Below, piece by piece: positions 1-64,000 of a stretch of 64,000 nt of DNA. The stretch is from Blastopirellula sediminis (GTDB lineage: Bacteria; Planctomycetota; Planctomycetia; Pirellulales; Pirellulaceae), in the NCBI RefSeq assembly GCF_020966755.1, contig NZ_JAJKFT010000010.1, positions 1,514,720 to 1,578,719 on the forward strand, read 5' to 3'. The notes below the pieces were generated by a model. The model was not told the DNA's origin and searched no databases. It saw nothing but the letters and a program-made list of their open reading frames with translations. Position 1 is the stretch's first letter, and each line of letters starts with the position of its first letter. Both the position numbers and the translations under genes were made by a program.

Positions 1-31
1 CGGTCGGTTCAACGGCTAACGGCCGCCGAAG

Positions 32-2302
32 TTAAACTTCAAATCGGGCCACCGCCGCACGCAATTTGTTGGCGATCTTCGACAGCTCGACGCTGGTCGC
101 ATTGGCCGCATCGGCGTGCGAAACGGTCGTTTCGGCCGCAGTGCTGACGGCGACGATTTCGCTGACGATCTGTTCGCCGGCGACGTTCGTTTCCGAGATG
201 CCGGACGCCACCGTTTCCAGCGACGACGTGGCGGATCCGACGCTGGTCACGACGTGACGGGTCGTGACGTTCTGCTGTTCGACCGCCGAAGCGATCGACT
301 GCGACATCGCATCGAGTTCCGAGATCACGCTGGCGACGCGAGCGATCGAGTCGATCGCGGCGCCGCTCGACTTCTGGATGCCGGCGATACGGCGACTGAT
401 GTCTTCGGTCGCGGCGGCAGTTTGCTTGGATAGTTCTTTCACTTCGCCGGCGACGACGGCGAAGCCTTTGCCCGATTCGCCGGCGCGGGCCGCTTCGATC
501 GTCGCGTTGAGGGCCAGCAGGTTCGTCTGCTCGGCGATTTCTTGAATCGTATTGATGAACGTGCCGATCTCGCTGGCGGCGTGCCCCAGTTCGTCGATCG
601 TCGTACGGCTGTCGCCGGTCAGTTGGCTCGCGGTGCGGGCCGAGCCGGAGGTCCGTTCCGCATTCTTGGCGATCTCCGTGATGCAGGACGACATTTCCTG
701 CATGTTGGTGGAGATGACCGAGAAGTTGCTGGAGATCTCTTCGGTCAGATGATTCATCGAATCGATCTGGGCCGAGATTTCCTCGGTCGCCGCAGTAGCG
801 CTGGCCGAGCGGGTTCGCGTGTTCTGCGCTTGCTCGGTCAAAAAGCCAGCGGTCGCCGCCATGTCGCTCGAAGCGCCGGTCAACTGTTCCGCCTCTTGGG
901 ACAGGCTGGTGATGATCTCACGCAGGCTGGTCGTCAGTTGATTGAAGGCGACGGCCAACTGGCCAATTTCGTCTTCGCGACGGATGTTGAGCGTCTCTTT
1001 CAGGTTGCCATTGGCGACTTGAGCGGCCAACGCCGTCATTTGCGACAACGGTTTGGTGATCGAGCGGGTCAGCATCCACGCAATCGCCAAGCCGAGCAGA
1101 ATCGCGATTCCGCCGGCGAGCGTGGCGCGAAACGTGGCGGTCTCGGCTTGCTCGGCCGTTTGCGACGCGAACTGAGCAGCGGTCGTTTCGGCGTTGTAGG
1201 CGATCTGGTCGACCAGCGGTTCGATCTTGTGCACGGCGGCGCGAAGCGTTTGCTCCAACTGGGCCAGATTCTGATCTTCCTGAACAAGGGCATCGAACGA
1301 GCGGAGGTATTCGCCAGTCGACTTACGAATCTGATCGACCGATTCGGGGGCGACCTGCGACGCTTCAAAAGCGGCGACGAATTGCTTGGCCGCTTCATGC
1401 GTTTGCGCCACATATTTCGCGTCTGCGCGCAGCAGGTAGTCTTTTTCGCGGCGACGAATCATCAGCAACTTCGCGGAGACGCCGGAGACGTACTGCTTGC
1501 GCAAGTCTTGCTCCATCTTCGCGGTCGCCTTTTCCAAGGCGCCCGAACCTCCTTTGCCGGCGAGGTCTTGCTCGAGGGCGGCGACCACTTCAGTCAGCAA
1601 AGCCATCTGCGATTTTTTCAGATCAGCTGCATAGCGATCGCTTTGCAGCGATTGCTTAACGTCTTCGATCGCTTTGATCAACGATTTGCGGTTCGCGTTG
1701 TCGGCCCCTTTGCCGTCGGCGGCGAAGCGATGCAGCGCGGCGACTTGCAGATACAACGCGTCGACTTCGTAGTTTTTCGCGAGTTCTTCCAGGTCGTGCA
1801 CGACGTCTCGAAATTGCCCCTGTAGTCCGGAGTTGTGGTCCAGGCCGCGTCGCTTCCAGCTTTCGGTCAGCGCAACAAAGGACTGCTGATATTCTGCGGC
1901 TGCGGCGGCGATTGCCTGGGCGTCGGCCTCGGCGGACTGATCGTGCAAGGAAAGAGCCAACACTTCGAGCGACTTCGCATCGTCGAGCAGCGTCTGGCAG
2001 CTCTTTGCGTGTTTCTCGATGTACTTGTCGTCGCGGCGGAGCAGGAAGTCTTTTTCATTGCGGCGGCATTCGAGCATCGCGACGTTCGTCTTTTCGGCGA
2101 GCGTTTGCAGCGAGATTTGCCCTTGCAGCAGCGAGTCGTAGCTGTCGACCGTGCGACGAATCGCCATGTGGTAAATCGCCATGCCGACTCCCATGACGAG
2201 CAGCACGATGGCGAAAGCGCCTCCCAATTGGTAGCGAATGCTGACGCGACCAAGCGGATTCAGGCGAATACCAGCAGGTCGATTTTGTTCGAGATTTGTC
2301 AC
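32..2302 (-). CDS. Methyl-accepting chemotaxis protein with HBM-type sensor
   Basis: Membrane chemoreceptor. From the start used here: an N-terminal membrane segment (about residues 24-46), a long helical periplasmic domain, a second membrane segment (about 393-412), a HAMP domain, then the MCP signalling hairpin with the conserved tip [20 protein letters not shown]. The periplasmic part holds two near-repeats, [10 protein letters not shown] and [10 protein letters not shown], each at the start of a helical bundle. That pattern is typical of the helical bimodular (HBM) sensor of McpS-like receptors, which bind small organic acids. The frame is open to an ATG at 2368 (778 aa), but that adds 22 residues with no visible ribosome site; the GTG at 2302, ending just before the basic stretch and membrane helix, is preferred (756 aa). 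No che genes lie nearby, so it is an orphan receptor. Family call is firm, start uncertain, ligand unknown. Confidence 0.93.
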
Positions 2303-2616
2303 CGTAAATGCCCCGCTGCGACTTGTGGTCGGAAAGTGAGTGTGGGGGAGGCCAACAGGCCAGCCCATGGGTGGAGATTATTTTTGGCTCTGAAAAATAG
2401 ATCGTTTTTGCCCCATGTGGCGAAAAAGCATCGTACGGCTCTCCGTAAATCAACGTGATCAAGGCTTGCCTGGTCGTTAGAAGGGGAATTTTCGGCCTAT
2501 CCGGCCCTGTCTATTGGGCAAACGAGGAGAGAAATAGGGGGCGGCAAGCTATAATGAACTCGACTTTCTCAACCCCAACCTTCCAGCCTGCCCCCGGTTC
2601 ATTCTCAAATTCGCCC
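2303..2616. other. Intergenic region between divergent genes
   Basis: About 314 bases between the chemoreceptor (reading left) and the ThuA/dehydrogenase giant (reading right). It must carry both promoters and contains an AT-rich stretch near 2375-2415. I see no convincing -35/-10 pair or operator. An upstream in-frame extension of the right-hand gene exists from 2455 but lacks a ribosome site and precedes a clear signal peptide, so it is treated as untranslated. Confidence 0.5.
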
Positions 2617-5600
2617 ATGAAACGAATTCTGTTCTCCCTGCTGCTTGTTGGACTTCTCTGTTCCTCGGTTCTGGCGGCTCCCAAGCCGATCAAGGCGCTG
2701 CTCGTGACCGGCGGTTGCTGTCACGACTACGACAGCCAGAAGAACCTGATCAAGGCCGGCCTCGAAGAACGAGCGCTGATCGAGGTGACCGTCGTCCACC
2801 AAGGGGGCTCGACCACCGACACGAAGATTCCGCTCTACCAGGATCCGAACTGGGCGAAGGGCTACGACATCATCCTGCATGACGAATGCTTTGCCGGAGT
2901 GAACGATCCGGCTTGGACCGCCCGCGTCTTGAAGCCGCATCAGGAAGGGGTTCCCGGCGTGGTGATTCACTGCGCGATGCATTGTTATCGCGACAAGACC
3001 GACCAGTGGTTCAAATTCTGCGGCGTCACCTCGCATCGACATGGCGCCCAGTATGCGCACGAAGTTCTGAACGTCGACGCCGAGCATCCGATCATGGCCG
3101 ATTTTGGCGCTGCGTGGGCCAATCCAAAGGGTGAGCTCTACCACATCGAAAAAGTCTGGCCGACCGCTACTCCGCTCGGCGTCGCCAAGAATCAGGAAAG
3201 CGGCAAGGCCGAAACCTGCGTCTGGGTGAATCAATACGGCGATACCCGCGTCTTCGGTACGACGCTCGGTCATCACAACGAGACCGTCAGCGCCGACAAA
3301 TTTCTCGACATGCTGACCCGTGGCACGCTCTGGGCCTGCGACAAGCTGAGCCCCGAATACCTGAAGCCGGAAGGACCGAAACTGGTTCAAGTCAGCATGG
3401 CGAAAGGGAAGCCGACCACTGCTTCCAGCGAAGAGTCGGGCAAAGGCAACTTCAAGCAGCTAGCGGTCGACGGCGATCCGGCGACTCGTTGGTGCGCCGG
3501 CAATGGAAGCGCTCCGCAATGGCTGACCGTCGACCTCGAAAAGCCGCAATCGATCGAAGGTTGCGAAATCGCTTGGGAATCGGATCAGACCATCTACCGC
3601 TATACGGTTGACGTCTCCGCCGATCAGCAAAACTGGAAGACGGTCATCGATCGCTCGAAGAACGAAAAGGATCGCAACCATAAGTTTGATTTCAACGCCG
3701 ATGACGTCCGCTACGTTCGCGTGCAGTATCTCGGCAGCAACACCGGCGGTTGGGGAAGCATCCGCGAACTGTCGGTCTTTGGCAATCAGTGGATGACGAT
3801 CGATCCGGCCGCGGCGGCGAAACAGGCCGATTCCGAACTCCTCTCGAAGGTTAAAGTTCCGGAAGAGTTCGACGTCACTCTCTTTGCGGCTCCGCCGGCC
3901 GTGACCTATCCGGTGTACGTCGCCGCCGCTCCGGATGGAGTGGTTTACGTTTCAGTCGACAAAAACGGTTCGCTCGACCGCAAGGGAACGCGCGGCGCCA
4001 TCTATCGCCTGCGAGACATCGACGGCGACGGGCGTGCCGACGAATCGAAGTTGTTCGTTTCGGACGTCGATTCCCCTCGCGGACTCGTCTGGGACCGCGA
4101 TCGATTGTATGTCATGCACCCGCCGCACTTGAGCGCCTTCATCGATCATGACGGCGACGGCGTCTCGGACGAACAGAAGATCCTGGTCAAGAACATCGCG
4201 TTCGATTTCAAAGATCGCCCGGCCGACCATACGTCGAACGGCGTGACGCTCGGCATCGACGGTTGGCTTTACCTGGCGATCGGCGACTTCGGCTTTATGG
4301 AAGCGGAAGGGGCGGACGGAACCAAGTTGCAGTTCCGCTACGGCGGCGTCATTCGGATTCGTCCCGACGGCAGCGGCTTGCAGGTCTACTCGCGTGGTAC
4401 GCGTAACATTTTGGAAGTGGCGCTCGACCCGCGCTTGAGCGGCTTTACCCGCGACAACACGAACGACGGCGGCGGCTGGGACATTCGCCTGCATCACTTC
4501 AGCGGGATCGAAAACCACGGCTATCCGCGTCTCTACATGAACTTTGGCGACGAGATCATCCAGCCGCTGGCCGATTACGGCGGCGGTTCGGGCTGCGGCG
4601 CCTGCTACGTCAGCGAACCTGGCTTCCCCGGCGCCTATGGCGATGCGATCTACACCGCCGACTGGGGACGAAGCATGATCTATCGTCACCTCCCGACGGC
4701 CAATGGCGCCACCTTCGCCGCGGACCAGGAAGAGTTCATCAAGCTGCCGCGCGTGACTGACTTGGACGTCGACGCCCAGGGGAACATCTACGCGACCAGC
4801 TGGGAAGGCGCCACGTTCACCTACAACGGCGAACACGTCGGTTCGATGATTCGCGTCACGCCGAAGGGATACCAGGCCAAGCCGGTTCCGGACTTCGCGA
4901 AAGCGACTTCGGCCGAGCTGGTCGCCCTGATTGCTAACTCGGCGAGCCATCGGATTCGTTTGGCGGCTCAGCGCGAACTGCTGGCCCGCAATGAAGACGA
5001 TGCCTCGGTCTCGGTGCTGGCGAAATTGGCCAACAACAAATCGGCGCCGCTCGACAATCGGATTGCGGCGATCTTTACGCTGAAGCAGTGGCTCGGCGCC
5101 GAGAGCCATCCGATTCTGGTCGAAGCGGCCGCGGACGAAAGCGTGAAGGCGTTTGCGATTCGCGCCTTGACCGATCGTTGGGATCAGGAAGAGCAGATCC
5201 CGGTCGACCTGCTGTTGGGCGGGCTGAAGTCGAGCGACGCTCGTACGCAGCTCGAATCGATCGTGGCGCTGACTCGGTTGGGAGACGCCAAAAATGGCGC
5301 CGCCGTCGCCGAGTTGCTCGGCAACAGCGATCCGGTGATGGCCCATACCGCGGTGCAAGCGCTCGTCGCGCTGAAGGCCGCTGATGCGGCGTTGGCCGTG
5401 ATCGATAATGCTCAGGCTTTGCCGGCCCAACGCTTGGGCGCCATCCAAGTGGTGCAGTCGCTGCACGATGCCGATGTCGTCACCGCGTTGATTGAGCGTT
5501 TGAATAAAGAACAAGACGCTGCGCGTCGCCGCGATCTGCTGATCGCCCTCGCTCGGCTTTACAACCACGAAGGCAAATGGACCGGCCAGAGTTGGGGAAC

Positions 5601-6861
5601 GCGGCCCGATACCCGCGGTCCTTACTATCAGCCGGAACCATGGGCCGAATCGCCGCGGATCGCTGCGGCGCTGAAGAGCCAATTGGAGTCCCTGTCGCCG
5701 ACGGAAGCCGAGTTCCTGCTCACGCAGTTGGCTCGTCATCGCGTGGACCTGGACGGCAGTTTGAAATTGGTGTTGGCTCGCGCCGCCGCCGATGCGAAGT
5801 TCGTTCCGGCTGCGGTGACGAAAGTCGCGGCCAGCGACTCGCTGCCGGAAGAAGCGGTCGCTCTGCTGCAGAAAGTGGTCGCTGACGACAAGGCCGATCC
5901 GGCGGTGAAGTCGGGCGCCATCATCGCTCTCTTGCGTTCGCAGAATAAAGACGTCTTGGCTTCGGCTCATGCTGGACTCGATTCGCTGAAGAACAATGCC
6001 GAGGCGAAGGCGCAATACCTGGCCGCGTTTGACGCGTTCAAAGACGCCGGTCGCTTGAGCGGTCGCGTTCATCAGTTGCAAGAGATGTCGACCAGCGGCG
6101 ACGGGACGGCGGCGGTTTGGGCGGACGCCGGTTTGGTTCTCCTCTCGGGACAGAAGAAACTTTCCCCAGAGGTTTCGGCGGTCGTGACGAAAGCGATCGA
6201 ATCGGGCTGGAGCGATCGCCCCCGTCTGCGATTGGAAGCGGTTTACCTTGCTAACGATCGTCAGGCGGAAGAAAAGATCGTCGACCTGATCGCGTCGAAT
6301 GATCCCAAGGTGAGCGCCGCCGCCCAGCGGATCGCCAATGCCTGGCAGATCAAGACAGGTGCGCCGACCGGTCCGAAGCTGAAGACGATGAAGCCGGAAG
6401 AGGCGATCGCCCAGGTGTTGAAGAAGTCGGGGGACTTGAAGCGAGGGGAACAGCTCTTCGCCAAGCTGACCTGCAATCGTTGTCACACGGTCGATCCGAA
6501 CGAAAAGCCGATTGGTCCCTATCTGCCGCAGGTCGCCAAGACCTACAAGCGGGACCAGCTGGCCGAGTCGATTCTGTTGCCGAGCAAGACGTTCGCTCAA
6601 GGTTTCGTCACCAACATCTTTTTGTTGGATGACGGCCGCGTGATGACGGCGTTCGTCACCAGCGAAGCGGCGGACGAGATTGTGATCCGCGACGAGCAGG
6701 GGAACGAGCACAAGCTTGATCCCGATGAGATCGAAGCGCGGAAGAAGAGCGAAGTCTCGGTGATGCCGGTTGGTCTGGCCAACGAGATCACGCTCGACGA
6801 ATTCGCGTCGCTGCTCGACTACTTGCAGTCGCTTTCGGCGAAGGCGCCCGACGCCAAGTAA
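2617..6861 (+). CDS. Secreted ThuA / discoidin / PVC-type dehydrogenase / HEAT / haem-binding fusion
   Basis: Giant exported protein (1414 aa). Start ATG 2617 was chosen because it opens a classic signal peptide (MKRILFSLLLVGLLC, cleavage near VLA-AP). Order: ThuA-like domain (about 24-235, ALLVTGGCCHDY), F5/8 type C discoidin-like carbohydrate-binding domain (about 256-391), PVC-type membrane-bound dehydrogenase beta-propeller (about 413-751, with DIDGDGRAD-like calcium-type loops), HEAT-like helical repeats (about 762-1238), and a C-terminal planctomycete cytochrome c domain with C1286-N-R-C-H1290. In this family the propeller is thought to oxidise a sugar or alcohol and pass electrons to the c-haem, in the periplasm or at the cell surface. 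Combining ThuA and discoidin modules suggests a glycan-derived substrate (inference). A second relative follows at 7466. Substrate unknown; domain calls are confident. Confidence 0.92.
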   Translation: MKRILFSLLLVGLLCSSVLAAPKPIKALLVTGGCCHDYDSQKNLIKAGLEERALIEVTVVHQGGSTTDTKIPLYQDPNWAKGYDIILHDECFAGVNDPAWTARVLKPHQEGVPGVVIHCAMHCYRDKTDQWFKFCGVTSHRHGAQYAHEVLNVDAEHPIMADFGAAWANPKGELYHIEKVWPTATPLGVAKNQESGKAETCVWVNQYGDTRVFGTTLGHHNETVSADKFLDMLTRGTLWACDKLSPEYLKPEGPKLVQVSMAKGKPTTASSEESGKGNFKQLAVDGDPATRWCAGNGSAPQWLTVDLEKPQSIEGCEIAWESDQTIYRYTVDVSADQQNWKTVIDRSKNEKDRNHKFDFNADDVRYVRVQYLGSNTGGWGSIRELSVFGNQWMTIDPAAAAKQADSELLSKVKVPEEFDVTLFAAPPAVTYPVYVAAAPDGVVYVSVDKNGSLDRKGTRGAIYRLRDIDGDGRADESKLFVSDVDSPRGLVWDRDRLYVMHPPHLSAFIDHDGDGVSDEQKILVKNIAFDFKDRPADHTSNGVTLGIDGWLYLAIGDFGFMEAEGADGTKLQFRYGGVIRIRPDGSGLQVYSRGTRNILEVALDPRLSGFTRDNTNDGGGWDIRLHHFSGIENHGYPRLYMNFGDEIIQPLADYGGGSGCGACYVSEPGFPGAYGDAIYTADWGRSMIYRHLPTANGATFAADQEEFIKLPRVTDLDVDAQGNIYATSWEGATFTYNGEHVGSMIRVTPKGYQAKPVPDFAKATSAELVALIANSASHRIRLAAQRELLARNEDDASVSVLAKLANNKSAPLDNRIAAIFTLKQWLGAESHPILVEAAADESVKAFAIRALTDRWDQEEQIPVDLLLGGLKSSDARTQLESIVALTRLGDAKNGAAVAELLGNSDPVMAHTAVQALVALKAADAALAVIDNAQALPAQRLGAIQVVQSLHDADVVTALIERLNKEQDAARRRDLLIALARLYNHEGKWTGQSWGTRPDTRGPYYQPEPWAESPRIAAALKSQLESLSPTEAEFLLTQLARHRVDLDGSLKLVLARAAADAKFVPAAVTKVAASDSLPEEAVALLQKVVADDKADPAVKSGAIIALLRSQNKDVLASAHAGLDSLKNNAEAKAQYLAAFDAFKDAGRLSGRVHQLQEMSTSGDGTAAVWADAGLVLLSGQKKLSPEVSAVVTKAIESGWSDRPRLRLEAVYLANDRQAEEKIVDLIASNDPKVSAAAQRIANAWQIKTGAPTGPKLKTMKPEEAIAQVLKKSGDLKRGEQLFAKLTCNRCHTVDPNEKPIGPYLPQVAKTYKRDQLAESILLPSKTFAQGFVTNIFLLDDGRVMTAFVTSEAADEIVIRDEQGNEHKLDPDEIEARKKSEVSVMPVGLANEITLDEFASLLDYLQSLSAKAPDAK

Positions 6862-6937
6862 GGGCTCGGACCTTTTCGTCGGTCGCAATGCCGTTTAAGC
6901 TGGCGGTTTTCGCTCACCATGTATGCGGAACCGCCTG

Positions 6938-7357
6938 ATGTCTGACGAAACGCCTGCGCTCGATACGTTGATTGATCGCCTGACGACCGACGAGCAAACC
7001 TCGGTCGCGACCATCAAGGAGATGATCTCGAAGTTCGTCGCCGAGCGGGATTGGCGGCAGTTTCACGCGCCAAAGAACATCAGCATGGCCCTGGCGATCG
7101 AAGCGGCCGAACTGATGGAGCATTTCCAATGGCTGACGGTTGAAGCTTCTCGCGAGGTGACCGCCGACGCCGATAAAATGACCGCCATTGGGGAAGAATT
7201 GGCCGATATTCTTTGTTACGGCCTGGCCCTGGCGAATGAGCTGAATATCGACGTCGCCGCCGCGATGAACGACAAAATGCGGAAAAACATCCGCAAATAC
7301 CCCAAAGACGAGTATCAAGGGCGGTACGGCAAAGACGATCCAGGCCAAGTGAAATAG
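6938..7357 (+). CDS. MazG-like nucleotide pyrophosphohydrolase
   Basis: Small all-alpha NTP pyrophosphohydrolase of the MazG/RS21-C6 (dCTPase-like) group, about 139 aa. Family features seen: an early RDWRQFHAPKN segment, then the metal-binding helix EAAELMEHFQW (E-x-x-E type) and a second acidic helix GEELADILCYGLALANEL (E-x-x-D type), followed by a basic tail KNIRKYP. Members hydrolyse non-canonical or excess nucleoside triphosphates to monophosphate and pyrophosphate, acting as house-cleaning enzymes in the cytoplasm. The ATG at 6938 has GGAA eight bases upstream; an ATG at 6923 adds five residues. It sits between two giant secreted dehydrogenases on the same strand, 76 bases after the first, and is functionally unrelated to them as far as I can see. 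Confidence 0.88.
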   Translation: MSDETPALDTLIDRLTTDEQTSVATIKEMISKFVAERDWRQFHAPKNISMALAIEAAELMEHFQWLTVEASREVTADADKMTAIGEELADILCYGLALANELNIDVAAAMNDKMRKNIRKYPKDEYQGRYGKDDPGQVK

Positions 7358-7465
7358 TCACAATCGCCTTCACGATTTGCCTGGGAGTTGCCCGATGTTT
7401 GGGATCGGATTAGGCTAAAAGATTCGACGCCGCTTGCCTCTCCTGACGGCGTCACCGAGCCCCAC

Positions 7466-10400
7466 ATGCACATTCTCTTTCGCTCCTTATTCCTAAGGTC
7501 GATCGTCGTGAAGTTATTTCTCCCGACTGTTGCGCTGGCGCTTTCGTCGCTGGCTTTCGTTTCGCTGGCCCGCGCGGAAAATGACGTCCCCGAACCGGAA
7601 ACGCCGCAAGTGGCGCCGGCTTCGGATGAAGGGAAGAACGCCATGTCGGGCTTCCAGGTTCCGGAAGGTTTCAAGATCGAGCTGTTCGCCGCCGAACCGC
7701 GCATCGCCAATCCGGTCGCCTTCTGCTTCGATCCGACCGGTCGAGTCTTTGTCGCCGAAACGTTCCGCCAAGGGAAAGGGGTCGAAGACAATCGGGGGCA
7801 CAACTATTGGCTCAATGACGACCTGGCCGCCCAATCGGTCGAGGATCGTCGCGCCTACATTCTGAAGCATCATCCTGAAGCGAAAGACGACTACACCAAA
7901 CATGACGATCGCATTCGCTTGATCGAAGATCGCGACGGCGATCACAAGGCCGACCATGATTCGGTCTTCGCCGATCACTTCAATGACGTCGTCGAAGGAA
8001 CCGGCGCCGGCGTGATCTGGCTCGACGGCGACCTCTTCTACACCAACATTCCGAATCTGTGGAAGCTGCGCGACACCGACAATGACGGCATCGCCGACGT
8101 GCGTAAGGCTCTGCACACCGGTTACGGCGTTCGCTTTGCGTTCCGTGGTCACGACATGCATGGCTTGGCGATCGGCAACGACGGCAAGATCTACTACAGC
8201 ATCGGCGACCGCGGCTACAACGTCGTTAGCGAAGGGGGCGTGCTGAAAGATCCGTCCAGCGGCGCCGTCTTCCGCTGCAATCCGGACGGCACGGAACTGG
8301 AAGTCTTCTACACCGGTCTCCGCAATCCGCAAGAGTTGGCGTTCGACGACTACGGCAACTTGTTCACCGGCGACAACAACTCCGACAGCGGCGACCAGGC
8401 CCGTTGGGTTTACCTGGTCGAAGGAGGGAACAGCGGCTGGAACATGGCGTACCAGTACCTTAGCGATCGTGGTCCTTGGAATCGCGAAAAGCTGTGGCAT
8501 CCGTTTCATGAAGGTCAGGCCGCTTACCTGAACCCGCCGATTCGCAACTTTGCCGACGGTCCGAGCGGTCTCGCCTATTACCCTGGCGTCGGTCTCGGCG
8601 AAAAGTATCGCGGCACGTTCTTCCTCTGCGACTTCCGCGGCGGTCCGGCCAACAGCGGCGTCCGCAGCTTCAAAATGAAACCGAATGGCGCCACGTACGA
8701 AATGGTCGACGATCAACAGCCGATCTGGCGCATTTTGGCGACCGACGTCGACTTCGGTCCCGACGGCGCGATCTACGTCAGCGACTGGGTCGATGGTTGG
8801 AACGGCTTGAACAAGGGTCGGCTCTATCGCTTCTTTGATCCCAAAGAAATCGATCAGCCGATCGTCAAAGAGATGCAAAAGCTGCTTGCCGCCGGCTTTA
8901 GCGACAAGCAGAACGAAGAGCTGGCGAACCTGCTGGCTCACCCCGATCGTCGCGTTCGTCAGGGCGCCCAATTTGAATTGGCCAAGCGTGACGCCTTGGA
9001 CATCTTCAACCAAGTGGCGACCGACAGCGACAATCAACTGGCTCGTCTGCACGCGATCTGGGGGATTGGTCAAATCGTCGACAAGCTGCGCGACATTCGC
9101 GAACGAGTCGAGCCGACCAAGGTGCTGAGCCAAACGCTGGTCAAAGATGCCGATCCGGAAGTTCGCGCCCAGGCCGCCAAGATCCTCGGCGATCTGGAAG
9201 TGCCGGAGGCGCTGGTCGCGCTGCTCAACGACGACAACGCACGGGTGAAGTACTTCGCACTGATGGGGATCGGCAAGGGAGATCACTTTGGCGATACGCG
9301 TCCGATGTTTGACCGCGTCGTCGAGATTCTGGCCGAGAACAACGATCAGGACCCGGTTCTCCGACATGGCGCCGTGATGGCATTGGCTGGTGCTCGCAAC
9401 ATTCAACATCTCGGCGATTTGTCGAAACATGACTCGGTGGCCGTGCGTCGCGCAGCGGTCGTGGCGCTGCGTCGTTTACAGAGCCCGACGATTGTTCGTT
9501 TCCTGGGAGACGGCAACGAATCGGTGGTGCTTGAAGCGGCCCGAGCGGTTCACGATCTGCCGATCGAAGCGGCGATGCCGCAATTGGCCGGCTTGATCAG
9601 TCGCGGTCTGAAAGATGACGCGCTGCTGCGTCGCGTGCTGAACGCCAACTTCCGGATCGGCGACGCCGAAACGGCCGCCGCCCTGGCTGCCTACGCTGCC
9701 GACGCCAACGCGCCGGAAGGGATGCGGTTGGAAGCTTTGGCAATGCTCGAAAACTGGGAAACGCCGTCGCCGCTGGACCGTGTGCTCAACTTCCATCGCC
9801 CGCTCGAAAACCGGGATCCGGAAGTCGCCAAAGCGGCGCTCGTCACGCAGTTGCCGGGCCTGTTGGCTGGCGGCGAGAATGTTCGCAACACCGCTGCGAA
9901 GCTGGCCGCCAAGTTCGGCATCAAGGAAGTGGCGCCGGTCTTGATTGCATTGATTACCGATCCGCAGCAATCGCCGCAAACGCGAGCCGACGCCTTGGTC
10001 GCCGCCGTGGCGCTAGATGCGAACAACAAGCAGGTGGTCCTCGACGCTTTGTCGTCGGACGTTCCCGAGATTCGGGCCGCCGCTCGCTCGCTATTGGTGA
10101 AGGTCGCGCCGGAAGAAGCGGTCGCCAAGTTGGCTGCCGGGGCGAAGGCCGATTCAACTATCGAACGTCAACAAGCGCTCGCCGCGCTTGCCGAAACGAA
10201 ACTGGATGGCTCGTCGGCCGCGATTGCCGATCGACTGACCGCACTGCTGGCCGGCGAGGTTCCGGTCGACTCGCAGCTCGATGTGATTCTGGCTGGAGAA
10301 GCGAAGCGTGACGACAAAGCGGTTGGCGACTTGCTCGCGAAGTACGAAGCGTCGCTTGACCCTGCCGATCCGCTGACGATGTATCGATCGGCCCTGGCCG

Positions 10401-10846
10401 GCGGCGACGCCGAAAAGGGACGGAAGATCTTCTTTGAGAAGACCGAAGTCTCGTGCGTTCGTTGCCATCGCGCTCAAGGAGTCGGCGGCCGCGTCGGACC
10501 AGAGCTTGACAAGATCGGCGCCGAGCAGAAGCCGGAGTATCTGCTCGAAGCGATCGTGCTGCCGAACGCCAAGATCGCGAAAGGTTTTGAGTCGGTCATG
10601 GTGCTGACTGTCGACGGCCAGACGCTTTCCGGCGTGCTGAAGGAAGAGAACGATGACACGCTGAGCCTGGTCAACGCCGAAGGAAACTTGTTGACGATTC
10701 CGCAGGACGACATCGACGTCCGCAAAGCGGCGAACTCGCCGATGCCGGAAGACATCTACAAGCATTTGTCGCGTCAGGAAGTGCGCGATCTGGTCGCCTT
10801 CCTGTCGAGCCTGAAAGGGGCGAACGGCGGAGCAGGGCACGAATAG
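7466..10846 (+). CDS. Secreted PVC-type membrane-bound dehydrogenase with HEAT repeats and haem-binding domain
   Basis: Exported relative of the gene at 2617 without ThuA and discoidin modules (1126 aa). A signal peptide ends near SLARA-EN. The beta-propeller dehydrogenase domain spans about 60-468 (GFKIELFAAEPRIANPVAF, then repeated DxDNDGIAD-type loops), HEAT-like repeats about 472-971, and the planctomycete cytochrome c domain carries C997-V-R-C-H1001. The pair C-x-x-C-H covalently binds haem c; the predicted role is periplasmic oxidation of a sugar or alcohol with electron transfer to the haem. ATG 7466 is used; a GTG at 7508 preceded by AAGG would give a shorter, equally good signal peptide, and an ATG at 7388 adds 26 unlikely residues. 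A strong terminator follows at 10884. Substrate unknown. Confidence 0.9.
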   Translation: MHILFRSLFLRSIVVKLFLPTVALALSSLAFVSLARAENDVPEPETPQVAPASDEGKNAMSGFQVPEGFKIELFAAEPRIANPVAFCFDPTGRVFVAETFRQGKGVEDNRGHNYWLNDDLAAQSVEDRRAYILKHHPEAKDDYTKHDDRIRLIEDRDGDHKADHDSVFADHFNDVVEGTGAGVIWLDGDLFYTNIPNLWKLRDTDNDGIADVRKALHTGYGVRFAFRGHDMHGLAIGNDGKIYYSIGDRGYNVVSEGGVLKDPSSGAVFRCNPDGTELEVFYTGLRNPQELAFDDYGNLFTGDNNSDSGDQARWVYLVEGGNSGWNMAYQYLSDRGPWNREKLWHPFHEGQAAYLNPPIRNFADGPSGLAYYPGVGLGEKYRGTFFLCDFRGGPANSGVRSFKMKPNGATYEMVDDQQPIWRILATDVDFGPDGAIYVSDWVDGWNGLNKGRLYRFFDPKEIDQPIVKEMQKLLAAGFSDKQNEELANLLAHPDRRVRQGAQFELAKRDALDIFNQVATDSDNQLARLHAIWGIGQIVDKLRDIRERVEPTKVLSQTLVKDADPEVRAQAAKILGDLEVPEALVALLNDDNARVKYFALMGIGKGDHFGDTRPMFDRVVEILAENNDQDPVLRHGAVMALAGARNIQHLGDLSKHDSVAVRRAAVVALRRLQSPTIVRFLGDGNESVVLEAARAVHDLPIEAAMPQLAGLISRGLKDDALLRRVLNANFRIGDAETAAALAAYAADANAPEGMRLEALAMLENWETPSPLDRVLNFHRPLENRDPEVAKAALVTQLPGLLAGGENVRNTAAKLAAKFGIKEVAPVLIALITDPQQSPQTRADALVAAVALDANNKQVVLDALSSDVPEIRAAARSLLVKVAPEEAVAKLAAGAKADSTIERQQALAALAETKLDGSSAAIADRLTALLAGEVPVDSQLDVILAGEAKRDDKAVGDLLAKYEASLDPADPLTMYRSALAGGDAEKGRKIFFEKTEVSCVRCHRAQGVGGRVGPELDKIGAEQKPEYLLEAIVLPNAKIAKGFESVMVLTVDGQTLSGVLKEENDDTLSLVNAEGNLLTIPQDDIDVRKAANSPMPEDIYKHLSRQEVRDLVAFLSSLKGANGGAGHE

Positions 10847-10883
10847 TTTCCGCTTCGGCGAAGCGAAATCGATTAAACTGTAA

Positions 10884-10914
10884 GGCGGACGTCCCCTGGG
10901 GCGTCCGCTTTTCG
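10884..10914 (+). terminator. Rho-independent terminator after the second dehydrogenase
   Basis: A 7-bp stem GCGGACG/CGTCCGC (10885-10891 with 10902-10908), extendable by CCCC/GGGG in the loop, is followed directly by TTTT. It lies 38 bases after the dehydrogenase stop and before the sulfatase, so the sulfatase probably has its own promoter. Confidence 0.75.
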
Positions 10915-11031
10915 TTTGGCGGCAAGGAATCACCGATCTCGGCGGAGAGAAGTGTGGAACGGCGTGGTCCGTTCGCGTATCCTGGACGTATCGCTTTTCC
11001 CGCCTTTCCCGCCGATAGAAAGCCTGCCGCT

Positions 11032-12456
11032 ATGTCGACTCGCGCATCGCTCGCCGCTCTGGCCGTCGTTTTTCTCTCCGCCGCTTCGCTGAATGCCGCC
11101 GATCGTCCGAACGTCATTCTGGTGATGGCTGACGACCAAGGTTGGGGAGACGTCAGCTACAACGGGCACAAAGCGATCAAAACGCCGGAGCTCGACAAAG
11201 CGGCGGCCGAAGGGGTCCGCTTCGATCGCTTCTATGCGGCGGCGCCGGTTTGTTCGCCGACGCGCTGCAGCGTGTTGACCGGTCGCAATCCGAATCGCTC
11301 CGCCGTTTACGCTTGGGGTTGGCCGATTCGTCCGCAAGAGATCACCTTGGCCGAACGCCTGAACGCGGCCGGCTACACGACCGCTCACTTCGGCAAATGG
11401 CATCTTGGTTCGGTCCGCAACGACAGCCCGGTTAATCCCGGCAAGAATGGTTTTGATCGCTGGGTGAGCGCTCCCAACTTCTACGACAACGATCCGATCC
11501 TCTGCGACCAGGGGAAAGCGGTGCAGTACAAAGGGGAAAGCTCTGACGTGACGGCCGACCTGGCGACTGACTGGATTCGAGAGCAAGCGAAAGGGGACAA
11601 GCCGTTCTTCGCCGTCGTCTGGTTTGGTTCGCCGCACGATCCGCATATCGCTGCCGATGGCGACCGTGAACTTTACAAGAATGAGCCGAAAGGGTTTCAG
11701 GACTACTACGGCGAGATCACCGGAATCGATCGTGCTTACGGTAAGATCCGCAGCACGCTGAAAGATCTTGGGATTCGGGACAACACGATCCTCTGGTACT
11801 GCAGCGACAATGGCGCCGATAAGCGACGCGGTTCGGCCGGTCCGTTCCGTGAGAAGAAAGGTTCAATCTACGACGGCGGTTTGCTGGTGCCGGCCATTCT
11901 CGATTGGCCGGCTCATTTCCCGACGCCGCAGACGACCGAAATGCGGGCGACGACCTGCGACATCTTCCCAACGGTATTGGCCGCCGCTGGATTGCCGCTT
12001 GACGAAGGACGTCCGCTCGACGGCGTGAATCTGTTGCCGCTGTTGGCTGAGAAAGTGGAAAAGCGTCCGACGCCGATCGCCTTCTGGCAAACGCCGAACA
12101 AAGGAGTGTCGACTCCGTCGGCCACGTTGATGGGAGATCTGCTCGCCAAGCAACAAGCCGGTGGCGATCTGCCGGCCGACGAGGTGAGCGTGCATGCGGC
12201 CGATCTGCCGCAGCCGGTGATTTCGACCGAAAGCTTTCCGGGACATGCGGCGCTGACCGATGGCGACTGGAAGTTGCATCGCATCGAAAACGCCAAAGGC
12301 GCCGTGCGGTTTGAGCTGTACGATCTGGCCAGCGATCCGTACGAAAAGGAAGACGTCCTTTCGCAGTATCCCGAGGAAACCGCGAAGCTAAAGAAGCTGC
12401 TGCAAAAGTGGGAGACTTCGGTCGTCAACAGCTTAAACGGCGCTGACTACAAGTAG
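11032..12456 (+). CDS. Secreted sulfatase
   Basis: Type I formylglycine-dependent sulfatase, 474 aa. Start ATG 11032 opens a signal peptide (ASLAALAVVFLSAASLNAA). Calcium-site aspartates appear in NVILVMADDQGWGD (about 28-40), and the catalytic signature C74-S-P-T-R matches the CxPxR motif in which the cysteine is converted to formylglycine. FGKWHLG and the C-terminal WKLHRIE/FELYDLASDPYE block are typical of the family. It hydrolyses sulfate esters outside the cytoplasm; planctomycetes use large sets of these on marine sulfated polysaccharides. The neighbouring propeller dehydrogenases fit joint polysaccharide use (inference). It needs a formylglycine-generating or anaerobic maturase enzyme, not in this window. 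Substrate (sugar versus other ester) cannot be told from sequence alone. A short hairpin CCCGC-GAACT-GCGGG follows at 12494 without a T run. Confidence 0.93.
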   Translation: MSTRASLAALAVVFLSAASLNAADRPNVILVMADDQGWGDVSYNGHKAIKTPELDKAAAEGVRFDRFYAAAPVCSPTRCSVLTGRNPNRSAVYAWGWPIRPQEITLAERLNAAGYTTAHFGKWHLGSVRNDSPVNPGKNGFDRWVSAPNFYDNDPILCDQGKAVQYKGESSDVTADLATDWIREQAKGDKPFFAVVWFGSPHDPHIAADGDRELYKNEPKGFQDYYGEITGIDRAYGKIRSTLKDLGIRDNTILWYCSDNGADKRRGSAGPFREKKGSIYDGGLLVPAILDWPAHFPTPQTTEMRATTCDIFPTVLAAAGLPLDEGRPLDGVNLLPLLAEKVEKRPTPIAFWQTPNKGVSTPSATLMGDLLAKQQAGGDLPADEVSVHAADLPQPVISTESFPGHAALTDGDWKLHRIENAKGAVRFELYDLASDPYEKEDVLSQYPEETAKLKKLLQKWETSVVNSLNGADYK

Positions 12457-12623
12457 TCGGCCAAGCCAACTGTCCAGCCGCATTTAGCCTATTCCCGCGA
12501 ACTGCGGGACTCTTACGTCCAGATCATCGCTGGCGCGCGTAGAATTAATTTAGTGGGCGAATCGATCGCGACGCGTGTCTTGCTTCGCGGTCTAAGTAAT
12601 ACTACGCGAAGAGGAGAGTAGCC

Positions 12624-12935
12624 ATGATCGACATGCAAATGACGAAGGAATGGCGACACGTTTGCGATCGGATTGAAGCTGCCGCCGATCGGCATGCGGC
12701 TCGCTATCCTGATATGGAAAAAGCGATTCGGCGTCAGACCGCAGAGTTTTGCGCCCAAGCCCCTCCGGCCGAAACGGACGAATTGCTCGATCGAATTCTC
12801 GCGGCCAATGACATTACTGCGTCTTGGACGCGCGATGAGGAATCGGTCGAGATGCCGAAGGATCGGGTCGACGAAGCGAGCGTCGAATCGTTCCCGGCCA
12901 GCGACCCGCCCAACTGGTCGCCGACCATCATTTAA
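12624..12935 (+). CDS. Small conserved protein with VDEASVESFPASDPPNW tail
   Basis: Uncharacterised 103-aa cytoplasmic protein. It is preceded by a strong ribosome site, GAGGAGA, ending seven bases before the ATG. The N-terminal 75 residues are charged and probably helical. The C-terminal tail VDEASVESFPASDPPNW matches a short acidic/proline-rich tail (E-S-F-P-A-S-D-P-P) that I know from many small bacterial proteins of unknown function. There is no signal peptide, cysteine cluster or enzyme motif. It is followed after 30 bases by a DUF2905-like membrane protein on the same strand, so the two may be co-transcribed. Function unknown. Confidence 0.75.
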   Translation: MIDMQMTKEWRHVCDRIEAAADRHAARYPDMEKAIRRQTAEFCAQAPPAETDELLDRILAANDITASWTRDEESVEMPKDRVDEASVESFPASDPPNWSPTII

Positions 12936-12965
12936 CCGAAGTTTACGCCCGACAATTTCGAGACG

Positions 12966-13187
12966 ATGCAACAGTTAGGTTGGACGTTATTGGCGATCGG
13001 CGGCCTGATCTGCACGGTGGGACTCGGGCTGCTGCTCGCCGTTCGCATTCCCTGGCTAGGGAGACTTCCCGGCGATATTCGGATCGAAGGGGAGCACGTT
13101 CGTTTCTACTTCCCGATCGTGACCTGCATCTTGCTGAGTCTCATCCTGAGCGGCGCCGCTTGGCTGGTTCGCTTCTTGTGGCGATAG
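12966..13187 (+). CDS. DUF2905-type small membrane protein
   Basis: A 73-aa protein with two membrane helices (about residues 4-27 and 50-71) separated by a short loop containing the diagnostic W-L-G-R-L-P-G-D-I segment followed by a short beta-like stretch VRFYFPI. This two-helix layout with the LGRLPGDI loop is characteristic of the DUF2905 family, found widely in bacteria and of unknown function. It converges on the CPCC protein at 13195 with only seven bases between stop codons. Family call is good; biochemical role unknown. Confidence 0.85.
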   Translation: MQQLGWTLLAIGGLICTVGLGLLLAVRIPWLGRLPGDIRIEGEHVRFYFPIVTCILLSLILSGAAWLVRFLWR

Positions 13188-13194
13188 CGCCGCG

Positions 13195-13539
13195 TTATTC
13201 TTTTGCCCGCCAGTAGTACGGCGGAGCGTCTTTCGCGGCTGCGTCTAAATACTCGGCGCCGGTCGTCGGTTGATCGTCGATCGACCCGCAATCCGCCGCC
13301 GTCAAAGGACGCCAGTCGGCGCAGCGCCGGAACTCTTCAATCTCTTGCTGCTCAAGCGGATAGCGCTTTTGCGCCGCCTCTTGCCATTGCCAGAGCGAGC
13401 CTTCGTTCGAGCCGTATTGCAAGTGCGGATATCGCAGTTGAACGGCATCATCTTCCCAGCCGCAGACGGGGCAGTTTTCATAACTGCCGGCCGGCTCGTC
13501 AAAAACTTCAAATCCACAAGCAGGACAAGGATAGGGCAT
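13195..13539 (-). CDS. Cysteine-rich CPCC-family protein
   Basis: A 114-aa cytoplasmic protein with an N-terminal zinc-ribbon-like module: C-P-A-C-G near residues 5-9 and C-P-V-C-G-W near 23-28, followed by an acidic turn EDD and a conserved aromatic stretch. This is the layout of the cysteine-rich CPCC family (Pfam PF14206 as I recall it). Members are often near toxin-immunity or SMI1-type genes in other bacteria, but nothing like that is visible here. No signal peptide. Function unknown; the zinc-binding role of the four cysteines is inferred from spacing. Confidence 0.82.
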   Translation of the reverse strand: MPYPCPACGFEVFDEPAGSYENCPVCGWEDDAVQLRYPHLQYGSNEGSLWQWQEAAQKRYPLEQQEIEEFRRCADWRPLTAADCGSIDDQPTTGAEYLDAAAKDAPPYYWRAKE

Positions 13540-13801
13540 AGGAAGTATCGATTGGGCTGTAAACGGAAAAAGAGCAGATGACGTACGCTCATTCGCTCAT
13601 TTTAACGACCAGCGGCAGATTTTCGTCGGCACAAGCGAGTACTAACGCCTTTATTCCAGCGATTCGCAGCTAGCGGCAAGTGCAGGGGGAAATCTTGGAA
13701 TTCTTTGTCCTCCTTGTTTCTCCGTTTTCGATTAGCCAGATAGGGCGCCGGCAGAACTACACAAGGCGACCGCAGCGGTAAAAGATTTATAAGGTCAGTA
13801 C

Positions 13802-14590
13802 ATGGGGGCAGGTCTGATGGAAACTTTGATCAATCGTCGGCAGTCGTTGCAGGCACTCGGTATCGCGGCGCTCGGTATGACGCTGCTTCGCTCCGATCAA
13901 CTCTTCGCGGGCGAAGTGGAAATGTCGCAGTGGCTAACGCGGCTTTACGACAACGCGGATCGGCTGGGGCAAGACAGGATCAGCGGCCTGCAATGGCAAG
14001 AGGTGATGGATCAGATCTACGCCGACGTGCCGATGGATTCGCTCAAGCGACGACTGCAATTCGATTCGCTCTGTACGCGAATCATGGACGAGATCGGCTC
14101 GGATCGGGGCGAACTGTTTCACACCATCAATCTGCCGATCAGCGGCGCGCCGACCGATTTGGAAGTAAGGCAAGAGGCGCACCAGACCCTGATCACGAAG
14201 GTGGCGCACATCAAAAAGGGACGGAGCATTCCGCCGCATGGCCACTCGAATATGGCCAGCGCCTTCCTTTGCATCTCTGGCGACTTTGAAGTACGCCAGT
14301 ACGACAAGTTGGAAGATCAGCCCGAACACCTGGTCTTGCGTCAGACCGAATATCAAACGAGCGCTGGTCCGGGGACCTGGTCAAGCATCTCCGACTATCG
14401 CAACAACGTCCACTGGCTAACCGCGAAGACCGACGACTGCTTCCTGTTTACCTGCAAGATGATTGGGATTGAACAGGGACGGAAGTTGAACGGCCGGATC
14501 AACGTCGACGTGCTGCGAGCTGCTCAATTAGGAACCGGCGTCATGCGGGCTCCGAAAATCACGCATCAAGAAGCGGCCGAGCTCTACTAA
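13802..14590 (+). CDS. Exported cupin-like protein with possible Tat signal
   Basis: A 262-aa protein. The N-terminus carries N-R-R-Q-S-L before a hydrophobic stretch ending near LFAGE, which resembles a Tat or Sec export signal. The middle of the protein contains PPHGHSNMASAFLCISGDFEVRQYD, here split as PPHGHSN and SGDFEVRQYD, which fits the first cupin motif (G-x-H-x-H-type metal site followed by a G-x5 turn). A second cupin-like strand set contains NNVHWLTAK. Metal-dependent dioxygenase or simple ligand-binding are both possible. ATG 13802 has AAGG seven bases upstream; ATG 13817 is an alternative. The MpaB-like gene follows after 36 bases and may share the transcript. Fold call moderate, function unknown. 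Confidence 0.62.
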   Translation: MGAGLMETLINRRQSLQALGIAALGMTLLRSDQLFAGEVEMSQWLTRLYDNADRLGQDRISGLQWQEVMDQIYADVPMDSLKRRLQFDSLCTRIMDEIGSDRGELFHTINLPISGAPTDLEVRQEAHQTLITKVAHIKKGRSIPPHGHSNMASAFLCISGDFEVRQYDKLEDQPEHLVLRQTEYQTSAGPGTWSSISDYRNNVHWLTAKTDDCFLFTCKMIGIEQGRKLNGRINVDVLRAAQLGTGVMRAPKITHQEAAELY

Positions 14591-14626
14591 GCGACCGATC
14601 TCCACAACCCGCCGGCGGCGTTTGTT

Positions 14627-15538
14627 ATGCTACCAACAGACTCGATCTATCGAAGCTCGACTCGTGTTTTACAAACGCCCATGGAGTGGTTGTCGATTGT
14701 GCGTGGCTCGCAGCTCCCAAAAGAGGCTGCTAAAGCCCCCTATAAAACCTGCCGGCCTGCGACCAGTGACGCCGCTTCGCAGGTAATGCTTTCGTTATGG
14801 CGTGAGTGCCCCGTCGATTTGCTGATCGCAATCGAGATCGGCGTATCGCGAGCGCTGGCCGCACCGGCGATCACGCAGATCTTCGTCGAGCATCAAGGCT
14901 ACTTCAATCGGGGGTCGGCGCGACAAACGAGCGCGATGCGAGCCGTGGCGCTGTTGATTCAGCATGGCCTTTCGCATCCGATCAGTCGCCAGGCGATGAT
15001 CCAGGTCGACGAGATTCATCGTCTGCACAACGTCCCGCCGGAACATTTGCTCTACGCGCTCGCGTGCGTCGTATATGGGATGGAATCATGGTTTTCTCGC
15101 AACTCACCGCGACCTTTGAGTGATCGCGATCTTCAAGACGTCTGTCGCTTTTGGCATGACGTCGCCATTGGTTGCCGGATCGCTGATCCTCCGCGCGACT
15201 TCGACGGTTGGAATCGTTGGCGTTTGCAATTCGAAGCGGAGCAGCATGCTCCGAGTCGAACGAATCAAGTGATGGCGATCGTGATGGCGAGAATCTTCGC
15301 CAATCGCTTTCCTCGCGGTTGCCGATTTCTCGCGCGAAAGCTCTTCATCGCGATGTTGCCGTACGACTTGCATCATCATATCGGCTATGGGGTTCCTGCG
15401 ACGCCGATGCGCTGGATGACGAGCGCCTGCTGCCAATTGCGGAAGCTGTTGGTGAAGATCGTTCCTGCCGCCCGGCGCCTTGGTACGTTTCTCTACAGCG
15501 ACGCTTTGCAGCTTCCGGCTCCTTCTGACGAAGGCTGA
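14627..15538 (+). CDS. MpaB / DUF2236-like putative oxygenase
   Basis: A 303-aa, mostly helical cytoplasmic protein without a signal peptide. Features resembling the MpaB/rubber-oxygenase (DUF2236) family: an early IEIGVSRALAAPAI segment, an H-x-L block near VDEIHRLHNVPPEHLLYA followed by a tryptophan-containing helix, then FWHDVAIGCRIADPP and FDGWNRWRLQFE, which mirror the family pattern of aromatic-W-x-x-V-G-x-x-x-x-I-x-x-x-P followed by F-x-x-W/F and a terminal E. The family includes haem b-dependent latex oxygenase and MpaB-type enzymes acting on prenyl chains; many members are uncharacterised. It is probably co-transcribed with the cupin-like gene upstream. Medium confidence in the family, low in the activity. 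Confidence 0.6.
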   Translation: MLPTDSIYRSSTRVLQTPMEWLSIVRGSQLPKEAAKAPYKTCRPATSDAASQVMLSLWRECPVDLLIAIEIGVSRALAAPAITQIFVEHQGYFNRGSARQTSAMRAVALLIQHGLSHPISRQAMIQVDEIHRLHNVPPEHLLYALACVVYGMESWFSRNSPRPLSDRDLQDVCRFWHDVAIGCRIADPPRDFDGWNRWRLQFEAEQHAPSRTNQVMAIVMARIFANRFPRGCRFLARKLFIAMLPYDLHHHIGYGVPATPMRWMTSACCQLRKLLVKIVPAARRLGTFLYSDALQLPAPSDEG

Positions 15539-15656
15539 TTTGTCGGAGGTCCGGGGAAATGCTACAAACATGATTCCCCCTACGGGGCGATGGCGACACG
15601 TCTAGCTTGTCGCTTTCCCCCCGCGTCGTACGATATTGAACCGTTCCCTAGCAGCC

Positions 15657-17879
15657 ATGGACTCGGCTGCAGAAATGGGCAGCATGCGAACCTCCGTCAT
15701 TGTCGTCTTGGTGTTGACTCAGTTTCTGATCGGTGCGGCGATCTGCATCTTAGGAATCGTGAACATCGATACGAACATCGAGGACGTCATGCAATGGCTC
15801 CCCGATCATTCTCGCGAACGAACGTTGTACGAAGGACTGGTGGCGCAGTTTGGGGTCGACGATTTCTTGGTGGCTTCTTGGGACGGCTGTACGACGGACG
15901 ATCCGCGTCTCAAGCAAGTCGAGGAGCGGCTGATTGAGGAAGACGCCGACGGACTAATCGCGAAAACGACGTCGGGCGCCGATTTGATCGAAAACGGTTC
16001 GGAGTATGAAAGCGCCGACGCCATCCGCAACCGGTTTCGCGGCATCTTTTTTGGCGACGACGATCAAACCTGCATCGCGATTATCTTGACCAAAGCCGGC
16101 ATGACCAATCGTTTGAAAGCGGTGGAGTATGTCGATCGAGTCGTACGCGCCGGCGTTGGGCCAGATCAATCGGGCGTGTTGATCGTCGGATACCCCGCGA
16201 TCTCGGCGGAAGGGGATCGGCTGATCCGCCAGAATCTGACGAACGCGCTGTTGCCCTGTTGTCTGTTGTCGACGATTGCGGCTTGGTTCTTTCTTCGCGA
16301 CTTGCGGCTGGTCTTGGCGGTCTTCATCACCAGCGGAATTGCTGCAGGGACCAGCATCGCGTTTGTGACTCTCTCGGGACACAAGTGGGGCGGACTCACT
16401 TCGGCGATTCCGGCGTTGACGTTTATTCTGACGGTCTCGGGGACGCTGCACTTGGTGAACTACGCGCGCGGCGCCGATCATGATCAGATCGCGCAGACGG
16501 CGCTGCGTCTTGGTTGGAAGCCATGTCTCTTTTCCGCGATCACGACCGCGGTCAGCATGTTGTCCCTGAGCCACAGCGAATATCAGGCGATTCGCGAGTT
16601 CGGTCTCTTCTGCGCGATCGGCGTCGTGAATTCGGTCTTCTGGCAGTTGGCGTTCGCACCCTGGGCGCTTCAGCTGATTGCGAGGACGATTTCGATCGCT
16701 CGAGCGGGAACGTCCCTGGTCCATATGCACGACTGGACGGCGACGCATCCGGTCTTCGTATTCGGCGTTTTCATGGCGACGTTGGTGGTGACCGCCAGTG
16801 GGTTGCCTAAGTTGGAGAGCGGGCTTGAGGTCGAAGAGATGTTCGGCACGCATACGTTGGCGATTCAGGACGTCATGAAGTTTGAGCGGAAGATTGGGCC
16901 CATCGATCAGACCGAATTGCTCGTCGAGTTTGCGAAGCCTGACCCTGCTCAATTCGCCGATCGAGCGGCCGCGATTCGCGAGTTGCAGAGGGGGCTGGAA
17001 GGGTCCCCCGAGGTCGACGCGACGATGTCGGCCGCCGCCTGGTTACCGCCGGAGCCGGAAACGCGGGGCATCGCCGGCGTGAGCGCTCGCGTGGTCTATC
17101 GGCGGAAATTGGCCAGCCTGCGCGACGAATTAGCCGATACGTCCTACTTGTCGCTACAGAAGAATGAGGAGGGGGAAGAGGCCGAAACGTGGCGCATCAG
17201 TCTTCGCTTTCCCTTCGCCAGAAACGTCGACTTCGCCGAGCTGCGCGACGCTGTGGCTATCGCCACGGAAGCGGAGTTGGCCAAACATTATTCGCCAAGT
17301 GAGTTTGGAGTCGAGCAGACCGGCGTCGGGCTGTTGTACCACGTCGCCCAAAGCAAATTGATGGCCGACCTTTTTTACAACTACTTGCTCGCGTTCGCTG
17401 TGATCTGTCCCTTGATGATCTTGGTGTTGCGATCATTGACGCTCGGCGTGTTGTCGATGATTCCGAACTGCTTCCCGGCAATCTGCTTGTACGGCGCGAT
17501 TGGGCTGTACGGACAAGCGATTGATATCGGCATCGCGATCGCCGGCTGCATTGCGCTCGGAATCGCAGTCGACGACACCACGCACTTCATGCTGCGAGCG
17601 GAAGAGATTTCGTCGCGCGACGGGAAGCAGGGGAGGATCAAGTATAGTGCGATCCGGACAGCCTATTCGCAATGTTCCCGAGCGATGTTGGCGACCACGT
17701 CAATCGCCGCCATCGGCCTTGCCGCGTTTCTGAATCAAACGCTGCTGGTGATGGCCCGGTTCTCGCTGGTCTTGATCCTGTCGCTCTTGATCGCCCTCAT
17801 CTGCGATCTGCTGTTGTTGCCGGCGCTGCTTTACACGTTTCCCGTCACCGAACGAGACGAGCCGGAAGACGTGAGCTAA
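15657..17879 (+). CDS. MMPL/RND-family transporter
   Basis: A 740-aa inner-membrane protein with the RND duplication: one N-terminal helix, a periplasmic domain (about 40-195), six clustered helices, a second periplasmic domain (about 380-560) and six C-terminal helices. The signature GIAVDDTTHFM in the second membrane half matches the proton-relay aspartates of MMPL/patched-like proteins. These export lipids, lipid precursors or hydrophobic compounds using the proton gradient. A TTG 21 bases upstream is possible, but ATG 15657 is preferred. It ends 21 bases before the end of the convergent FAAL-ACP-oxoamine synthase, and such lipid activators and MMPL exporters are paired in mycobacteria, so a role in exporting that enzyme's product is a reasonable inference, not shown by sequence. 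Confidence 0.88.
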   Translation: MDSAAEMGSMRTSVIVVLVLTQFLIGAAICILGIVNIDTNIEDVMQWLPDHSRERTLYEGLVAQFGVDDFLVASWDGCTTDDPRLKQVEERLIEEDADGLIAKTTSGADLIENGSEYESADAIRNRFRGIFFGDDDQTCIAIILTKAGMTNRLKAVEYVDRVVRAGVGPDQSGVLIVGYPAISAEGDRLIRQNLTNALLPCCLLSTIAAWFFLRDLRLVLAVFITSGIAAGTSIAFVTLSGHKWGGLTSAIPALTFILTVSGTLHLVNYARGADHDQIAQTALRLGWKPCLFSAITTAVSMLSLSHSEYQAIREFGLFCAIGVVNSVFWQLAFAPWALQLIARTISIARAGTSLVHMHDWTATHPVFVFGVFMATLVVTASGLPKLESGLEVEEMFGTHTLAIQDVMKFERKIGPIDQTELLVEFAKPDPAQFADRAAAIRELQRGLEGSPEVDATMSAAAWLPPEPETRGIAGVSARVVYRRKLASLRDELADTSYLSLQKNEEGEEAETWRISLRFPFARNVDFAELRDAVAIATEAELAKHYSPSEFGVEQTGVGLLYHVAQSKLMADLFYNYLLAFAVICPLMILVLRSLTLGVLSMIPNCFPAICLYGAIGLYGQAIDIGIAIAGCIALGIAVDDTTHFMLRAEEISSRDGKQGRIKYSAIRTAYSQCSRAMLATTSIAAIGLAAFLNQTLLVMARFSLVLILSLLIALICDLLLLPALLYTFPVTERDEPEDVS

Positions 17880-17887
17880 GCCAGTAA

Positions 17888-17915
17888 CGTCCGACGCGAA
17901 TTAACGCGTCGGACG
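17888..17915. terminator. Perfect hairpin between convergent genes, enclosing a stop codon
   Basis: An 11-bp perfect inverted repeat CGTCCGACGCG/CGCGTCGGACG (17888-17898 and 17905-17915) with a six-base loop AATTAA. The minus-strand gene's stop codon (17901-17903) lies in the loop, so its last codons form one arm. Both transcripts would fold it; neither side has a T run, so factor-independent termination is doubtful, but a shared 3'-end or RNA-stability structure is likely. Confidence 0.6.
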
Positions 17916-20900
17916 GATCGGCACTTCCGGAGTTAACGGAGGATCGCAGAACTCCGGCTGCGGGACCACGTCGGTCTCATCCTTCGTCGTTACTTTTTTT
18001 TCACCGCTTTGCCCACGTGCGATCGCCAGCGCCTGAAAGACGCTGAGGGCGGCGTCGACGTCATCTTCGGTGAGCGACGCCGTTACCGTCGCGCGAATTC
18101 GCGGTTTGTCCATCGGGACGGCCGGGTAGAAGACCGGAACGACGAACAGGCCGTTGTCGCGGCAGTACCCGGTCGCTTCCAGCGTCTCTTGTTCCGTCGG
18201 GAAAATGATCGGAACGACCGCCGATTCGGTCGGCGGCACTTCATAGCCCAGCTGACGAAGGCCATTCACAAACTGGTCGCGCAGTTTTCGTAAGTGACCA
18301 GCGAGGTGCTTTTCGCGGCGGATGATCTCAAAGCACTTCCGTGCGGCGCCAACTTGGGCGGCGGGCAACGAGGCCGAGAAGATAAAGCCGCGAGCATTGC
18401 ACTTCAGGTAGTCGATGATCTCCTGTCGTGCGGCGATGAAACCGCCGCAGCTGGCGATTGACTTCGAGAGGGTTCCCATCTTGATGTCGATCGCGTCGTC
18501 CGGCAGGTTGAAGTACTCCTGGATGCCGCGACCATATTCGCCGATCACGCCCAGGCTGTGGGCTTCGTCGACCATCAACATCGCGCCGTATTGGCGGCAG
18601 AGCTGGACGATCTCGGGAAGAGGAGCGACGTCCCCTTCCATCGAGTAGACTGCGTCGACAATCACGAGGATTCGTTTACCCGAATGTTCCTTCAGCTGCG
18701 CTTCGAGCGCCTGCAGATTGTTGTGCGGGAACATCAGGAAGGTAGCCGCCGAAAACTGGCAACCGTCGACGATGCTGGCGTGGTTCAGCTCGTCGCCGAT
18801 CACCACGTCTCCCTTGCCGACCAACGCGGCGACCGTCGCCATGTTGGTCATGAACCCGCTGCTGTAGACGATCGCGTCATCGGCATGGAAGAAATCGGCG
18901 ATTTCCTTTTCCAGCTCGCGGTGAGCGTCGAACGTACCGGCCAGCAAGCGAACGCCGTGGGCGCCGGTGCCGTACGATTGAATCGCTTCTTCCGCCGCCT
19001 GGTTCACTTCGGGGCGATTGATCAAGCCGAGGTAGCTATAGGACGCCATCATCAGCATCTTGCGATCGCCGACCTGGACGTAGCTCCCTTGTTGATGACC
19101 GATTGGCGTGCCGAAATAGTCGTGGCCAGCTTCGCGGAAGTGATGGAATCGCTTCAGCTTGTCTTTGTAGAAGCCGAGATAGTCCTCTTGCGACAGCGGC
19201 CCGCGATTGGCGCCGGCGTCCGCAGCTGAGCCCGGAGCGCAGCGACTGAGGAACTGGCTAAGCTCGGCGATCGTATGGTGATCGTACAGCGTATCAGCTT
19301 CGATAACGCAGCCCAGCTTCTTCTCGAGTCGAGCGCCGATGTCGGCGGCGGCCAGCGAGTCGATGCCGAGCGAAGTGAAGGTGGTGTGCCCGTCGAGCGG
19401 AGGGAGGCGTTGCTCTTCGTCGCGCGACCATTCCTGCAGCGTTTCGCAAATCAGGGCGGTCAGTTCGGCGGCGCCGGAGGGAGACGTTTCGACCGTTTCC
19501 GGCGTACGCACTTCCGACTCGAAGAGAACTTCAAACTCGCCGCTTTCAAACTTCCGCTTCGTAAGTTGTCGCTGAACTTTGCCGCTGGAGGTGGTCGGGA
19601 AAGTGGTCGGACGGACGAAGACGAGATCGGTTAGCGCGACTTCAAACTCGTTCAGGATGTCGCTGCGGAGCGCGTCGATCTTGTGGTTCAGCTTGACCAG
19701 TTCGCCGTTCGGACCGTGGGGCGAGTTCGACCAGCGAACCATTTCGCGCGAACCGGCCGCGACGACCAGCAGTTTTTCTTCGCCGCCGGATTCGATCGAA
19801 AACGCGGCGCAGCAGTTCGGCAGGATCGCGTCAAAGTGCTGTTCCACCAGCTCTTCGATGTCTTGCGGATAGATGTTGCGACCCCGAATGATGATCAAGT
19901 CTTTCAGGCGGCCGGTTACATAGAGCGTGCCGTCGCGGAGAAAGCCGTAGTCGCCGGTTCGCAGCCAATTGCGCTCGTCGCCGGGCAGCTTCGCTTGGAA
20001 CGAGCTGAGGGACGCTTCCTCACGCTGCCAATAGCCTTTAGCGACGCTGTCGCCGTGGGCCCAGATTTCGCCGACTTCGTTGTCGCTGCACTCGGCGAGA
20101 GTTTCGGGATTGACGATGCGGACTTCCAGATCGGCGCCGATCTGGCCGCAGCTAACCAGCGGGCGACCTTCTTCGGTTTCGACGATGCGATGTTGTTCCA
20201 GCTGCGAGAGATCGACCGTAATGACCTTCGTCTCGGCGAGCGGCGGACCGCCCGAAACGAGCAGCGTCGTTTCGGCCATCCCGTAACAGGGGAAGAAGGC
20301 GTTCGGGCGGAAGCCGCACTCGGCGAATTCCTGGCTGAACCGCTCGAGCGTTTCGGCGCGCACCGGTTCGGAACCGTTAAACGCGACATGCAGCGTCGAG
20401 AGGTCGAGTTTGCTCTTCTGCTCCGGCGTGATCCGTTTGGCGCACAACTCGTAGGCAAAGTTGGGAGCGCCGGTCACCGTCGCTTTGTAATCCGAGACCG
20501 TTTGCAGCCATTTGATCGGGTCGCGCAGGAACGTGTTGGGCGCCATCAAGATCGACGGGGCGCCGACGAACAGCGGTCCTAAGATCCCGCCGATCAGTCC
20601 CATGTCGTGGAACATCGGCAGCCACGAAACCATCACCGAATGGGCGGCGAACTGGAAGTACTTTTGAATCAGCAGTTCGTTGGCGACGATGTTGCCATGC
20701 GTCACCATCACTCCTTTGGGGACCGCCGTCGAACCTGAAGTGTATTGCAAGAACGCCAGCTGATCGGCTTGCAGCTCAGGGAGCGAACCGCCGCTGACGC
20801 TTTCCAGTTGGTCGGTCACGATCACCGGCGCGTTGGCGACCGAACCGGCGATTTCCGCTTCGACGTTGCGACGGGTCTCGGCCGAGCAGAGGAGCAATCG

Positions 20901-21230
20901 CGGCGTGCAATCCTGGGCGATCGTCAGGATCCGCTCGGCGTTACGGTTCTTCTTGGGGGGATAGGCGGGAACAGCGACGATCCCGGCGTACAGGCAGCCC
21001 AGAAAGGCCTCGATAAAGTCGATGCCGGCCTGGTACATCATCAACGCCCGATCGCCAGGCTTGGCGACCGTCAGCAGGTGATGCGCAATCTGTTGAGCTC
21101 GAGCGTCGAGATCTCGGTAGCTGACCGAAATGCTTTCTTCATCCGATTTCAGAAAGGTGAAAGCGGATTTGTCACCCTGCGTATCGACGTGGTTGCGAAG
21201 CGCATCGAGGAGGGTTTCAGGTTTCTTCAT
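17901..21230 (-). CDS. Fused fatty acyl-AMP ligase, acyl carrier protein and alpha-oxoamine synthase
   Basis: A single 1109-aa chain with three modules. Residues 1 to about 575: FAAL-type adenylating domain (LQYTSGSTAVPKGVM motif, GRNIYPQDIEE hinge and C-terminal DLVFV/SGKVQRQ region). About 590-670: acyl carrier protein with the phosphopantetheine site D-S625-L. About 690-1085: PLP-dependent alpha-oxoamine synthase (serine palmitoyltransferase/AONS/KBL class) with GTGAHGVRLLAGT, VDEAHSLGV and the PLP lysine in TLSK923S. Predicted chemistry: activate a fatty acid with ATP, load it on the ACP, and condense it with an amino acid with loss of CO2, giving a 3-keto amine such as a sphingoid-base precursor. 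It ends beside a convergent MMPL transporter. Domain calls are strong; the amino-acid substrate is inferred. No inactivating change seen in any active site. Confidence 0.93.
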   Translation of the reverse strand: MKKPETLLDALRNHVDTQGDKSAFTFLKSDEESISVSYRDLDARAQQIAHHLLTVAKPGDRALMMYQAGIDFIEAFLGCLYAGIVAVPAYPPKKNRNAERILTIAQDCTPRLLLCSAETRRNVEAEIAGSVANAPVIVTDQLESVSGGSLPELQADQLAFLQYTSGSTAVPKGVMVTHGNIVANELLIQKYFQFAAHSVMVSWLPMFHDMGLIGGILGPLFVGAPSILMAPNTFLRDPIKWLQTVSDYKATVTGAPNFAYELCAKRITPEQKSKLDLSTLHVAFNGSEPVRAETLERFSQEFAECGFRPNAFFPCYGMAETTLLVSGGPPLAETKVITVDLSQLEQHRIVETEEGRPLVSCGQIGADLEVRIVNPETLAECSDNEVGEIWAHGDSVAKGYWQREEASLSSFQAKLPGDERNWLRTGDYGFLRDGTLYVTGRLKDLIIIRGRNIYPQDIEELVEQHFDAILPNCCAAFSIESGGEEKLLVVAAGSREMVRWSNSPHGPNGELVKLNHKIDALRSDILNEFEVALTDLVFVRPTTFPTTSSGKVQRQLTKRKFESGEFEVLFESEVRTPETVETSPSGAAELTALICETLQEWSRDEEQRLPPLDGHTTFTSLGIDSLAAADIGARLEKKLGCVIEADTLYDHHTIAELSQFLSRCAPGSAADAGANRGPLSQEDYLGFYKDKLKRFHHFREAGHDYFGTPIGHQQGSYVQVGDRKMLMMASYSYLGLINRPEVNQAAEEAIQSYGTGAHGVRLLAGTFDAHRELEKEIADFFHADDAIVYSSGFMTNMATVAALVGKGDVVIGDELNHASIVDGCQFSAATFLMFPHNNLQALEAQLKEHSGKRILVIVDAVYSMEGDVAPLPEIVQLCRQYGAMLMVDEAHSLGVIGEYGRGIQEYFNLPDDAIDIKMGTLSKSIASCGGFIAARQEIIDYLKCNARGFIFSASLPAAQVGAARKCFEIIRREKHLAGHLRKLRDQFVNGLRQLGYEVPPTESAVVPIIFPTEQETLEATGYCRDNGLFVVPVFYPAVPMDKPRIRATVTASLTEDDVDAALSVFQALAIARGQSGEKKVTTKDETDVVPQPEFCDPPLTPEVPIRPTR

Positions 21231-21908
21231 CGGGTACCTTCAATGGTAGCGGCGCGAAGAGGCGGGAAATCAATTGAACGGATGCCGATATACCTACGAA
21301 GTCAATTTGCCCAATATATCTACAGTCCCCATTACAACCACAATACCCAATTCGGCCTCATAAGCAATCCTCTCCCTACCTGAAATTGGTGGGGGATCGC
21401 CTTGGAGGAAGTCGATTGATTGACCGCACGGATCGGAATTCATCGGTGCAAAACAGGGGAGCGAAGAAGGGAATTTGTCTGCGATTTTGAGGGTTAATTT
21501 TCTAATCGTTCGCTGATTTCCCGCGGTCGTCCGAGAAAATGCGGGAGAGAAGGAGACGTCTCCTTCCGAGATACACCCTATTCACAACAAGAGGGATCCG
21601 AGAGACCAATTCGGCTGCCGCCGATCAATCGCTCGCACTTTGATTCTTCCCGTGCTGGTGATGCCGATTTTACCGCCCTAAATTTTACAGCCAATAGCTG
21701 GTAAGGGGGGATTCGAAAAGGTCATAAGCGGAGTCCGCCTTTCGCGATAAGGCGCAGATCTTGTCATCTCCGCGCAAATTGCCATCGATAAGCCACATCC
21801 GTTCCGTTCGTAGGCTAATTTTTGATTGCGGGTCCAGTATTGGTAGGCATGTCGGACCGGCGTCGCATGCCGCACCATCAAGAATCGCCAACGAGAGTGT
21901 TTCGACCA
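21231..21908. other. Long intergenic region with an 18-bp palindrome
   Basis: About 678 bases between the start of the fused lipid enzyme (left, minus) and a receiver-domain gene (right, plus). The first 150 bases are AT-richer than the rest of the window and probably hold the promoter of the lipid enzyme. A perfect 18-bp palindrome, GAAGGAGACGTCTCCTTC, lies at 21549-21566. Open frames that overlap the right end are shadows. No RNA gene recognised. Confidence 0.5.
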
Positions 21909-22337
21909 ATGAAGCAGGCAAAACGAACCATCGTGCATGTCGACGATTCCAAAGTGATCTTGGAAATGGTTCACGATCTTCTCACCGAGATCGGATTTGA
22001 CGCCTGCTCGGTAGACGACCCCTGCCGCGTTCCGGAAGCGCTCGAAGCGACCGGCAGCCGGATCCTGATCTCCGACATCGAAATGCCGCAGATGAACGGA
22101 CTCGACCTGCTGAAGCGGACCAAAGGGGAAGACGGCGGCATCAGCGTGATCATGTTGACCGGCGCCGTCGGCCCGAGCGCCGTCCTGCAATCGATGCGGT
22201 GGGGCGCCGAGGCTTGCCACTTCAAACCGCTCAACAACACCTCGCGACTCATCGAGTCGATCCAAGCGGCCTACGCCAAACAAAACGGCTGGTGGACGTC
22301 GCTGAACGAGTCGCACAAGCCGACGCGGTTGGTTTAG
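21909..22337 (+). CDS. Stand-alone response regulator receiver protein
   Basis: A CheY-like single receiver domain of 142 aa from ATG 21909. Key residues are all present: the acidic pair D12-D13 in VDDSK, phosphoacceptor D56 in LISDIEMP, T84 in MLTG, and K106 in HFKPL. No output domain, so it acts through protein contacts, for example as a phospho-relay or chemotaxis-type output. No histidine kinase is adjacent. A longer open frame starts at 21822 and a GTG at 21897 is possible; the ATG immediately before the first beta strand is the best fit to the fold. It converges on the WD40 gene that ends 22 bases downstream. Confidence 0.88.
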   Translation: MKQAKRTIVHVDDSKVILEMVHDLLTEIGFDACSVDDPCRVPEALEATGSRILISDIEMPQMNGLDLLKRTKGEDGGISVIMLTGAVGPSAVLQSMRWGAEACHFKPLNNTSRLIESIQAAYAKQNGWWTSLNESHKPTRLV

Positions 22338-22359
22338 AGGCGAGGGTAGGGGGACGCGG

Positions 22360-24411
22360 CTAGGTTCTCACGCACTCCCAAGGCGGATGTGCGTTCGTTT
22401 CACGAGGATAAATGACGATCGACGCTTCCAGATCGCCGTTAGCGATATTCCAGAGTTTCAGCGTGCCGTCGTTTCCGCCGCTCGCCAGGACGTTGTCGTC
22501 GGGCGAAACGGCAAGCGTTGTGACGGCGGATTGGTGACCCAGGAAATACCGTTTGAGAATGCCGCTTGAAACGTCGAACAGTTCAATCGATCGATCGTAA
22601 GCCGTCGATCGGGCGACGCATTTACCGTCGTGGGTAAAAGCAAAGCAAGTTGGCCAATCGCGCGTCGCCGTGAATTTTCGAATCAAAGTCGAAGTTTCGG
22701 TTGCGATCAGCGACATTCCATAGCCTTCGTTGCCTACCAGCAGCGTCTGGTCGAAAGGAGCGTAAGCGATTCTGGCAATGCCGACGTTTGGTTGATTCCA
22801 GGTTTCGCGAACGTCGATCGCGGCGGCAATGTCGGCCGTAAAGACCAGGGTTCCGTACGATATCGCGAGCCGGTCGCGTGTAGGCGACGCCGCAGAGGAC
22901 TTGATACGGAAAATGTCCGGCAAGGTTTGCGCAGCGATTTCCTCACCATCGCTTAGCCGGCTGACGACAACTTTGCCCGGTTTGCCGTGGTCGTTTCGGT
23001 TTGTCGGTTCATCGTCATAGCCAACGCTCACAAATCGTTGGCCGTCCGCAGAGATCATGCCTCCCAGGAGGCGACCTTTGTGTGGGCGAAACTCAACCCG
23101 CGGCCGCATGGAAGCGATCCCGCACACACGAACGTGTCCGTTAACGTCGGCGACGACAAGCGTCTCGTCGTCATCAGAGAATTCGAGATGAGCGATCGGC
23201 GATGAGTGCTGACGATCTAGTCCGATCACGGCCGGTTTATCGGAATTGCATAGCAGCAACGTGCCGTCCGCTGATCCGGCGGCAACCAGCGGTTTTGATT
23301 TCGCGAACGCAACCGCTGTAATTGGCACAGGAGGTTCGCCAATTCGCAGAATCTCCTCTCCCGTCTCGACGTTCCAGAGAAAGATGGTCTGGAGATCCCC
23401 GGTCCCGGCAAGGGTTTTGCCGTCTGGAGAGAACGCCGTCGTCCGCAGCCATTTTTGGTCGGGAGACGGAATGAACTGGATCGTCTGACCGCTATCGAGT
23501 TCCAGGATGGTTACTCCTCCGAGCGAAAACCCGTAGGAAGGTGGACCGTTGAAGCCGGCGTCTCGGCGGATCGCCGCCAGTTTTCCGTCTGGCGAGAAGG
23601 CGATTCGCTGATTTTTCATTCCGCCGTCTGAGGAATTGTGGGGACGAAACCCCGGAAGCGTTTTGCGCCAGAACTCGCTGAAGTAAGCCCCATCCTCGTC
23701 GGGAGCAATATGCTCGGGCCGATCAGGCGGCACGACCAGGCGAAACCCGTCGTCATGTTCGTGAGCGCCCGCGAACAAATGCGGATCGGTGGCGAGATAG
23801 AGCGGGCTCGCGCTAGCGGCGTCAAAAACCATCACGCCATTACTGTCGACGCACGCAACAAGCTTGCCGTCGTCGGAGTAGATGACGTTTCGCAGGGCCG
23901 CCTTTTCAATTCCGTCGTAATGTGCGGTAAGTTCGCCGCTGGCAAGATCGTAAATCGAGAGGTTGCTCCAAGAGACGACCGCCAGGCTCTGTCCGTTGGG
24001 TGCGAACGCGACTCCGGACCCTTGACCTTGGATCGATCGAATGAGCTCGCCCGACGCCGCATCGAAGAGACGCACTTCTTCCGTTGGCGCTTCGTCGTCC
24101 TCCAAACGCGCGTCGAAATACGATGGGTCGCGATTGGCGAAATAGGCCTGGTAGCTCGCAAGCTCACTTTCGTTCCGGGGGAAGTCAGGCGGCCAACAAG
24201 CGACTGCCACGATTGATCCGTCAGGCGACCAGGCGACGGAGGTGACCTGGATTCCTCCCCAGAACAGCGTTCTCAACAGTGCGCCGCTATGCGCGTCCCA
24301 AAGTTTGGCGGTTCCATCCCAACTGCCGGAAAGAATTCGCCGACCATCGGGAGAGAAAACAAGAGAGTCGACGACGCTCTGATGGCCGACGCCGGAATGC
24401 AGAAATGACAT
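22360..24411 (-). CDS. WD40 repeat protein
   Basis: A 683-aa protein made largely of WD40 repeats, with repeated SPDG turns each followed by a W-D or L-W end strand (for example GSWDGTAKLWD near the N-terminus and GGNDGTLKLWN near the C-terminus). I count roughly 12-14 blades, so two beta-propellers are likely. There is no signal peptide, membrane helix or kinase domain. Such proteins are protein-interaction scaffolds and are strikingly numerous in planctomycetes. The gene is monocistronic by position, with an ATG at 24411, and converges on the receiver-domain gene. Partner and function unknown. Confidence 0.88.
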   Translation of the reverse strand: MSFLHSGVGHQSVVDSLVFSPDGRRILSGSWDGTAKLWDAHSGALLRTLFWGGIQVTSVAWSPDGSIVAVACWPPDFPRNESELASYQAYFANRDPSYFDARLEDDEAPTEEVRLFDAASGELIRSIQGQGSGVAFAPNGQSLAVVSWSNLSIYDLASGELTAHYDGIEKAALRNVIYSDDGKLVACVDSNGVMVFDAASASPLYLATDPHLFAGAHEHDDGFRLVVPPDRPEHIAPDEDGAYFSEFWRKTLPGFRPHNSSDGGMKNQRIAFSPDGKLAAIRRDAGFNGPPSYGFSLGGVTILELDSGQTIQFIPSPDQKWLRTTAFSPDGKTLAGTGDLQTIFLWNVETGEEILRIGEPPVPITAVAFAKSKPLVAAGSADGTLLLCNSDKPAVIGLDRQHSSPIAHLEFSDDDETLVVADVNGHVRVCGIASMRPRVEFRPHKGRLLGGMISADGQRFVSVGYDDEPTNRNDHGKPGKVVVSRLSDGEEIAAQTLPDIFRIKSSAASPTRDRLAISYGTLVFTADIAAAIDVRETWNQPNVGIARIAYAPFDQTLLVGNEGYGMSLIATETSTLIRKFTATRDWPTCFAFTHDGKCVARSTAYDRSIELFDVSSGILKRYFLGHQSAVTTLAVSPDDNVLASGGNDGTLKLWNIANGDLEASIVIYPRETNAHPPWECVRT

Positions 24412-24535
24412 TCAAAGGGGGCGAAATAACAGCCCGCGTAGTCATGGGGGAGAGTGATCCTGTTCCTAGGATGATAACAGTTCGGGATCCGAGAACCAAG
24501 TGAAGTCGGTCAGGCCTCGGTTGGATCTTCGCGAA

Positions 24536-24790
24536 TTAATCCTCCATCTCGGTTCCCGGCGTCCCCGTAAATAGTCGCGGGCGAATGACGACGTCGACTG
24601 TTTCCGACTTCACTTCACCCAGCCAAACCATGGCGTCTCGATCCAAGGCGATCGCTTTCAAGTGGGGGAGTCGGAGGTGCGAGTTGGGACAGAAATAGTT
24701 CTCGTCGACCTGCAGTTCAAACCAGGCGGCCTTGTAGTAGCCGACATGCAGGTCGACGCTCCACCGTGAGTAATCGTCGGATTCATGCAT
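24536..24790 (-). pseudogene. Truncated duplicate of the gene at 26902-27432
   Basis: An 84-aa open frame almost identical to the C-terminal half of the 176-aa protein at 26902-27432 (shared blocks DDYSRWSVDLHVGYYK, DENYFCPNSHLRLP, IALDRDAMVWLGEVKSE, RPRLFTGTPG). DNA similarity continues a little past the apparent ATG (GCATCGGCGCCGA, then CCGCAC) and then stops, so the 5' half was lost or replaced. It is best read as a 3' remnant of a duplicated gene and is probably not functional, though the frame is intact and could still be translated from its internal ATG. The copy-specific differences are few, which suggests a fairly recent duplication. Confidence 0.7.
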
Positions 24791-24977
24791 CGGCGCCGAG
24801 ATGATGCCGCACCGGTCTTCCAGTGGGAAGTGCCTGTCTTGCGAGGATCGCCGCGTTGGGGTGATTCGGCTCTGTGTCGTCGATGCTTTGAATTGGACCT
24901 AGCCGGCACCGACGTTTCTCGTCAGATCGCCTGCAGGTGATTGCTGGAAGGGCTTTTCTAAGTGCTTTTGAGGAAGC

Positions 24978-25112
24978 ATGTTGCGTCGAATGTGTTGGCT
25001 CCTGGCGATCGCCGTAATTCTCTTGATTTTCTTTGGCCTCTCGGCGCTCCGCTTCTCGCTAGGGGGATTAGGACGACGCTTGGCGGTCTACCGAAATCGC
25101 AGGAAGCGATAG
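24978..25112 (+). CDS. Possible small membrane protein, 44 aa
   Basis: Short frame: ATG 24978 preceded by GAGGA three bases upstream, a strongly hydrophobic segment (CWLLAIAVILLIFFGLSAL), then a basic tail ending YRNRRKR. This is a plausible single-pass membrane peptide. It lies just upstream of the secreted protein at 25164 on the same strand. A degraded homologous stretch sits in the equivalent place upstream of the second secreted paralogue (28085-28180: shared F-S-L-x-G-x-G-x-R), where no good start codon remains. Real but minor gene, or a decayed leader; not recognised as a family. Confidence 0.4.
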   Translation: MLRRMCWLLAIAVILLIFFGLSALRFSLGGLGRRLAVYRNRRKR

Positions 25113-25163
25113 TCGTCTCGATGCAACCACACACACCACTTCCAATTTAGAGGTTCAGCCAAA

Positions 25164-26828
25164 ATGCGACGACAATTCATCTCACTGGGGACGGTTCTTC
25201 TTTCACTCGGATGTTTGACCTTGCCGATGGCTTACGCAGGTCCGCCAGGAGGATTCTTCGGTGGGTTTGCCCCGCCGCAACCGCCGACGCCGGGTTACCG
25301 TTCGCACTCAAGCTCAAGCAGCAGCCCAAGCGTCGCTAACGACGTTCTCAGCATCGTCGGCGGCGCGTTTGGTGCTTTCAATCAAGCGAATAATAATCAG
25401 AACCACAACCACAATCACGCGTATAGCCACAACAATGGCTACAGCTACAACAACGGATACAACCGCAGTTACCAACCGCGTACCGTCCCAGCCCCGAACG
25501 TAATTCCTTCTCCCGCGCCTGCTCCGAAGCCGGTGCAAATCCAGCCGAAGAAGAACAAGGCGCCGGTCGTCACCGTCAAGCCGAAGGCGAACGTGATGTT
25601 CACCTCCGCTCGTTTCCTCTCGTTGACTGCCGCCAATCTGCAGCAGATCAACGACGAAGTGATTGAGCAACAGGAAAACGACCTTGATGAAGCGGAAGAG
25701 AAGCTGAAGGACCATCTTCCCCCTGACGAAGCGACTCTCCTTGACCAGATGAATAACTCTGGGATTACGGACCGGGCGAAGAAAATGGAGATTCTGGACG
25801 CGGTAAAGGATGGCGATGCGGATCGGGCTCGGCGACTGTGGGTAGAAGCTAACGGCAGGTCGACCGACGCCCGCGAATTGGAAAAGAAAGTTGACTTGCA
25901 AAACCAACTGAATGAATTGCGAGAACGTAATCGGAACGGCGACCTTTCTCGCCGCGATCTCAAGAACTTTGCCAATAGCGTCCGCGACAAGATGGGCGCA
26001 GGGCGAGACCGGGACGAACTGATGGACCATCTGGACAAGATGGCCGACCGCGCCGATCTGCAGGACTTGCTCAATAACGCCACGCCGAATGCCGGGACCA
26101 TGGGGCTGGGGAGCGGATCACTGTCGGTCATCTACAACCCGAATATGCCGGAGGGGAAGGTGGTTAACCTGGGCAACGGGACGGTGATGGTCGGAACCGA
26201 TCGCGGTGAACTCGAAATCGGGCAGGCTACCTTAGCCGAAGCGCTTGGTATGAAGGTCGCCCAAGGCGAACCGGAGCCGGAGTCGGACGCCAAGATTCCG
26301 ACCAGCGGCGTCGTGCTGCGGAATAGCAAATCGTCGCAGGGTTCGGTCTCGTATGTGGTCAACAGCAAGTACAGCTACGAAATGCAGCCCGGACATATCC
26401 AGTCGCTCGGCAACGGACCGTGGACGGTCGCGTACGATCGCGGCGGTTCGTTCGGCGAAGCGAAGTACACGCTGGATAAGGGAACGTACGAATTTCGACC
26501 GAGCGAAAACGGCTGGAACCTGTATGCCAAGAAGTTTGAGGTGGTGATTGACAACTCGGGCAACCCTGGAGAGTTTCACTATGTCGTCAACAACGTCGCC
26601 AAGACGGTGGCGTCCAACTCAACGCAGACCCACACCAGCGAATACCCGATCGAAGTCCGTTTTGATCGCGGCGACGGTAACGGAACGAAACGGAAGGTGT
26701 TGAGCGACGGCCGCTACGAAGTTGCCGTCAGCCCGCAGGATAACTTGTGGGATTTGTACTCGGCCGATGCGGAGCGAAGCGTCGCGACGGGAAACGCCGC
26801 GACGATCAGCCTCTTCGGAAATGACTAG
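25164..26828 (+). CDS. Secreted protein of unknown function, copy A
   Basis: A 554-aa exported protein (signal peptide to about residue 25, MAYA-GPPGG). Then a Gly/Pro-rich and Asn/His-rich low-complexity region (about 26-125), a Lys/Pro linker, a long charged helical region (about 145-300) and a conserved C-terminal half. The latter contains two tandem units of about 76 residues (about 395-470 and 471-548) sharing YVVN near the start, FDRG in the middle, a G-x-YE turn and a W-x-LY end. It is a paralogue of the gene at 28248; the C-terminal 270 residues are nearly identical, while the His/Asn-rich part differs. No enzyme motif recognised. A strong terminator follows at 26847. Likely periplasmic or surface; histidine-rich region may bind metal (inference). 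Confidence 0.85.
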   Translation: MRRQFISLGTVLLSLGCLTLPMAYAGPPGGFFGGFAPPQPPTPGYRSHSSSSSSPSVANDVLSIVGGAFGAFNQANNNQNHNHNHAYSHNNGYSYNNGYNRSYQPRTVPAPNVIPSPAPAPKPVQIQPKKNKAPVVTVKPKANVMFTSARFLSLTAANLQQINDEVIEQQENDLDEAEEKLKDHLPPDEATLLDQMNNSGITDRAKKMEILDAVKDGDADRARRLWVEANGRSTDARELEKKVDLQNQLNELRERNRNGDLSRRDLKNFANSVRDKMGAGRDRDELMDHLDKMADRADLQDLLNNATPNAGTMGLGSGSLSVIYNPNMPEGKVVNLGNGTVMVGTDRGELEIGQATLAEALGMKVAQGEPEPESDAKIPTSGVVLRNSKSSQGSVSYVVNSKYSYEMQPGHIQSLGNGPWTVAYDRGGSFGEAKYTLDKGTYEFRPSENGWNLYAKKFEVVIDNSGNPGEFHYVVNNVAKTVASNSTQTHTSEYPIEVRFDRGDGNGTKRKVLSDGRYEVAVSPQDNLWDLYSADAERSVATGNAATISLFGND

Positions 26829-26846
26829 CAAGGGGATCACAATGAC

Positions 26847-26884
26847 GTCAGGCCGCGAGTCCTGTTCGCGGCCTGACGCTTTTC
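26847..26884 (+). terminator. Strong terminator after secreted protein copy A
   Basis: A perfect 12-bp stem GTCAGGCCGCGA/TCGCGGCCTGAC (26847-26858 and 26866-26877), seven-base loop, then GCTTTTC. It sits 18 bases after the stop codon and separates it from the convergent gene ending at 26902, so it may serve both strands. Confidence 0.85.
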
Positions 26885-26901
26885 TTGTTTGAGCGTTTAC
26901 G

Positions 26902-27432
26902 CTATTCCTCCCGCTCACTCCCCGGCGTCCCCGTAAATAGTCGCGGGCGAATGACGACGTCGATCGCTTCCGACTTCACTTCGCCCAGCCATACCATGGC
27001 GTCTCGATCCAAGGCGATTGCTTTCAATTGTGGGAGTCTGAGGTGCGAGTTGGGACAGAAATAGTTCTCGTCGACGTTCATCTCAAACCACGCCTTGTAG
27101 TAGCCGACATGCAGGTCGACGCTCCACCGCGAGTAATCGTCGGTATCACGCCCGAAATTGGGCATCGGCGCCGAACTGGGCCGCACATGATAGAGGAAGC
27201 ATTTGCTCTCCTGAGGTTCGAGACTAAATCCCGGCCAGTCGCTGGAGACGAGCAAATTCGTTCCCCACTCGCATCGCTCCCGAGTCGATTTGTTTTCAAA
27301 TTGAATGGAGGTAATCTCTGGGCGAGGAAGGAGCAGTTTCACTTTCGATTCATTGCGAATGACCAATGCGAACGTCAAGCAATCGGGCATCTGCTCGAGC
27401 AGCTTCCATTCGAGACCGAGCTGGTAGTTCAA
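26902..27432 (-). CDS. Hypothetical protein (parent copy of the 24536 remnant)
   Basis: A 176-aa soluble protein with no signal peptide or membrane segment. It begins six bases after the stop codon of the YjbQ gene, so the two form an operon. The sequence is rich in beta-type stretches and aromatic residues (LHVGYYKAWFEM, NSHLRLPQL, AMVWLGEVK). I recognise no family or active-site motif. The C-terminal 84 residues are nearly duplicated at 24536-24790. Function unknown. Confidence 0.75.
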   Translation of the reverse strand: MNYQLGLEWKLLEQMPDCLTFALVIRNESKVKLLLPRPEITSIQFENKSTRERCEWGTNLLVSSDWPGFSLEPQESKCFLYHVRPSSAPMPNFGRDTDDYSRWSVDLHVGYYKAWFEMNVDENYFCPNSHLRLPQLKAIALDRDAMVWLGEVKSEAIDVVIRPRLFTGTPGSEREE

Positions 27433-27438
27433 GTTGTC

Positions 27439-27873
<435 letters not shown>

Positions 27874-28247
27874 AAGAGCGTGCTCCTGGTCTCTGGTGAG
27901 GGAAAAGCGTGGATCGGGGGAAGGTTCGCGGTGGCAAACCGGGCGATTTCGCTGTGACTAAAGATTTTACAGGTGATCGGAACTGGTCGGGGGCAACCAC
28001 TCCTATTCCAGGGGAATGGAGTGCGACGGCAAAGCTTGGGGTTGCTCTAACTTATTATCTTCAAGGGAGTTATGGGGATTCGTCTGGCGGTCTTTCGTTT
28101 TTTGCTGGAATGCCTGTCCTGATGGCGGCCGGTTTTTCGCTCGTGGGGATAGGACAACGTTGGCGGCGACAAATGGCCGCTGTGGCAGGGCGATTGTCCG
28201 AGGCAGAGCACACACCAAACACGGGCTTAGTTGGAAGGTAGACGACG
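27874..28247. other. Intergenic region with decayed copy of the sORF at 24978
   Basis: About 374 bases between yjbQ (minus) and secreted copy B (plus). The right part aligns with 25035-25163 upstream of copy A: TTCTCGCTAG-GGGGATTAGGACGACG versus TTTTCGCTCGTGGGGATAGG and onward, and CACACACCA before the start. A frame at 28110-28241 carries the corresponding peptide FSLVGIGQRW but has no ribosome site. Part of a larger duplication. Confidence 0.5.
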
Positions 28248-29930
28248 ATGCGACGAAACATTCTCTCGATGGGCGTAGGTTTTCTTCTGTGCGGTTGTTT
28301 GTCGGCTCCGGTGGCGTTTGCCGGCCCTCCAGGCGGTCTGTTTGGCGGGGGATCGTCTGGCTTTGGCGGGTTCGGAGGTTTCGGCGGACATCATCACGGC
28401 GAAGGGGGTTCAGATATCGCCGCCGGGGTGCTGAACATCGTCGGCTCGGCGATCAACGCCGCCTCTCAGTCGGGGCATGGCGGCCATCATCCAGGCCATG
28501 GTCATCATCCAGGGCACGGACATAATCCTTGGCCTCAACACAATCATGGTCATCATCACCACACGGTTCCGGTTTACCCATCGACTTCGTCGCCGATTTA
28601 CGTCGAAAGCCGCCCGCAACCGCAGCCGGCGCCGCTTCCGGATGTGAAGCCGAAGAAGAACGAAGCGCCGATCGTCGCGGTGAAGCCGAAACCGAATACC
28701 GTTTTCGCTTCCGCTCGTTTTCTTTCGCTAACCAGCGCCGATCTGAAGCGGGCTGATGAAAAGTTGACCGAGGAACAAGAAGAGAATCTCGACGACGTCG
28801 AGGACCTGCTGAAAGACGAACTGCCGCCGGACGAAAACGATCTGTTAGACAAGATGAAAGCGGCCGGCATCAAAGACACGAACAAGCAACTGGAGATTCT
28901 GGAACTAACGAAAAATGGGGAAGCGGGCAAAGCTCAAGTGGCCTGGATCCAAGCCGGCGGCAGCCCGGAGGACGCCCGAAAACTTGGCAAACAGATCGAA
29001 TTGCAGAACAACCTGAACGAGCTTCGCGAACGCAATGTCGACGGGCGCCTGACCAAGCGAGACGTTAAGCGATTCGCCGACGACGTTCGCGACGTGATGG
29101 GGCAAGGCAACGATCGGGACGAAGTGCTGGATCGACTCGCCGGCGTTTCGGACACGATTGAAATCCAGGAATTGATCCGCGACGCTCGACCGAACGCCGG
29201 CAACAGCGGACTGGGCGGCGGCATGGTGACCGTCGTGCAAAACCCGAACCTGATGCCGGGCCAGGTGGTGAACCTGGGGAATGGAACGCTGATGGTCGGT
29301 ACCGATCAAGGGGAACTGGAAATTGGTCAAGCGATGCTGGCCGAAGCGCTCGGCATGAAGGTCGCCCAGACCGAACCTACTCCGGAATCGGACGCCAAGA
29401 TTCCGACCAGCGGCGTCGTGCTGCGGAATGACGAAACCTCGCCGGGCGTCGTGTCGTACGTCATCAACAAGAAGTTCGACTACGAGATGCAGCCGGGGCA
29501 TCTCCAGGCGTTGGGAAGCGGCACGTGGACCGTCACCTTCGATCGTGGCGGTTCGTTCGGCGAAGGGAAGTACACCTTGAATAAGGGAACCTACGAGTTC
29601 CAACCGAGTGAAAACGGCTGGAACCTTTTCGCGAAGAAGTTCGAGGTCGTGATCGACAACGCTGGCAACCCGGGTGAGTTCCACTATGTCGTCAACAACG
29701 TCGCGAAAACGGTGGCGCCGAATTCGACGCAAACGCACACCAGCGACTACCCGATCGAAGTTCGCTTTGATCGCGGCGACGGCGCCGGAGCGAAACGCAA
29801 GGTGCTGAGCGACGGACGCTACGAAATCGCCGTGAGCCCGAATGACAACCTGTGGGACCTCTATTCGGCCGACGCGGCACAGATCGTCTCGACCAGCGAC
29901 ATGCAAACGATCAGCCTCTTCGGCAACTAA
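28248..29930 (+). CDS. Secreted protein of unknown function, copy B
   Basis: A 560-aa paralogue of the protein at 25164. Signal peptide to about residue 25 (VAFA-GPPGG); the preceding LCGC could also act as a weak lipobox. Low-complexity region is Gly/His-rich (repeated GHHPGHG between about residues 80 and 110), then helical charged region and the conserved C-terminal half with two tandem 76-residue units. Shared blocks with copy A include GNGTxMVGTDxGELEIGQA, SDAKIPTSGVVLRN and ENGWNL. His-rich region suggests metal affinity (inference). Followed by a terminator at 29955. No enzyme family recognised. Confidence 0.85.
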   Translation: MRRNILSMGVGFLLCGCLSAPVAFAGPPGGLFGGGSSGFGGFGGFGGHHHGEGGSDIAAGVLNIVGSAINAASQSGHGGHHPGHGHHPGHGHNPWPQHNHGHHHHTVPVYPSTSSPIYVESRPQPQPAPLPDVKPKKNEAPIVAVKPKPNTVFASARFLSLTSADLKRADEKLTEEQEENLDDVEDLLKDELPPDENDLLDKMKAAGIKDTNKQLEILELTKNGEAGKAQVAWIQAGGSPEDARKLGKQIELQNNLNELRERNVDGRLTKRDVKRFADDVRDVMGQGNDRDEVLDRLAGVSDTIEIQELIRDARPNAGNSGLGGGMVTVVQNPNLMPGQVVNLGNGTLMVGTDQGELEIGQAMLAEALGMKVAQTEPTPESDAKIPTSGVVLRNDETSPGVVSYVINKKFDYEMQPGHLQALGSGTWTVTFDRGGSFGEGKYTLNKGTYEFQPSENGWNLFAKKFEVVIDNAGNPGEFHYVVNNVAKTVAPNSTQTHTSDYPIEVRFDRGDGAGAKRKVLSDGRYEIAVSPNDNLWDLYSADAAQIVSTSDMQTISLFGN

Positions 29931-29954
29931 TCGCGAGGGCTGGAAAACGCGAAA

Positions 29955-29992
29955 GCCAGGCGACGAGTTTATCTCGCCGTCTGGCCTTTTTT
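29955..29992 (+). terminator. Terminator after secreted protein copy B
   Basis: Stem GCCAGGCGACGAG/CTCGCCGTCTGGC (29955-29967 and 29973-29985; two imperfect pairs), five-base loop, followed by CTTTTTT. Located 24 bases after the stop codon. Confidence 0.75.
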
Positions 29993-30308
29993 CGTTCGAA
30001 CCGCATTGTCTGCGGAGCCTTGATGGCTCGATCGCGTATTGCGCGAAAAGCGCAGGCCGCGAGATACGTGGATGCTAGGTTAAAGATGTCCCCATTGGGC
30101 GGATGTTGCGAGAATGCTGCCTCTGGAGAAGGGTTTGAACGCCCTTGAGCAGTCATTGCGGCCGAATCGCAATAACTGGCACAAAAAAAATAAAATCTAT
30201 TGCGATTAGGTGGTAGATCGATAAAGTAGAGATGCCGCCCCCTATTCCTGTCTTTGCGGGGGTATAGGCGATCTCTTGTCTTCATCTATTTATGGCTGGG
30301 TGCTGGGT
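29993..30308. other. Intergenic region upstream of DUF1559 protein
   Basis: About 316 bases. It includes an A-rich stretch near 30180-30200 that may hold promoter elements and a C-run/G-run pair (CCCCC near 30240, GGGGG near 30259) just before the DUF1559 gene. No gene or recognised RNA seen. Confidence 0.45.
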
Positions 30309-31214
30309 ATGTCTCGTTCGAATCGTCGACTGCGCGTAGGGTTTACGCTGGTCGAACTCTTGGTAGTAATCGCAATCATCGGCGTCTTGATCGCTTTGTT
30401 GTTGCCCGCCGTTCAACAGGCCCGCGAAGCGGCCCGTCGGACGCAATGCTTGAACAATCTGAAGCAGGTCGGTCTGTCGCTGCACAACTTCCATGACACC
30501 TATCGCGAGTTCCCGCCGAGTCGTATTGAGTATGGTTATCTCGGCTGGGCGGCGTTCCTGCTTCCGTTCATGGAGCAGAACGCGCTTTACGATTCGCTCG
30601 ATATGAAGGCGACCTACGCCAGTCAAACGGCGGCCGCGCAGCAAGCGGCGATTCCCGGCTACGTTTGCCCGAGTCGACATGGCGTCGGCGATATGGCGAC
30701 CACATTGGAAGCGATCAACGGCAGCGTCTCGACCGACGCTGGCCCGGTCTGGGACTATGCGTCTTGTGACGGCGATTCGGGGGACGATGCCAAGTTGCGC
30801 CGCGTCACTTCGACCGGCATGTTGATCATCGCCGAAGGTAACCACACGAAGTACAAGTCGCTCACCAAGATGGCCTCGGTGACCGACGGTTTGTCGAACA
30901 CGATTGCGATCGGCGAAAAGCATATTCGCCAGGTGAACTTGCTGAGCGAAACGACCGGCGGCGACGGCCCGGTTCTGAGCGGTTGGGCCTATACTTCGAT
31001 GCGTGCGGCCGGGCCCGGTTATCCGCTGGCCAAAGGGACGACCGATACGGTCTCCGGCGTCGAGAAGTTGGTCTTCGGCAGCTTCCACCCCGGCGTGGTG
31101 AACTTCGTTTTGGGAGACGCCAGCGTGCGGTCGATTGGAACGACGATCGACACGACCAACCTTGGTTATCTCGCCAATCGCCAAGATGGCAATGTGATCA
31201 GCGTCGATTACTAA
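30309..31214 (+). CDS. DUF1559 pseudopilin-like protein
   Basis: A 301-aa planctomycete-type DUF1559 protein. Residues 10-35 form a type IV pilin-like leader: G-F-T-L-V-E-L with the processing glycine, then a hydrophobic helix ([17 protein letters not shown]) and the QQAREAARR stretch. The conserved C-terminal HPGVVNFVLGDASV is the H-x9-DG block of the family (here G-D). Start ATG 30309 is used because the upstream frame begins with TTG. These proteins are prepilin-peptidase substrates and probably form extracytoplasmic fibres, a planctomycete speciality with dozens of paralogues per genome. A small lipoprotein gene follows after 47 bases, a recurring pairing. Confidence 0.93.
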   Translation: MSRSNRRLRVGFTLVELLVVIAIIGVLIALLLPAVQQAREAARRTQCLNNLKQVGLSLHNFHDTYREFPPSRIEYGYLGWAAFLLPFMEQNALYDSLDMKATYASQTAAAQQAAIPGYVCPSRHGVGDMATTLEAINGSVSTDAGPVWDYASCDGDSGDDAKLRRVTSTGMLIIAEGNHTKYKSLTKMASVTDGLSNTIAIGEKHIRQVNLLSETTGGDGPVLSGWAYTSMRAAGPGYPLAKGTTDTVSGVEKLVFGSFHPGVVNFVLGDASVRSIGTTIDTTNLGYLANRQDGNVISVDY

Positions 31215-31261
31215 TCGATTCAAGGTCAAGGGCGATCGAGCTGGGGAGTGTAGCGCCTATC

Positions 31262-31684
31262 ATGAAACGAGTTATGAGTATGGTCCGTTGCGTGACGCTG
31301 TTATCGGCATGCGTCTTTGCGATCGGATGTGCGGCGGAGTCGCGAACGCAACCGGTCAACGGCAAAGTGCAATTGTCAGACGGCACGCCGGTGCAGCGGG
31401 GCGTGATCGAGTTTCGCACGGTCGGCGAAGATGGCGCCATGATCAACGCCCATGGCAGGATCGAATCGGACGGCTCGTTTCAGCTGACGACCTTTGAAGA
31501 GAACGATGGCGCCGTAGTGGGGGAACATCAAGTAATCGTCTTGAACCCAGCTTCGACCGACGGTGGCCCGGTGATGCATGCTCCCTACGCCGATCAGTAT
31601 CGCACCTACGAGACGTCTGATCTGAAGTTTACGATTGAGCCGGGACCGAATGATATCGTGGTCGAGCTGAAGCGAAAGAAGTAA
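31262..31684 (+). CDS. Small lipoprotein with carboxypeptidase-regulatory-like domain
   Basis: A 140-aa protein with an N-terminal hydrophobic segment ending in A-I-G-C (lipobox, lipidation cysteine near residue 23) followed by a single beta-sandwich-like domain: VNGKVQLSDGTPVQRGVIEF, then GRIESDGSFQLTTF and VGEHQVIVL. This matches the transthyretin/carboxypeptidase regulatory-like domain proteins that follow DUF1559 genes in planctomycetes. Location: outer or inner membrane, periplasmic face. Probably co-transcribed with the DUF1559 gene upstream. A symmetric terminator follows at 31698. Function unknown. Confidence 0.85.
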   Translation: MKRVMSMVRCVTLLSACVFAIGCAAESRTQPVNGKVQLSDGTPVQRGVIEFRTVGEDGAMINAHGRIESDGSFQLTTFEENDGAVVGEHQVIVLNPASTDGGPVMHAPYADQYRTYETSDLKFTIEPGPNDIVVELKRKK

Positions 31685-31697
31685 CGACCAGCGAAAC

Positions 31698-31732
31698 AAA
31701 AAAGGGACCGCATCTTGGGCGGTCCCTTTTTT
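31698..31732. terminator. Bidirectional terminator between convergent genes
   Basis: AAAAAA then stem GGGACCGC (31704-31711), seven-base loop, stem GCGGTCCC (31719-31726), then TTTTTT. The A run and T run on either side make it a terminator for both the lipoprotein gene (plus) and the aldehyde dehydrogenase gene ending at 31752 (minus). Confidence 0.92.
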
Positions 31733-31751
31733 CATTTCTTGCGTGCGGAAC

Positions 31752-33338
31752 TTACGAAGCGACGTCGCCGGTCGTCCAGGTTCCGTCGATCAATCGCCAG
31801 GTTTTGCCGGTCGGGTTCTTATCTTGCAGTTCGAGCGGCAAGCGAGCGGCGCGGACGTTGTCGTAGCACTGCAGCATGCCGAAGCGAACGAGCGCCGCCG
31901 GAATGCCAACCGCGGTGAACGCCGGATGGCCGGTCGCAGGGAAGGGGCCGCCGTGATTCATCGCCGGGCTGACGGCGACGCCGGTCGGCATCTTGTCGTT
32001 GAGGAGCCGTCCCACTTTGACGCGGAGATGCGGTTCAAGTTCAGCGTAGGCGGCGTCGTCTGAACCTTGCGTGTCGCTGTAAACGCAACCGGTCAGGTTT
32101 CCTTCCAGCGAGTCGATCACCGCGACCGATTCCCCCAGGTCCTTGGCGACGACGATCAGCGAGCCGTTACCGAACGCTTCGGTTTGGAACAGTTCGGGAT
32201 CGGTCAGAAACTTCGCGGCGCTCACTTTAAGGAGCGTGTTGGCGTGGCTGTAACCGGTTCCGGCGCCGGCCGCTCCGCCAGCGAGTTCCTCAGCGCCAGC
32301 TTCCTTGAGCGTTTGCAGCGCGACGGTCAGCCCGGTTTCGACGTTCTTCGACAACAGCGTGCCGACCGGAGCGGCGGAGAACTTGGCGGCGGTCTCCGTG
32401 ACGAACTTCTGGCTCTCGGCGTTATCGATCACCACGACCAAACCGGGGTTCGTGCAGAACTGACCGGCGCCCATCAGGCAGCTGCCGCTGAACTCGTCGA
32501 CCAACTTGTCGCCACGTTCCTGTAGGGCGCCAGGCAGGATCACGACTGGATTGACGCTCGACAGTTCCAGATAGATCGGCTTGCCATGCTTGTCGGCCGC
32601 TTCTTTCAGCACGAGACCAGCGCGACGACTGCCGGTGTACGCAGTAGCGCCGATGCGGGGATCAGAGACCAGTTTGACGCCGTCGTCGTAGCTGCAGTGA
32701 TAGAAGAGCTGTACCGTGGCCGGCGGCAGATCGGTTTCCTGAATCGCTTGGAAGGCGAGCTTCGCCATCAACTGCGTCGTGCCGGGGCAGGAAGGATTCG
32801 CTTTGGCGATCACCGGATTGCCGGCAGCAATCGCAGCGGCGAAGTCGCCGCCAGAAGCGCTGCCGAAGGCGAACGGGAAGTTGTTCGGTCCGAAGACGCA
32901 GGCCGGTCCGAGCGGCGCGAAGTAAGCGCGGATGTTGGTCTTGGTGTCGATCGTCGCTTGTTTCCACGATCGTTCCGTCGCCGCGGCGGCAGCAGCCCGC
33001 AGTTGGTTGTACGTGCGCGGCAGCTCGACATCCTTCAGACGCGGACTGATCGGCAGTCCGCTTTCAGCGTTTGCAATCTCGCAAAGGGCGTCGCCATTGG
33101 CTTCAATCAGTTCGGCGAAGCGAACGAGAAACGCGGCGATCTTTTCCGGCGGAAGTTGCGAGAGAGTGGTGAACGCTTCGGCGGCGGCCGAAAGAGCGGC
33201 GTCGACGTCGCTCCAGTTGCTGATCGGATAGCGCGCCGGCAGCGGCTGTTTGGTCGCGGGATTGTCGGCTTGGAACGTGTCGGAAGCGTCGGCCGCTTTC
33301 CATTGGCCGGCGATCAGGACCGGTTGAATATCAGACAT
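31752..33338 (-). CDS. 2,5-dioxopentanoate (alpha-ketoglutaric semialdehyde) dehydrogenase
   Basis: A 528-aa aldehyde dehydrogenase of the alpha-ketoglutaric semialdehyde group (NAD(P)+-dependent, 2,5-dioxopentanoate to 2-oxoglutarate). Catalytic residues are present: nucleophile C295 in GQFCTNPG, general base E258 in YLELS, N153 in the GPNNFPFAF block, and K179 of the cofactor site. The FGPNNFPFAFGSASGG and AKANPSCPG blocks resemble KGSADH rather than betaine- or succinic-semialdehyde enzymes. It lies about 170 bases downstream of a 2-keto-3-deoxy-sugar-acid dehydratase/FAH-family gene on the same strand. Together they fit the last two steps of oxidative pentose or sugar-acid breakdown (Weimberg-type). 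Cytoplasmic. The bidirectional terminator at 31698 ends the transcript. Confidence 0.88.
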   Translation of the reverse strand: MSDIQPVLIAGQWKAADASDTFQADNPATKQPLPARYPISNWSDVDAALSAAAEAFTTLSQLPPEKIAAFLVRFAELIEANGDALCEIANAESGLPISPRLKDVELPRTYNQLRAAAAAATERSWKQATIDTKTNIRAYFAPLGPACVFGPNNFPFAFGSASGGDFAAAIAAGNPVIAKANPSCPGTTQLMAKLAFQAIQETDLPPATVQLFYHCSYDDGVKLVSDPRIGATAYTGSRRAGLVLKEAADKHGKPIYLELSSVNPVVILPGALQERGDKLVDEFSGSCLMGAGQFCTNPGLVVVIDNAESQKFVTETAAKFSAAPVGTLLSKNVETGLTVALQTLKEAGAEELAGGAAGAGTGYSHANTLLKVSAAKFLTDPELFQTEAFGNGSLIVVAKDLGESVAVIDSLEGNLTGCVYSDTQGSDDAAYAELEPHLRVKVGRLLNDKMPTGVAVSPAMNHGGPFPATGHPAFTAVGIPAALVRFGMLQCYDNVRAARLPLELQDKNPTGKTWRLIDGTWTTGDVAS

Positions 33339-33509
33339 GAGTTAAGGCTCTGCGTGTTAATACGGACAATAGTCCCTGGGGCGCGCCGCTCGCGAAAGCT
33401 TTCAGCTTAACGCGCTCGTGCAAACGCGACTGCGGCGCCCAGGCCAATCGTCGATGAATTCGCCGAAAGTAAATATCAACGAAAAATCGACGTTCTGCGG
33501 TTTGCGTCG

Positions 33510-34364
33510 TTATCCCTGGACGATCGGATTACGGAGCGTTCCGATCCCGGCGATCGTTATCTCGACTACGTCGCCGGCGAGCAACGTGAAGTCGCTGTCC
33601 GGAATGACGCCGGTGCCGGTCAGCAGGATGGCGCCGTTCGGAAAGCTGTTATCACGACCAAGGTAGCCGATCAAGTCGGCGAAGGTGCGGGCCATCTCGC
33701 CGATGTCGGTCGAACCGGTGAACGCCGCTTCGCCGCTGCGACGAACCGTGAGGTCAATCTTGATGTCGGAGAGCTGGGCGAACTCGGCGTCGAAGTCGTC
33801 TCGCAGCGCGATGCACGGTCCCAGTCCGCAGCACTGATCGTAGACCTTCGCCTGCGGCAGATAGAGCGGATTCTCTCCTTCGATGTCGCGGCTGCTCATG
33901 TCGTTACCAGCGACATAGCCGACCAACTGCAGCTTCGAGTTGAGGACCAGCCCAAGCTCCGGTTCGGGGACGTTCCACTTCGAGTCTGTGCGGATCCGCA
34001 GCGGTTGTTCGGGACCGCTAACGCGATGGGGGGTCGCCTTCATGAACAGTTCCGGCCGGGGGGAGACGTAAACCCGGTCGTAACAGTCGGCGGCCGCTTC
34101 GGACTCTTCCATCCTGGCCGCTTTGCTGCGGGTATAGGTAACGCCGGCCGCCCAGACTTCGTGCTGTTCGATCGGGGGCAGCAGCGTCGCCTGAGAGAAC
34201 GGGATCGGCTCGCAATTGGGCGAAACATGATTGCGGGCGGCCTCGGCTGGGTTGGCCAATTCGAGCAAGGGAAAAAGCGACAACGTCAGGGGGCGAATAA
34301 CGTCGCCATCCCACCAACCGGTCTGGGGCGATTGGGCCGCGTCGAGATATTTGACGATTTTCAT
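33510..34364 (-). CDS. Fumarylacetoacetate hydrolase-family protein, probable 2-keto-3-deoxy-sugar-acid dehydratase
   Basis: A 284-aa FAH-superfamily enzyme. Metal ligands are visible as E134-x-E136 in PEPELGLVL and D155 in GNDMSSRD, with K173 in QAKVYDQ and the C-terminal LTGTGVIP block. Its size and the ENPLYLPQAK stretch match the 2-keto-3-deoxy-D-arabinonate (or L-fuconate/L-arabinonate) dehydratase subgroup, which makes 2,5-dioxopentanoate from 2-keto-3-deoxy-pentonates. The next gene downstream, a 2,5-dioxopentanoate dehydrogenase, would use that product. Upstream sugar-acid enzymes are not in the window. Exact sugar uncertain; fumarylacetoacetase-type hydrolase cannot be excluded. Confidence 0.8.
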   Translation of the reverse strand: MKIVKYLDAAQSPQTGWWDGDVIRPLTLSLFPLLELANPAEAARNHVSPNCEPIPFSQATLLPPIEQHEVWAAGVTYTRSKAARMEESEAAADCYDRVYVSPRPELFMKATPHRVSGPEQPLRIRTDSKWNVPEPELGLVLNSKLQLVGYVAGNDMSSRDIEGENPLYLPQAKVYDQCCGLGPCIALRDDFDAEFAQLSDIKIDLTVRRSGEAAFTGSTDIGEMARTFADLIGYLGRDNSFPNGAILLTGTGVIPDSDFTLLAGDVVEITIAGIGTLRNPIVQG

Positions 34365-34968
34365 AAATGAGTGAAATCACGCTGTGGGGGAGTGAACATG
34401 GGGGGAAGTCCACATCTTACCGCAGGACGATCGCTGCAAAAACCTTCTGCACCGCCTTGCGAGCGATTTGTGCAAACACCCCTTTCTCGGCTCCAGCGTC
34501 GCCCAAAGAACCCGCATGGCTGCCCCGATACGTTAAGAGCGAGCGTCGTTAACTCCAAAGCGTTGCGCAAGTTAAGCGGTGCGGTCACAAAATGGCCACC
34601 TCCTGATTGGCCCTGGGCATACGTTTTGCTGCGAAGCAAGGAGGACCGCCTGCGGTCTCTTCATTGCAATACATGGTGTGGCAACCAATCGTGGCTGACG
34701 TGCGCACCGTTGCCGTCCGGTAGTTCGGTTGTCGGGAGAGGGCGCTGGATTGCCGGCACGGCGCGGTGCGACGCCGCCCGTTTTTGATTTTGGTCTCGAA
34801 TATCCCTCCTATCGCCTGCTGGGACTTGGTCTTCTCCGAACCAGTTCCCCAGCATACGATAGGGCAGAGAAAGCGTGCGGTTTTCTCGGCCGTCGCTTGC
34901 CCTCGACTTTCTACTATCGCCTTGTTGCCGACGTTTAGGCGAACATCAAATTCGTCGGCCCCTTGCTC
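34365..34968. other. Intergenic region without recognised feature
   Basis: About 604 bases between the dehydratase start (minus) and the nucleotidyltransferase-HD gene (plus). Several short open frames run through on both strands but none has a ribosome site or recognisable sequence. It should contain both promoters. No RNA gene recognised. Confidence 0.45.
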
Positions 34969-36078
34969 ATGGATTCTTCCAAGCTCCGGCGTCAAATCGC
35001 CAGTCAAGCTGCGCGCTTGATGTATGAACGTCAAGAATCGGAATATTATCGGGCCAAGATGAAAGCGGCCCGGCGTCTTTGCCGCGGCTGGGTTAAACCG
35101 GCCGACTTGCCCAGCAACTCCGAAATCCGGGACGAGGTTCAATCGCTCGCGCGGATGTTCGAAGGGGACGCGCGGCTCGACAACCTCCGCGAAATGCGTT
35201 TCGCCGCTCTCCATGCGATGAAGCTGCTCGCCAACTTTCGTCCGCGTCTGATCGGCAGCGTGCTGACCGGGCATGTCCGTCGCGGATCGGATATCGATAT
35301 CCACGTCTTCTCCGACAGCGTCGAACCGATCGCGGCGACGCTCGAACGCGAGGGGATGTTTTTCGACATCGAGCGCAAGGAAGTTCGCAAAGCGGGCGAA
35401 AACCAGGTTTACATTCACGTCCATATCCAGGACGTCTATCCGATCGAACTGACCGTTTATCCCAGCGACAAAGCCCACTTCGTCTTCAAAAGCTCGATCA
35501 CCGGCAAGGCGATCGAGCGGATGAGCATTCGCGAACTTGAGCAGTTCCTGGAAAAGGAATATCCCAACGTCGACGCCGACGAAGAATTGGCCGCCGCCGA
35601 GAATCGCGTTGATCGATTTCTGCAGTACGAGATGCTTCTCTTGCCGCTGGAGTTCGTGAAGCAGAATCCGCATTATCATCCGGAAGGGGATGCGCTTTAT
35701 CACAGCTTGCAGGTCTTTGAGCTCGCTCGGCGTGAGTCTCCGTATGACGAAGAGTTTCTGCTCGCCGCGCTCTTACATGACGTGGGGAAGGGGATCGATC
35801 CGCGTGATCATGTCGCGGCGGGACTGGATGCGCTGGGTGATACCATCACCGAGCGCACGCGTTGGCTGATCGAACATCACATGGCAGCGCATGCGCTGCT
35901 CGACGGTTCGCTCGGCGCTCGTGCGAAAAAGCGACTCCAGCAGTCCGAAGACTTCGACGGCTTGATGCTCTTGGGCAAGTGCGACGAAGGGGGGCGCCAA
36001 GTCGGCATGCAGGTGATGGAAGTGAGCGAAGCGATCGACTACCTGCGCGATCTGGCTCGCGAATGCGGCGACTGGTAG
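34969..36078 (+). CDS. Nucleotidyltransferase and HD-domain fusion protein
   Basis: A 369-aa cytoplasmic protein. The N-terminal half holds a polymerase-beta-like nucleotidyltransferase fold: G96-S-x10-R-G-S-D108-I-D110, with a further acidic residue E160 in YPIELTVY. The C-terminal half has an HD phosphohydrolase core: H245 in LYHSLQV, H270-D271 in LLHDVGKG, then IEHHMAAH and a late aspartate in GKCDEGG. Architecture recalls CCA-adding or poly(A) polymerase with HD domain, or an adenylyl-transferase/phosphodiesterase switch, but the tRNA-binding pieces are not recognised. ATG 34969 is preferred over a TTG at 34963. It converges on spoVG with seven bases between stops. Substrate unknown. Confidence 0.78.
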   Translation: MDSSKLRRQIASQAARLMYERQESEYYRAKMKAARRLCRGWVKPADLPSNSEIRDEVQSLARMFEGDARLDNLREMRFAALHAMKLLANFRPRLIGSVLTGHVRRGSDIDIHVFSDSVEPIAATLEREGMFFDIERKEVRKAGENQVYIHVHIQDVYPIELTVYPSDKAHFVFKSSITGKAIERMSIRELEQFLEKEYPNVDADEELAAAENRVDRFLQYEMLLLPLEFVKQNPHYHPEGDALYHSLQVFELARRESPYDEEFLLAALLHDVGKGIDPRDHVAAGLDALGDTITERTRWLIEHHMAAHALLDGSLGARAKKRLQQSEDFDGLMLLGKCDEGGRQVGMQVMEVSEAIDYLRDLARECGDW

Positions 36079-36085
36079 GTCGTCG

Positions 36086-36691
36086 CTATTCTTCGAAGAT
36101 CCCTTGGCCGAACTTCCGCTTGCGCTGCGGCTGCGAAGATGCGGAGCTTTGTTGATGCGGCCCCGAAGGATTCGGTTGCGGCGGGTGAGCCTGATCTTGC
36201 GACGGGCTCGCCGGCTTCGACTGCGAGCGATGGCTGTCGTCGAAGGCTTCTTCTTCAAAGTAGTCTTCGCCGGCGTCGCCGTAGTAGTCGTCATAGCGCG
36301 AGCGATAGCCTGGCTGTTTGGCGTGCTCGACTTCCTTTTCGTATTCTTCGATGACGCGGCTTTGAATCATCTCGCGACACTCCGAATTGATTGGGTGCGC
36401 GATGTCGGCGTACAGTTTGGCTCGTCCGTCGGCCGTTCTTTCGGCCGGCGCGACGCGCAGCCGAAAGCCGCAGTTATTGCAGTAGCCCGCGCGAAGATGA
36501 TTCTTGCCGCCGCATTGCGGACAGTGAGCGGTCAGTTTGCGGCTCGGCATGGCGACGAAGGGGCCGCTCGAACCTTCAATGATTTTCAAATCACGGACGA
36601 CGAAAGCGTCGTCAAACGTGATCGAACAAAATCCACGCAGACGGTCGCTTGCGTCTTCCATGAGTTTGATACGAACTTCGGTGATATTCAC
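36086..36691 (-). CDS. spoVG: SpoVG-family protein with inserted zinc ribbon
   Basis: A 201-aa SpoVG-family nucleic-acid-binding regulator. The SpoVG core is split: [20 protein letters not shown] and FVAMPSRKL at the N-terminus, and [16 protein letters not shown] further on. Between them lies a zinc-ribbon-like insert with C57, C60, C71 and C74 (CPQC and CNNC), absent from firmicute SpoVG. A long Pro/Ser/Gln-rich tail follows. Start: GTG 36691 has GGAGAG seven bases upstream and yields the usual SpoVG N-terminus; an ATG at 36706 adds five residues and overlaps that ribosome site. ispE is the next gene upstream on the same strand, as in Bacillus (ispE-purR-yabJ-spoVG). Binding to DNA or RNA is the family role; targets unknown. 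Confidence 0.88.
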
Positions 36692-36991
36692 AGCGTATCT
36701 CTCCATGTTGGCAGTCGCGCTGATCGCTGACTCGCGTCCGAAGTAGCTGGGCGATTCTTCGCTACGAATTCCGCGTCGCCTCGATTTGCGTTTAGTTCCG
36801 ATAGGATCGTCGAGTTACCGCCTTGCTGGGGCCAGATTCGTTCGCCGCTGATGTTCTTCCTGTTGCTCGTCTTACTCCATCCTGGCCGTCGTTCCGCCGC
36901 ATCCTGCAGAATCGATTCTACGCCTGATTCTATCGCTTGCCTGAGGTTATCGCCCGCTTATTAATTTCCAATTCCCCGCTCCGCGTAATTC

Positions 36992-37942
36992 CTAATTCCA
37001 CTGTACGCCGCAGTTGCTGGCGGTAAACACAACCCCCAAACGTTGGCTCTTCAGTTTCGCTGCAACTCTGCGGGCATGTCGCGGATCTTGGCAGAGGGCA
37101 AAACAGGCGCTGCCGCTCCCCGACATTTGGCTGGAAATCGCTCCTGCCTGCAACATGCTTTTCGTCAACCGATCAATCTCGGTCGATAGTTCGCGCGAAG
37201 GTTCGCTCAAGCGGTTATGCATCCGACGACCGATGTCGGTCATCGTGCCTGACTGCAGCGTGTCGCACAAGTCGCTTGCGGCAAACGGGTTGGCGGGGAT
37301 CGTACACCGCCGAAATACATCGGCCGTCGACAACCCGCCTGGGGGACGAACGACCACGAAGTGCATCCGCCGCGTGACCGGGAGCGGCGTAATGATCTCA
37401 CCCCTTCCGCGGCAAAGAGCCATGCCGTTGCCGAACAGCCCGGTATGCAAGAAGAAGGGAACGTCGCTCCCTAGTTGAGCGGCGAGTTCCGAAAGCTTCG
37501 TACGCGACCAACCCAACTTCCAGACGATATCTGCCGCGACGAGTGCTGCAGCGGCGTCGCTTGACGCTCCACCAAGTCCCGATGCGGCCGGGATTCGTTT
37601 TATCAGCTCAATCTTGGCGCCTTGCTCGATCCCGGCGGTGCGGCGGACCAGATCGACGGCGCGATAAACCAAATTGGTCGGCCCGGTCGGTAAGTCCCCG
37701 AGAAGTGCGTCGGCGTCTTCACCCTGAGCGGCGGCTTCGGTCCCTGGCGCAAAGCGACAACTGAGCGTCAACTGCGAGTCGTCAGTCGCCGTAAAGCGAA
37801 GCGTATCAAAGACGTCGATCGCAGTCATGATAGTTTCCAATTCATGAAAACCATCGGGGCGTTTCGCCAGCAACTCGAGAAACAGGTTTAACTTTGCAGG
37901 CGAATGGACGGTGATCGAGTCTGCCGATCGCTTGAGAAACAT
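36992..37942 (-). CDS. ispE: 4-diphosphocytidyl-2-C-methyl-D-erythritol kinase
   Basis: A 316-aa GHMP-superfamily kinase of the MEP isoprenoid pathway; it phosphorylates CDP-ME to CDP-ME2P in the cytoplasm. Seen: N-terminal SPAKLNLFLELLAKRPDGFHE, the ATP-binding P-loop IPAASGLGGASSDAAA, catalytic-region DVPFFLHTG and the C-terminal MSGSGSACFAL glycine motif. Length is slightly above the usual 280-310. It is essential in organisms lacking the mevalonate pathway. spoVG lies 300 bases downstream on the same strand. No frameshift or missing motif seen. Confidence 0.96.
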   Translation of the reverse strand: MFLKRSADSITVHSPAKLNLFLELLAKRPDGFHELETIMTAIDVFDTLRFTATDDSQLTLSCRFAPGTEAAAQGEDADALLGDLPTGPTNLVYRAVDLVRRTAGIEQGAKIELIKRIPAASGLGGASSDAAAALVAADIVWKLGWSRTKLSELAAQLGSDVPFFLHTGLFGNGMALCRGRGEIITPLPVTRRMHFVVVRPPGGLSTADVFRRCTIPANPFAASDLCDTLQSGTMTDIGRRMHNRLSEPSRELSTEIDRLTKSMLQAGAISSQMSGSGSACFALCQDPRHARRVAAKLKSQRLGVVFTASNCGVQWN

Positions 37943-38217
37943 CCCTGTTATTCTTACCAGGGCGTTACTGGCAAGGCCTTTAACTAGTGAAATAGAAGGG
38001 ACAGACGCACAAAAACGAAGCTATATTTACGGCGGCATGCCGCTTGTTTGGGATCGGATTCCAGCAATGTAAGGCCCTAAAATGCGCCGGTCAAGCGAAT
38101 TCGCCGCCCCTGGGAACATACTCGCCTATGGGTAAAGAGGATAGTTTTCTACAATCCCCGCAGACTTACCTCGTTTTCGCCAAACACGCAGCTTGATAGC
38201 GACAAGAAGCTTTTGAT

Positions 38218-39204
38218 ATGAACCAAAACGCGCCACAGCCGAACACGCCCCCGCAAGCGTCGCTACGTGATGCGGCTCGTCATGCCGGTTGCGGACTGGT
38301 GATGGGCGCAGCCGATGCGATCCCTGGCGTCTCGGGCGGAACGGTCGCGCTGGTCCTTGGCATCTATCGTCGACTGGTCGCGGCGATCAGTCATTTTGAT
38401 ATGACCTCGCTGCGCATGTTGCTGACTCGCCGCTGGCGCGAACTTGCCCAGCGCATCGATTTGTTCTTTCTGCTGGCGCTTGGCTGCGGGATTGCCGTCG
38501 GCCTGGGAACGTTCATTCTGTTGATTCATGAATTGATCGAGCCGGAAAGTCCCGCGCGACCTTATACCTACGCCGTCTTCTTCGGCGCGATTACCGCGTC
38601 GAGTTGGTTGGTGATGAAACTGATTGATGCGCCGACCAAGGGAAGCCAGGCGATCTGTTGGGCGCTCGGCATCGTTGGCGCTGCGGCCGCGTTCGCAATG
38701 ACAGGCCCGCAGGTTTTTCCGAACGTCGAACAAACTCCGCCTCTCTGGTTCACCTTCTGCTGCGGCATGATCGCGATTTGCGCCATGATTTTGCCGGGGA
38801 TCAGCGGTTCTTACTTGCTGTTGATCTTGGGGATGTATCGCTACCTCAGCGGCATTCCGAAAGCGCTTCTCAAAGGAGAAGCGACCGGCGCCGACCTGGT
38901 GCAGTTCGTCGTTTTCGCGCTGGGCTGCGCGATCGGGCTGATCACGTTCAGCAAATTCCTCCGTTGGCTGCTTCATCGTTTTGAACCGCAAACGATGGCG
39001 CTGATGTGCGGTTTCATGATCGGCGCGCTCCGGGCTCTTTGGCCGTGGCGCGAAGGGGACGCCTTCGTCGCTCCTCCCTCGACCGGCGCTCTGCTCGGCT
39101 GCGTCGCGCTCGCCCTGATCGCCGCCGTCGCCGTCTGCGGCGCCGATTACCTGACCGGCGCCAACAACAAGATCGACGAAGCGGTCCACGAACCAGTCGA
39201 GTAG
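38218..39204 (+). CDS. DUF368-family membrane protein (PopT-type undecaprenyl-phosphate translocase)
   Basis: A 328-aa integral membrane protein with about eight to ten helices. The family signature is at residues 25-42, GLVMGAADAIPGVSGGT, followed by LVLGIYRRLV, and a second conserved set MILPGISGSYLLLILGMY near 183-204; these two inverted G-x-SG motifs define DUF368. Members have been shown to recycle undecaprenyl phosphate across the cytoplasmic membrane for cell-envelope glycan synthesis (PopT). Planctomycetes have an unusual, thin peptidoglycan, so this gene is a useful pointer. A long palindromic repeat starts 24 bases after the stop. Confidence 0.92.
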   Translation: MNQNAPQPNTPPQASLRDAARHAGCGLVMGAADAIPGVSGGTVALVLGIYRRLVAAISHFDMTSLRMLLTRRWRELAQRIDLFFLLALGCGIAVGLGTFILLIHELIEPESPARPYTYAVFFGAITASSWLVMKLIDAPTKGSQAICWALGIVGAAAAFAMTGPQVFPNVEQTPPLWFTFCCGMIAICAMILPGISGSYLLLILGMYRYLSGIPKALLKGEATGADLVQFVVFALGCAIGLITFSKFLRWLLHRFEPQTMALMCGFMIGALRALWPWREGDAFVAPPSTGALLGCVALALIAAVAVCGADYLTGANNKIDEAVHEPVE

Positions 39205-39227
39205 ACGACGGCAATCGCCGCACACAA

Positions 39228-39364
39228 CACTAACCCGAGGCGCGAGCCGAGGGAATGCGGCGAGAGGCGACGAACAGAAACAAGTCTGCTACGAGCCGCG
39301 AATCAGGGACGGCGGATTTCGATCTTTCCAACCCCATTCCCTCGGCTCGCGCCTCGGGTTAGTG
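39228..39364. repeat. REP-like palindromic element, copy 1
   Basis: Perfect 29-bp arms (39228-39256 and 39336-39364; core TAACCCGAGGCGCGAGCCGA) flank an 80-base unique interior. Located between the DUF368 gene and the MFS transporter on the same strand, 24 bases after the stop. Transcription through it would give a long stem. Family of four in this window. Confidence 0.88.
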
Positions 39365-39492
39365 TCGCGTAGTAATAGGCAGTGCAGGAATAATGATTTC
39401 ACGTGCTTTAGTTGCAACTTAGATCGGCGATCCCCATAATGCTTCGGTTTGCTTGGTCGTGAGTTTCGCAATGAAGCGACGAGGTTGGCGCC

Positions 39493-41043
39493 GTGCATAT
39501 TGATTCATCGTCGATGCCTGAGCCGGAGGAGATTTCCGGCTATCGAAAGCCGTGGTATCGGGAGATGACCCGGTATCATTGGTTCGTCTTCGTCGTCGCG
39601 GCGTTGGGATGGTTGTTCGACTGTCTCGATCAGCAACTCTTCGTCTTGGCCCGTCCGGCCGTGATGCGCGATCTGGTCACCGAAGACTCGCTCACTTCGG
39701 CGCAGCTGAAGATGCCGAACGCGCTGCAAGCGGCCCGCAGCCGAAACGCCGACTACGCCACCTCCATCTTTATGCTCGGCTGGGCGACCGGAGGATTGGC
39801 GTTCGGGATTCTGGGGGATCGGTGGGGCCGCGCCAAGACGATGGTCATCACCATTTTGATGTACTCCGTCTTTACGGGGCTAAGTTCGATCGCCCAGGGG
39901 GTATTCGATTTTGCGCTCTATCGATTTTTGACCGGCTTAGGGGTCGGGGGAGAATTCGCCATCGGCGTGGCGCTAGTCGCCGAGTCGATGCCTTCCCGTG
40001 CGCGAGCCTATGCGCTCAGCAGCTTGCAGGCCCTTTCCGCCACCGGCAACATCAGCGCGGCGCTGATCAACTTGAATCTTGGTCTTGCCCAAGAACAAGG
40101 ATTGGTCGAGAGCCCCTGGCGAATCATGTTTTTGATCGGCGCGGTGCCGGCCTTGTTGGCGTTGCTCATTCGCCGCTATTTGAAAGAGCCGGAGTCGTGG
40201 CAAAAAGCGAAGGCGGAGCAGGCGCTTGGCAAGAGCAACCAGCTGGGAAGCTATCGCGAGCTCTTCAGCGACGCCAAGATTCGTAGGCACGCGCTGTTGG
40301 GATTGGTGCTCGCATGCGCTGGCGTCGTCGGTTTGTGGTCGATTGGGTTTTATACGCCTGACCTGATCAAGACGGTGCAGCGTCCGGAAGTGACCGCCAC
40401 GGTTTATCGGCAAGAGCGGGATCGATTGATCGCGGCCGGCGAGGTGGAGAAAGTCGCCGTGCTGGAAGAGTTGATAGGGACGCTGACCACTGGTTCGACT
40501 TCGGGAGAACTGAGCGAAGCGGCCAAGTCGATGCAGACGGAGCTGAGCAACCAGGTCGAAGGGCGCCTGGCACGCTGGTCGAGTTACGCATCGATGGCGA
40601 TTAACGTCGGCGCGTTTCTGGGGATGTTCGGCTTCGGCGCGCTGTCGCAAAAGATTGGCCGGAAGCCGACGTTTGCGCTCGGCTTGCTCGCCGCGTTCGT
40701 CAGTACGGCGTGCGTCTTTTTGTTCTTGAAAGAGTTCTGGCAAATCTGGGTAATGGTGCCGGTGATGGGCTTCTGTCAGCTCTCCCTCTTCGCCGGCTAC
40801 GCGATTTACTTCCCCGAACTCTTCCCGACTCGACTGCGATCGACCGGGGTGAGCTTCTGCTACAACGTCGGACGGTTCGCCGCCGCCGGCGGACCGCTGG
40901 TCAAAGCGCAGTTGGACCAGCTGTTCGGCTTCGGCGGCGAAGCGTTTCGCTATACCGGCGCGACGATGGCATGCGTCTTTTTGATCGGGCTAGTGGTGCT
41001 GCCGTTCCTGCCGGAGACCCGCGATCAGGAGTTGCCGGAGTAG
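39493..41043 (+). CDS. MFS transporter
   Basis: A 516-aa major facilitator superfamily permease of the sugar/aromatic-acid (MHS/AAHS-like) type with 12 predicted helices. Family motifs: GWLFDCLDQQLFVLA in TM1, GDRWGRAKTM between TM2 and TM3 (motif A), GVGGEFAIG in TM4 and GFGALSQKIGRKPT in the second half. Between TM7 and TM8 is an unusual extracytoplasmic loop of about 80 residues (TVQRPEVTATVYRQERDRLI through to the next helix), rich in charged helix. Start GTG 39493; ATG 39514 is possible. Substrate unknown; proton-coupled uptake of an organic acid is the usual role. Confidence 0.9.
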   Translation: MHIDSSSMPEPEEISGYRKPWYREMTRYHWFVFVVAALGWLFDCLDQQLFVLARPAVMRDLVTEDSLTSAQLKMPNALQAARSRNADYATSIFMLGWATGGLAFGILGDRWGRAKTMVITILMYSVFTGLSSIAQGVFDFALYRFLTGLGVGGEFAIGVALVAESMPSRARAYALSSLQALSATGNISAALINLNLGLAQEQGLVESPWRIMFLIGAVPALLALLIRRYLKEPESWQKAKAEQALGKSNQLGSYRELFSDAKIRRHALLGLVLACAGVVGLWSIGFYTPDLIKTVQRPEVTATVYRQERDRLIAAGEVEKVAVLEELIGTLTTGSTSGELSEAAKSMQTELSNQVEGRLARWSSYASMAINVGAFLGMFGFGALSQKIGRKPTFALGLLAAFVSTACVFLFLKEFWQIWVMVPVMGFCQLSLFAGYAIYFPELFPTRLRSTGVSFCYNVGRFAAAGGPLVKAQLDQLFGFGGEAFRYTGATMACVFLIGLVVLPFLPETRDQELPE

Positions 41044-41073
41044 GAAAACGGCCGCCGCTATCCGCCCAACAGG

Positions 41074-41724
41074 TTACGCATGATGGTCGTGGTCAACAGC
41101 GACGCGATATGCTGTGGCGATTTCGGACGGGCTGTCGATGGTGACGTTCAAATCGTTGATCAAGCCATTGTTGATGGAGTAGATCCAGCCGTGCACCGCT
41201 AGTTGCTGCCCATGAGCCCAGGCTTCTTGCACGACGGTTGAATGAGAAACGTTTAGCGCTTGTTCCACGACATTCAATTCGCACAGCCGATCGATTCGTT
41301 TCTCGTCAGAGCTAATGCGTTGCAGTAGGTCGTCATGCTTTTGGCGGACGTCGCGGATGTGCCGTAGCCAGCCATCGATGAGGCCGACGTGGTGGTCCTC
41401 GGCGGCAGCTTTCACGCCGCCGCAGCTGTAGTGACCGCAGACGATGATGTGCTTCACTCGGAGTACGCTTACCGCGTACTCGATGACGCTTTGGCAATTG
41501 AAATCGCTATGAACGACGACGTTGGCGATGTTGCGGTGGACGAAGACGTCCCCCGGCTTCAGGCCGATGATTTGATTGGCCGGCACGCGGCTGTCAGCAC
41601 AGCCGATCCAAAGGATTTCCGGTTTCTGACCTTTCGCCAGATGCGCAAAGAACTCAGGGTCTTCCTTAAGAACGCTTTCCGCCCAGGCCCGGTTGTTCGC
41701 CATCAGTTGAGGGAGTAGTCGCAT
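41074..41724 (-). CDS. can: Beta-class carbonic anhydrase
   Basis: A 216-aa beta-carbonic anhydrase (CO2 + H2O to bicarbonate and proton). The zinc ligands are all present: C42 and D44 in GCADSRVP, H98 in CGHYSCGG and C101. D44-R46 form the activity dyad. The neighbourhood FVHRNIANVV is standard. Size and C-terminal EIATAYR match the Can/CynT bacterial type. ATG 41724 is preferred; an upstream GTG at 41766 adds 14 residues. Cytoplasmic, supplies bicarbonate for carboxylation reactions. Separated from the MFS gene by a 30-base convergent gap. Confidence 0.96.
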   Translation of the reverse strand: MRLLPQLMANNRAWAESVLKEDPEFFAHLAKGQKPEILWIGCADSRVPANQIIGLKPGDVFVHRNIANVVVHSDFNCQSVIEYAVSVLRVKHIIVCGHYSCGGVKAAAEDHHVGLIDGWLRHIRDVRQKHDDLLQRISSDEKRIDRLCELNVVEQALNVSHSTVVQEAWAHGQQLAVHGWIYSINNGLINDLNVTIDSPSEIATAYRVAVDHDHHA

Positions 41725-41917
41725 AAGTTCTTTCGCTATAGGGAGCGTAGTGAATTGGTTGTGCACGTATTCTAGCGTCTTCGCGGCGGGGAAAAAGTCG
41801 TACAGGCCGCTTGATTCAGATCGGGGGGGCGGTACCTGGAACTGCTGCGCTGCGTCTTGAATTGCGAGAACGCTGCGGCGGAATTTCCCTCACTTGCGCG
41901 TCGACTACGAGTGCGAA

Positions 41918-43318
41918 CTAGAACCGCACTCGGAAGTCGGTGCGGAAGAGATAATCGGCCCAATGTTGGTTGGTGACGCCGGTCGCGATTGACGCGCCCA
42001 CGTCGTAGTCTTTGCAGATGAACCAACGGATTCCGGCCGAGGTTTGGGCGTACATGGCGCCGCTGGCGCTGGTCGCGACGCCGAGGGAGTTGGTGTAGGC
42101 GCCGGCTTGGAACGACCAGGTATCAAGTTCCAGCGTACCAATTAGGGGTGAGCTAGGCGCCGGATAAGCGAGCGTGTGATTGAAGCTGGAAGCGACATGC
42201 AGGATGGAGCCGCCGTAGGTCGGGTCGGCCGCAATCGGGATCCATTCGCCGACTTCCATCTGCAGATATGATTCGCTCGCCAGGTGAATGCCGACGACGA
42301 CTGCCGGTTCAAGCGAAACGTGCCCCGTGCCGAGACCGCGGTATGCCCGACCGGCCGGCATGTGGGTCTTCATCAGGAAGGAGACCTGGAAGAGTCCGTT
42401 GTCGAACAACAGCGTCTTCGTGCCGATCGTCATGTCGCCAAAGCCGGCGCCGTGTGGTGCTCCGTCCGGATCGACTTCGATATAGCGGTACTCGAAGGTG
42501 GCGGAGAATTTCTTGCCGCCGGTTTCGGTGTATTGATAGAGGGTCATGTAGTCGACGTCGGGAACATAGAGCCCGGTCGGCGTCGGGCCGACGCCCGCTT
42601 TGGCCCAGAAGAACTCGGCCCGGTCCGGGGTCGAAAGGCCCCAACCGGCGTCCCAGCGAAATCGCATCGTCCCCTGGGGACGAGCCGAAGCGACGAAGAA
42701 GGCGGAATCTTCGAGCGGTCGCCAGGCCGGTTCATAACAAGGATCAGTGCAGCAGACCGCATGTTGAATGAGCCAGAGGAAACGTCCGGCGCGCGTCGTC
42801 GCGGTACAAGGTTCGCAGCGACATTCGCCGCACGTACTGCAGCCGTTAAGCGGAATCTGGTAGGTGCCCCAGTCTTCCCACTGCTGCTCTTCTTGCATCG
42901 GTGCGATCTGGACCGGAGGTCCAAGCGGCACCACTTCGGGAGACTCCGGCGGAGTTGGCAGCGCCTGTTGCGATTCGAAACTGATCGGCGTCGTGTCGAA
43001 GCGAAACGGCGGATCGTTCGGCATGTTGTAGACGGCTTGCTGCTCTTGCGGCTGGCCATCGACCGGCGGCAAGCGATAGATCTCCTGAGCGTGGAGTTTG
43101 GCGCAAACGCCGAGCGCGACCACGAATAGGATCGCCAAGCGAGCCAAAATCGAGTTGCCAGGGAGTTTGCCCACGCGGTGCGAGTCGTTGCATTTAGGAG
43201 TTCGAATGATGCCGCGGCGGGGGTTGTAGGGGAATTCCAGAGGAGCGGCAAGGCGAATCTCCCAGCTTGTCATGATTTGCGACTTGATATTGACGCGAAC
43301 GCCCAGCGGCGAGTACAT
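41918..43318 (-). CDS. Outer-membrane beta-barrel-like protein with cysteine-rich motif
   Basis: A 466-aa protein with a signal sequence well inside the chain (ILARLAILFVVALGVCAKLHA-QE, about residues 56-78 from this start), a Pro/Gln-rich segment and a Cys cluster with C-S-T-C-G-E-C-R-C-E-P-C, followed by more cysteines (VCCTDPCYEP). The rest is alternating beta stretches ending in RTDFRVRF with a terminal phenylalanine, as in outer-membrane barrels. AAGGGG lies seven bases before ATG 43318, favouring that start despite the long pre-signal region; a GTG at 43174 gives a conventional signal peptide. Its start is 39 bases from that of the divergent HEAT-like gene. I recognise the fold type only. 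Confidence 0.68.
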   Translation of the reverse strand: MYSPLGVRVNIKSQIMTSWEIRLAAPLEFPYNPRRGIIRTPKCNDSHRVGKLPGNSILARLAILFVVALGVCAKLHAQEIYRLPPVDGQPQEQQAVYNMPNDPPFRFDTTPISFESQQALPTPPESPEVVPLGPPVQIAPMQEEQQWEDWGTYQIPLNGCSTCGECRCEPCTATTRAGRFLWLIQHAVCCTDPCYEPAWRPLEDSAFFVASARPQGTMRFRWDAGWGLSTPDRAEFFWAKAGVGPTPTGLYVPDVDYMTLYQYTETGGKKFSATFEYRYIEVDPDGAPHGAGFGDMTIGTKTLLFDNGLFQVSFLMKTHMPAGRAYRGLGTGHVSLEPAVVVGIHLASESYLQMEVGEWIPIAADPTYGGSILHVASSFNHTLAYPAPSSPLIGTLELDTWSFQAGAYTNSLGVATSASGAMYAQTSAGIRWFICKDYDVGASIATGVTNQHWADYLFRTDFRVRF

Positions 43319-43357
43319 GCTGATCCCCTTGTTGGTTTGATTGAAGGATCGGAAACC

Positions 43358-44506
43358 ATGCGACATTTGCTAGCTGCCGTACTGCCGGCGCTATTGATTG
43401 GGGCGAACGTTTGTTGCGGACAGGATATTCCGGGAGTCAGCACTTCCGCTGCTGGCGCCGCGACCTCGTATCCGATTGCGCCGGCGCCTTCGGCGGCGAG
43501 CGGGGGCTTCTTCAGCGAAGTCTGCGCATGCCTCGAAGCGAAGCATGCGAGCTGCTGCAACTCAACCTTCGGCCACTTCCTGCACGACTCATTCGCCCCG
43601 GTCAGCATGATGACCGGCGGACTGCTGCCGCCGCCGTGCAACAGCGTCTATAACCAGGTGCAACAAGGGATTGCCAACGGAATTGGTCCCAATGGTCAGC
43701 CGGTTTCGCCGGCGCAAGCCGCTGCGGCGAAGATCGCCGCCGATCAAGCGCAAGTGCCGGCCCGCGTCGCTGCGGTGAAGGCGTTGGCGTGCGTCGATTG
43801 GCATTGGTATCCCGAAGCGGAAGCGGCGTTGATCTCGAGCTTGCGTTGCGATCGCAGCGAGTGCGTTCGCTTCCAAGCGGCGATCGCCTTCGCCCAGGCG
43901 CGCACCATGACCAAAGCGGCTTGCGAGGCGCTCCGCATTTGCGCCGAAGGAAGCGACAAAGATGGGAACCCCTCCGAGAATTCTCCCCGCGTCCGGATGA
44001 TGGCGGTCGAAGCGCTGACCCATTGCTGCGATTGCGGGCAGTTGTTTGAGAGACCCGAACAGAACTACGATCGTCCGGAATTCCCCGAAGGGGCGCTGCC
44101 GGTCGGCAAGACGGCGCTGTCGCCGTACTATCAGCGAGCGGCTCAGCGTTCGACCGACGAACTGTTGGCGGCGGCTCGCCAAACGATCGCCTCGTTCCGT
44201 ACGGCGGCGCCCCAGCAAGGCCCAACCGCGGCGACTACCGGCGCTCCGCGCACCTTGTTCGCCTTGTGGAAGCAATCGGCCGTCGAACCGATCCCGGCCG
44301 GCGCTCAACCGCCGGTTCCGACTCCGGCCGAAGCGTTCGCCGAAACGCCATCGTTCGACGCTCCCGTCTACGTCGCGGAACAACCGAGAGAAATGCAACC
44401 GGCGCAGAACGAGTGGCTGCTGCAACCAGCCAACGCGAATCCGGTCCGCTACAACGCACCGCCGGAGACGTCGGTCGTGCCCGGACGTTCGGTGCTGCAG
44501 CGATAA
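43358..44506 (+). CDS. Secreted HEAT-like repeat protein, cysteine-rich
   Basis: A 382-aa exported protein. Signal peptide to about residue 22 (VLPALLIGANVCCGQ). Next a cysteine-rich stretch (VCACLEAKHASCC, then PPPCNSVY), followed by HEAT-like helices (about 115-235; VPARVAAVKALACV, VRFQAAIAFAQ, VRMMAVEALTHCC) and a Pro/Ala-rich tail. AAGGA lies nine bases before ATG 43358. Divergent from the barrel-like gene starting 39 bases away; both carry Cys clusters. A palindromic repeat starts 13 bases after the stop. Function unknown; a scaffold role is the family norm. Confidence 0.75.
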   Translation: MRHLLAAVLPALLIGANVCCGQDIPGVSTSAAGAATSYPIAPAPSAASGGFFSEVCACLEAKHASCCNSTFGHFLHDSFAPVSMMTGGLLPPPCNSVYNQVQQGIANGIGPNGQPVSPAQAAAAKIAADQAQVPARVAAVKALACVDWHWYPEAEAALISSLRCDRSECVRFQAAIAFAQARTMTKAACEALRICAEGSDKDGNPSENSPRVRMMAVEALTHCCDCGQLFERPEQNYDRPEFPEGALPVGKTALSPYYQRAAQRSTDELLAAARQTIASFRTAAPQQGPTAATTGAPRTLFALWKQSAVEPIPAGAQPPVPTPAEAFAETPSFDAPVYVAEQPREMQPAQNEWLLQPANANPVRYNAPPETSVVPGRSVLQR

Positions 44507-44518
44507 CAGCGCCGCAAC

Positions 44519-44621
44519 ATCGTAGCCCGAGGCGCAAGCCGAGGGAATGTGCTCAGACGCCACGATCGGAAGTGGCTGGCGATCCCAACGCTTTCCCTCG
44601 GCTCGCGCCTCGGGCTACGAT
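44519..44621. repeat. REP-like palindromic element, copy 2
   Basis: 29-bp arms (44519-44547 and 44593-44621) with one mismatch, around a 45-base interior. Located after the HEAT-like gene and before the convergent Pro/Ala-rich gene. Shortest of the four copies. Confidence 0.85.
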
Positions 44622-44648
44622 TGCGCGCATTTGGCGCGATGTCGGCGT

Positions 44649-44679
44649 AGGTTGGGTGCAGCGAAGCGCAACCCAACAA
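44649..44679. repeat. Small hairpin GTTGGGTGC/GCGCAACCCAAC
   Basis: TAGGTTGGGTGC, an AGCGAA turn, then GCGCAACCCAACA: an imperfect stem of about ten pairs. A GTTGGGT...ACCCAAC hairpin of this kind is a common intergenic repeat in other bacteria. Single copy in this window, directly beside REP-like copy 2. Confidence 0.5.
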
Positions 44680-44781
44680 TGCGTCGGCTAGTTCCAGGTG
44701 GGTTACGCCAGCCAAGAACGTCAAAGGAGCCAGTCGCTTTGTTGCGCTGGCTCCATCTACCCTACGTGATAAATTGGCGGT

Positions 44782-45714
44782 TTACTTCTTCGCCGCCTTC
44801 AAGCCGAGCAAGCGGCAGACGTAGATCGGCGAGAGGCCATCTTCCCGCGCCGGGGACGAGAGGGACTCGTCGGTGACGCGAGCGAAGTGGGGCTTCTCGG
44901 CCGGCGGCTGGAGAGTCTTCTCCGCCGGGTTCGCCAGTTCCGTGGTCGCGGCGTAGCGGGGCGCGATCTTGCTGACCGGCGTGACGGCCGGCATCGTGAC
45001 GGCCGGAGCCGGAGTGGCGGCGTAACGGGAGGTTGCGACCGGCTGCGACGGCGCCGGTTCGGCTTCGACCGGATTCGTTTCGGCGGGAGTCGCTCCATTT
45101 TCGGGCGTGGTGTGAGCCGGGATGATTTCCGTAGCCGGGCTATTGGTCGCGACCGCCTGAGCGACTTCGGGTTGGGGAGTTCGCTGCGGTTGCGGAGCGA
45201 TATTGCTGATCAACTGAACCCGCGATTGGTGCGGTTCGGCTTCAGCCGGAGCCGGGCCCATTACCATGGTCGGACGACGCCAATCGATCGGCGCGGCGGT
45301 CCTTTCGCTCGGCGGGTTGGTGATCGCGGCGACGGTCTGCGGAATCGCTTCCTGCTCGACCGGCGGAAGTCGTCGCAGGCCGGGAACCGGCGGCAACTCG
45401 GACGCGGCCGAAGCGGCGGCGGTTGTTTCGATCGGCGGAGCGGGCGTCGCCGTGGGCTCCGCCGCAGGGGCAGCGGTTTCCGTTGGCGCCGCAGCAGCTG
45501 GTAGTACAGCTGCCGCTGGAGCGGTGGTTTGCGGCAGAGCGGGCTTCGCCTCGGGCGCCGCCGCAACCGGTGGGGCCGACGATGGGGTCGACCAGCGTGA
45601 CTGGGCGTTGGCGGTGGCCGTCATCAGCGACAGCGGTAAGACGATGGTGCAACCGTAGGCGCAAACCGAAGCGATGAAACGCCGCGCTCGGTCGTTCGTT
45701 CGCGTCCTATTCAT
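44782..45714 (-). CDS. Exported Pro/Ala-rich low-complexity protein
   Basis: A 310-aa protein with a basic N-terminus, a hydrophobic signal segment (CTIVLPLSLMTATANA, cleavage near residue 37) and then a body that is largely Ala, Pro, Thr and Glu with no clear domain. A short conserved-looking end reads PIYVCRLLGLKAAKK. GGGGA lies six to seven bases before ATG 45714. Pro/Ala-rich composition makes it likely disordered, as in wall-spanning or linker proteins. No homologous family recognised; the coding call rests on the signal peptide, start and codon pattern. Confidence 0.65.
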   Translation of the reverse strand: MNRTRTNDRARRFIASVCAYGCTIVLPLSLMTATANAQSRWSTPSSAPPVAAAPEAKPALPQTTAPAAAVLPAAAAPTETAAPAAEPTATPAPPIETTAAASAASELPPVPGLRRLPPVEQEAIPQTVAAITNPPSERTAAPIDWRRPTMVMGPAPAEAEPHQSRVQLISNIAPQPQRTPQPEVAQAVATNSPATEIIPAHTTPENGATPAETNPVEAEPAPSQPVATSRYAATPAPAVTMPAVTPVSKIAPRYAATTELANPAEKTLQPPAEKPHFARVTDESLSSPAREDGLSPIYVCRLLGLKAAKK

Positions 45715-45986
45715 AACAAATCCCCCCCAAACAGATGTGCGGCCTGACTTTAGGCGCGCGACTACTCGGATTTCTTCTTGATCGGGCGAGGACCGGAGCG
45801 AGTTGAATGATTATGCGGTTTTTATGCGACAGGCACACTTTAGGGTGTGTGCGGCTAGCGGAGCCAGCAGAGCGGGCGCCGGCATCGGCGTCGGGTTCCC
45901 GCGGCCGGAAGCAGGTTTCCCTCTCGCTACGCCCCCCTATTTTCCGTTACTATAGTTAGGTTTGGGACCAAGGATGGGAGCCCGGT

Positions 45987-46220
45987 ATGTCAAAGTGGGA
46001 AATGATCTTGTATGCGGTTGCGGCCTATACGGCCGTAATGACGCTGGTTCGCTTTATGCGGCAGCGACGCAATGCATTGACCGCCCAGTTGCGAAAAGCC
46101 TTTGACGAAGAACACGAGCGTGCCGCGGAAGCGATGAAAAAGCAGAAGCGCCGCGAAGAAGAGGCGAAACGTCAGACCGCGTTCGAGCAACTGCTTGAGA
46201 AAACGCGCGACGCCGCCTAA
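45987..46220 (+). CDS. Small membrane-anchored coiled-coil protein
   Basis: A 77-aa protein with an N-terminal membrane helix (MILYAVAAYTAVMTLVRFM, about residues 6-24), then a highly charged helix (RKAFDEEHERAAEAMKKQKRREEEAKRQ) that would form a cytoplasmic coiled coil. AGGATGGGAG lies about six to eight bases upstream of the ATG. miaB begins 66 bases downstream on the same strand and may be in the same transcript. No known family; size recalls divisome- or YajC-like small membrane proteins only superficially. Confidence 0.65.
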   Translation: MSKWEMILYAVAAYTAVMTLVRFMRQRRNALTAQLRKAFDEEHERAAEAMKKQKRREEEAKRQTAFEQLLEKTRDAA

Positions 46221-46286
46221 CCGCCGACTGTTCCAATTTTCGCCGCCTTCGCCCGGCGCTAGACCCGCTTCCTTACGATTTGATCC

Positions 46287-47714
46287 ATGCCCAAACGTCT
46301 TTATATCGATACCGTCGGCTGTCAGATGAATATGCTTGATAGCGAGCTGGTAGTCGCCAGTTTGCGTCAGCAAGGGTACGAACTGACGACCAAGCCGGAA
46401 GAAGCCGACACGCTGCTCTTCAACACGTGCAGCGTGCGCGAACAGGCCGAGAACAAGACGTACAGCCACTTGGGCGTCCTTCGCGATCTGAAGGCGAGCC
46501 ATCCCGAGAAGATCATCGGCGTGATGGGCTGCATGGCGCAGAACCACCAAAAGAAGATCTTCCAGCGAGCGCCGTACGTCGACCTGGTCGTTGGACCGGG
46601 GCAACTGCATCAGATTCCGAGTTTGATCGAAAAGGTCGCCGCCGGCGAAGGACGTCAGATCGAAGTCAGCTTGGGTCGCAAAGATGGTTCGCGAGCCGAG
46701 ATCGCTCGCAGCCACGAGAGCTTCGATCCGCTCCGCGATCCCGAGATGCGGCCGACGCCGTTTCAGGCTTACGTTCGCATTCAAATCGGCTGCGACAAGT
46801 TTTGCACCTACTGCATTGTGCCGAGCGTCCGTGGTCCGGAGCAAGGTCGTAGCCCTGAAGATATCCTCGCCGAAACGCGTCACTTGGCCGAGCAGGGAAC
46901 CGTTGAGATCACGCTGGTCGGCCAAACGGTCAACAGCTACCGCGGGCTCGACGCCGCTGGGAAGATGTGGAACCTGGCCGACTTGCTGGCGGCGATTCAC
47001 GAGATCGACGGCATTCGTCGGATCAAGTTCGTCACCAACTATCCGAAGGATATGACCGACGAACTGCTGACCGCCGTGCGTGAGCTGGAGAAGGTTTCGC
47101 CGTACCTGCACGTGCCGGTCCAAAGCGGTTCAAACGAAGTGCTGAAGCGGATGAAGCGCGGCTACACCGTCGAGCAGTACCGCGAGATGATGCAGCGCAT
47201 TCGTGAGGGAGTTCCGGGCGCCGCGGTCAGCAGCGACTTTATCGTCGGCTTCTGCGGCGAGACCGAAGAAGACTTCCAGATGACGGTCGACCTGGTCGAA
47301 GAATGCCGCTTCAAGAACAGCTTCATCTTCAAGTACAGCGAGCGGGAAGGAACTCGCGGCGCCGAGCTCTTCTTGGACGACGTGCCGCAAAAGGTGAAGC
47401 AGGAGCGGAACAACACGCTGTTGGAGATCCAAAACCGGATCAGCCTGGAAGACAATCAAAAACAGATCGGCAACACGGTCGAAGTGCTCGTCGAAGGGAT
47501 CAGCAAGACGGCGGCTCGCAAAGAAGACGCTGAAGATTCGCCGATCGTCCAGCTCACTGGCCGCACTCACTGCGACCGAATCGTCGTCTTCGACGGCAAC
47601 CGCCGCCAGATCGGCCAGATCTTGCCGGTTGCGATCTATGACTCCGCCGCCCACACGCTATTTGGCGAAGTGATTACGCAAGAGTGCGGGTCGGAAGTCT
47701 ACATGCTGGGTTAA
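46287..47714 (+). CDS. miaB: tRNA-2-methylthio-N6-dimethylallyladenosine synthase
   Basis: A 475-aa radical SAM methylthiotransferase that adds the 2-methylthio group to i6A37 of tRNAs reading U-starting codons. The UPF0004 domain (about 1-125) has the auxiliary cluster cysteines C12, C48 and C82. The radical SAM cluster is C169-x3-C173-x2-C176 (CDKFCTYC). A TRAM domain (about 395-470) ends the protein. Three iron-sulphur positions, order and length all match MiaB rather than RimO or MtaB (VPSVRGPEQGRSPEDIL, SDFIVGFCGETEEDF). Cytoplasmic, complete. A palindromic repeat follows 54 bases after the stop. Confidence 0.95.
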   Translation: MPKRLYIDTVGCQMNMLDSELVVASLRQQGYELTTKPEEADTLLFNTCSVREQAENKTYSHLGVLRDLKASHPEKIIGVMGCMAQNHQKKIFQRAPYVDLVVGPGQLHQIPSLIEKVAAGEGRQIEVSLGRKDGSRAEIARSHESFDPLRDPEMRPTPFQAYVRIQIGCDKFCTYCIVPSVRGPEQGRSPEDILAETRHLAEQGTVEITLVGQTVNSYRGLDAAGKMWNLADLLAAIHEIDGIRRIKFVTNYPKDMTDELLTAVRELEKVSPYLHVPVQSGSNEVLKRMKRGYTVEQYREMMQRIREGVPGAAVSSDFIVGFCGETEEDFQMTVDLVEECRFKNSFIFKYSEREGTRGAELFLDDVPQKVKQERNNTLLEIQNRISLEDNQKQIGNTVEVLVEGISKTAARKEDAEDSPIVQLTGRTHCDRIVVFDGNRRQIGQILPVAIYDSAAHTLFGEVITQECGSEVYMLG

Positions 47715-47767
47715 GCGTTCGGTCCGCTATGCGGACCAAGAAGCGGCCGGCGGTTCGAATGGAGCCG

Positions 47768-47907
47768 ATACTAGCCCGAGGCGCAAGCCGAGGGAATCGA
47801 CTCCGGCGCACCTAGAAATGCCGCTCGCGGCTATGCGGCCGGGAGCAATTGGTTTTCTTTTCGACGCACCGCAGCACTTTCCCTCGGCTTGCGCCTCGGG
47901 CTAGTAT
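47768..47907. repeat. REP-like palindromic element, copy 3
   Basis: Perfect 29-bp arms (47768-47796 and 47879-47907, core CTAGCCCGAGGCGCAAGCCG) around an 82-base unique interior. Lies between miaB and the convergent sigma factor gene (ends at 47944). Confidence 0.88.
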
Positions 47908-47943
47908 TGTGCGGGTCGCGATGTCTGGTCCGCATCACGTGCC

Positions 47944-49491
47944 CTACGAAATGCCGCCGGTGGCGCGGTGGATGTGCGATTCCATCAGATCATCAAGCTT
48001 GCGGATCAGATGCGGCTGTCGCAGTTTACGCAGTGCACCCGCTTCGATCTGGCGGATTCGTTCGCGGGTGACCGAGAAGGCCTGGCTTACTTCTTCTAGC
48101 GTCTGCACGCGGCCGTCATACAGTCCAAAACGTCGACGGACGATTTCCTGTTCGCGGCCGGTCAGTTCATCCAGCAATCGGTTGATCGCTTGCGGTAGAC
48201 GATGTTGTTCGTCTCCCAGCGGTTGCGATTCAGCGGCTTGCAGGATTTCGCCGATCGTATCGTCGTCGTTCGACGCGGCGTCAAGCGACATGACGGTTCG
48301 CCCTAGCCGATCGGCGGCGATGACATCCCGTTCCGAGAGATCGGCATGCTTCGCGGTCAGTTCGACCGGAGGTTCGCTGCTGTGCTCTTGTGAGAGCTTC
48401 GCTTTGGCGATGTTGATCTTTTGGATGCGATCCTGCATACGCGCCGGTAGGCGAATGGTACGAGCCTGATCGGCGATCCCCTTCATGATCGACTGGCGAA
48501 CCCACCAGGTCGCGTAGGTGGCGAACTTGTAGCCGAGCGAGGGATCGAACTTTTCGACCGCTCGCATCAAGCCAAGATTCCCCTCTTGGATCAGATCGAG
48601 ATAGCTGAGGCCTCGTCCGCGGAACGACTTGGCGATTGAGACGACCAGACGCAAGTTGGCCGAGGTAATCGTACGTTGAGCGCGGCCGAGCGACTCTTGG
48701 GCCTGCACGATGCGGGGATACTGCCAGACCAGCGTTTCGGGAAACTCTTGATACTTCTCAACCCAGACTTCGGCGCCGACGCCGGCACGGGGAAGTTGGA
48801 AGCGGGTCTGGTCGTTCAGTTCCGGACGCTGATTGCATAGCTCACTGTTCAGCTTGCGGATCCGCGTCACGATTTCGGGGATAAACTTGATTCGCAGGCC
48901 GAGGCCCTCGATCAAGATCGCGGTTTGGTGACGTCGTCGCAGAAGTCGTTCGACCGCCTGATTGCGGCGTTCTGGAGTTTCCGGCGAGAGCAGGACCGTC
49001 AGGTCGTACTCGTTCCGCTGTTTCGCTTCGCGCAGCGCAGCCAGCGCCTGCTGCAGTTTCAACATTTCGCGTTGTTTGAGCGCGGCCGAAGTGACGGTCA
49101 CCTCGAAGGTGCGATCGAGTCGACGCGAACCGTCGAGCGTTTCGACCAGCAGCTTTTCGACCTGTTTGACCGCGACGCCGCAGCCGAACAAGCGGCGCTG
49201 AAATCGTCGCCGCGCGTTGATGACGCGATCGGCGGCCAGGCGTTCCTCTTCGACCGACATCAACGGAGAACGGGACATCTCGTTGAGATAGCGACGTAGT
49301 GCGTCGTCGTCCCAGGTATCGTCGGCTCTTGACGAATCTTCCGCGGCAGGCGTCTCGTCATCCTCTTCCGCGCACCAGTCCGTCATCGGCTGGGCGTCGT
49401 CCGTCAAGCCGTCAACCGATCGTCCGACGATCCAATCCAGATCGCCGGAGTCGTGAGGCTCAGCGTTTCGGGATGCCTGCAACATTCGCAC
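47944..49491 (-). CDS. RpoD-family RNA polymerase sigma factor
   Basis: A 515-aa sigma-70 factor. An acidic N-terminus (about 30-60) precedes region 1.2 (about 62-97; [20 protein letters not shown]). A long non-conserved insert (about 100-275) is followed by region 2 ([35 protein letters not shown] and the -10 contact ATWWVRQSI), region 3 ([16 protein letters not shown]) and region 4 ([13 protein letters not shown], then [20 protein letters not shown] for the -35 contact). It lacks a typical region 1.1, so it is a group 2-type relative of RpoD rather than clearly the housekeeping factor (inference). The transmembrane EF-hand anti-sigma-like gene starts upstream and ends 88 bases before it on the same strand. 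Confidence 0.92.
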
Positions 49492-49579
49492 TCGCTCCTT
49501 CTAGCGTCGCAGCGCCGCCCAAGCTGGCTGGCGGACCAGCGCTGCGATTGTTTCGGGGGCGGCAGGATGAAATCGCGGC

Positions 49580-51004
49580 TTAGAGTCCGAGCGCGATCGA
49601 TTCCAGGTGCAGGTAAAGCTCATGCAGCGACAAGGTTTTGCGACCTTGTGCGGCGGCGGCAACTTCGGGCGACTCCAGGGCTTTGGTCAGTTCACGACCA
49701 GAAAGGACGCCGTCTCCGCTTCGATCCGACGAAGCGAACACGCGTTGGGCCTGGGCCAGAATTTGCGAATCGTAAAGCTTGCCTTCAATCAGTTGGAACT
49801 CACGCTGTAGCGCCTGAGCGCTAAACTCCGCCTCCACGAAATTCACCACGCCGTCGTGGTTTTGATCCCATAAGCGAATCTTTCGCGTGAATTCTTGGTC
49901 CGAACCGCCGGCCAGGCGAACGTTCTTCGTCACCTCTTCGTCGGTCCATACGCCATCATGATTGTCGTCAATTCGGAAGAAAATGCGAGCCGCTTGTCGT
50001 CCCGCTTCGGTCTCGTGGAAACGAGCCTCCGCTAGAGAACTAGCCAGTTCGCCGCTTTCGAGCTGATTGTCGTCATCCAAATCGAGTTTGGAAATGAGGT
50101 CACCCAGCTTTTCGCCGCCGGACCGCAAAGCTTCGGGCAACTTTCGTAAACCCGCAATGACTTCCGCGTCCGAAACTTCTTTCTCTGAAGCGAGCAGAGA
50201 AAGCAATTGTCTCCGATTTTCCGCCGACAAATCGGCCGGTTTCTCAAAACGAGCGAACGCCGAATCCAACTTCCCCGATAGGTCAGGGATCGAACGGGCG
50301 AGGGAGCCGGTTCCGATCGGAGCCGGTTCCATCTTTTCGGTCGCTTCGCCGCCATCGGGGACGTTCGACGTGATCTTTATACGCAGTCCGTTCGGTTTAC
50401 GGTCAGGCTTTGTACGAGAATTATCCAGATTTTCGGGATTCCCGGTCGGATTGCCGGTTCCCATTAGCTCGGTGAAGCTGGGAGCTCGTTCGGTCGTCGC
50501 CGTTTCTGGCGTGTTCTCGCTGGGAACGACTTCGGTCGGCGCCGGCTTCACTTCGGGCGACTTGTCCTGCGGCTCGACGTTGGCGACATCGTTGTTGTTG
50601 ACGTCTCGTTCGCCGCCCAGGAAAGCGGGAATGGCTAGTAGTGCGGCGACAACCGCAGCAGCGGCGGCGCCAACTCCGATCCATTGCCACGACCGATCGG
50701 CGGTGCGGCGATGACGATCCGACATGCGAGTCGCCGGAGCGGGGCGAAGATCAACTTCGGTCTCCGTCGCAGCGCCAGCGGCGCTACGGCGAGTGATTTC
50801 GGCAAAGATGTCCGCCGTCAGATCACGGCCAACAGTCGCCTTCGGCAGGTTGCGAACAGCATCGCGAGCCGCCGCCAGGCTTTGCAAACGCTTCCGAAGA
50901 GCTGGAGTTTCGGCCAGCGCGGTTTCGACGCGCTCCACCTCGTCACAGCCGAGTTGGCCGTCGAGATAAGCCGATAGCAGTTCTTCAGGGATCCCGGCGT
51001 TCAT
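49580..51004 (-). CDS. Transmembrane anti-sigma-like protein with four EF-hands
   Basis: A 474-aa protein. N-terminal cytoplasmic module (about 1-75) resembles an anti-sigma factor zinc-binding domain (LLSAYLDGQLGCDEVERVETALAETPALRKRL), but the usual H-x3-C-x2-C ligands are missing (only C20). One membrane helix (about 108-129) is followed by a Pro/Thr-rich linker and an extracytoplasmic C-terminus with four EF-hand loops at about 308-319, 346-357, 380-391 and 427-438 (DxDxDG type, for example DNHDGVWTDEE and DRSGDGVLSGRE). The sigma factor gene lies 88 bases downstream. Calcium sensing across the membrane to release sigma is an attractive inference; the domains themselves are visible. Confidence 0.82.
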   Translation of the reverse strand: MNAGIPEELLSAYLDGQLGCDEVERVETALAETPALRKRLQSLAAARDAVRNLPKATVGRDLTADIFAEITRRSAAGAATETEVDLRPAPATRMSDRHRRTADRSWQWIGVGAAAAAVVAALLAIPAFLGGERDVNNNDVANVEPQDKSPEVKPAPTEVVPSENTPETATTERAPSFTELMGTGNPTGNPENLDNSRTKPDRKPNGLRIKITSNVPDGGEATEKMEPAPIGTGSLARSIPDLSGKLDSAFARFEKPADLSAENRRQLLSLLASEKEVSDAEVIAGLRKLPEALRSGGEKLGDLISKLDLDDDNQLESGELASSLAEARFHETEAGRQAARIFFRIDDNHDGVWTDEEVTKNVRLAGGSDQEFTRKIRLWDQNHDGVVNFVEAEFSAQALQREFQLIEGKLYDSQILAQAQRVFASSDRSGDGVLSGRELTKALESPEVAAAAQGRKTLSLHELYLHLESIALGL

Positions 51005-51367
51005 GGTTTCCGCTTGAGTGCAAAGTTTTCGTCGCCAGCAAAGTTACCGCGCACAACTCGCTGGCCCCAGGCGACATTGGTCCCGCGATTCGGTATTTGA
51101 GACGGGACCTGTCACGCAAAAGTTCCTTCCGACCGGAACGAAGATTTGCCGGGGGTGAGTTCGTGGAAGTAAGTGTAACTCAAATAAGGGTTTAACGCAG
51201 GATGCGGGTTTCATCTTTTTTTCAAAACGAAGTGCTGGCGCCAATCGTCTCCTTTATCGAAATAGTCCCCCTAAATCGCGCAAAGAAGGTGTTTAGGACC
51301 CTCCGTCGTGGTAGAGTGGGGGGGAAACGTGAGCTTCGTTGGACCCCTTGCTCATTAAATTCCCATC
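51005..51367. other. Intergenic region between divergent genes
   Basis: About 363 bases that should contain the promoters of the EF-hand anti-sigma-like gene (minus) and the secretin-N protein (plus). A T-run (CTTTTTTTC, 51210-51220) is seen but no stem of note before it. No small RNA or regulatory hairpin recognised. Confidence 0.45.
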
Positions 51368-54319
51368 ATGCTTCAGCCTGCGCTCCTCCCAATTATTAGG
51401 CATTTAGCGGCCTTCGCGGCTCTTTTTTGCGCCTATTCCGCCTTTGCTCAAGATGTGAAGGTCGAAGCGGTGCAAGCGACGCCCGGCGGTGCGGTCGAGG
51501 TACGTTCGTCCCGTTCCGGTCCCGGCGGCAAACCGCCCGAAGACGCCAAGCCGGTCGATGGCGAGAAGCCGGCCGAGACCAAATCGGAAGAAGCGAAGCC
51601 CGACGACAAGAAGCCGATGGAGGAAAAGCCGGCCGATACGACGCCGAAGCCGGGCGAACCGATCAAACGCCCCGATGATCCGCCGGAGAAGGCCGATCCC
51701 AAGGAACTGGAAGTTCGTCCCGATTTGAAAGGGAAGGTGGAGTTCAGCTTTCGCGGCCAATCGTGGAAAGCGGTCCTCGACTGGTTGGCCGAAATCTCTG
51801 GGACCAGTCTCGATTGGCAAGAGCTTCCCGGCGACTATCTGAATCTCACCACGCAGCGACCCTACACCGTCGATGAAGTGCGTGATCTGCTGAACGAGCG
51901 TTTGATCATGCGCGGCTATACGATCTTGCGTCAGCAGGATGGCCTGGTCGTGGCGAAGCTGGAGAAGCTCGATCCGGCGATGGTGCCGCGCGTTCATCCC
52001 GAAGATCTTCGCTATCGCGATCCGCACGAGTTCGTCAAAGTCTCCTTCCCGCTCAGTTGGCTGATGGCCGATTCGGCGGTCGAAGAGTTGAAGCCGATGC
52101 TGAGTCAGCCGTATGGCAAGATGACGGCCCTCTCCACGTCGAACCGCTTGGAGACGCTTGATGTGGTGTCGAATCTGCTCGACATCTACCACGTGCTGCA
52201 AGAAGAGCAGTCAGGCGCCGTGCAGTCGACCAACATGCTGCAGTTCCCGCTCCGGTTTACACGTGCCGCTGACGTCAAAGCGCAGGTCGAATTGCTGCTG
52301 GGCATGGCGAAAGCGTCGGGACCCTCGATGCCGATGGGACGCGACCAGCAGCAGATGATGCAACAGATGCAGCAGCAAATGCAGCAGCAGATGCAACAAA
52401 TGCAGCAGCAGCAACAAGGGCAGGGAGGGAAAAAGCCTCGCGGCGGCGGAGACGAAGAACTGCAACTGATCGTCAACCCGCGCAATAACAGCTTGATCGC
52501 ATATGGGCCGCCGAATCGGATCGTTCTGGTGTCGCAGGCGGTGCGGATGCTCGACGTTCCCAAGGATGGCCAGTTCGCGGCGTCCGAGGGTTTTGACGAT
52601 ATGGAGATCTACCGGCTCGATCAGCTTGATCCGAAGGCGGTGATCAAAGTGCTGGAAGAGACCGGCGGGCTCGACCCGGCGACGGTCCTCTACGCCGACG
52701 AAAAGAACAAAGCGGTCGTGGCGATCGCCGGACCGCAGGATCAGCAACAAGTCAAAAAGCTGATCGAGAAGCTTGATGGATCGGGGCGGCAATTCAAGGT
52801 CGTTCCGCTTCGCCGTTTGAAGGCTGATTATGTCGCCGGCACGATCCGCTTCATGATGGGCAAAGAAGAGAAGAAGGAAGATAACCGCCGCAGCAGCTAT
52901 TCCTATTACGGCTACGGATATGGGGGTCGTAATCAGGAAGAAGACAAAGATGACGACATGTTCCGCGTCGACGCTGACGTGATCAGCAATCGCTTGCTGT
53001 TGTGGGCGAACGATATTGAACTGCAGGAAGTAAACAAGCTGCTGGTGCAGCTCGGCGAGATTCCGCAGGAAGGGATGCCGGGAGATCTGGTCCGTCGCGT
53101 TGATGTCGGCGACGCCGAATCGGCCCGCGAGTTGATGGAGCGGGTCAAGAAACTGTGGCCCGGCGCCGGAACCAATCCGTTGCAGATCGATCTGCCGGCG
53201 AAAGAGGAGCCGGCGAAGGAAGCCGAAACCGAACCGACGACCGGCACGGAAGACAAAGCGACGAGTTTATCGCCCGGCAAGTTCCATTTTGCCCAAGAGC
53301 GAATGACGGTCGCGGCGACAGAACCGGCCGAAGAGAAAGCGGAAGTCGTCGCGGAGGAGTCGACTCCGGTGGCGGTCGCAAAGCCGCCGATTCAGATCGG
53401 GCTCGACTCGCAAGGCAAGTTGATGATCAGCTCGGCCGACGCCGACGCGTTGAATCGAATCGAGGACCTGGTTCGTGAACTCGCGCCGCCGCCGAAGGAT
53501 TGGCACGTCTTTACGCTTAAGTACGCCTCGGCGTCTTGGGTGACGCTCAACTTGGAGGAGTTCTTCGAGCAGAAGGATGAGGATAATTCCGACGATTCGT
53601 TCCGTCGTTGGTGGTGGGGCATTCCTGAAGAATCGAAGCAAGCCGATCCGCTTCGATTGTCGAACCGTCGCCCGCTGAAGTTCATCTACGACATCGACAC
53701 CAACACGATCGTCGTGCAGGGCGCCGATAATGATCAGCTGAAGACGATCGCTGATCTGATTGAGCTGTACGACAAGCAAGAGCCGGTCACGTCGCAAACG
53801 GCCCGGATCAACTCGCTCTACCAGGTTCGCTACTCGAGGGCGTCGGTCATTGCCGATGCGGTGAAGGACGTTTTCCGCGATTTGCTGTCGTCCAATGACA
53901 AGGCGCTGCAACAGAATCAACCGGGTGGCGAACAGCGACAAGGCTCGAGCCGCAGCGGCCGCTCATCGTTCTTTGGGGACGATAGCAACCCAGCGGCTCC
54001 GACGCGAGTCTCCTTCCAAGGGAAACTTTCGATCGGGATCGATAACGTCTCTAACACGCTCCTCATCTCGACCGAAGGGGAGAGCCTGATGACGCTGGTG
54101 ACCGACATGATCAAGCGAGTCGACGAGTTGGCCAAGCCGGTCGCGACGACGAAAGTGATCACGCTCAACGGAGCCGGCAACCCGCAGAAGATTCGGGACG
54201 CGTTAGAAAAGTTGCTGAAGGAGCAGAAAGATAACCAGCAACCGAATCAACGCAACCCGCAGAATGGCCAGCCGCAGATTCAGCCAGGCCAAGAGGGAGC
54301 GGTGCAGGTCGCGGAATAA
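51368..54319 (+). CDS. Secretin N-domain repeat protein without a pore domain
   Basis: A 983-aa exported protein. Signal peptide to about residue 27 (AAFAALFCAYSAFA-QD), then a Lys/Pro/Asp-rich linker (about 35-120). An N0/STN-like module starts near 122 (KVEFSFRGQSWKAVLDWLAE), and at least five further secretin N-type alpha/beta modules follow, each ending in an IxxLL-type helix (for example NRLETLDVVSNLLDI, NTIVVQGADNDQLKTIADLIEL, NTLLISTEGESLMTLVTDMIK). Gln/Met-rich tract at about 327-350. The C-terminus ends in a Gln/Asn/Pro tail; the secretin barrel domain (Pfam Secretin, GspD C-terminus) is not recognised. Possibly a periplasmic component of type II or type IV pilus machinery. A palindromic repeat starts three bases after the stop. 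Confidence 0.82.
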   Translation: MLQPALLPIIRHLAAFAALFCAYSAFAQDVKVEAVQATPGGAVEVRSSRSGPGGKPPEDAKPVDGEKPAETKSEEAKPDDKKPMEEKPADTTPKPGEPIKRPDDPPEKADPKELEVRPDLKGKVEFSFRGQSWKAVLDWLAEISGTSLDWQELPGDYLNLTTQRPYTVDEVRDLLNERLIMRGYTILRQQDGLVVAKLEKLDPAMVPRVHPEDLRYRDPHEFVKVSFPLSWLMADSAVEELKPMLSQPYGKMTALSTSNRLETLDVVSNLLDIYHVLQEEQSGAVQSTNMLQFPLRFTRAADVKAQVELLLGMAKASGPSMPMGRDQQQMMQQMQQQMQQQMQQMQQQQQGQGGKKPRGGGDEELQLIVNPRNNSLIAYGPPNRIVLVSQAVRMLDVPKDGQFAASEGFDDMEIYRLDQLDPKAVIKVLEETGGLDPATVLYADEKNKAVVAIAGPQDQQQVKKLIEKLDGSGRQFKVVPLRRLKADYVAGTIRFMMGKEEKKEDNRRSSYSYYGYGYGGRNQEEDKDDDMFRVDADVISNRLLLWANDIELQEVNKLLVQLGEIPQEGMPGDLVRRVDVGDAESARELMERVKKLWPGAGTNPLQIDLPAKEEPAKEAETEPTTGTEDKATSLSPGKFHFAQERMTVAATEPAEEKAEVVAEESTPVAVAKPPIQIGLDSQGKLMISSADADALNRIEDLVRELAPPPKDWHVFTLKYASASWVTLNLEEFFEQKDEDNSDDSFRRWWWGIPEESKQADPLRLSNRRPLKFIYDIDTNTIVVQGADNDQLKTIADLIELYDKQEPVTSQTARINSLYQVRYSRASVIADAVKDVFRDLLSSNDKALQQNQPGGEQRQGSSRSGRSSFFGDDSNPAAPTRVSFQGKLSIGIDNVSNTLLISTEGESLMTLVTDMIKRVDELAKPVATTKVITLNGAGNPQKIRDALEKLLKEQKDNQQPNQRNPQNGQPQIQPGQEGAVQVAE

Positions 54320-54321
54320 AA

Positions 54322-54476
54322 TAGTAGCCCGAATTGCAAGCGAGGGAAATGCGCTCGCAAGTAATACAAGAAGGCCCAATGTCTAGTGAAGGACGAATTC
54401 TTCGATCCGTCACAAGACATTGGGCCTTCGGCGTTGTTTCCAGCCGCATTTCCCTCGCTTGCGCTTCGGGCTACTA
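54322..54476. repeat. REP-like palindromic element, copy 4, with nested hairpins
   Basis: Outer 32-bp arms (54322-54353 and 54445-54476) with two mismatches. A second 15-bp perfect arm pair, GAAGGCCCAATGTCT, lies inside (54370-54384 and 54415-54429), and shorter pairing continues in the centre (GTGAaGGA...TCCgTCAC). The complete region can fold into one very long stem. It begins three bases after the secretin-N gene's stop and lies before the convergent kinase. Confidence 0.88.
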
Positions 54477-54496
54477 ATGAAGAGAGCCGCGGCACG

Positions 54497-56344
54497 CTAC
54501 TCTGATTCACTCGCCGGCGGTTCTGGTTTCTCCATTGGAGGTGCGGTTTCTTCCGCCGGTTCTTTTTCGGTCGTTTCTTCCACTGCCTCCGGTGCAGGCG
54601 TCTCGGCAGGCTTCGGCTCTGGAAGCTTCTCCAGGGCAGCTTGCGCTTTCTCCATCGCTTCCCAGGCCCATGGCTTGTCGCCATAGAGATTGATCAGGCC
54701 TTGGTAGATCTGCCGCGCTTGCTCCGGCTCGTCTTCCGCCAGCTTGTCGGCTGCGGCTAGGCGAGCGCCGATTTCGGCCAGTTGTTTGCGGCTGGTTTCG
54801 GCGAGTTGTTTGTCGAGCTGTTCCAAACGACGCTGGGCCAAGGTGAGACAGCGGCCAGCGTCCCCGGTCAGGCGATCGGGCGGACCATAGACGGCGAGCA
54901 AGGCCCGCAACTTGGCGGCCGCTTCTTCCGGATTGGCGTCGATCAGCCGCAGCGCGTCGATGTAAGCGATCTCGACCGCGTCGAACGTGTCGGACTTTTG
55001 CCCCAACTGCATCGTCAGACGATAACGCCGCTCACGACGGTTTAGACTCAGCTCTTCTTTCCACGCTTCGATTTCAACGGCGCGAGGATCGTCCGGGTAA
55101 GTCGCCAAAAACAAATCAAGCTTGTCCCCCGATTCGTCCAGCTGACCGGCGTCGACTGCCGCAGAGATTTGCTCGAACATCGTATCGGCTGAGGGAGAGC
55201 GCGGGAGCCAGAAGATCAGCACCACGATCACGATCAGGGCGATGGCGATCAAACCGGTTTGCAGATGGGCGCGCCAATTCGAGGTCGGTTCTTGTTCGCT
55301 GGTGAAATAGCGGCCTGACTTGCGATCTTGGGCGACCGTTGTGAAATGCTTGGTTTGACTCGCCGGCGTGGGAGGTTCCGGCGCGGCAGGCTCCGGCGCT
55401 ACTCGCGTTTCGTCATCGGCGATCAGCTGAGCCGATTCGCTGGCGACTCCCTTCAAGCGATAGTCGTCCATCTCCGGCGTCTGCGTTTCGATTGACGCGG
55501 ACTCAATGCGAAACGCCTCTTCGTCGGGGATCTCCGACTCGAGCAACGCTTCGATGCGGCGGATCACCGCCGTTGCGGTCGGAAAGCGATCGCGGGGGCG
55601 CTTTTCCAGAAGGCGATGAATGATATCGGCCGCTTCGGTCGGAACGCCGTCGCAGAGACGATCGATCGGCGGCGGATCGGAGTGGCGGAGCTTGTCGAGC
55701 GCTTCGGTAACGGTTCGAGCCCGGAACGGCGGCTGCTTGGCCAGCATCGCGTAGATCACCGCGCCCAGACTATAGAGATCGCTGCGCGGGCTGACCGGAT
55801 CGCCGAAGGCTTGCTCCGGCGCCATGAAGTCGGCGGTACCGATGATCCCACCATCGGCGGTGACGCCGCTCGCTCCAAAGAGACGTGCGATGCCGAAGTC
55901 GGAGATCTTCACGTTGCCGTCGTTGTCGATCAGGATGTTCGCCGGCTTCACGTCGCGATGGATGACGCCGAAGTCGTGGGCATGTTTCAAACCTTGGGCG
56001 ACCGCCAGGCCGATCTCGAACGCTTCACGCCAGGTGAAGTCGCGTTTACGCTGGATCAACTCGGCCAGGCTGTTTCCTTCGATCAGTTCCATCGCGTAGA
56101 ACATGCCGGCCGGCTCTTCGCCATAGCCGAACAGGCGAACGATGTGCGGATCTCGAAGGGTCTTGAGCGTTTCGATCTCGCGTTCAAATCGCTCGCGAGC
56201 GCCGCCGCGGGCCGCGCCGCCGTGCAGGACTTTGATCGCCGCACGATCGCCGGTTCGTTCATCAACGCCGACGTAGACGGTTCCCATGCCGCCGCGACCA
56301 AGCGTTTCGTGGATTACATACGGGCCGAATTTTTCGTTAGACAT
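54497..56344 (-). CDS. Transmembrane serine/threonine protein kinase
   Basis: A 615-aa Hanks-type kinase. Catalytic residues: glycine loop GRGGMGTV (about 16-23), K38, HRD131VKPAN136, DF149-G region and APE-type segment, all intact, so active. A membrane helix (about 362-380, IAIALIVIVVLIFW) follows a Pro-rich linker, then a C-terminal extracytoplasmic tetratricopeptide-like helical region and an acidic Pro/Glu tail. It lies 118 bases downstream of the membrane-anchored protein gene on the same strand, in the same cluster as an ABC transporter. The substrate is not evident; it converges on the secretin-N protein gene. Very common family in planctomycetes. Confidence 0.92.
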   Translation of the reverse strand: MSNEKFGPYVIHETLGRGGMGTVYVGVDERTGDRAAIKVLHGGAARGGARERFEREIETLKTLRDPHIVRLFGYGEEPAGMFYAMELIEGNSLAELIQRKRDFTWREAFEIGLAVAQGLKHAHDFGVIHRDVKPANILIDNDGNVKISDFGIARLFGASGVTADGGIIGTADFMAPEQAFGDPVSPRSDLYSLGAVIYAMLAKQPPFRARTVTEALDKLRHSDPPPIDRLCDGVPTEAADIIHRLLEKRPRDRFPTATAVIRRIEALLESEIPDEEAFRIESASIETQTPEMDDYRLKGVASESAQLIADDETRVAPEPAAPEPPTPASQTKHFTTVAQDRKSGRYFTSEQEPTSNWRAHLQTGLIAIALIVIVVLIFWLPRSPSADTMFEQISAAVDAGQLDESGDKLDLFLATYPDDPRAVEIEAWKEELSLNRRERRYRLTMQLGQKSDTFDAVEIAYIDALRLIDANPEEAAAKLRALLAVYGPPDRLTGDAGRCLTLAQRRLEQLDKQLAETSRKQLAEIGARLAAADKLAEDEPEQARQIYQGLINLYGDKPWAWEAMEKAQAALEKLPEPKPAETPAPEAVEETTEKEPAEETAPPMEKPEPPASESE

Positions 56345-56462
56345 GAGCGCTTGCGGAAAGGAGAAAAGCGAGTCGAGGAGAACGCATCGGCGTGCGCAAG
56401 AATAAGCGGCGGAGTCGTTGGACTCCGCCGCTCTTAAGAATACGCGTTTTTGCTGCGCGAAG

Positions 56463-58166
56463 CTATTCCGCGGACGGGGTCGCCGCTTCTTCTTTCGCTT
56501 CGGCGGCCGGTTTTTCGGTCGATTCTTCCGCTGGCTTCTCGGCCGCCGGCTTTTCTTCTTCCGGCGTCGCTTCGGTCGACTCGTCCTTCGGCGTCGTGGC
56601 CGGAGGAGCGGGGCGTTGGAAACCTTCGATATGCAGCTCCATCAGGTGCACCAGCGGGAAGTCGGCCGGCAACGTTTCGCCAAGCTGTTCAAGCAGTTGG
56701 GCGTACGTTTTCAGTTCGTCCGACAAGTCGCCGCTCGCAGCGTCGTCTTCCAGTTCCGGGTGCTCTTTGTAGATCTCCGCCCACAGCGCCCAGGCCTGGT
56801 TGTACAGGTCGCGAGCTTCGACCAGGTTCGCTTCCTCGAACGCCTGGTTGGCCTGATAAACCAGGCTTCGCGCCCTGATCGAACGTTCGGTCATTTCGCT
56901 TGCGGAACGCGTGTTCCAGTAATCGAAATGGACGACGCTCTTCTGCTTGTCGATGATCCCCAGCAGGAACTCGTAGTCGGTGATGTCGCGATACAAGCGG
57001 CGAACTTCGACCGCCTTTTGGGGATCGCTGATCTTCTGGATGATCTCTTCCAGTTGCGGTTGAATCGCTTCTTCCGCTTTGCGAGCGGCCAGCTCTTGTT
57101 CGCCGGATCGTTCCATTGCGGGAACTTTCAACGCGGCGATCTGATCTTCCGGCAGCTTGGCTTTCTTCGCTTCGCGGATTTCGTTTTCGATCGGACCGAT
57201 CAACTCATCAGCGCGGGCCCGCAGCTCTTTCAGCTTTTCGGTGTGACGCGCGTAGTCGTTCAGTTTGACCGGGATGCCCCAGCTGGTCGGCAAGTCGCGA
57301 TCGCCGTAGTCGCCGGTCCATTCCTTGTTGGCTTTTTCCCAGTTGGTCTGGGCGGTATCGCCGATGTGACCTTCTTTCTCGATGAACTCGGCGAAGCTCA
57401 TCAAACGCTTCGGAGCGTTGGAGAAGAAGATCGCCGGCGATGCGTTGCCGATCTTACCGGCGCCGGTGTCGACCACACGATCGGCCCATTGATTCCAAAG
57501 GCGAGCGACGAGCCAGTTGTCGGGCTTGTTGCCGACGCCGGCGGCGCCTTGTTCGACGTTGGAGCCTGCTTTGCTCAGGTACTCGTCGATCTCGGCATGG
57601 AACTCATGATCTTCCGGGAAGATCTCGCGGTACTGCGCCTTTTCGTCGGCGTAGCCGAATTTGATGCCGAAGAAGTGGGCGACCGAGTTCATCAGCTTCG
57701 GTTCGTCAAAGTTGTACTTCGTACCGGCCATCTGATACTCGAGTCCCTTTTTGACCCACAGATAGCGGTGGCGATAGTTGTCGAACTCGCGCGAGATGTT
57801 GTACGACAAGTTCCAGGCCTGGTATTCCCACACGCTCAGGAAGTGAGGATTCAGGTGAGTAATCTGTTCGCAGATCGCGTTGACGTGATCGTACTGTTCG
57901 GTCTTCTGGTATTCGTTCAGCTGATTCCACAGGATCAGCGTCGCGATGCCGTCCATTCCCAGCATGCTCAAACGCATCGCCTCGCTGGTCGGGTCGATTT
58001 CGCCCAGTTCCGCTTTGGCGATGCGATATTCAGCGCGCTTCTGCGCGAGCAAGCCGCCGGGGCTGTCGGGCCCGGTCGAAGGCTGACTCAAAAAGGAGTT
58101 CAGAATCAGCAAGCCGACAATACAAGCGCCGTAGATGATCTTGCGACGAAATGAATCGCTTTTCAT
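56463..58166 (-). CDS. Membrane-anchored protein of unknown function in ABC transporter cluster
   Basis: A 567-aa protein. N-terminal membrane anchor (about 9-27, IIYGACIVGLLILNSFL) followed by a large helical, tryptophan- and tyrosine-rich region (about 30-510) and a Glu/Pro/Ala-rich tail (about 520-567). Its ATG overlaps the stop codon of the upstream ABC permease by four bases (ATGA), which signals translational coupling. I recognise no domain; TPR-like helical pairs are likely (for example LDDAASGDLSDE). It may be a periplasmic partner of the transporter. Unknown function. Confidence 0.8.
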   Translation of the reverse strand: MKSDSFRRKIIYGACIVGLLILNSFLSQPSTGPDSPGGLLAQKRAEYRIAKAELGEIDPTSEAMRLSMLGMDGIATLILWNQLNEYQKTEQYDHVNAICEQITHLNPHFLSVWEYQAWNLSYNISREFDNYRHRYLWVKKGLEYQMAGTKYNFDEPKLMNSVAHFFGIKFGYADEKAQYREIFPEDHEFHAEIDEYLSKAGSNVEQGAAGVGNKPDNWLVARLWNQWADRVVDTGAGKIGNASPAIFFSNAPKRLMSFAEFIEKEGHIGDTAQTNWEKANKEWTGDYGDRDLPTSWGIPVKLNDYARHTEKLKELRARADELIGPIENEIREAKKAKLPEDQIAALKVPAMERSGEQELAARKAEEAIQPQLEEIIQKISDPQKAVEVRRLYRDITDYEFLLGIIDKQKSVVHFDYWNTRSASEMTERSIRARSLVYQANQAFEEANLVEARDLYNQAWALWAEIYKEHPELEDDAASGDLSDELKTYAQLLEQLGETLPADFPLVHLMELHIEGFQRPAPPATTPKDESTEATPEEEKPAAEKPAEESTEKPAAEAKEEAATPSAE

Positions 58167-59995
58167 CCTGCGATCTCCCGCGTTTTCAGGAAGAAGTAAC
58201 CCGTCGTCACCAGGCAGAGGAAAAAGGCGAAGACGATCAACAATTGTTGAATCATCACGACGCCTGGAATGTTATAGCCGTCGACGACGAAGGAATGCGT
58301 ATCGAGCTGCGTGTAGTCCGGCAACATGTTGACGAAGACGCGCAGCGCGTCGAAGAAACGAGCGTCGATGAACTTGACGACCGACACATAAGCGCCTTCG
58401 TCGAGATCGACCATCACGTTTTTCTGATTGAAGAGGCGAATCGAAGATTCAATCGGACCGCCGCCGAACCACTCGCCGTTCGCCAGCTGACGGACGCTCG
58501 CGGCGAAGTAGCCGTAGCCGAGTGCGATCAGCGACGCCAATGCGGCGACCGGACCGTTAAGGAACGTGCTGAAGACCAGGCCGAAGGTGATGACCATCAC
58601 CATCTGGAAGAACATGCTGATGTAGCACTTTACGAAGTTCCAGAAGAACGAGCCGTTGCTCTTCAGGATGAAGACCGAGTTCTGGGCGACGCCGTAGTAC
58701 TGGCCTCGTTCCGAGCATTGAATCCAGAGTTCCATCTTGCCGTCGGCATTGGTCAGGTCCGTGATCAGGTCGAGATTCGGCGCCGTCGGGTCGATGTCGG
58801 AGTTCTCTTGCGACCGCGAAACCAGGATGTCGTCCGCTTCTTCTTTGGCGGTGAACGGAACCGCTCGCGAACGAATGTCGAGGTCCGGGTGCTTGAAGTA
58901 GTACGAACCGCGAATGCCGCTGACGATGTCCCCTTTGTAGGTGCGGAAGACGCGCAGATTGAATTCGAGCGGCAGTTGACCTTCTTCGTTCAGCAGGTCT
59001 TCCGACATGTCGAAGGTAAAGACGGCGGCCGAAAGGGTACCCCCTTCGATGTGACCGTAGTAGTCCCATTCGTTACCGACGTTGATCCCCTTGGCGGCCG
59101 GTTCGCCGCCGCGATCGAGGAAGCGGATCTTGCCGAGATGGCGGACGCGGGCCTGAAGCATTTCTTTCGGCCCCGACACGGTGAAGGTGCCGTCCGCGTT
59201 GCGAGTCACTTCATGGATATGCTGACGTTCGCGAGCCGTGACTCCTTCTCCTTCGGCGTCGAGAGTAAAGGGATGACGGTGACCGACGTTGAGGGTCGTT
59301 TCCCCTTCCCAGCCGATCAATTCCTTCTGGCCGGTCGCTTCATTGACCGCAGTCAGTTCGGTGACCGATTGCGGGTCGACCTGATGCGTGTGGTCGAGGC
59401 CGCGGTAGAGGAAGACGTACGAGAAGAGACCCATCGCGACTAGCATGATCGAGCCGACGCCGATGTAGCCGAACAAGCGGCCCAGGAAGATTTCCCAGTG
59501 GAGCACCGGCTTCGTATAGATCGTATAGATCGTCTTGTTTTGGATGTCGGCTGGCAGGCTGAAGACGCTGATCAAGATGCACATCAGCAAGAGCAGCCAG
59601 TTTTGGAACGTCAGCACGAAGCTCAGGTAAAGCCGCACCGGCGATTCCGACGTCGGGGTGATGTACCAGCCGGAGAAGAGGAGGACGACCATAAAAAGGG
59701 CGAACGCGACCAATGCGCGTTTGCGAATCGCTTCCTGGAACGCCAGCCAGGTCATCGCGCCGACGCGACGGGGTGAGATCGACAACAGTTCCGGCACCGA
59801 CTCGACTGCGGTTCGGCCGACGGCGTAGAACGCTTCGAACGGGCCGTTGCGAATCGAAGAGACGATGAACCCCATCAGCGCCCCGACCACCGCTAGAATC
59901 GCGAGCGCCGAGCAGAAGACGACGAGCCCCCCCAAGTGATCGGCGCCGGGGAGCAGCCAGTCGTTCATCGTGTAAATATCGTTTTCGATTCCCAT
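58163..59995 (-). CDS. ABC transporter permease with large extracytoplasmic domain
   Basis: A 610-aa ABC-2-type membrane subunit. Helices are seen near the N-terminus (GGLVVFCSALAILAVVGALMGFI and the 95-220 region, including LVAFALFMVVLLFSGWY, LLLLMCILISVF and IGVGSIMLVAMGLFSYVFL) and near the C-terminus (ISMFFQMVMVITFGLVF, VAALASLIALGYGY and a last helix MIQQLLIVFAFFLCL). The middle (about 225-450) is a soluble domain. The first gene of the run, 60072, encodes the ATPase 77 bases upstream; the next gene overlaps by four bases. Substrate unknown; the architecture is that of exporters for large or lipid cargo. Confidence 0.86.
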   Translation of the reverse strand: MGIENDIYTMNDWLLPGADHLGGLVVFCSALAILAVVGALMGFIVSSIRNGPFEAFYAVGRTAVESVPELLSISPRRVGAMTWLAFQEAIRKRALVAFALFMVVLLFSGWYITPTSESPVRLYLSFVLTFQNWLLLLMCILISVFSLPADIQNKTIYTIYTKPVLHWEIFLGRLFGYIGVGSIMLVAMGLFSYVFLYRGLDHTHQVDPQSVTELTAVNEATGQKELIGWEGETTLNVGHRHPFTLDAEGEGVTARERQHIHEVTRNADGTFTVSGPKEMLQARVRHLGKIRFLDRGGEPAAKGINVGNEWDYYGHIEGGTLSAAVFTFDMSEDLLNEEGQLPLEFNLRVFRTYKGDIVSGIRGSYYFKHPDLDIRSRAVPFTAKEEADDILVSRSQENSDIDPTAPNLDLITDLTNADGKMELWIQCSERGQYYGVAQNSVFILKSNGSFFWNFVKCYISMFFQMVMVITFGLVFSTFLNGPVAALASLIALGYGYFAASVRQLANGEWFGGGPIESSIRLFNQKNVMVDLDEGAYVSVVKFIDARFFDALRVFVNMLPDYTQLDTHSFVVDGYNIPGVVMIQQLLIVFAFFLCLVTTGYFFLKTREIAG

Positions 59996-60071
59996 TGAAT
60001 CGCTTTACCTAACTAAGCCAAGTAGAGAAAGAAGCGCCGCCGCGTGGGCGACTCCCGACGTAACCTCAGAG

Positions 60072-61016
60072 TTAGTTGGCCGAATCGTCCCGATCGACGC
60101 GAGCGCGACGGCCCGGTCGGGCTTCGCTGTCGCGAACGATGCTGAGGAACAGTTCTTCCAACGTGGTCGTCGGATTCTCGATGTCGATCAGTTCGGCGTT
60201 GTGACGCTGAATGACCTGACGAATCTCTTCTTTGGCCTCGTCCGAAAGGCCGCGGGTCCGAATTTGCGTTTCGTCGCGGACCTTCAACAGCGCGTCGACG
60301 CGTCCCATTTCTTTCAGTTCGCCCTGATGCAGGATCGCGATACGATCGGCGACGTCCTGCAAGTCGGCCAGCTGGTGGCTGGTGACCAGGACCGTCTTCC
60401 CTTCGGCTCGCAGCCGCAGGATCAGGTCTTTCATCTCGCGAATACCGAGCGGGTCGAGCCCGGTGGTCGGTTCGTCGAGGAAAATCAGTTCCGGGTCGTT
60501 GATCAGCGCCTGGGCGAGACCAATACGCCGGGTCATACCCTTGGAGTATTCCTTCAGCTGACGACGCTCGGCCCACTTCAGGCCGACCATGTCGATCAGC
60601 TTGTCGACCCGTTCCTTGCGAACCGAAGCCGGCATGTCGAACAAGCGGCCGTAGAACTCCAGCGTTTCGCGGGCGCTGAGGAAGCGATAGAGATACGATT
60701 CTTCCGGCAGGTAGCCGATTCGCTCTTTAATGCTCACCTTCGAGGGGTCTTCGCCGAACACGAGCGCTTGTCCGCTGGTCGGGAAGAGGAGCCCGAGCAA
60801 CAGTTTCATCGTGGTCGACTTACCCGAGCCGTTCGGGCCCAGCAGACCGAAGATCTCTCCGCGACGCACTTCCAAGTCAAGCGCCTTCAAAGCGCGGACT
60901 TTTTGGCGTCCCCAGAAATCGCGGTAAACCTTGGTGAGATTACGAGTTTCGATAACGATTTCATTGGACGCCGCGGGGGAAGCCGCCGCAGAATCCATGG
61001 TCTCGGTCGTCGCCAT
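60072..61016 (-). CDS. ABC transporter ATP-binding protein
   Basis: A 314-aa CcmA/NatA-type ATPase from ATG 61016 (a TTG at 61085 gives a longer, less likely form). Motifs are complete: Walker [10 protein letters not shown] (60-68), signature YSKGM (157-161), Walker B LIFLDE (177-182) with D-loop GLDP, and switch histidine H214 in VTSHQ. The C-terminal extension (about 230-314) is typical of exporters of this type. First gene of a minus-strand cluster with the permease, a membrane-anchored protein and a kinase; it powers the permease. Cytoplasmic. Confidence 0.93.
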
Positions 61017-61462
61017 AGAGGAGCTAAACCTACCAAATTGGAGAAGCGAGAAGGATAAATCGGATGTGAATGACGCCGCGTGCAAGCGACAGAAGAGCTA
61101 GCTCTACCCATTCGCTACGCACGACCGCTGGCAATCGTTCGCCGTCTGTCGCCCATTTTTTTGCCCCTGTCCGGGGAAGATTAAGGACGAAGACGTAAAA
61201 GGTTGACTATAGATGGCCGCGGGGCTGGTCGCAAGGAAACGAGGTTCCCCGGCCAGAATGTTTCACCCGATCTTCTTTGATTTGTCCGGATTCGCCCGTT
61301 CTTACTGGCTATACCGGCTTCTTATCTTGCCTTACGTGGTACTTCTCTCGGGGGAAGGGAATCTACTTGACCAGTCGGTGCTATTGATACATAATCTCAT
61401 CCACGTAATGAGATAAATTCTCAATTTCAATAGTGTTTTCTGAATTGCGCGGGGACCGGAAA
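61017..61462. other. Intergenic region between divergent genes
   Basis: About 446 bases between the ABC ATPase (minus) and the second DUF1559 gene (plus). A 7-bp inverted repeat ATCTCAT/ATGAGAT (61394-61400 and 61408-61414) lies about 50 bases upstream of the DUF1559 start and could be an operator. TTGACT at 61203 resembles a -35 box but no matching -10 is seen. No gene recognised. Confidence 0.45.
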
Positions 61463-62488
61463 ATGAAGAAGTCGGCCAAGAAAGGCTTTACCTTGGTAGA
61501 GCTGCTAGTCGTGATCGCCATTATTGGCGTGTTGATCGCTCTGTTGTTGCCGGCGGTGCAGCAGGCTCGTGAAGCGGCTCGGCGGATGTCGTGCACCAAC
61601 AATATGAAGCAGCTGACGCTCGCTTCCCACAATTACCACGACACCTTCTTGCGGTTCCCCATGACGCGGGAACGCTCTGGCGGTTGGTCCATTCAGGCTC
61701 GTCTGTTGCCCTACATCGAGCAGGTCTCGTTGCAAAACGCGATCGAGTTCCATATTCCGTATGACCAATACCTTGTCGGCTCGAAGGATACGGTTCGCTT
61801 CGGTACCGACAATCGTCGGCTGCCGGCTTTGCGAGTCGATGCGCTGCTTTGCCCGTCGGAAGTGAACGATCGGACCCGCAACGATTCCAGCGGAAATCCG
61901 GAGCACTACCCGCTGAGCTACGTCGTCAATCAAGGACGCTGGGTCGTCTGGGACGGCGCGCGAGGGGGCGAAGGGGGTTTCACGGTCGAAAAGTGCACCA
62001 ACATGGCCGCGATCACCGACGGAACCAGCAACACGCTGGCCTTCAGCGAAGCCCGCGCCTACTCGCTGTACGATCGCGATACCTCGACCTACAGCGACAA
62101 GACGATGCCGTCGCTCAGCACGCAGCTCTCGTACATGAATGGGATTGTCGACAGCGTCACGCGCGATTCGGGGCATACCGAATGGGTCGATGGTCACGCG
62201 CATCACAGCGGTTTCACCACCTTCTTCCCGCCGAACACGATGTTCAAAGGAAGCGACGGCAAAGATCGCGCGCTCGACTTCACCAATAATCGCGAGAAGA
62301 ACGTTACGGCCACCTCCAACCCGCCGACGGTTGCTGCCGTCACGGCTCGCAGCTATCACCCGGGGATTGTGAACGTCTCGTTCATGGACGGGTCGGTTTC
62401 CCGCGTGTCAGAGACGATCGATCTCACCGCTTGGCAGTCGCTTTCGACCCGAGCTGGGGGCGAGGTAACTGACCGCACCAGCTTGTAG
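61463..62488 (+). CDS. DUF1559 pseudopilin-like protein
   Basis: A 341-aa DUF1559 protein. Start ATG 61463 has GGGGACCGGA just upstream; an earlier GTG at 61433 is not used. Pilin-like leader [16 protein letters not shown] with processing glycine, then hydrophobic helix and [12 protein letters not shown], and C-terminal [14 protein letters not shown] with the H-x9-DG signature intact. Extracytoplasmic fibre or matrix protein of the planctomycete family. A terminator lies 242 bases downstream, after a 3' region with a direct repeat. Confidence 0.93.
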
Positions 62489-62835
62489 GGGATGCAACGA
62501 TTACAAAGCTCGCTGCTGGGAGAATGCAACATTTACAAACAAACGACAGGCTCAGAATTGAGTGATTTGTTGTAACTGTTTTTAAGACAAGGAGATGTGT
62601 TGATTTGAAAGGATTTCTGTGCGGGTTCGGCACGGCTTGTGCATTAGAAGCCCATCAGAATCCTGGACGTGAACCCTTCCCGAAGTAGCGTCTCTCCGCA
62701 CTCTCCGACAGAACTCCGCTGAGATCCTCGCCGGTTTAGGCCTCCCGCAGCCGAACCGGCTTTTTTGTTTCTTGGCCCCTCTTCTGTGGTCTCATCCCAA
62801 CGACATATTGCGGCCGGGGAAGTAAACTCAAGCGA
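62489..62835. other. Intergenic region with terminator
   Basis: About 347 bases. Contains two similar 16-mers, ATGCAACGATTACAAA (62492) and ATGCAACATTTACAAA (62524), 32 bases apart, and the terminator at 62730. Nothing else recognised. Confidence 0.45.
62730..62766 (+). terminator. Rho-independent terminator before folC
   Basis: Stem GCCGGTT/AACCGGC (62730-62736 and 62754-62760) followed by TTTTTT. It separates the DUF1559 transcript from the folC gene. Confidence 0.82.
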
Positions 62836-64000
62836 ATGGACGGAAAACCTGCAGCATCGCCCCCGAGCGTCGAATTGGCGACTCCTGAGATTCGCTCGTA
62901 CGACGAGGCGATCAGCTTTCTGCTGAGTCGTATCAACTACGAGCGATCGGCGGTGATTCCGTATCGCAGCCCGCAGTTTCATCTCGCCCGGATGCGGCGT
63001 CTGAACGAGCTGCTCGGGAACCTGGTCGATCAGCTGAAGATCGTTCATATCGCGGGGACCAAGGGAAAAGGTTCGACGGCGACCGCGCTCAGCGCCATTT
63101 TGGAAGCGGCCGGCTATCAGGTTGGGCTCTTCAGTTCGCCACATCTCGAGCGTCTGGAAGAGCGATTCGCGATCAATCGAACTCCGTGCCAAGCGGACGA
63201 CGTAACGCAACTCGTGCGTGAGATCGCGCCGCTGGTGCTGCAAATCGACGCAGAACGTTCTGGCGACGGTCCGACCTATTTCGAGATCACCACGGCGATG
63301 GCGTTGCTCCACTTCGTCCGCCGCGGCGTTGATGCGGCGATCTTGGAAGTGGGACTCGGCGGCCGTCTCGATTCAACCAACATTTGCCGTCCGCTCGTTT
63401 CGGTCATTACGACGATCAGCCGCGATCACATGGCGCTGCTGGGCGACACACTGGCCGAGATTGCCGGCGAGAAGGCGGGGATCATCAAAAGTGAGACGCC
63501 GGTCGTCTCCGGGGTCGATCAACCGGAGCCGGCTGCGGTCATCGAGCAAATCGCCGATCAAAATGCCGCCCAACTAGTCGAGATCGGTCGCGACTTCGCT
63601 GTCGAACCGACCAGCGAGCGGACGTTCGACGTGACCTGGCAGTTCGCGGAAAAGAGCGGGGCGCTGACCGGTTTGAGTTGCCGTATGGCGGGCCAACATC
63701 AAATGCGAAACTCCGCCGTCGCGATCATGGTCGCCAAAACGCTCGAGTCGCGCGGCTTCTCGGTGAGCGATGAAGCGATTCGTCGCGGCTTGACCGAGGC
63801 GGTATTGCCGGGCCGGATTGAGCGTCTGGCCGATTCGCCGGTCATCTACGTCGACGCGGCGCACAATGACGCGTCGATCTCGGCGCTCGTCGACGTGCTG
63901 AACGACTTGCCGGTCGATCGTCGTCGACTCGTGCTCGCCCTCTCTAGCGACAAAGAGTACCGCGAGATCCTGCGGCTCCTTTTACCGCACTTTGATGAGA
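62836..64000 (+). CDS. folC: Folylpolyglutamate synthase/dihydrofolate synthase, 3' end outside window
   Basis: At least 388 residues of a Mur-ligase-superfamily enzyme that adds glutamates to folates (and dihydropteroate in the bifunctional form). The P-loop is GTKGKGST (74-81), followed by LFSSPHLERLEERFAIN. VGLGGRLDSTN and VSVITTISRDHMALLGDTLAEIAGEKAGIIK are family blocks, as are the GRIERL and DAAHND near the end. The gene runs off the right edge of the window (no stop codon seen), so the C-terminal domain is incomplete here, not truncated in nature. Start ATG 62836 follows AAGCGA. Cytoplasmic, housekeeping. Confidence 0.93.
   Translation, partial: MDGKPAASPPSVELATPEIRSYDEAISFLLSRINYERSAVIPYRSPQFHLARMRRLNELLGNLVDQLKIVHIAGTKGKGSTATALSAILEAAGYQVGLFSSPHLERLEERFAINRTPCQADDVTQLVREIAPLVLQIDAERSGDGPTYFEITTAMALLHFVRRGVDAAILEVGLGGRLDSTNICRPLVSVITTISRDHMALLGDTLAEIAGEKAGIIKSETPVVSGVDQPEPAAVIEQIADQNAAQLVEIGRDFAVEPTSERTFDVTWQFAEKSGALTGLSCRMAGQHQMRNSAVAIMVAKTLESRGFSVSDEAIRRGLTEAVLPGRIERLADSPVIYVDAAHNDASISALVDVLNDLPVDRRRLVLALSSDKEYREILRLLLPHFDE

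Follow-up and report, generated by a model that had tools for sequence, protein, structure and literature searches.

Among the described systems closest to the gene analysed here is a trio of separate proteins: according to the available portion of PMC9386255, AasR loads AcpR for the serine palmitoyltransferase (SPT) in Caulobacter and E. coli B. In E. coli BL21 the genes lie in one place, namely yghO (aca), a FAAL-type aasR, an epimerase-family SDR (epi), acpR and spt; the gene in the aasR position, matched by gene order to what is available of PMC9386255, is annotated 'fatty acyl-AMP ligase'. The accessible part of PMC8895605 reports that an SPT-like AOS (alpha-oxoamine synthase) of Nostoc yielded no sphingolipids. 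Spt-like proteins occur in 138 Planctomycetota MAGs, which makes the starting enzyme of the pathway in that phylum a live question; some of these matches sat within longer proteins, and the words 'fused' and 'fusion' are absent from the text (PMC11334938). In a literature search, with a coverage that mostly excludes subscription journals, none of the matches listed had a title or opening of an abstract on a FAAL-ACP-AOS fusion. In PigH, ACPs are fused to an AOS, and the PigH-/CqsA-type oxoamine synthases are not known to have a FAAL module.

As judged from its sequence, a gene in the window (the whole stretch of 64,000 nucleotides of Blastopirellula sediminis DNA that was analysed) encodes the FAAL, ACP and AOS families in one chain (Table 1). 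The original prediction gave the coordinates and length of this open reading frame exactly, though not its strand, which is the minus one. HMM searches with Pfam recovered all three of the modules said to be fused, and in the claimed order: AMP-binding at residues 12-401 (E 1.9e-74), PP-binding at 606-661 (E 9.7e-13) and Aminotran_1_2 at 724-1063 (E 2.6e-55). The active-site motifs are likewise intact, with S625 and K923 at the residues where they had been placed. Among 18 full-length fusions, taken from the group of the window gene (group A) and from a second group described below (group B), K551, D624-S625-L626, D888, H891, R1044 and R1046 are invariant and K923 is nearly so.

Table 1. Positions of the fusion gene, its modules and its nearest neighbours in the window.
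Feature	Position	Strand	Remarks
FAAL-ACP-alpha-oxoamine synthase (AOS) fusion gene	17901..21230	-	one uninterrupted ORF, 1109 aa; ATG at 21230, stop at 17901
FAAL module	19521..21230	-	residues 1-570; adenylation motif YTSGSTAVPKG; Pfam AMP-binding
SSGK lysine K551 of FAAL module	19578-19580	-	
Acyl carrier protein domain	19248..19415	-	residues 606-661; Pfam PP-binding
Phosphopantetheine serine S625 of ACP	19356-19358	-	
PLP AOS module	18033..19133	-	residues 700-1066; Pfam Aminotran_1_2; SPT is the best solved match
PLP lysine K923 of AOS module	18462-18464	-	
MMPL-family transporter gene	15657..17879	+	runs towards the fusion, the two stops being 21 bp apart; Pfam MMPL 2.4e-17
Next called gene upstream of the fusion	21909-22337	opposite to the fusion	response regulator, by reading only

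The best solved match of the N-terminus is 7r7f (E 3.5e-150, 505 bits), with 3kxw at 424 bits, both of which we take to be FAALs; among solved enzymes this module appears closest in sequence to that family, and the NCBIfam FAAL models match the fusion with scores under their cut-offs. At the C-terminus the best solved match is the Sphingobacterium SPT 8guh (E 2.2e-83), and 3a2b likewise. Structure prediction had been suggested together with the original prediction, and it succeeded for the ACP + AOS part, the AlphaFold2 model of which (28-sequence alignment) has a mean pLDDT of 86; a full-chain model computed without an alignment had a pLDDT of 35.6 and was set aside. The closest PDB fold to the model of the ACP + AOS part is the S. 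multivorum SPT 8guh (TM 0.96 by target length, rmsd 1.6), the second is 3a2b (0.94), and KBL-type enzymes and the Thermus AOS come next. The AOS module is thus predicted to have the fold of the oxoamine synthase family, complete with its PLP lysine K923.

A chance fusion or an assembly fault can be ruled out, because the whole chain, without stops, is found in all four genomes of the genus (the window genome and three others, 78-85% identical), with dN/dS values of 0.06-0.30. In the comparisons of the window gene with the other three, dN/dS is 0.11-0.14 for the FAAL, 0.08-0.30 for the linker/ACP and 0.06-0.08 for the AOS, and drift is confined to the last ~34 residues. These values indicate that the fusion is under purifying selection.

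To place the AOS module we have employed a maximum likelihood tree of 70 domains, kept out of 102 after thinning near-copies and long branches by hand; an earlier tree kept 92 of 128 sequences. The 70-domain tree has no outgroup, and its L172, E. coli BioF and E. coli KBL rows are long. BioF/KBL and the Thermus AOS form a separate clade in it (support 99/93), and the proven SPTs form another with the SPT-like genes of planctomycete ceramide clusters (99/95). The window AOS falls in a third lineage (99/94), which also contains the group B fusions at a separate place, while L172, a long branch, falls outside all three groups. In that lineage the sister group of the window AOS is made up of split planctomycete ACP-AOS genes, and five split copies form one clade with it (99/97). 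The window AOS is not an SPT proper by clade membership, as the proven SPTs group without it on this tree; it belongs instead to an uncharacterised third AOS lineage. AU tests did not reject the joining of the window's 29-row lineage to SPT as one clade (p-AU 0.28), and weakly rejected its joining to BioF/KBL (p-AU 0.03). Earlier tests, which forced group A and ACP-AOS together with either SPT or BioF/KBL, gave rejections (p 0.0024 and 6.7e-05) that say little because the clade-mates of group A were left outside the constraint; a constraint of SPT with group B was rejected as well.

In profile scores the AOS misses the NCBIfam cut-offs for the SPT equivalogs (371 of 640, 325 of 500 and 264 of 670 bits), for kbl (363 of 460 and 300 of 493 bits), for the CqsA model NF005526 (191.6 of 428) and for bioF (388 of 426 bits). 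The original prediction would have fallen if the PLP domain grouped firmly with AONS or KBL, and the separate BioF/KBL clade and the AU test speak against such a grouping; to call the domain an SPT outright, on the other hand, is not supported, given the position outside the SPT clade and the failure to reach any of the NCBIfam AOS cut-offs. The bioF score, being the highest NCBIfam AOS score of the module, would speak for a BioF- or KBL-like metabolic enzyme fused by happenstance. We consider this highly improbable: the score is under the cut-off, whereas a separate BioF-like gene in the window genome passes it (449.6 bits vs 426), the AOS falls outside the BioF/KBL clade, and the FAAL and ACP modules have been kept by selection. 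The separate BioF-like gene means that biotin does not explain the fusion, and the cut-offs, the separate clade and the AU test together lead us to reject biotin or threonine metabolism. The active-site stretches of the window AOS are intermediate between those of SPT and KBL/ThAOS, and residues common in the SPT clade are missing, for example the Asn of the S-R-F/M-x-N-G stretch. Such intermediate stretches, along with the place in the third lineage, might be expected of an AOS that takes a different amino acid (e.g. glycine, threonine or cysteate) and so leads to a non-sphingolipid membrane lipid, but the closest fold is SPT and the split kin are linked to an SDR that is itself linked to aca (see below), and we find this explanation quite improbable.

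In scans of the family and the phylum the best 2-6 candidates were scored per genome, and absences there are accordingly soft. This AOS type is present in 16 matches among 241 family genomes, four of them fused and 12 split ACP-AOS genes with open frames of 520-600 aa; at this depth of candidates per genome, all the fused group A chains found come from the genus of the window (4 of the 241). The nearest kin of the window AOS are split ACP-AOS genes from its own family and order, and no FAAL occurs within the 11-20 kb read around nine of the split copies. Group B is a second, differently derived FAAL-ACP-AOS chain that is common in the order, and the window genome carries its own paralogue of it (G000:C10:3674586-3677957). 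In the tree the group B AOS has cyanobacterial ACP-AOS proteins as its nearest kin. In a FAAL tree of 48 rows, from which L134, L143, L146 and L047 were left out as fragments only or for want of a match, group A is a lineage of its own, not within group B, with the deep forks unresolved. The simplest reading is that the three-part chain was assembled separately at least twice, once for group A and once for group B. Moreover, AMP-binding-ACP-AOS chains are present in Bacillota too (two, L134 and L146, were checked with Pfam), and their spread is a lower bound, the scan beyond planctomycetes being a sample of matches. The fusion singled out by the original prediction is therefore not unique. Around other AOS relatives (10 proteins scanned, including the Magnetococcales chain L090) the neighbouring genes are mostly housekeeping or unrelated ones, and L090 alone offers a clue.

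The fusion gene stands alone, with ~680 bp between its start and the next called gene upstream, and the gene list of the window, inspected by eye, contains no SDR or aca near it. Its convergent neighbour encodes an MMPL-family protein that we regard as a candidate exporter. The two genes are paired in 4/4 genomes of the genus, the MMPL proteins being 76-79% identical; an MMPL gene is also the next gene at L090, a FAAL-ACP-KS-DH-ACP-AOS locus, and lies three genes on in the AOS-DUF3419 gene run L062. It is because of this pairing and of the MMPL genes near the L090 and L062 chains that an exported amino-ketone lipid remains the chief rival explanation. The same chemistry would then give a fatty amino ketone, as CqsA/PigH-type enzymes do, that would serve as a signal or specialised metabolite and be exported by the MMPL protein, and the membrane sphingoid base would be supplied by group B; the presence of a group B fusion in the window genome and the isolation of the fusion gene would both be in keeping with this. 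Nevertheless, general synteny within the genus is partly kept anyway, MMPL is close to AOS in just 1 of 80 named loci (two of which have no called AOS gene, many others being cut by contig ends), there is no MMPL match around the nine split kin, five of which are beside an SDR, and the CqsA-family score is low. On balance, we think this scenario unlikely, if well worth keeping in mind.

As for the preferred reading, a sphingolipid-like pathway, the window genome has both epi and aca homologues, unlinked to the fusion (G000:C10:316554-317561 and 628481-629590); the aca protein is 38% identical to YghO (E 3.9e-70). An aca/YghO homologue is present in 37 of 40 relatives and the SDR in 24 of the 40 at E<=1e-25, the window genome included in both cases. 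In three of the four genus genomes, that of the window among them, the SDR follows the BioF-like gene, and at E<=1e-25 none is matched in the genus genome G003. Half of the ten split ACP-AOS loci examined have the SDR next door (L043, L258, L259, L260 and L261, from three genera) and half do not (L041, L042, L073, L256 and L257), L074 being treated, on account of its length, as one contig with L260 in this count. By coordinates, the SDR in turn adjoins aca in 7/40 relatives (G005, G008, G009, G017, G023, G024 and G030). In planctomycetes outside the order, AOS is directly beside aca in 10 of 15 loci, which had been chosen for long frames or high scores, and nine of these ten have an SDR match; inside the order it is adjacent in 2 of 29 examined aca loci (p 6e-05). 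The adjacency outside the order suggests that, in planctomycetes, it is this aca family that serves ceramide synthesis.

Co-occurrence points the same way, although mostly for group B. Every relative with a fused FAAL-ACP-AOS frame has aca (32/32), compared with 4/7 of those without (p 0.004, kinship ignored); the labels here come from open frames, with G008, cut by a contig end, counted as fused, while G005, in which the gene is broken across contigs, was left out. Among 392 genomes sampled across the phylum, 114 have aca, and these include all 11 that carry a full-length group B chain. A counter-example comes from beyond the order: the genome G259 carries a group B-like chain, truncated at the end of its contig, and even at E<=0.001 aca gives no match there; with it counted, aca accompanies group B in 11/12 (p 8e-06, shared descent ignored). 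Since these counts mostly concern group B, that group may be the ceramide enzyme and the window fusion something else. An E. coli SPT query at E<=1e-75 gave matches in 0/40 relatives, in a search that is uninformative for want of a positive control.

With respect to function, we propose that the FAAL module would activate a free fatty acid as acyl-AMP, and that the built-in ACP would then take over the acyl chain on the phosphopantetheine arm that S625 bears. Condensation of this thioester with an amino acid would fall to the PLP module and its K923, and would yield CO2 and a long-chain alpha-amino ketone. This class of chemistry, in which the FAAL activates, the ACP carries and the AOS condenses, is very likely. 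What we infer is the sequence in which the reactions follow one another, that the chain's own ACP takes part, which amino acid is used, what lipid results, and any export by the MMPL protein. With serine, or else alanine or glycine, as the amino acid, the product would most likely be a 3-keto sphingoid-type base; the SDR and aca enzymes, whose genes lie at other sites in the genome, could convert it to a ceramide-like lipid. The fusion would accordingly be a self-loading, single-chain version of the AasR-AcpR-SPT trio and would supply a sphingolipid-like pathway with a long-chain amino ketone, an interpretation that we favour as reasonably probable. We are less confident about a sphingoid base as the product, given that the AOS is not in the SPT clade, that its motifs differ from those of SPT, and that no gene of the pathway was seen around the fusion. 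Of the original prediction of a one-protein first step of a lipid pathway, the three modules, their motifs and the parallel with the trio stand, and a place of the PLP domain in the SPT clade is not supported.

More tentatively, it is possible that in one planctomycete order at least two self-loading FAAL-ACP-AOS chains have taken over the SPT step of the ceramide pathway, the reductase and N-acyltransferase remaining separate genes, so that a sphingoid-type lipid would be started by one polypeptide from free fatty acid. If so, this single gene offers a way to test for the synthesis of sphingoid lipids in planctomycetes, as well as a natural model for the hand-over of an acyl chain from FAAL to condensing enzyme without release. 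Surveys keyed to the stand-alone SPT clade could then miss the likely entry enzyme of a whole order.

Among the known systems, the S. multivorum SPT (3a2b/8guh) is the solved protein closest to the AOS module in sequence and fold alike, but it was solved as a single-domain chain of ~398 aa and belongs to a different clade. PigH- and CqsA-type enzymes share the class of the AOS, a PLP condensation that gives amino ketones, whereas the score against the CqsA family is, as noted, low. The parallel with the separate-gene trio of Caulobacter (CC_1165/1163/1162) and E. coli B (aasR-acpR-spt of BL21) that had been drawn in the original prediction is supported by the available part of PMC9386255 and by the BL21 gene set: there, as here, a FAAL-family activator, an ACP and a PLP condensing enzyme come together. 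The FAAL and AOS are 33.5% and 35% identical to the BL21 proteins, and the ACP has no similarity to AcpR detectable by blastp; the trio consists of three genes, whereas the window has one chain, with an AOS outside the SPT clade and no epi or aca alongside. The split planctomycete ACP-AOS proteins (e.g. L043, L042 and L041) are the sister AOS clade of the fusion and 41-43% identical to it over ACP-AOS, yet they have no FAAL in the chain, and an SDR is adjacent in half. Finally, group B has the same three parts in the same order and in the same genome, but its AOS is in another clade (100/100), with 36% identity in the AOS and 44% in the FAAL, and it is widespread in the order whereas fused group A turned up only in the genus, in 4 of the 241 family genomes scanned.

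Besides the FAAL-ACP-AOS fusion of the window, several other chains that end in a PLP alpha-oxoamine synthase (AOS) domain came to light, both in the window genome and beyond the planctomycetes (table). The adenylation domain of the two Bacillota chains matches the FAAL of the window fusion only weakly (20-36 bits).

Coordinates of the features considered (L, locus; G, genome, G000 being the window genome; C, contig)
Feature	Coordinates
Chain of ~2555 aa, C-terminal AOS of group B type (the second planctomycete FAAL-ACP-AOS type)	L047:8418-16085 (G000:C10, about 758-766 kb)
FAAL-ACP-KS-DH-ACP-AOS protein, 1937 aa, Magnetococcales; MMPL gene next	L090:2201-11317
AMP-binding-ACP-AOS chains, Bacillota, 1056-1057 aa	L134:6225-9398; L146:1084-4254
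Two similar-looking neighbouring genes	window 25164-26828; 28248-29930
BioF-like gene and epi-like SDR	G000:C10:315406-317561; same place in G001, G002
MMPL-matching protein, 1221-1275 aa, adjoining aca	L201:8992-15000 (G005); L203 (G008)
AOS-DUF3419 fusion gene run	L062:7661-14211 (G273:C568)

Within the window, neither of the two neighbouring genes had a Pfam match. In the window genus, three of the four genomes, the window's own among them, have an epi-like reductase (SDR) directly after a BioF-like gene.

Compact sets of SDR, serine palmitoyltransferase-like (spt) and ceramide N-acyltransferase-like (aca) genes occur in planctomycetes outside the window's order (L213, L215-L220, L222 and L225). 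Inside that order, aca is present as a tandem pair at L228. In two relatives (G005 and G008) aca adjoins the gene of an MMPL-matching protein of 1221-1275 aa.

One distant planctomycete, which also possesses a separate SDR-spt-aca set (L215), carries an unusual lipid gene run. It begins with an AOS fused to DUF3419, a BtaA-like domain, after which come genes for a phosphatidylserine-decarboxylase-like protein, an unknown protein and an MMPL protein.
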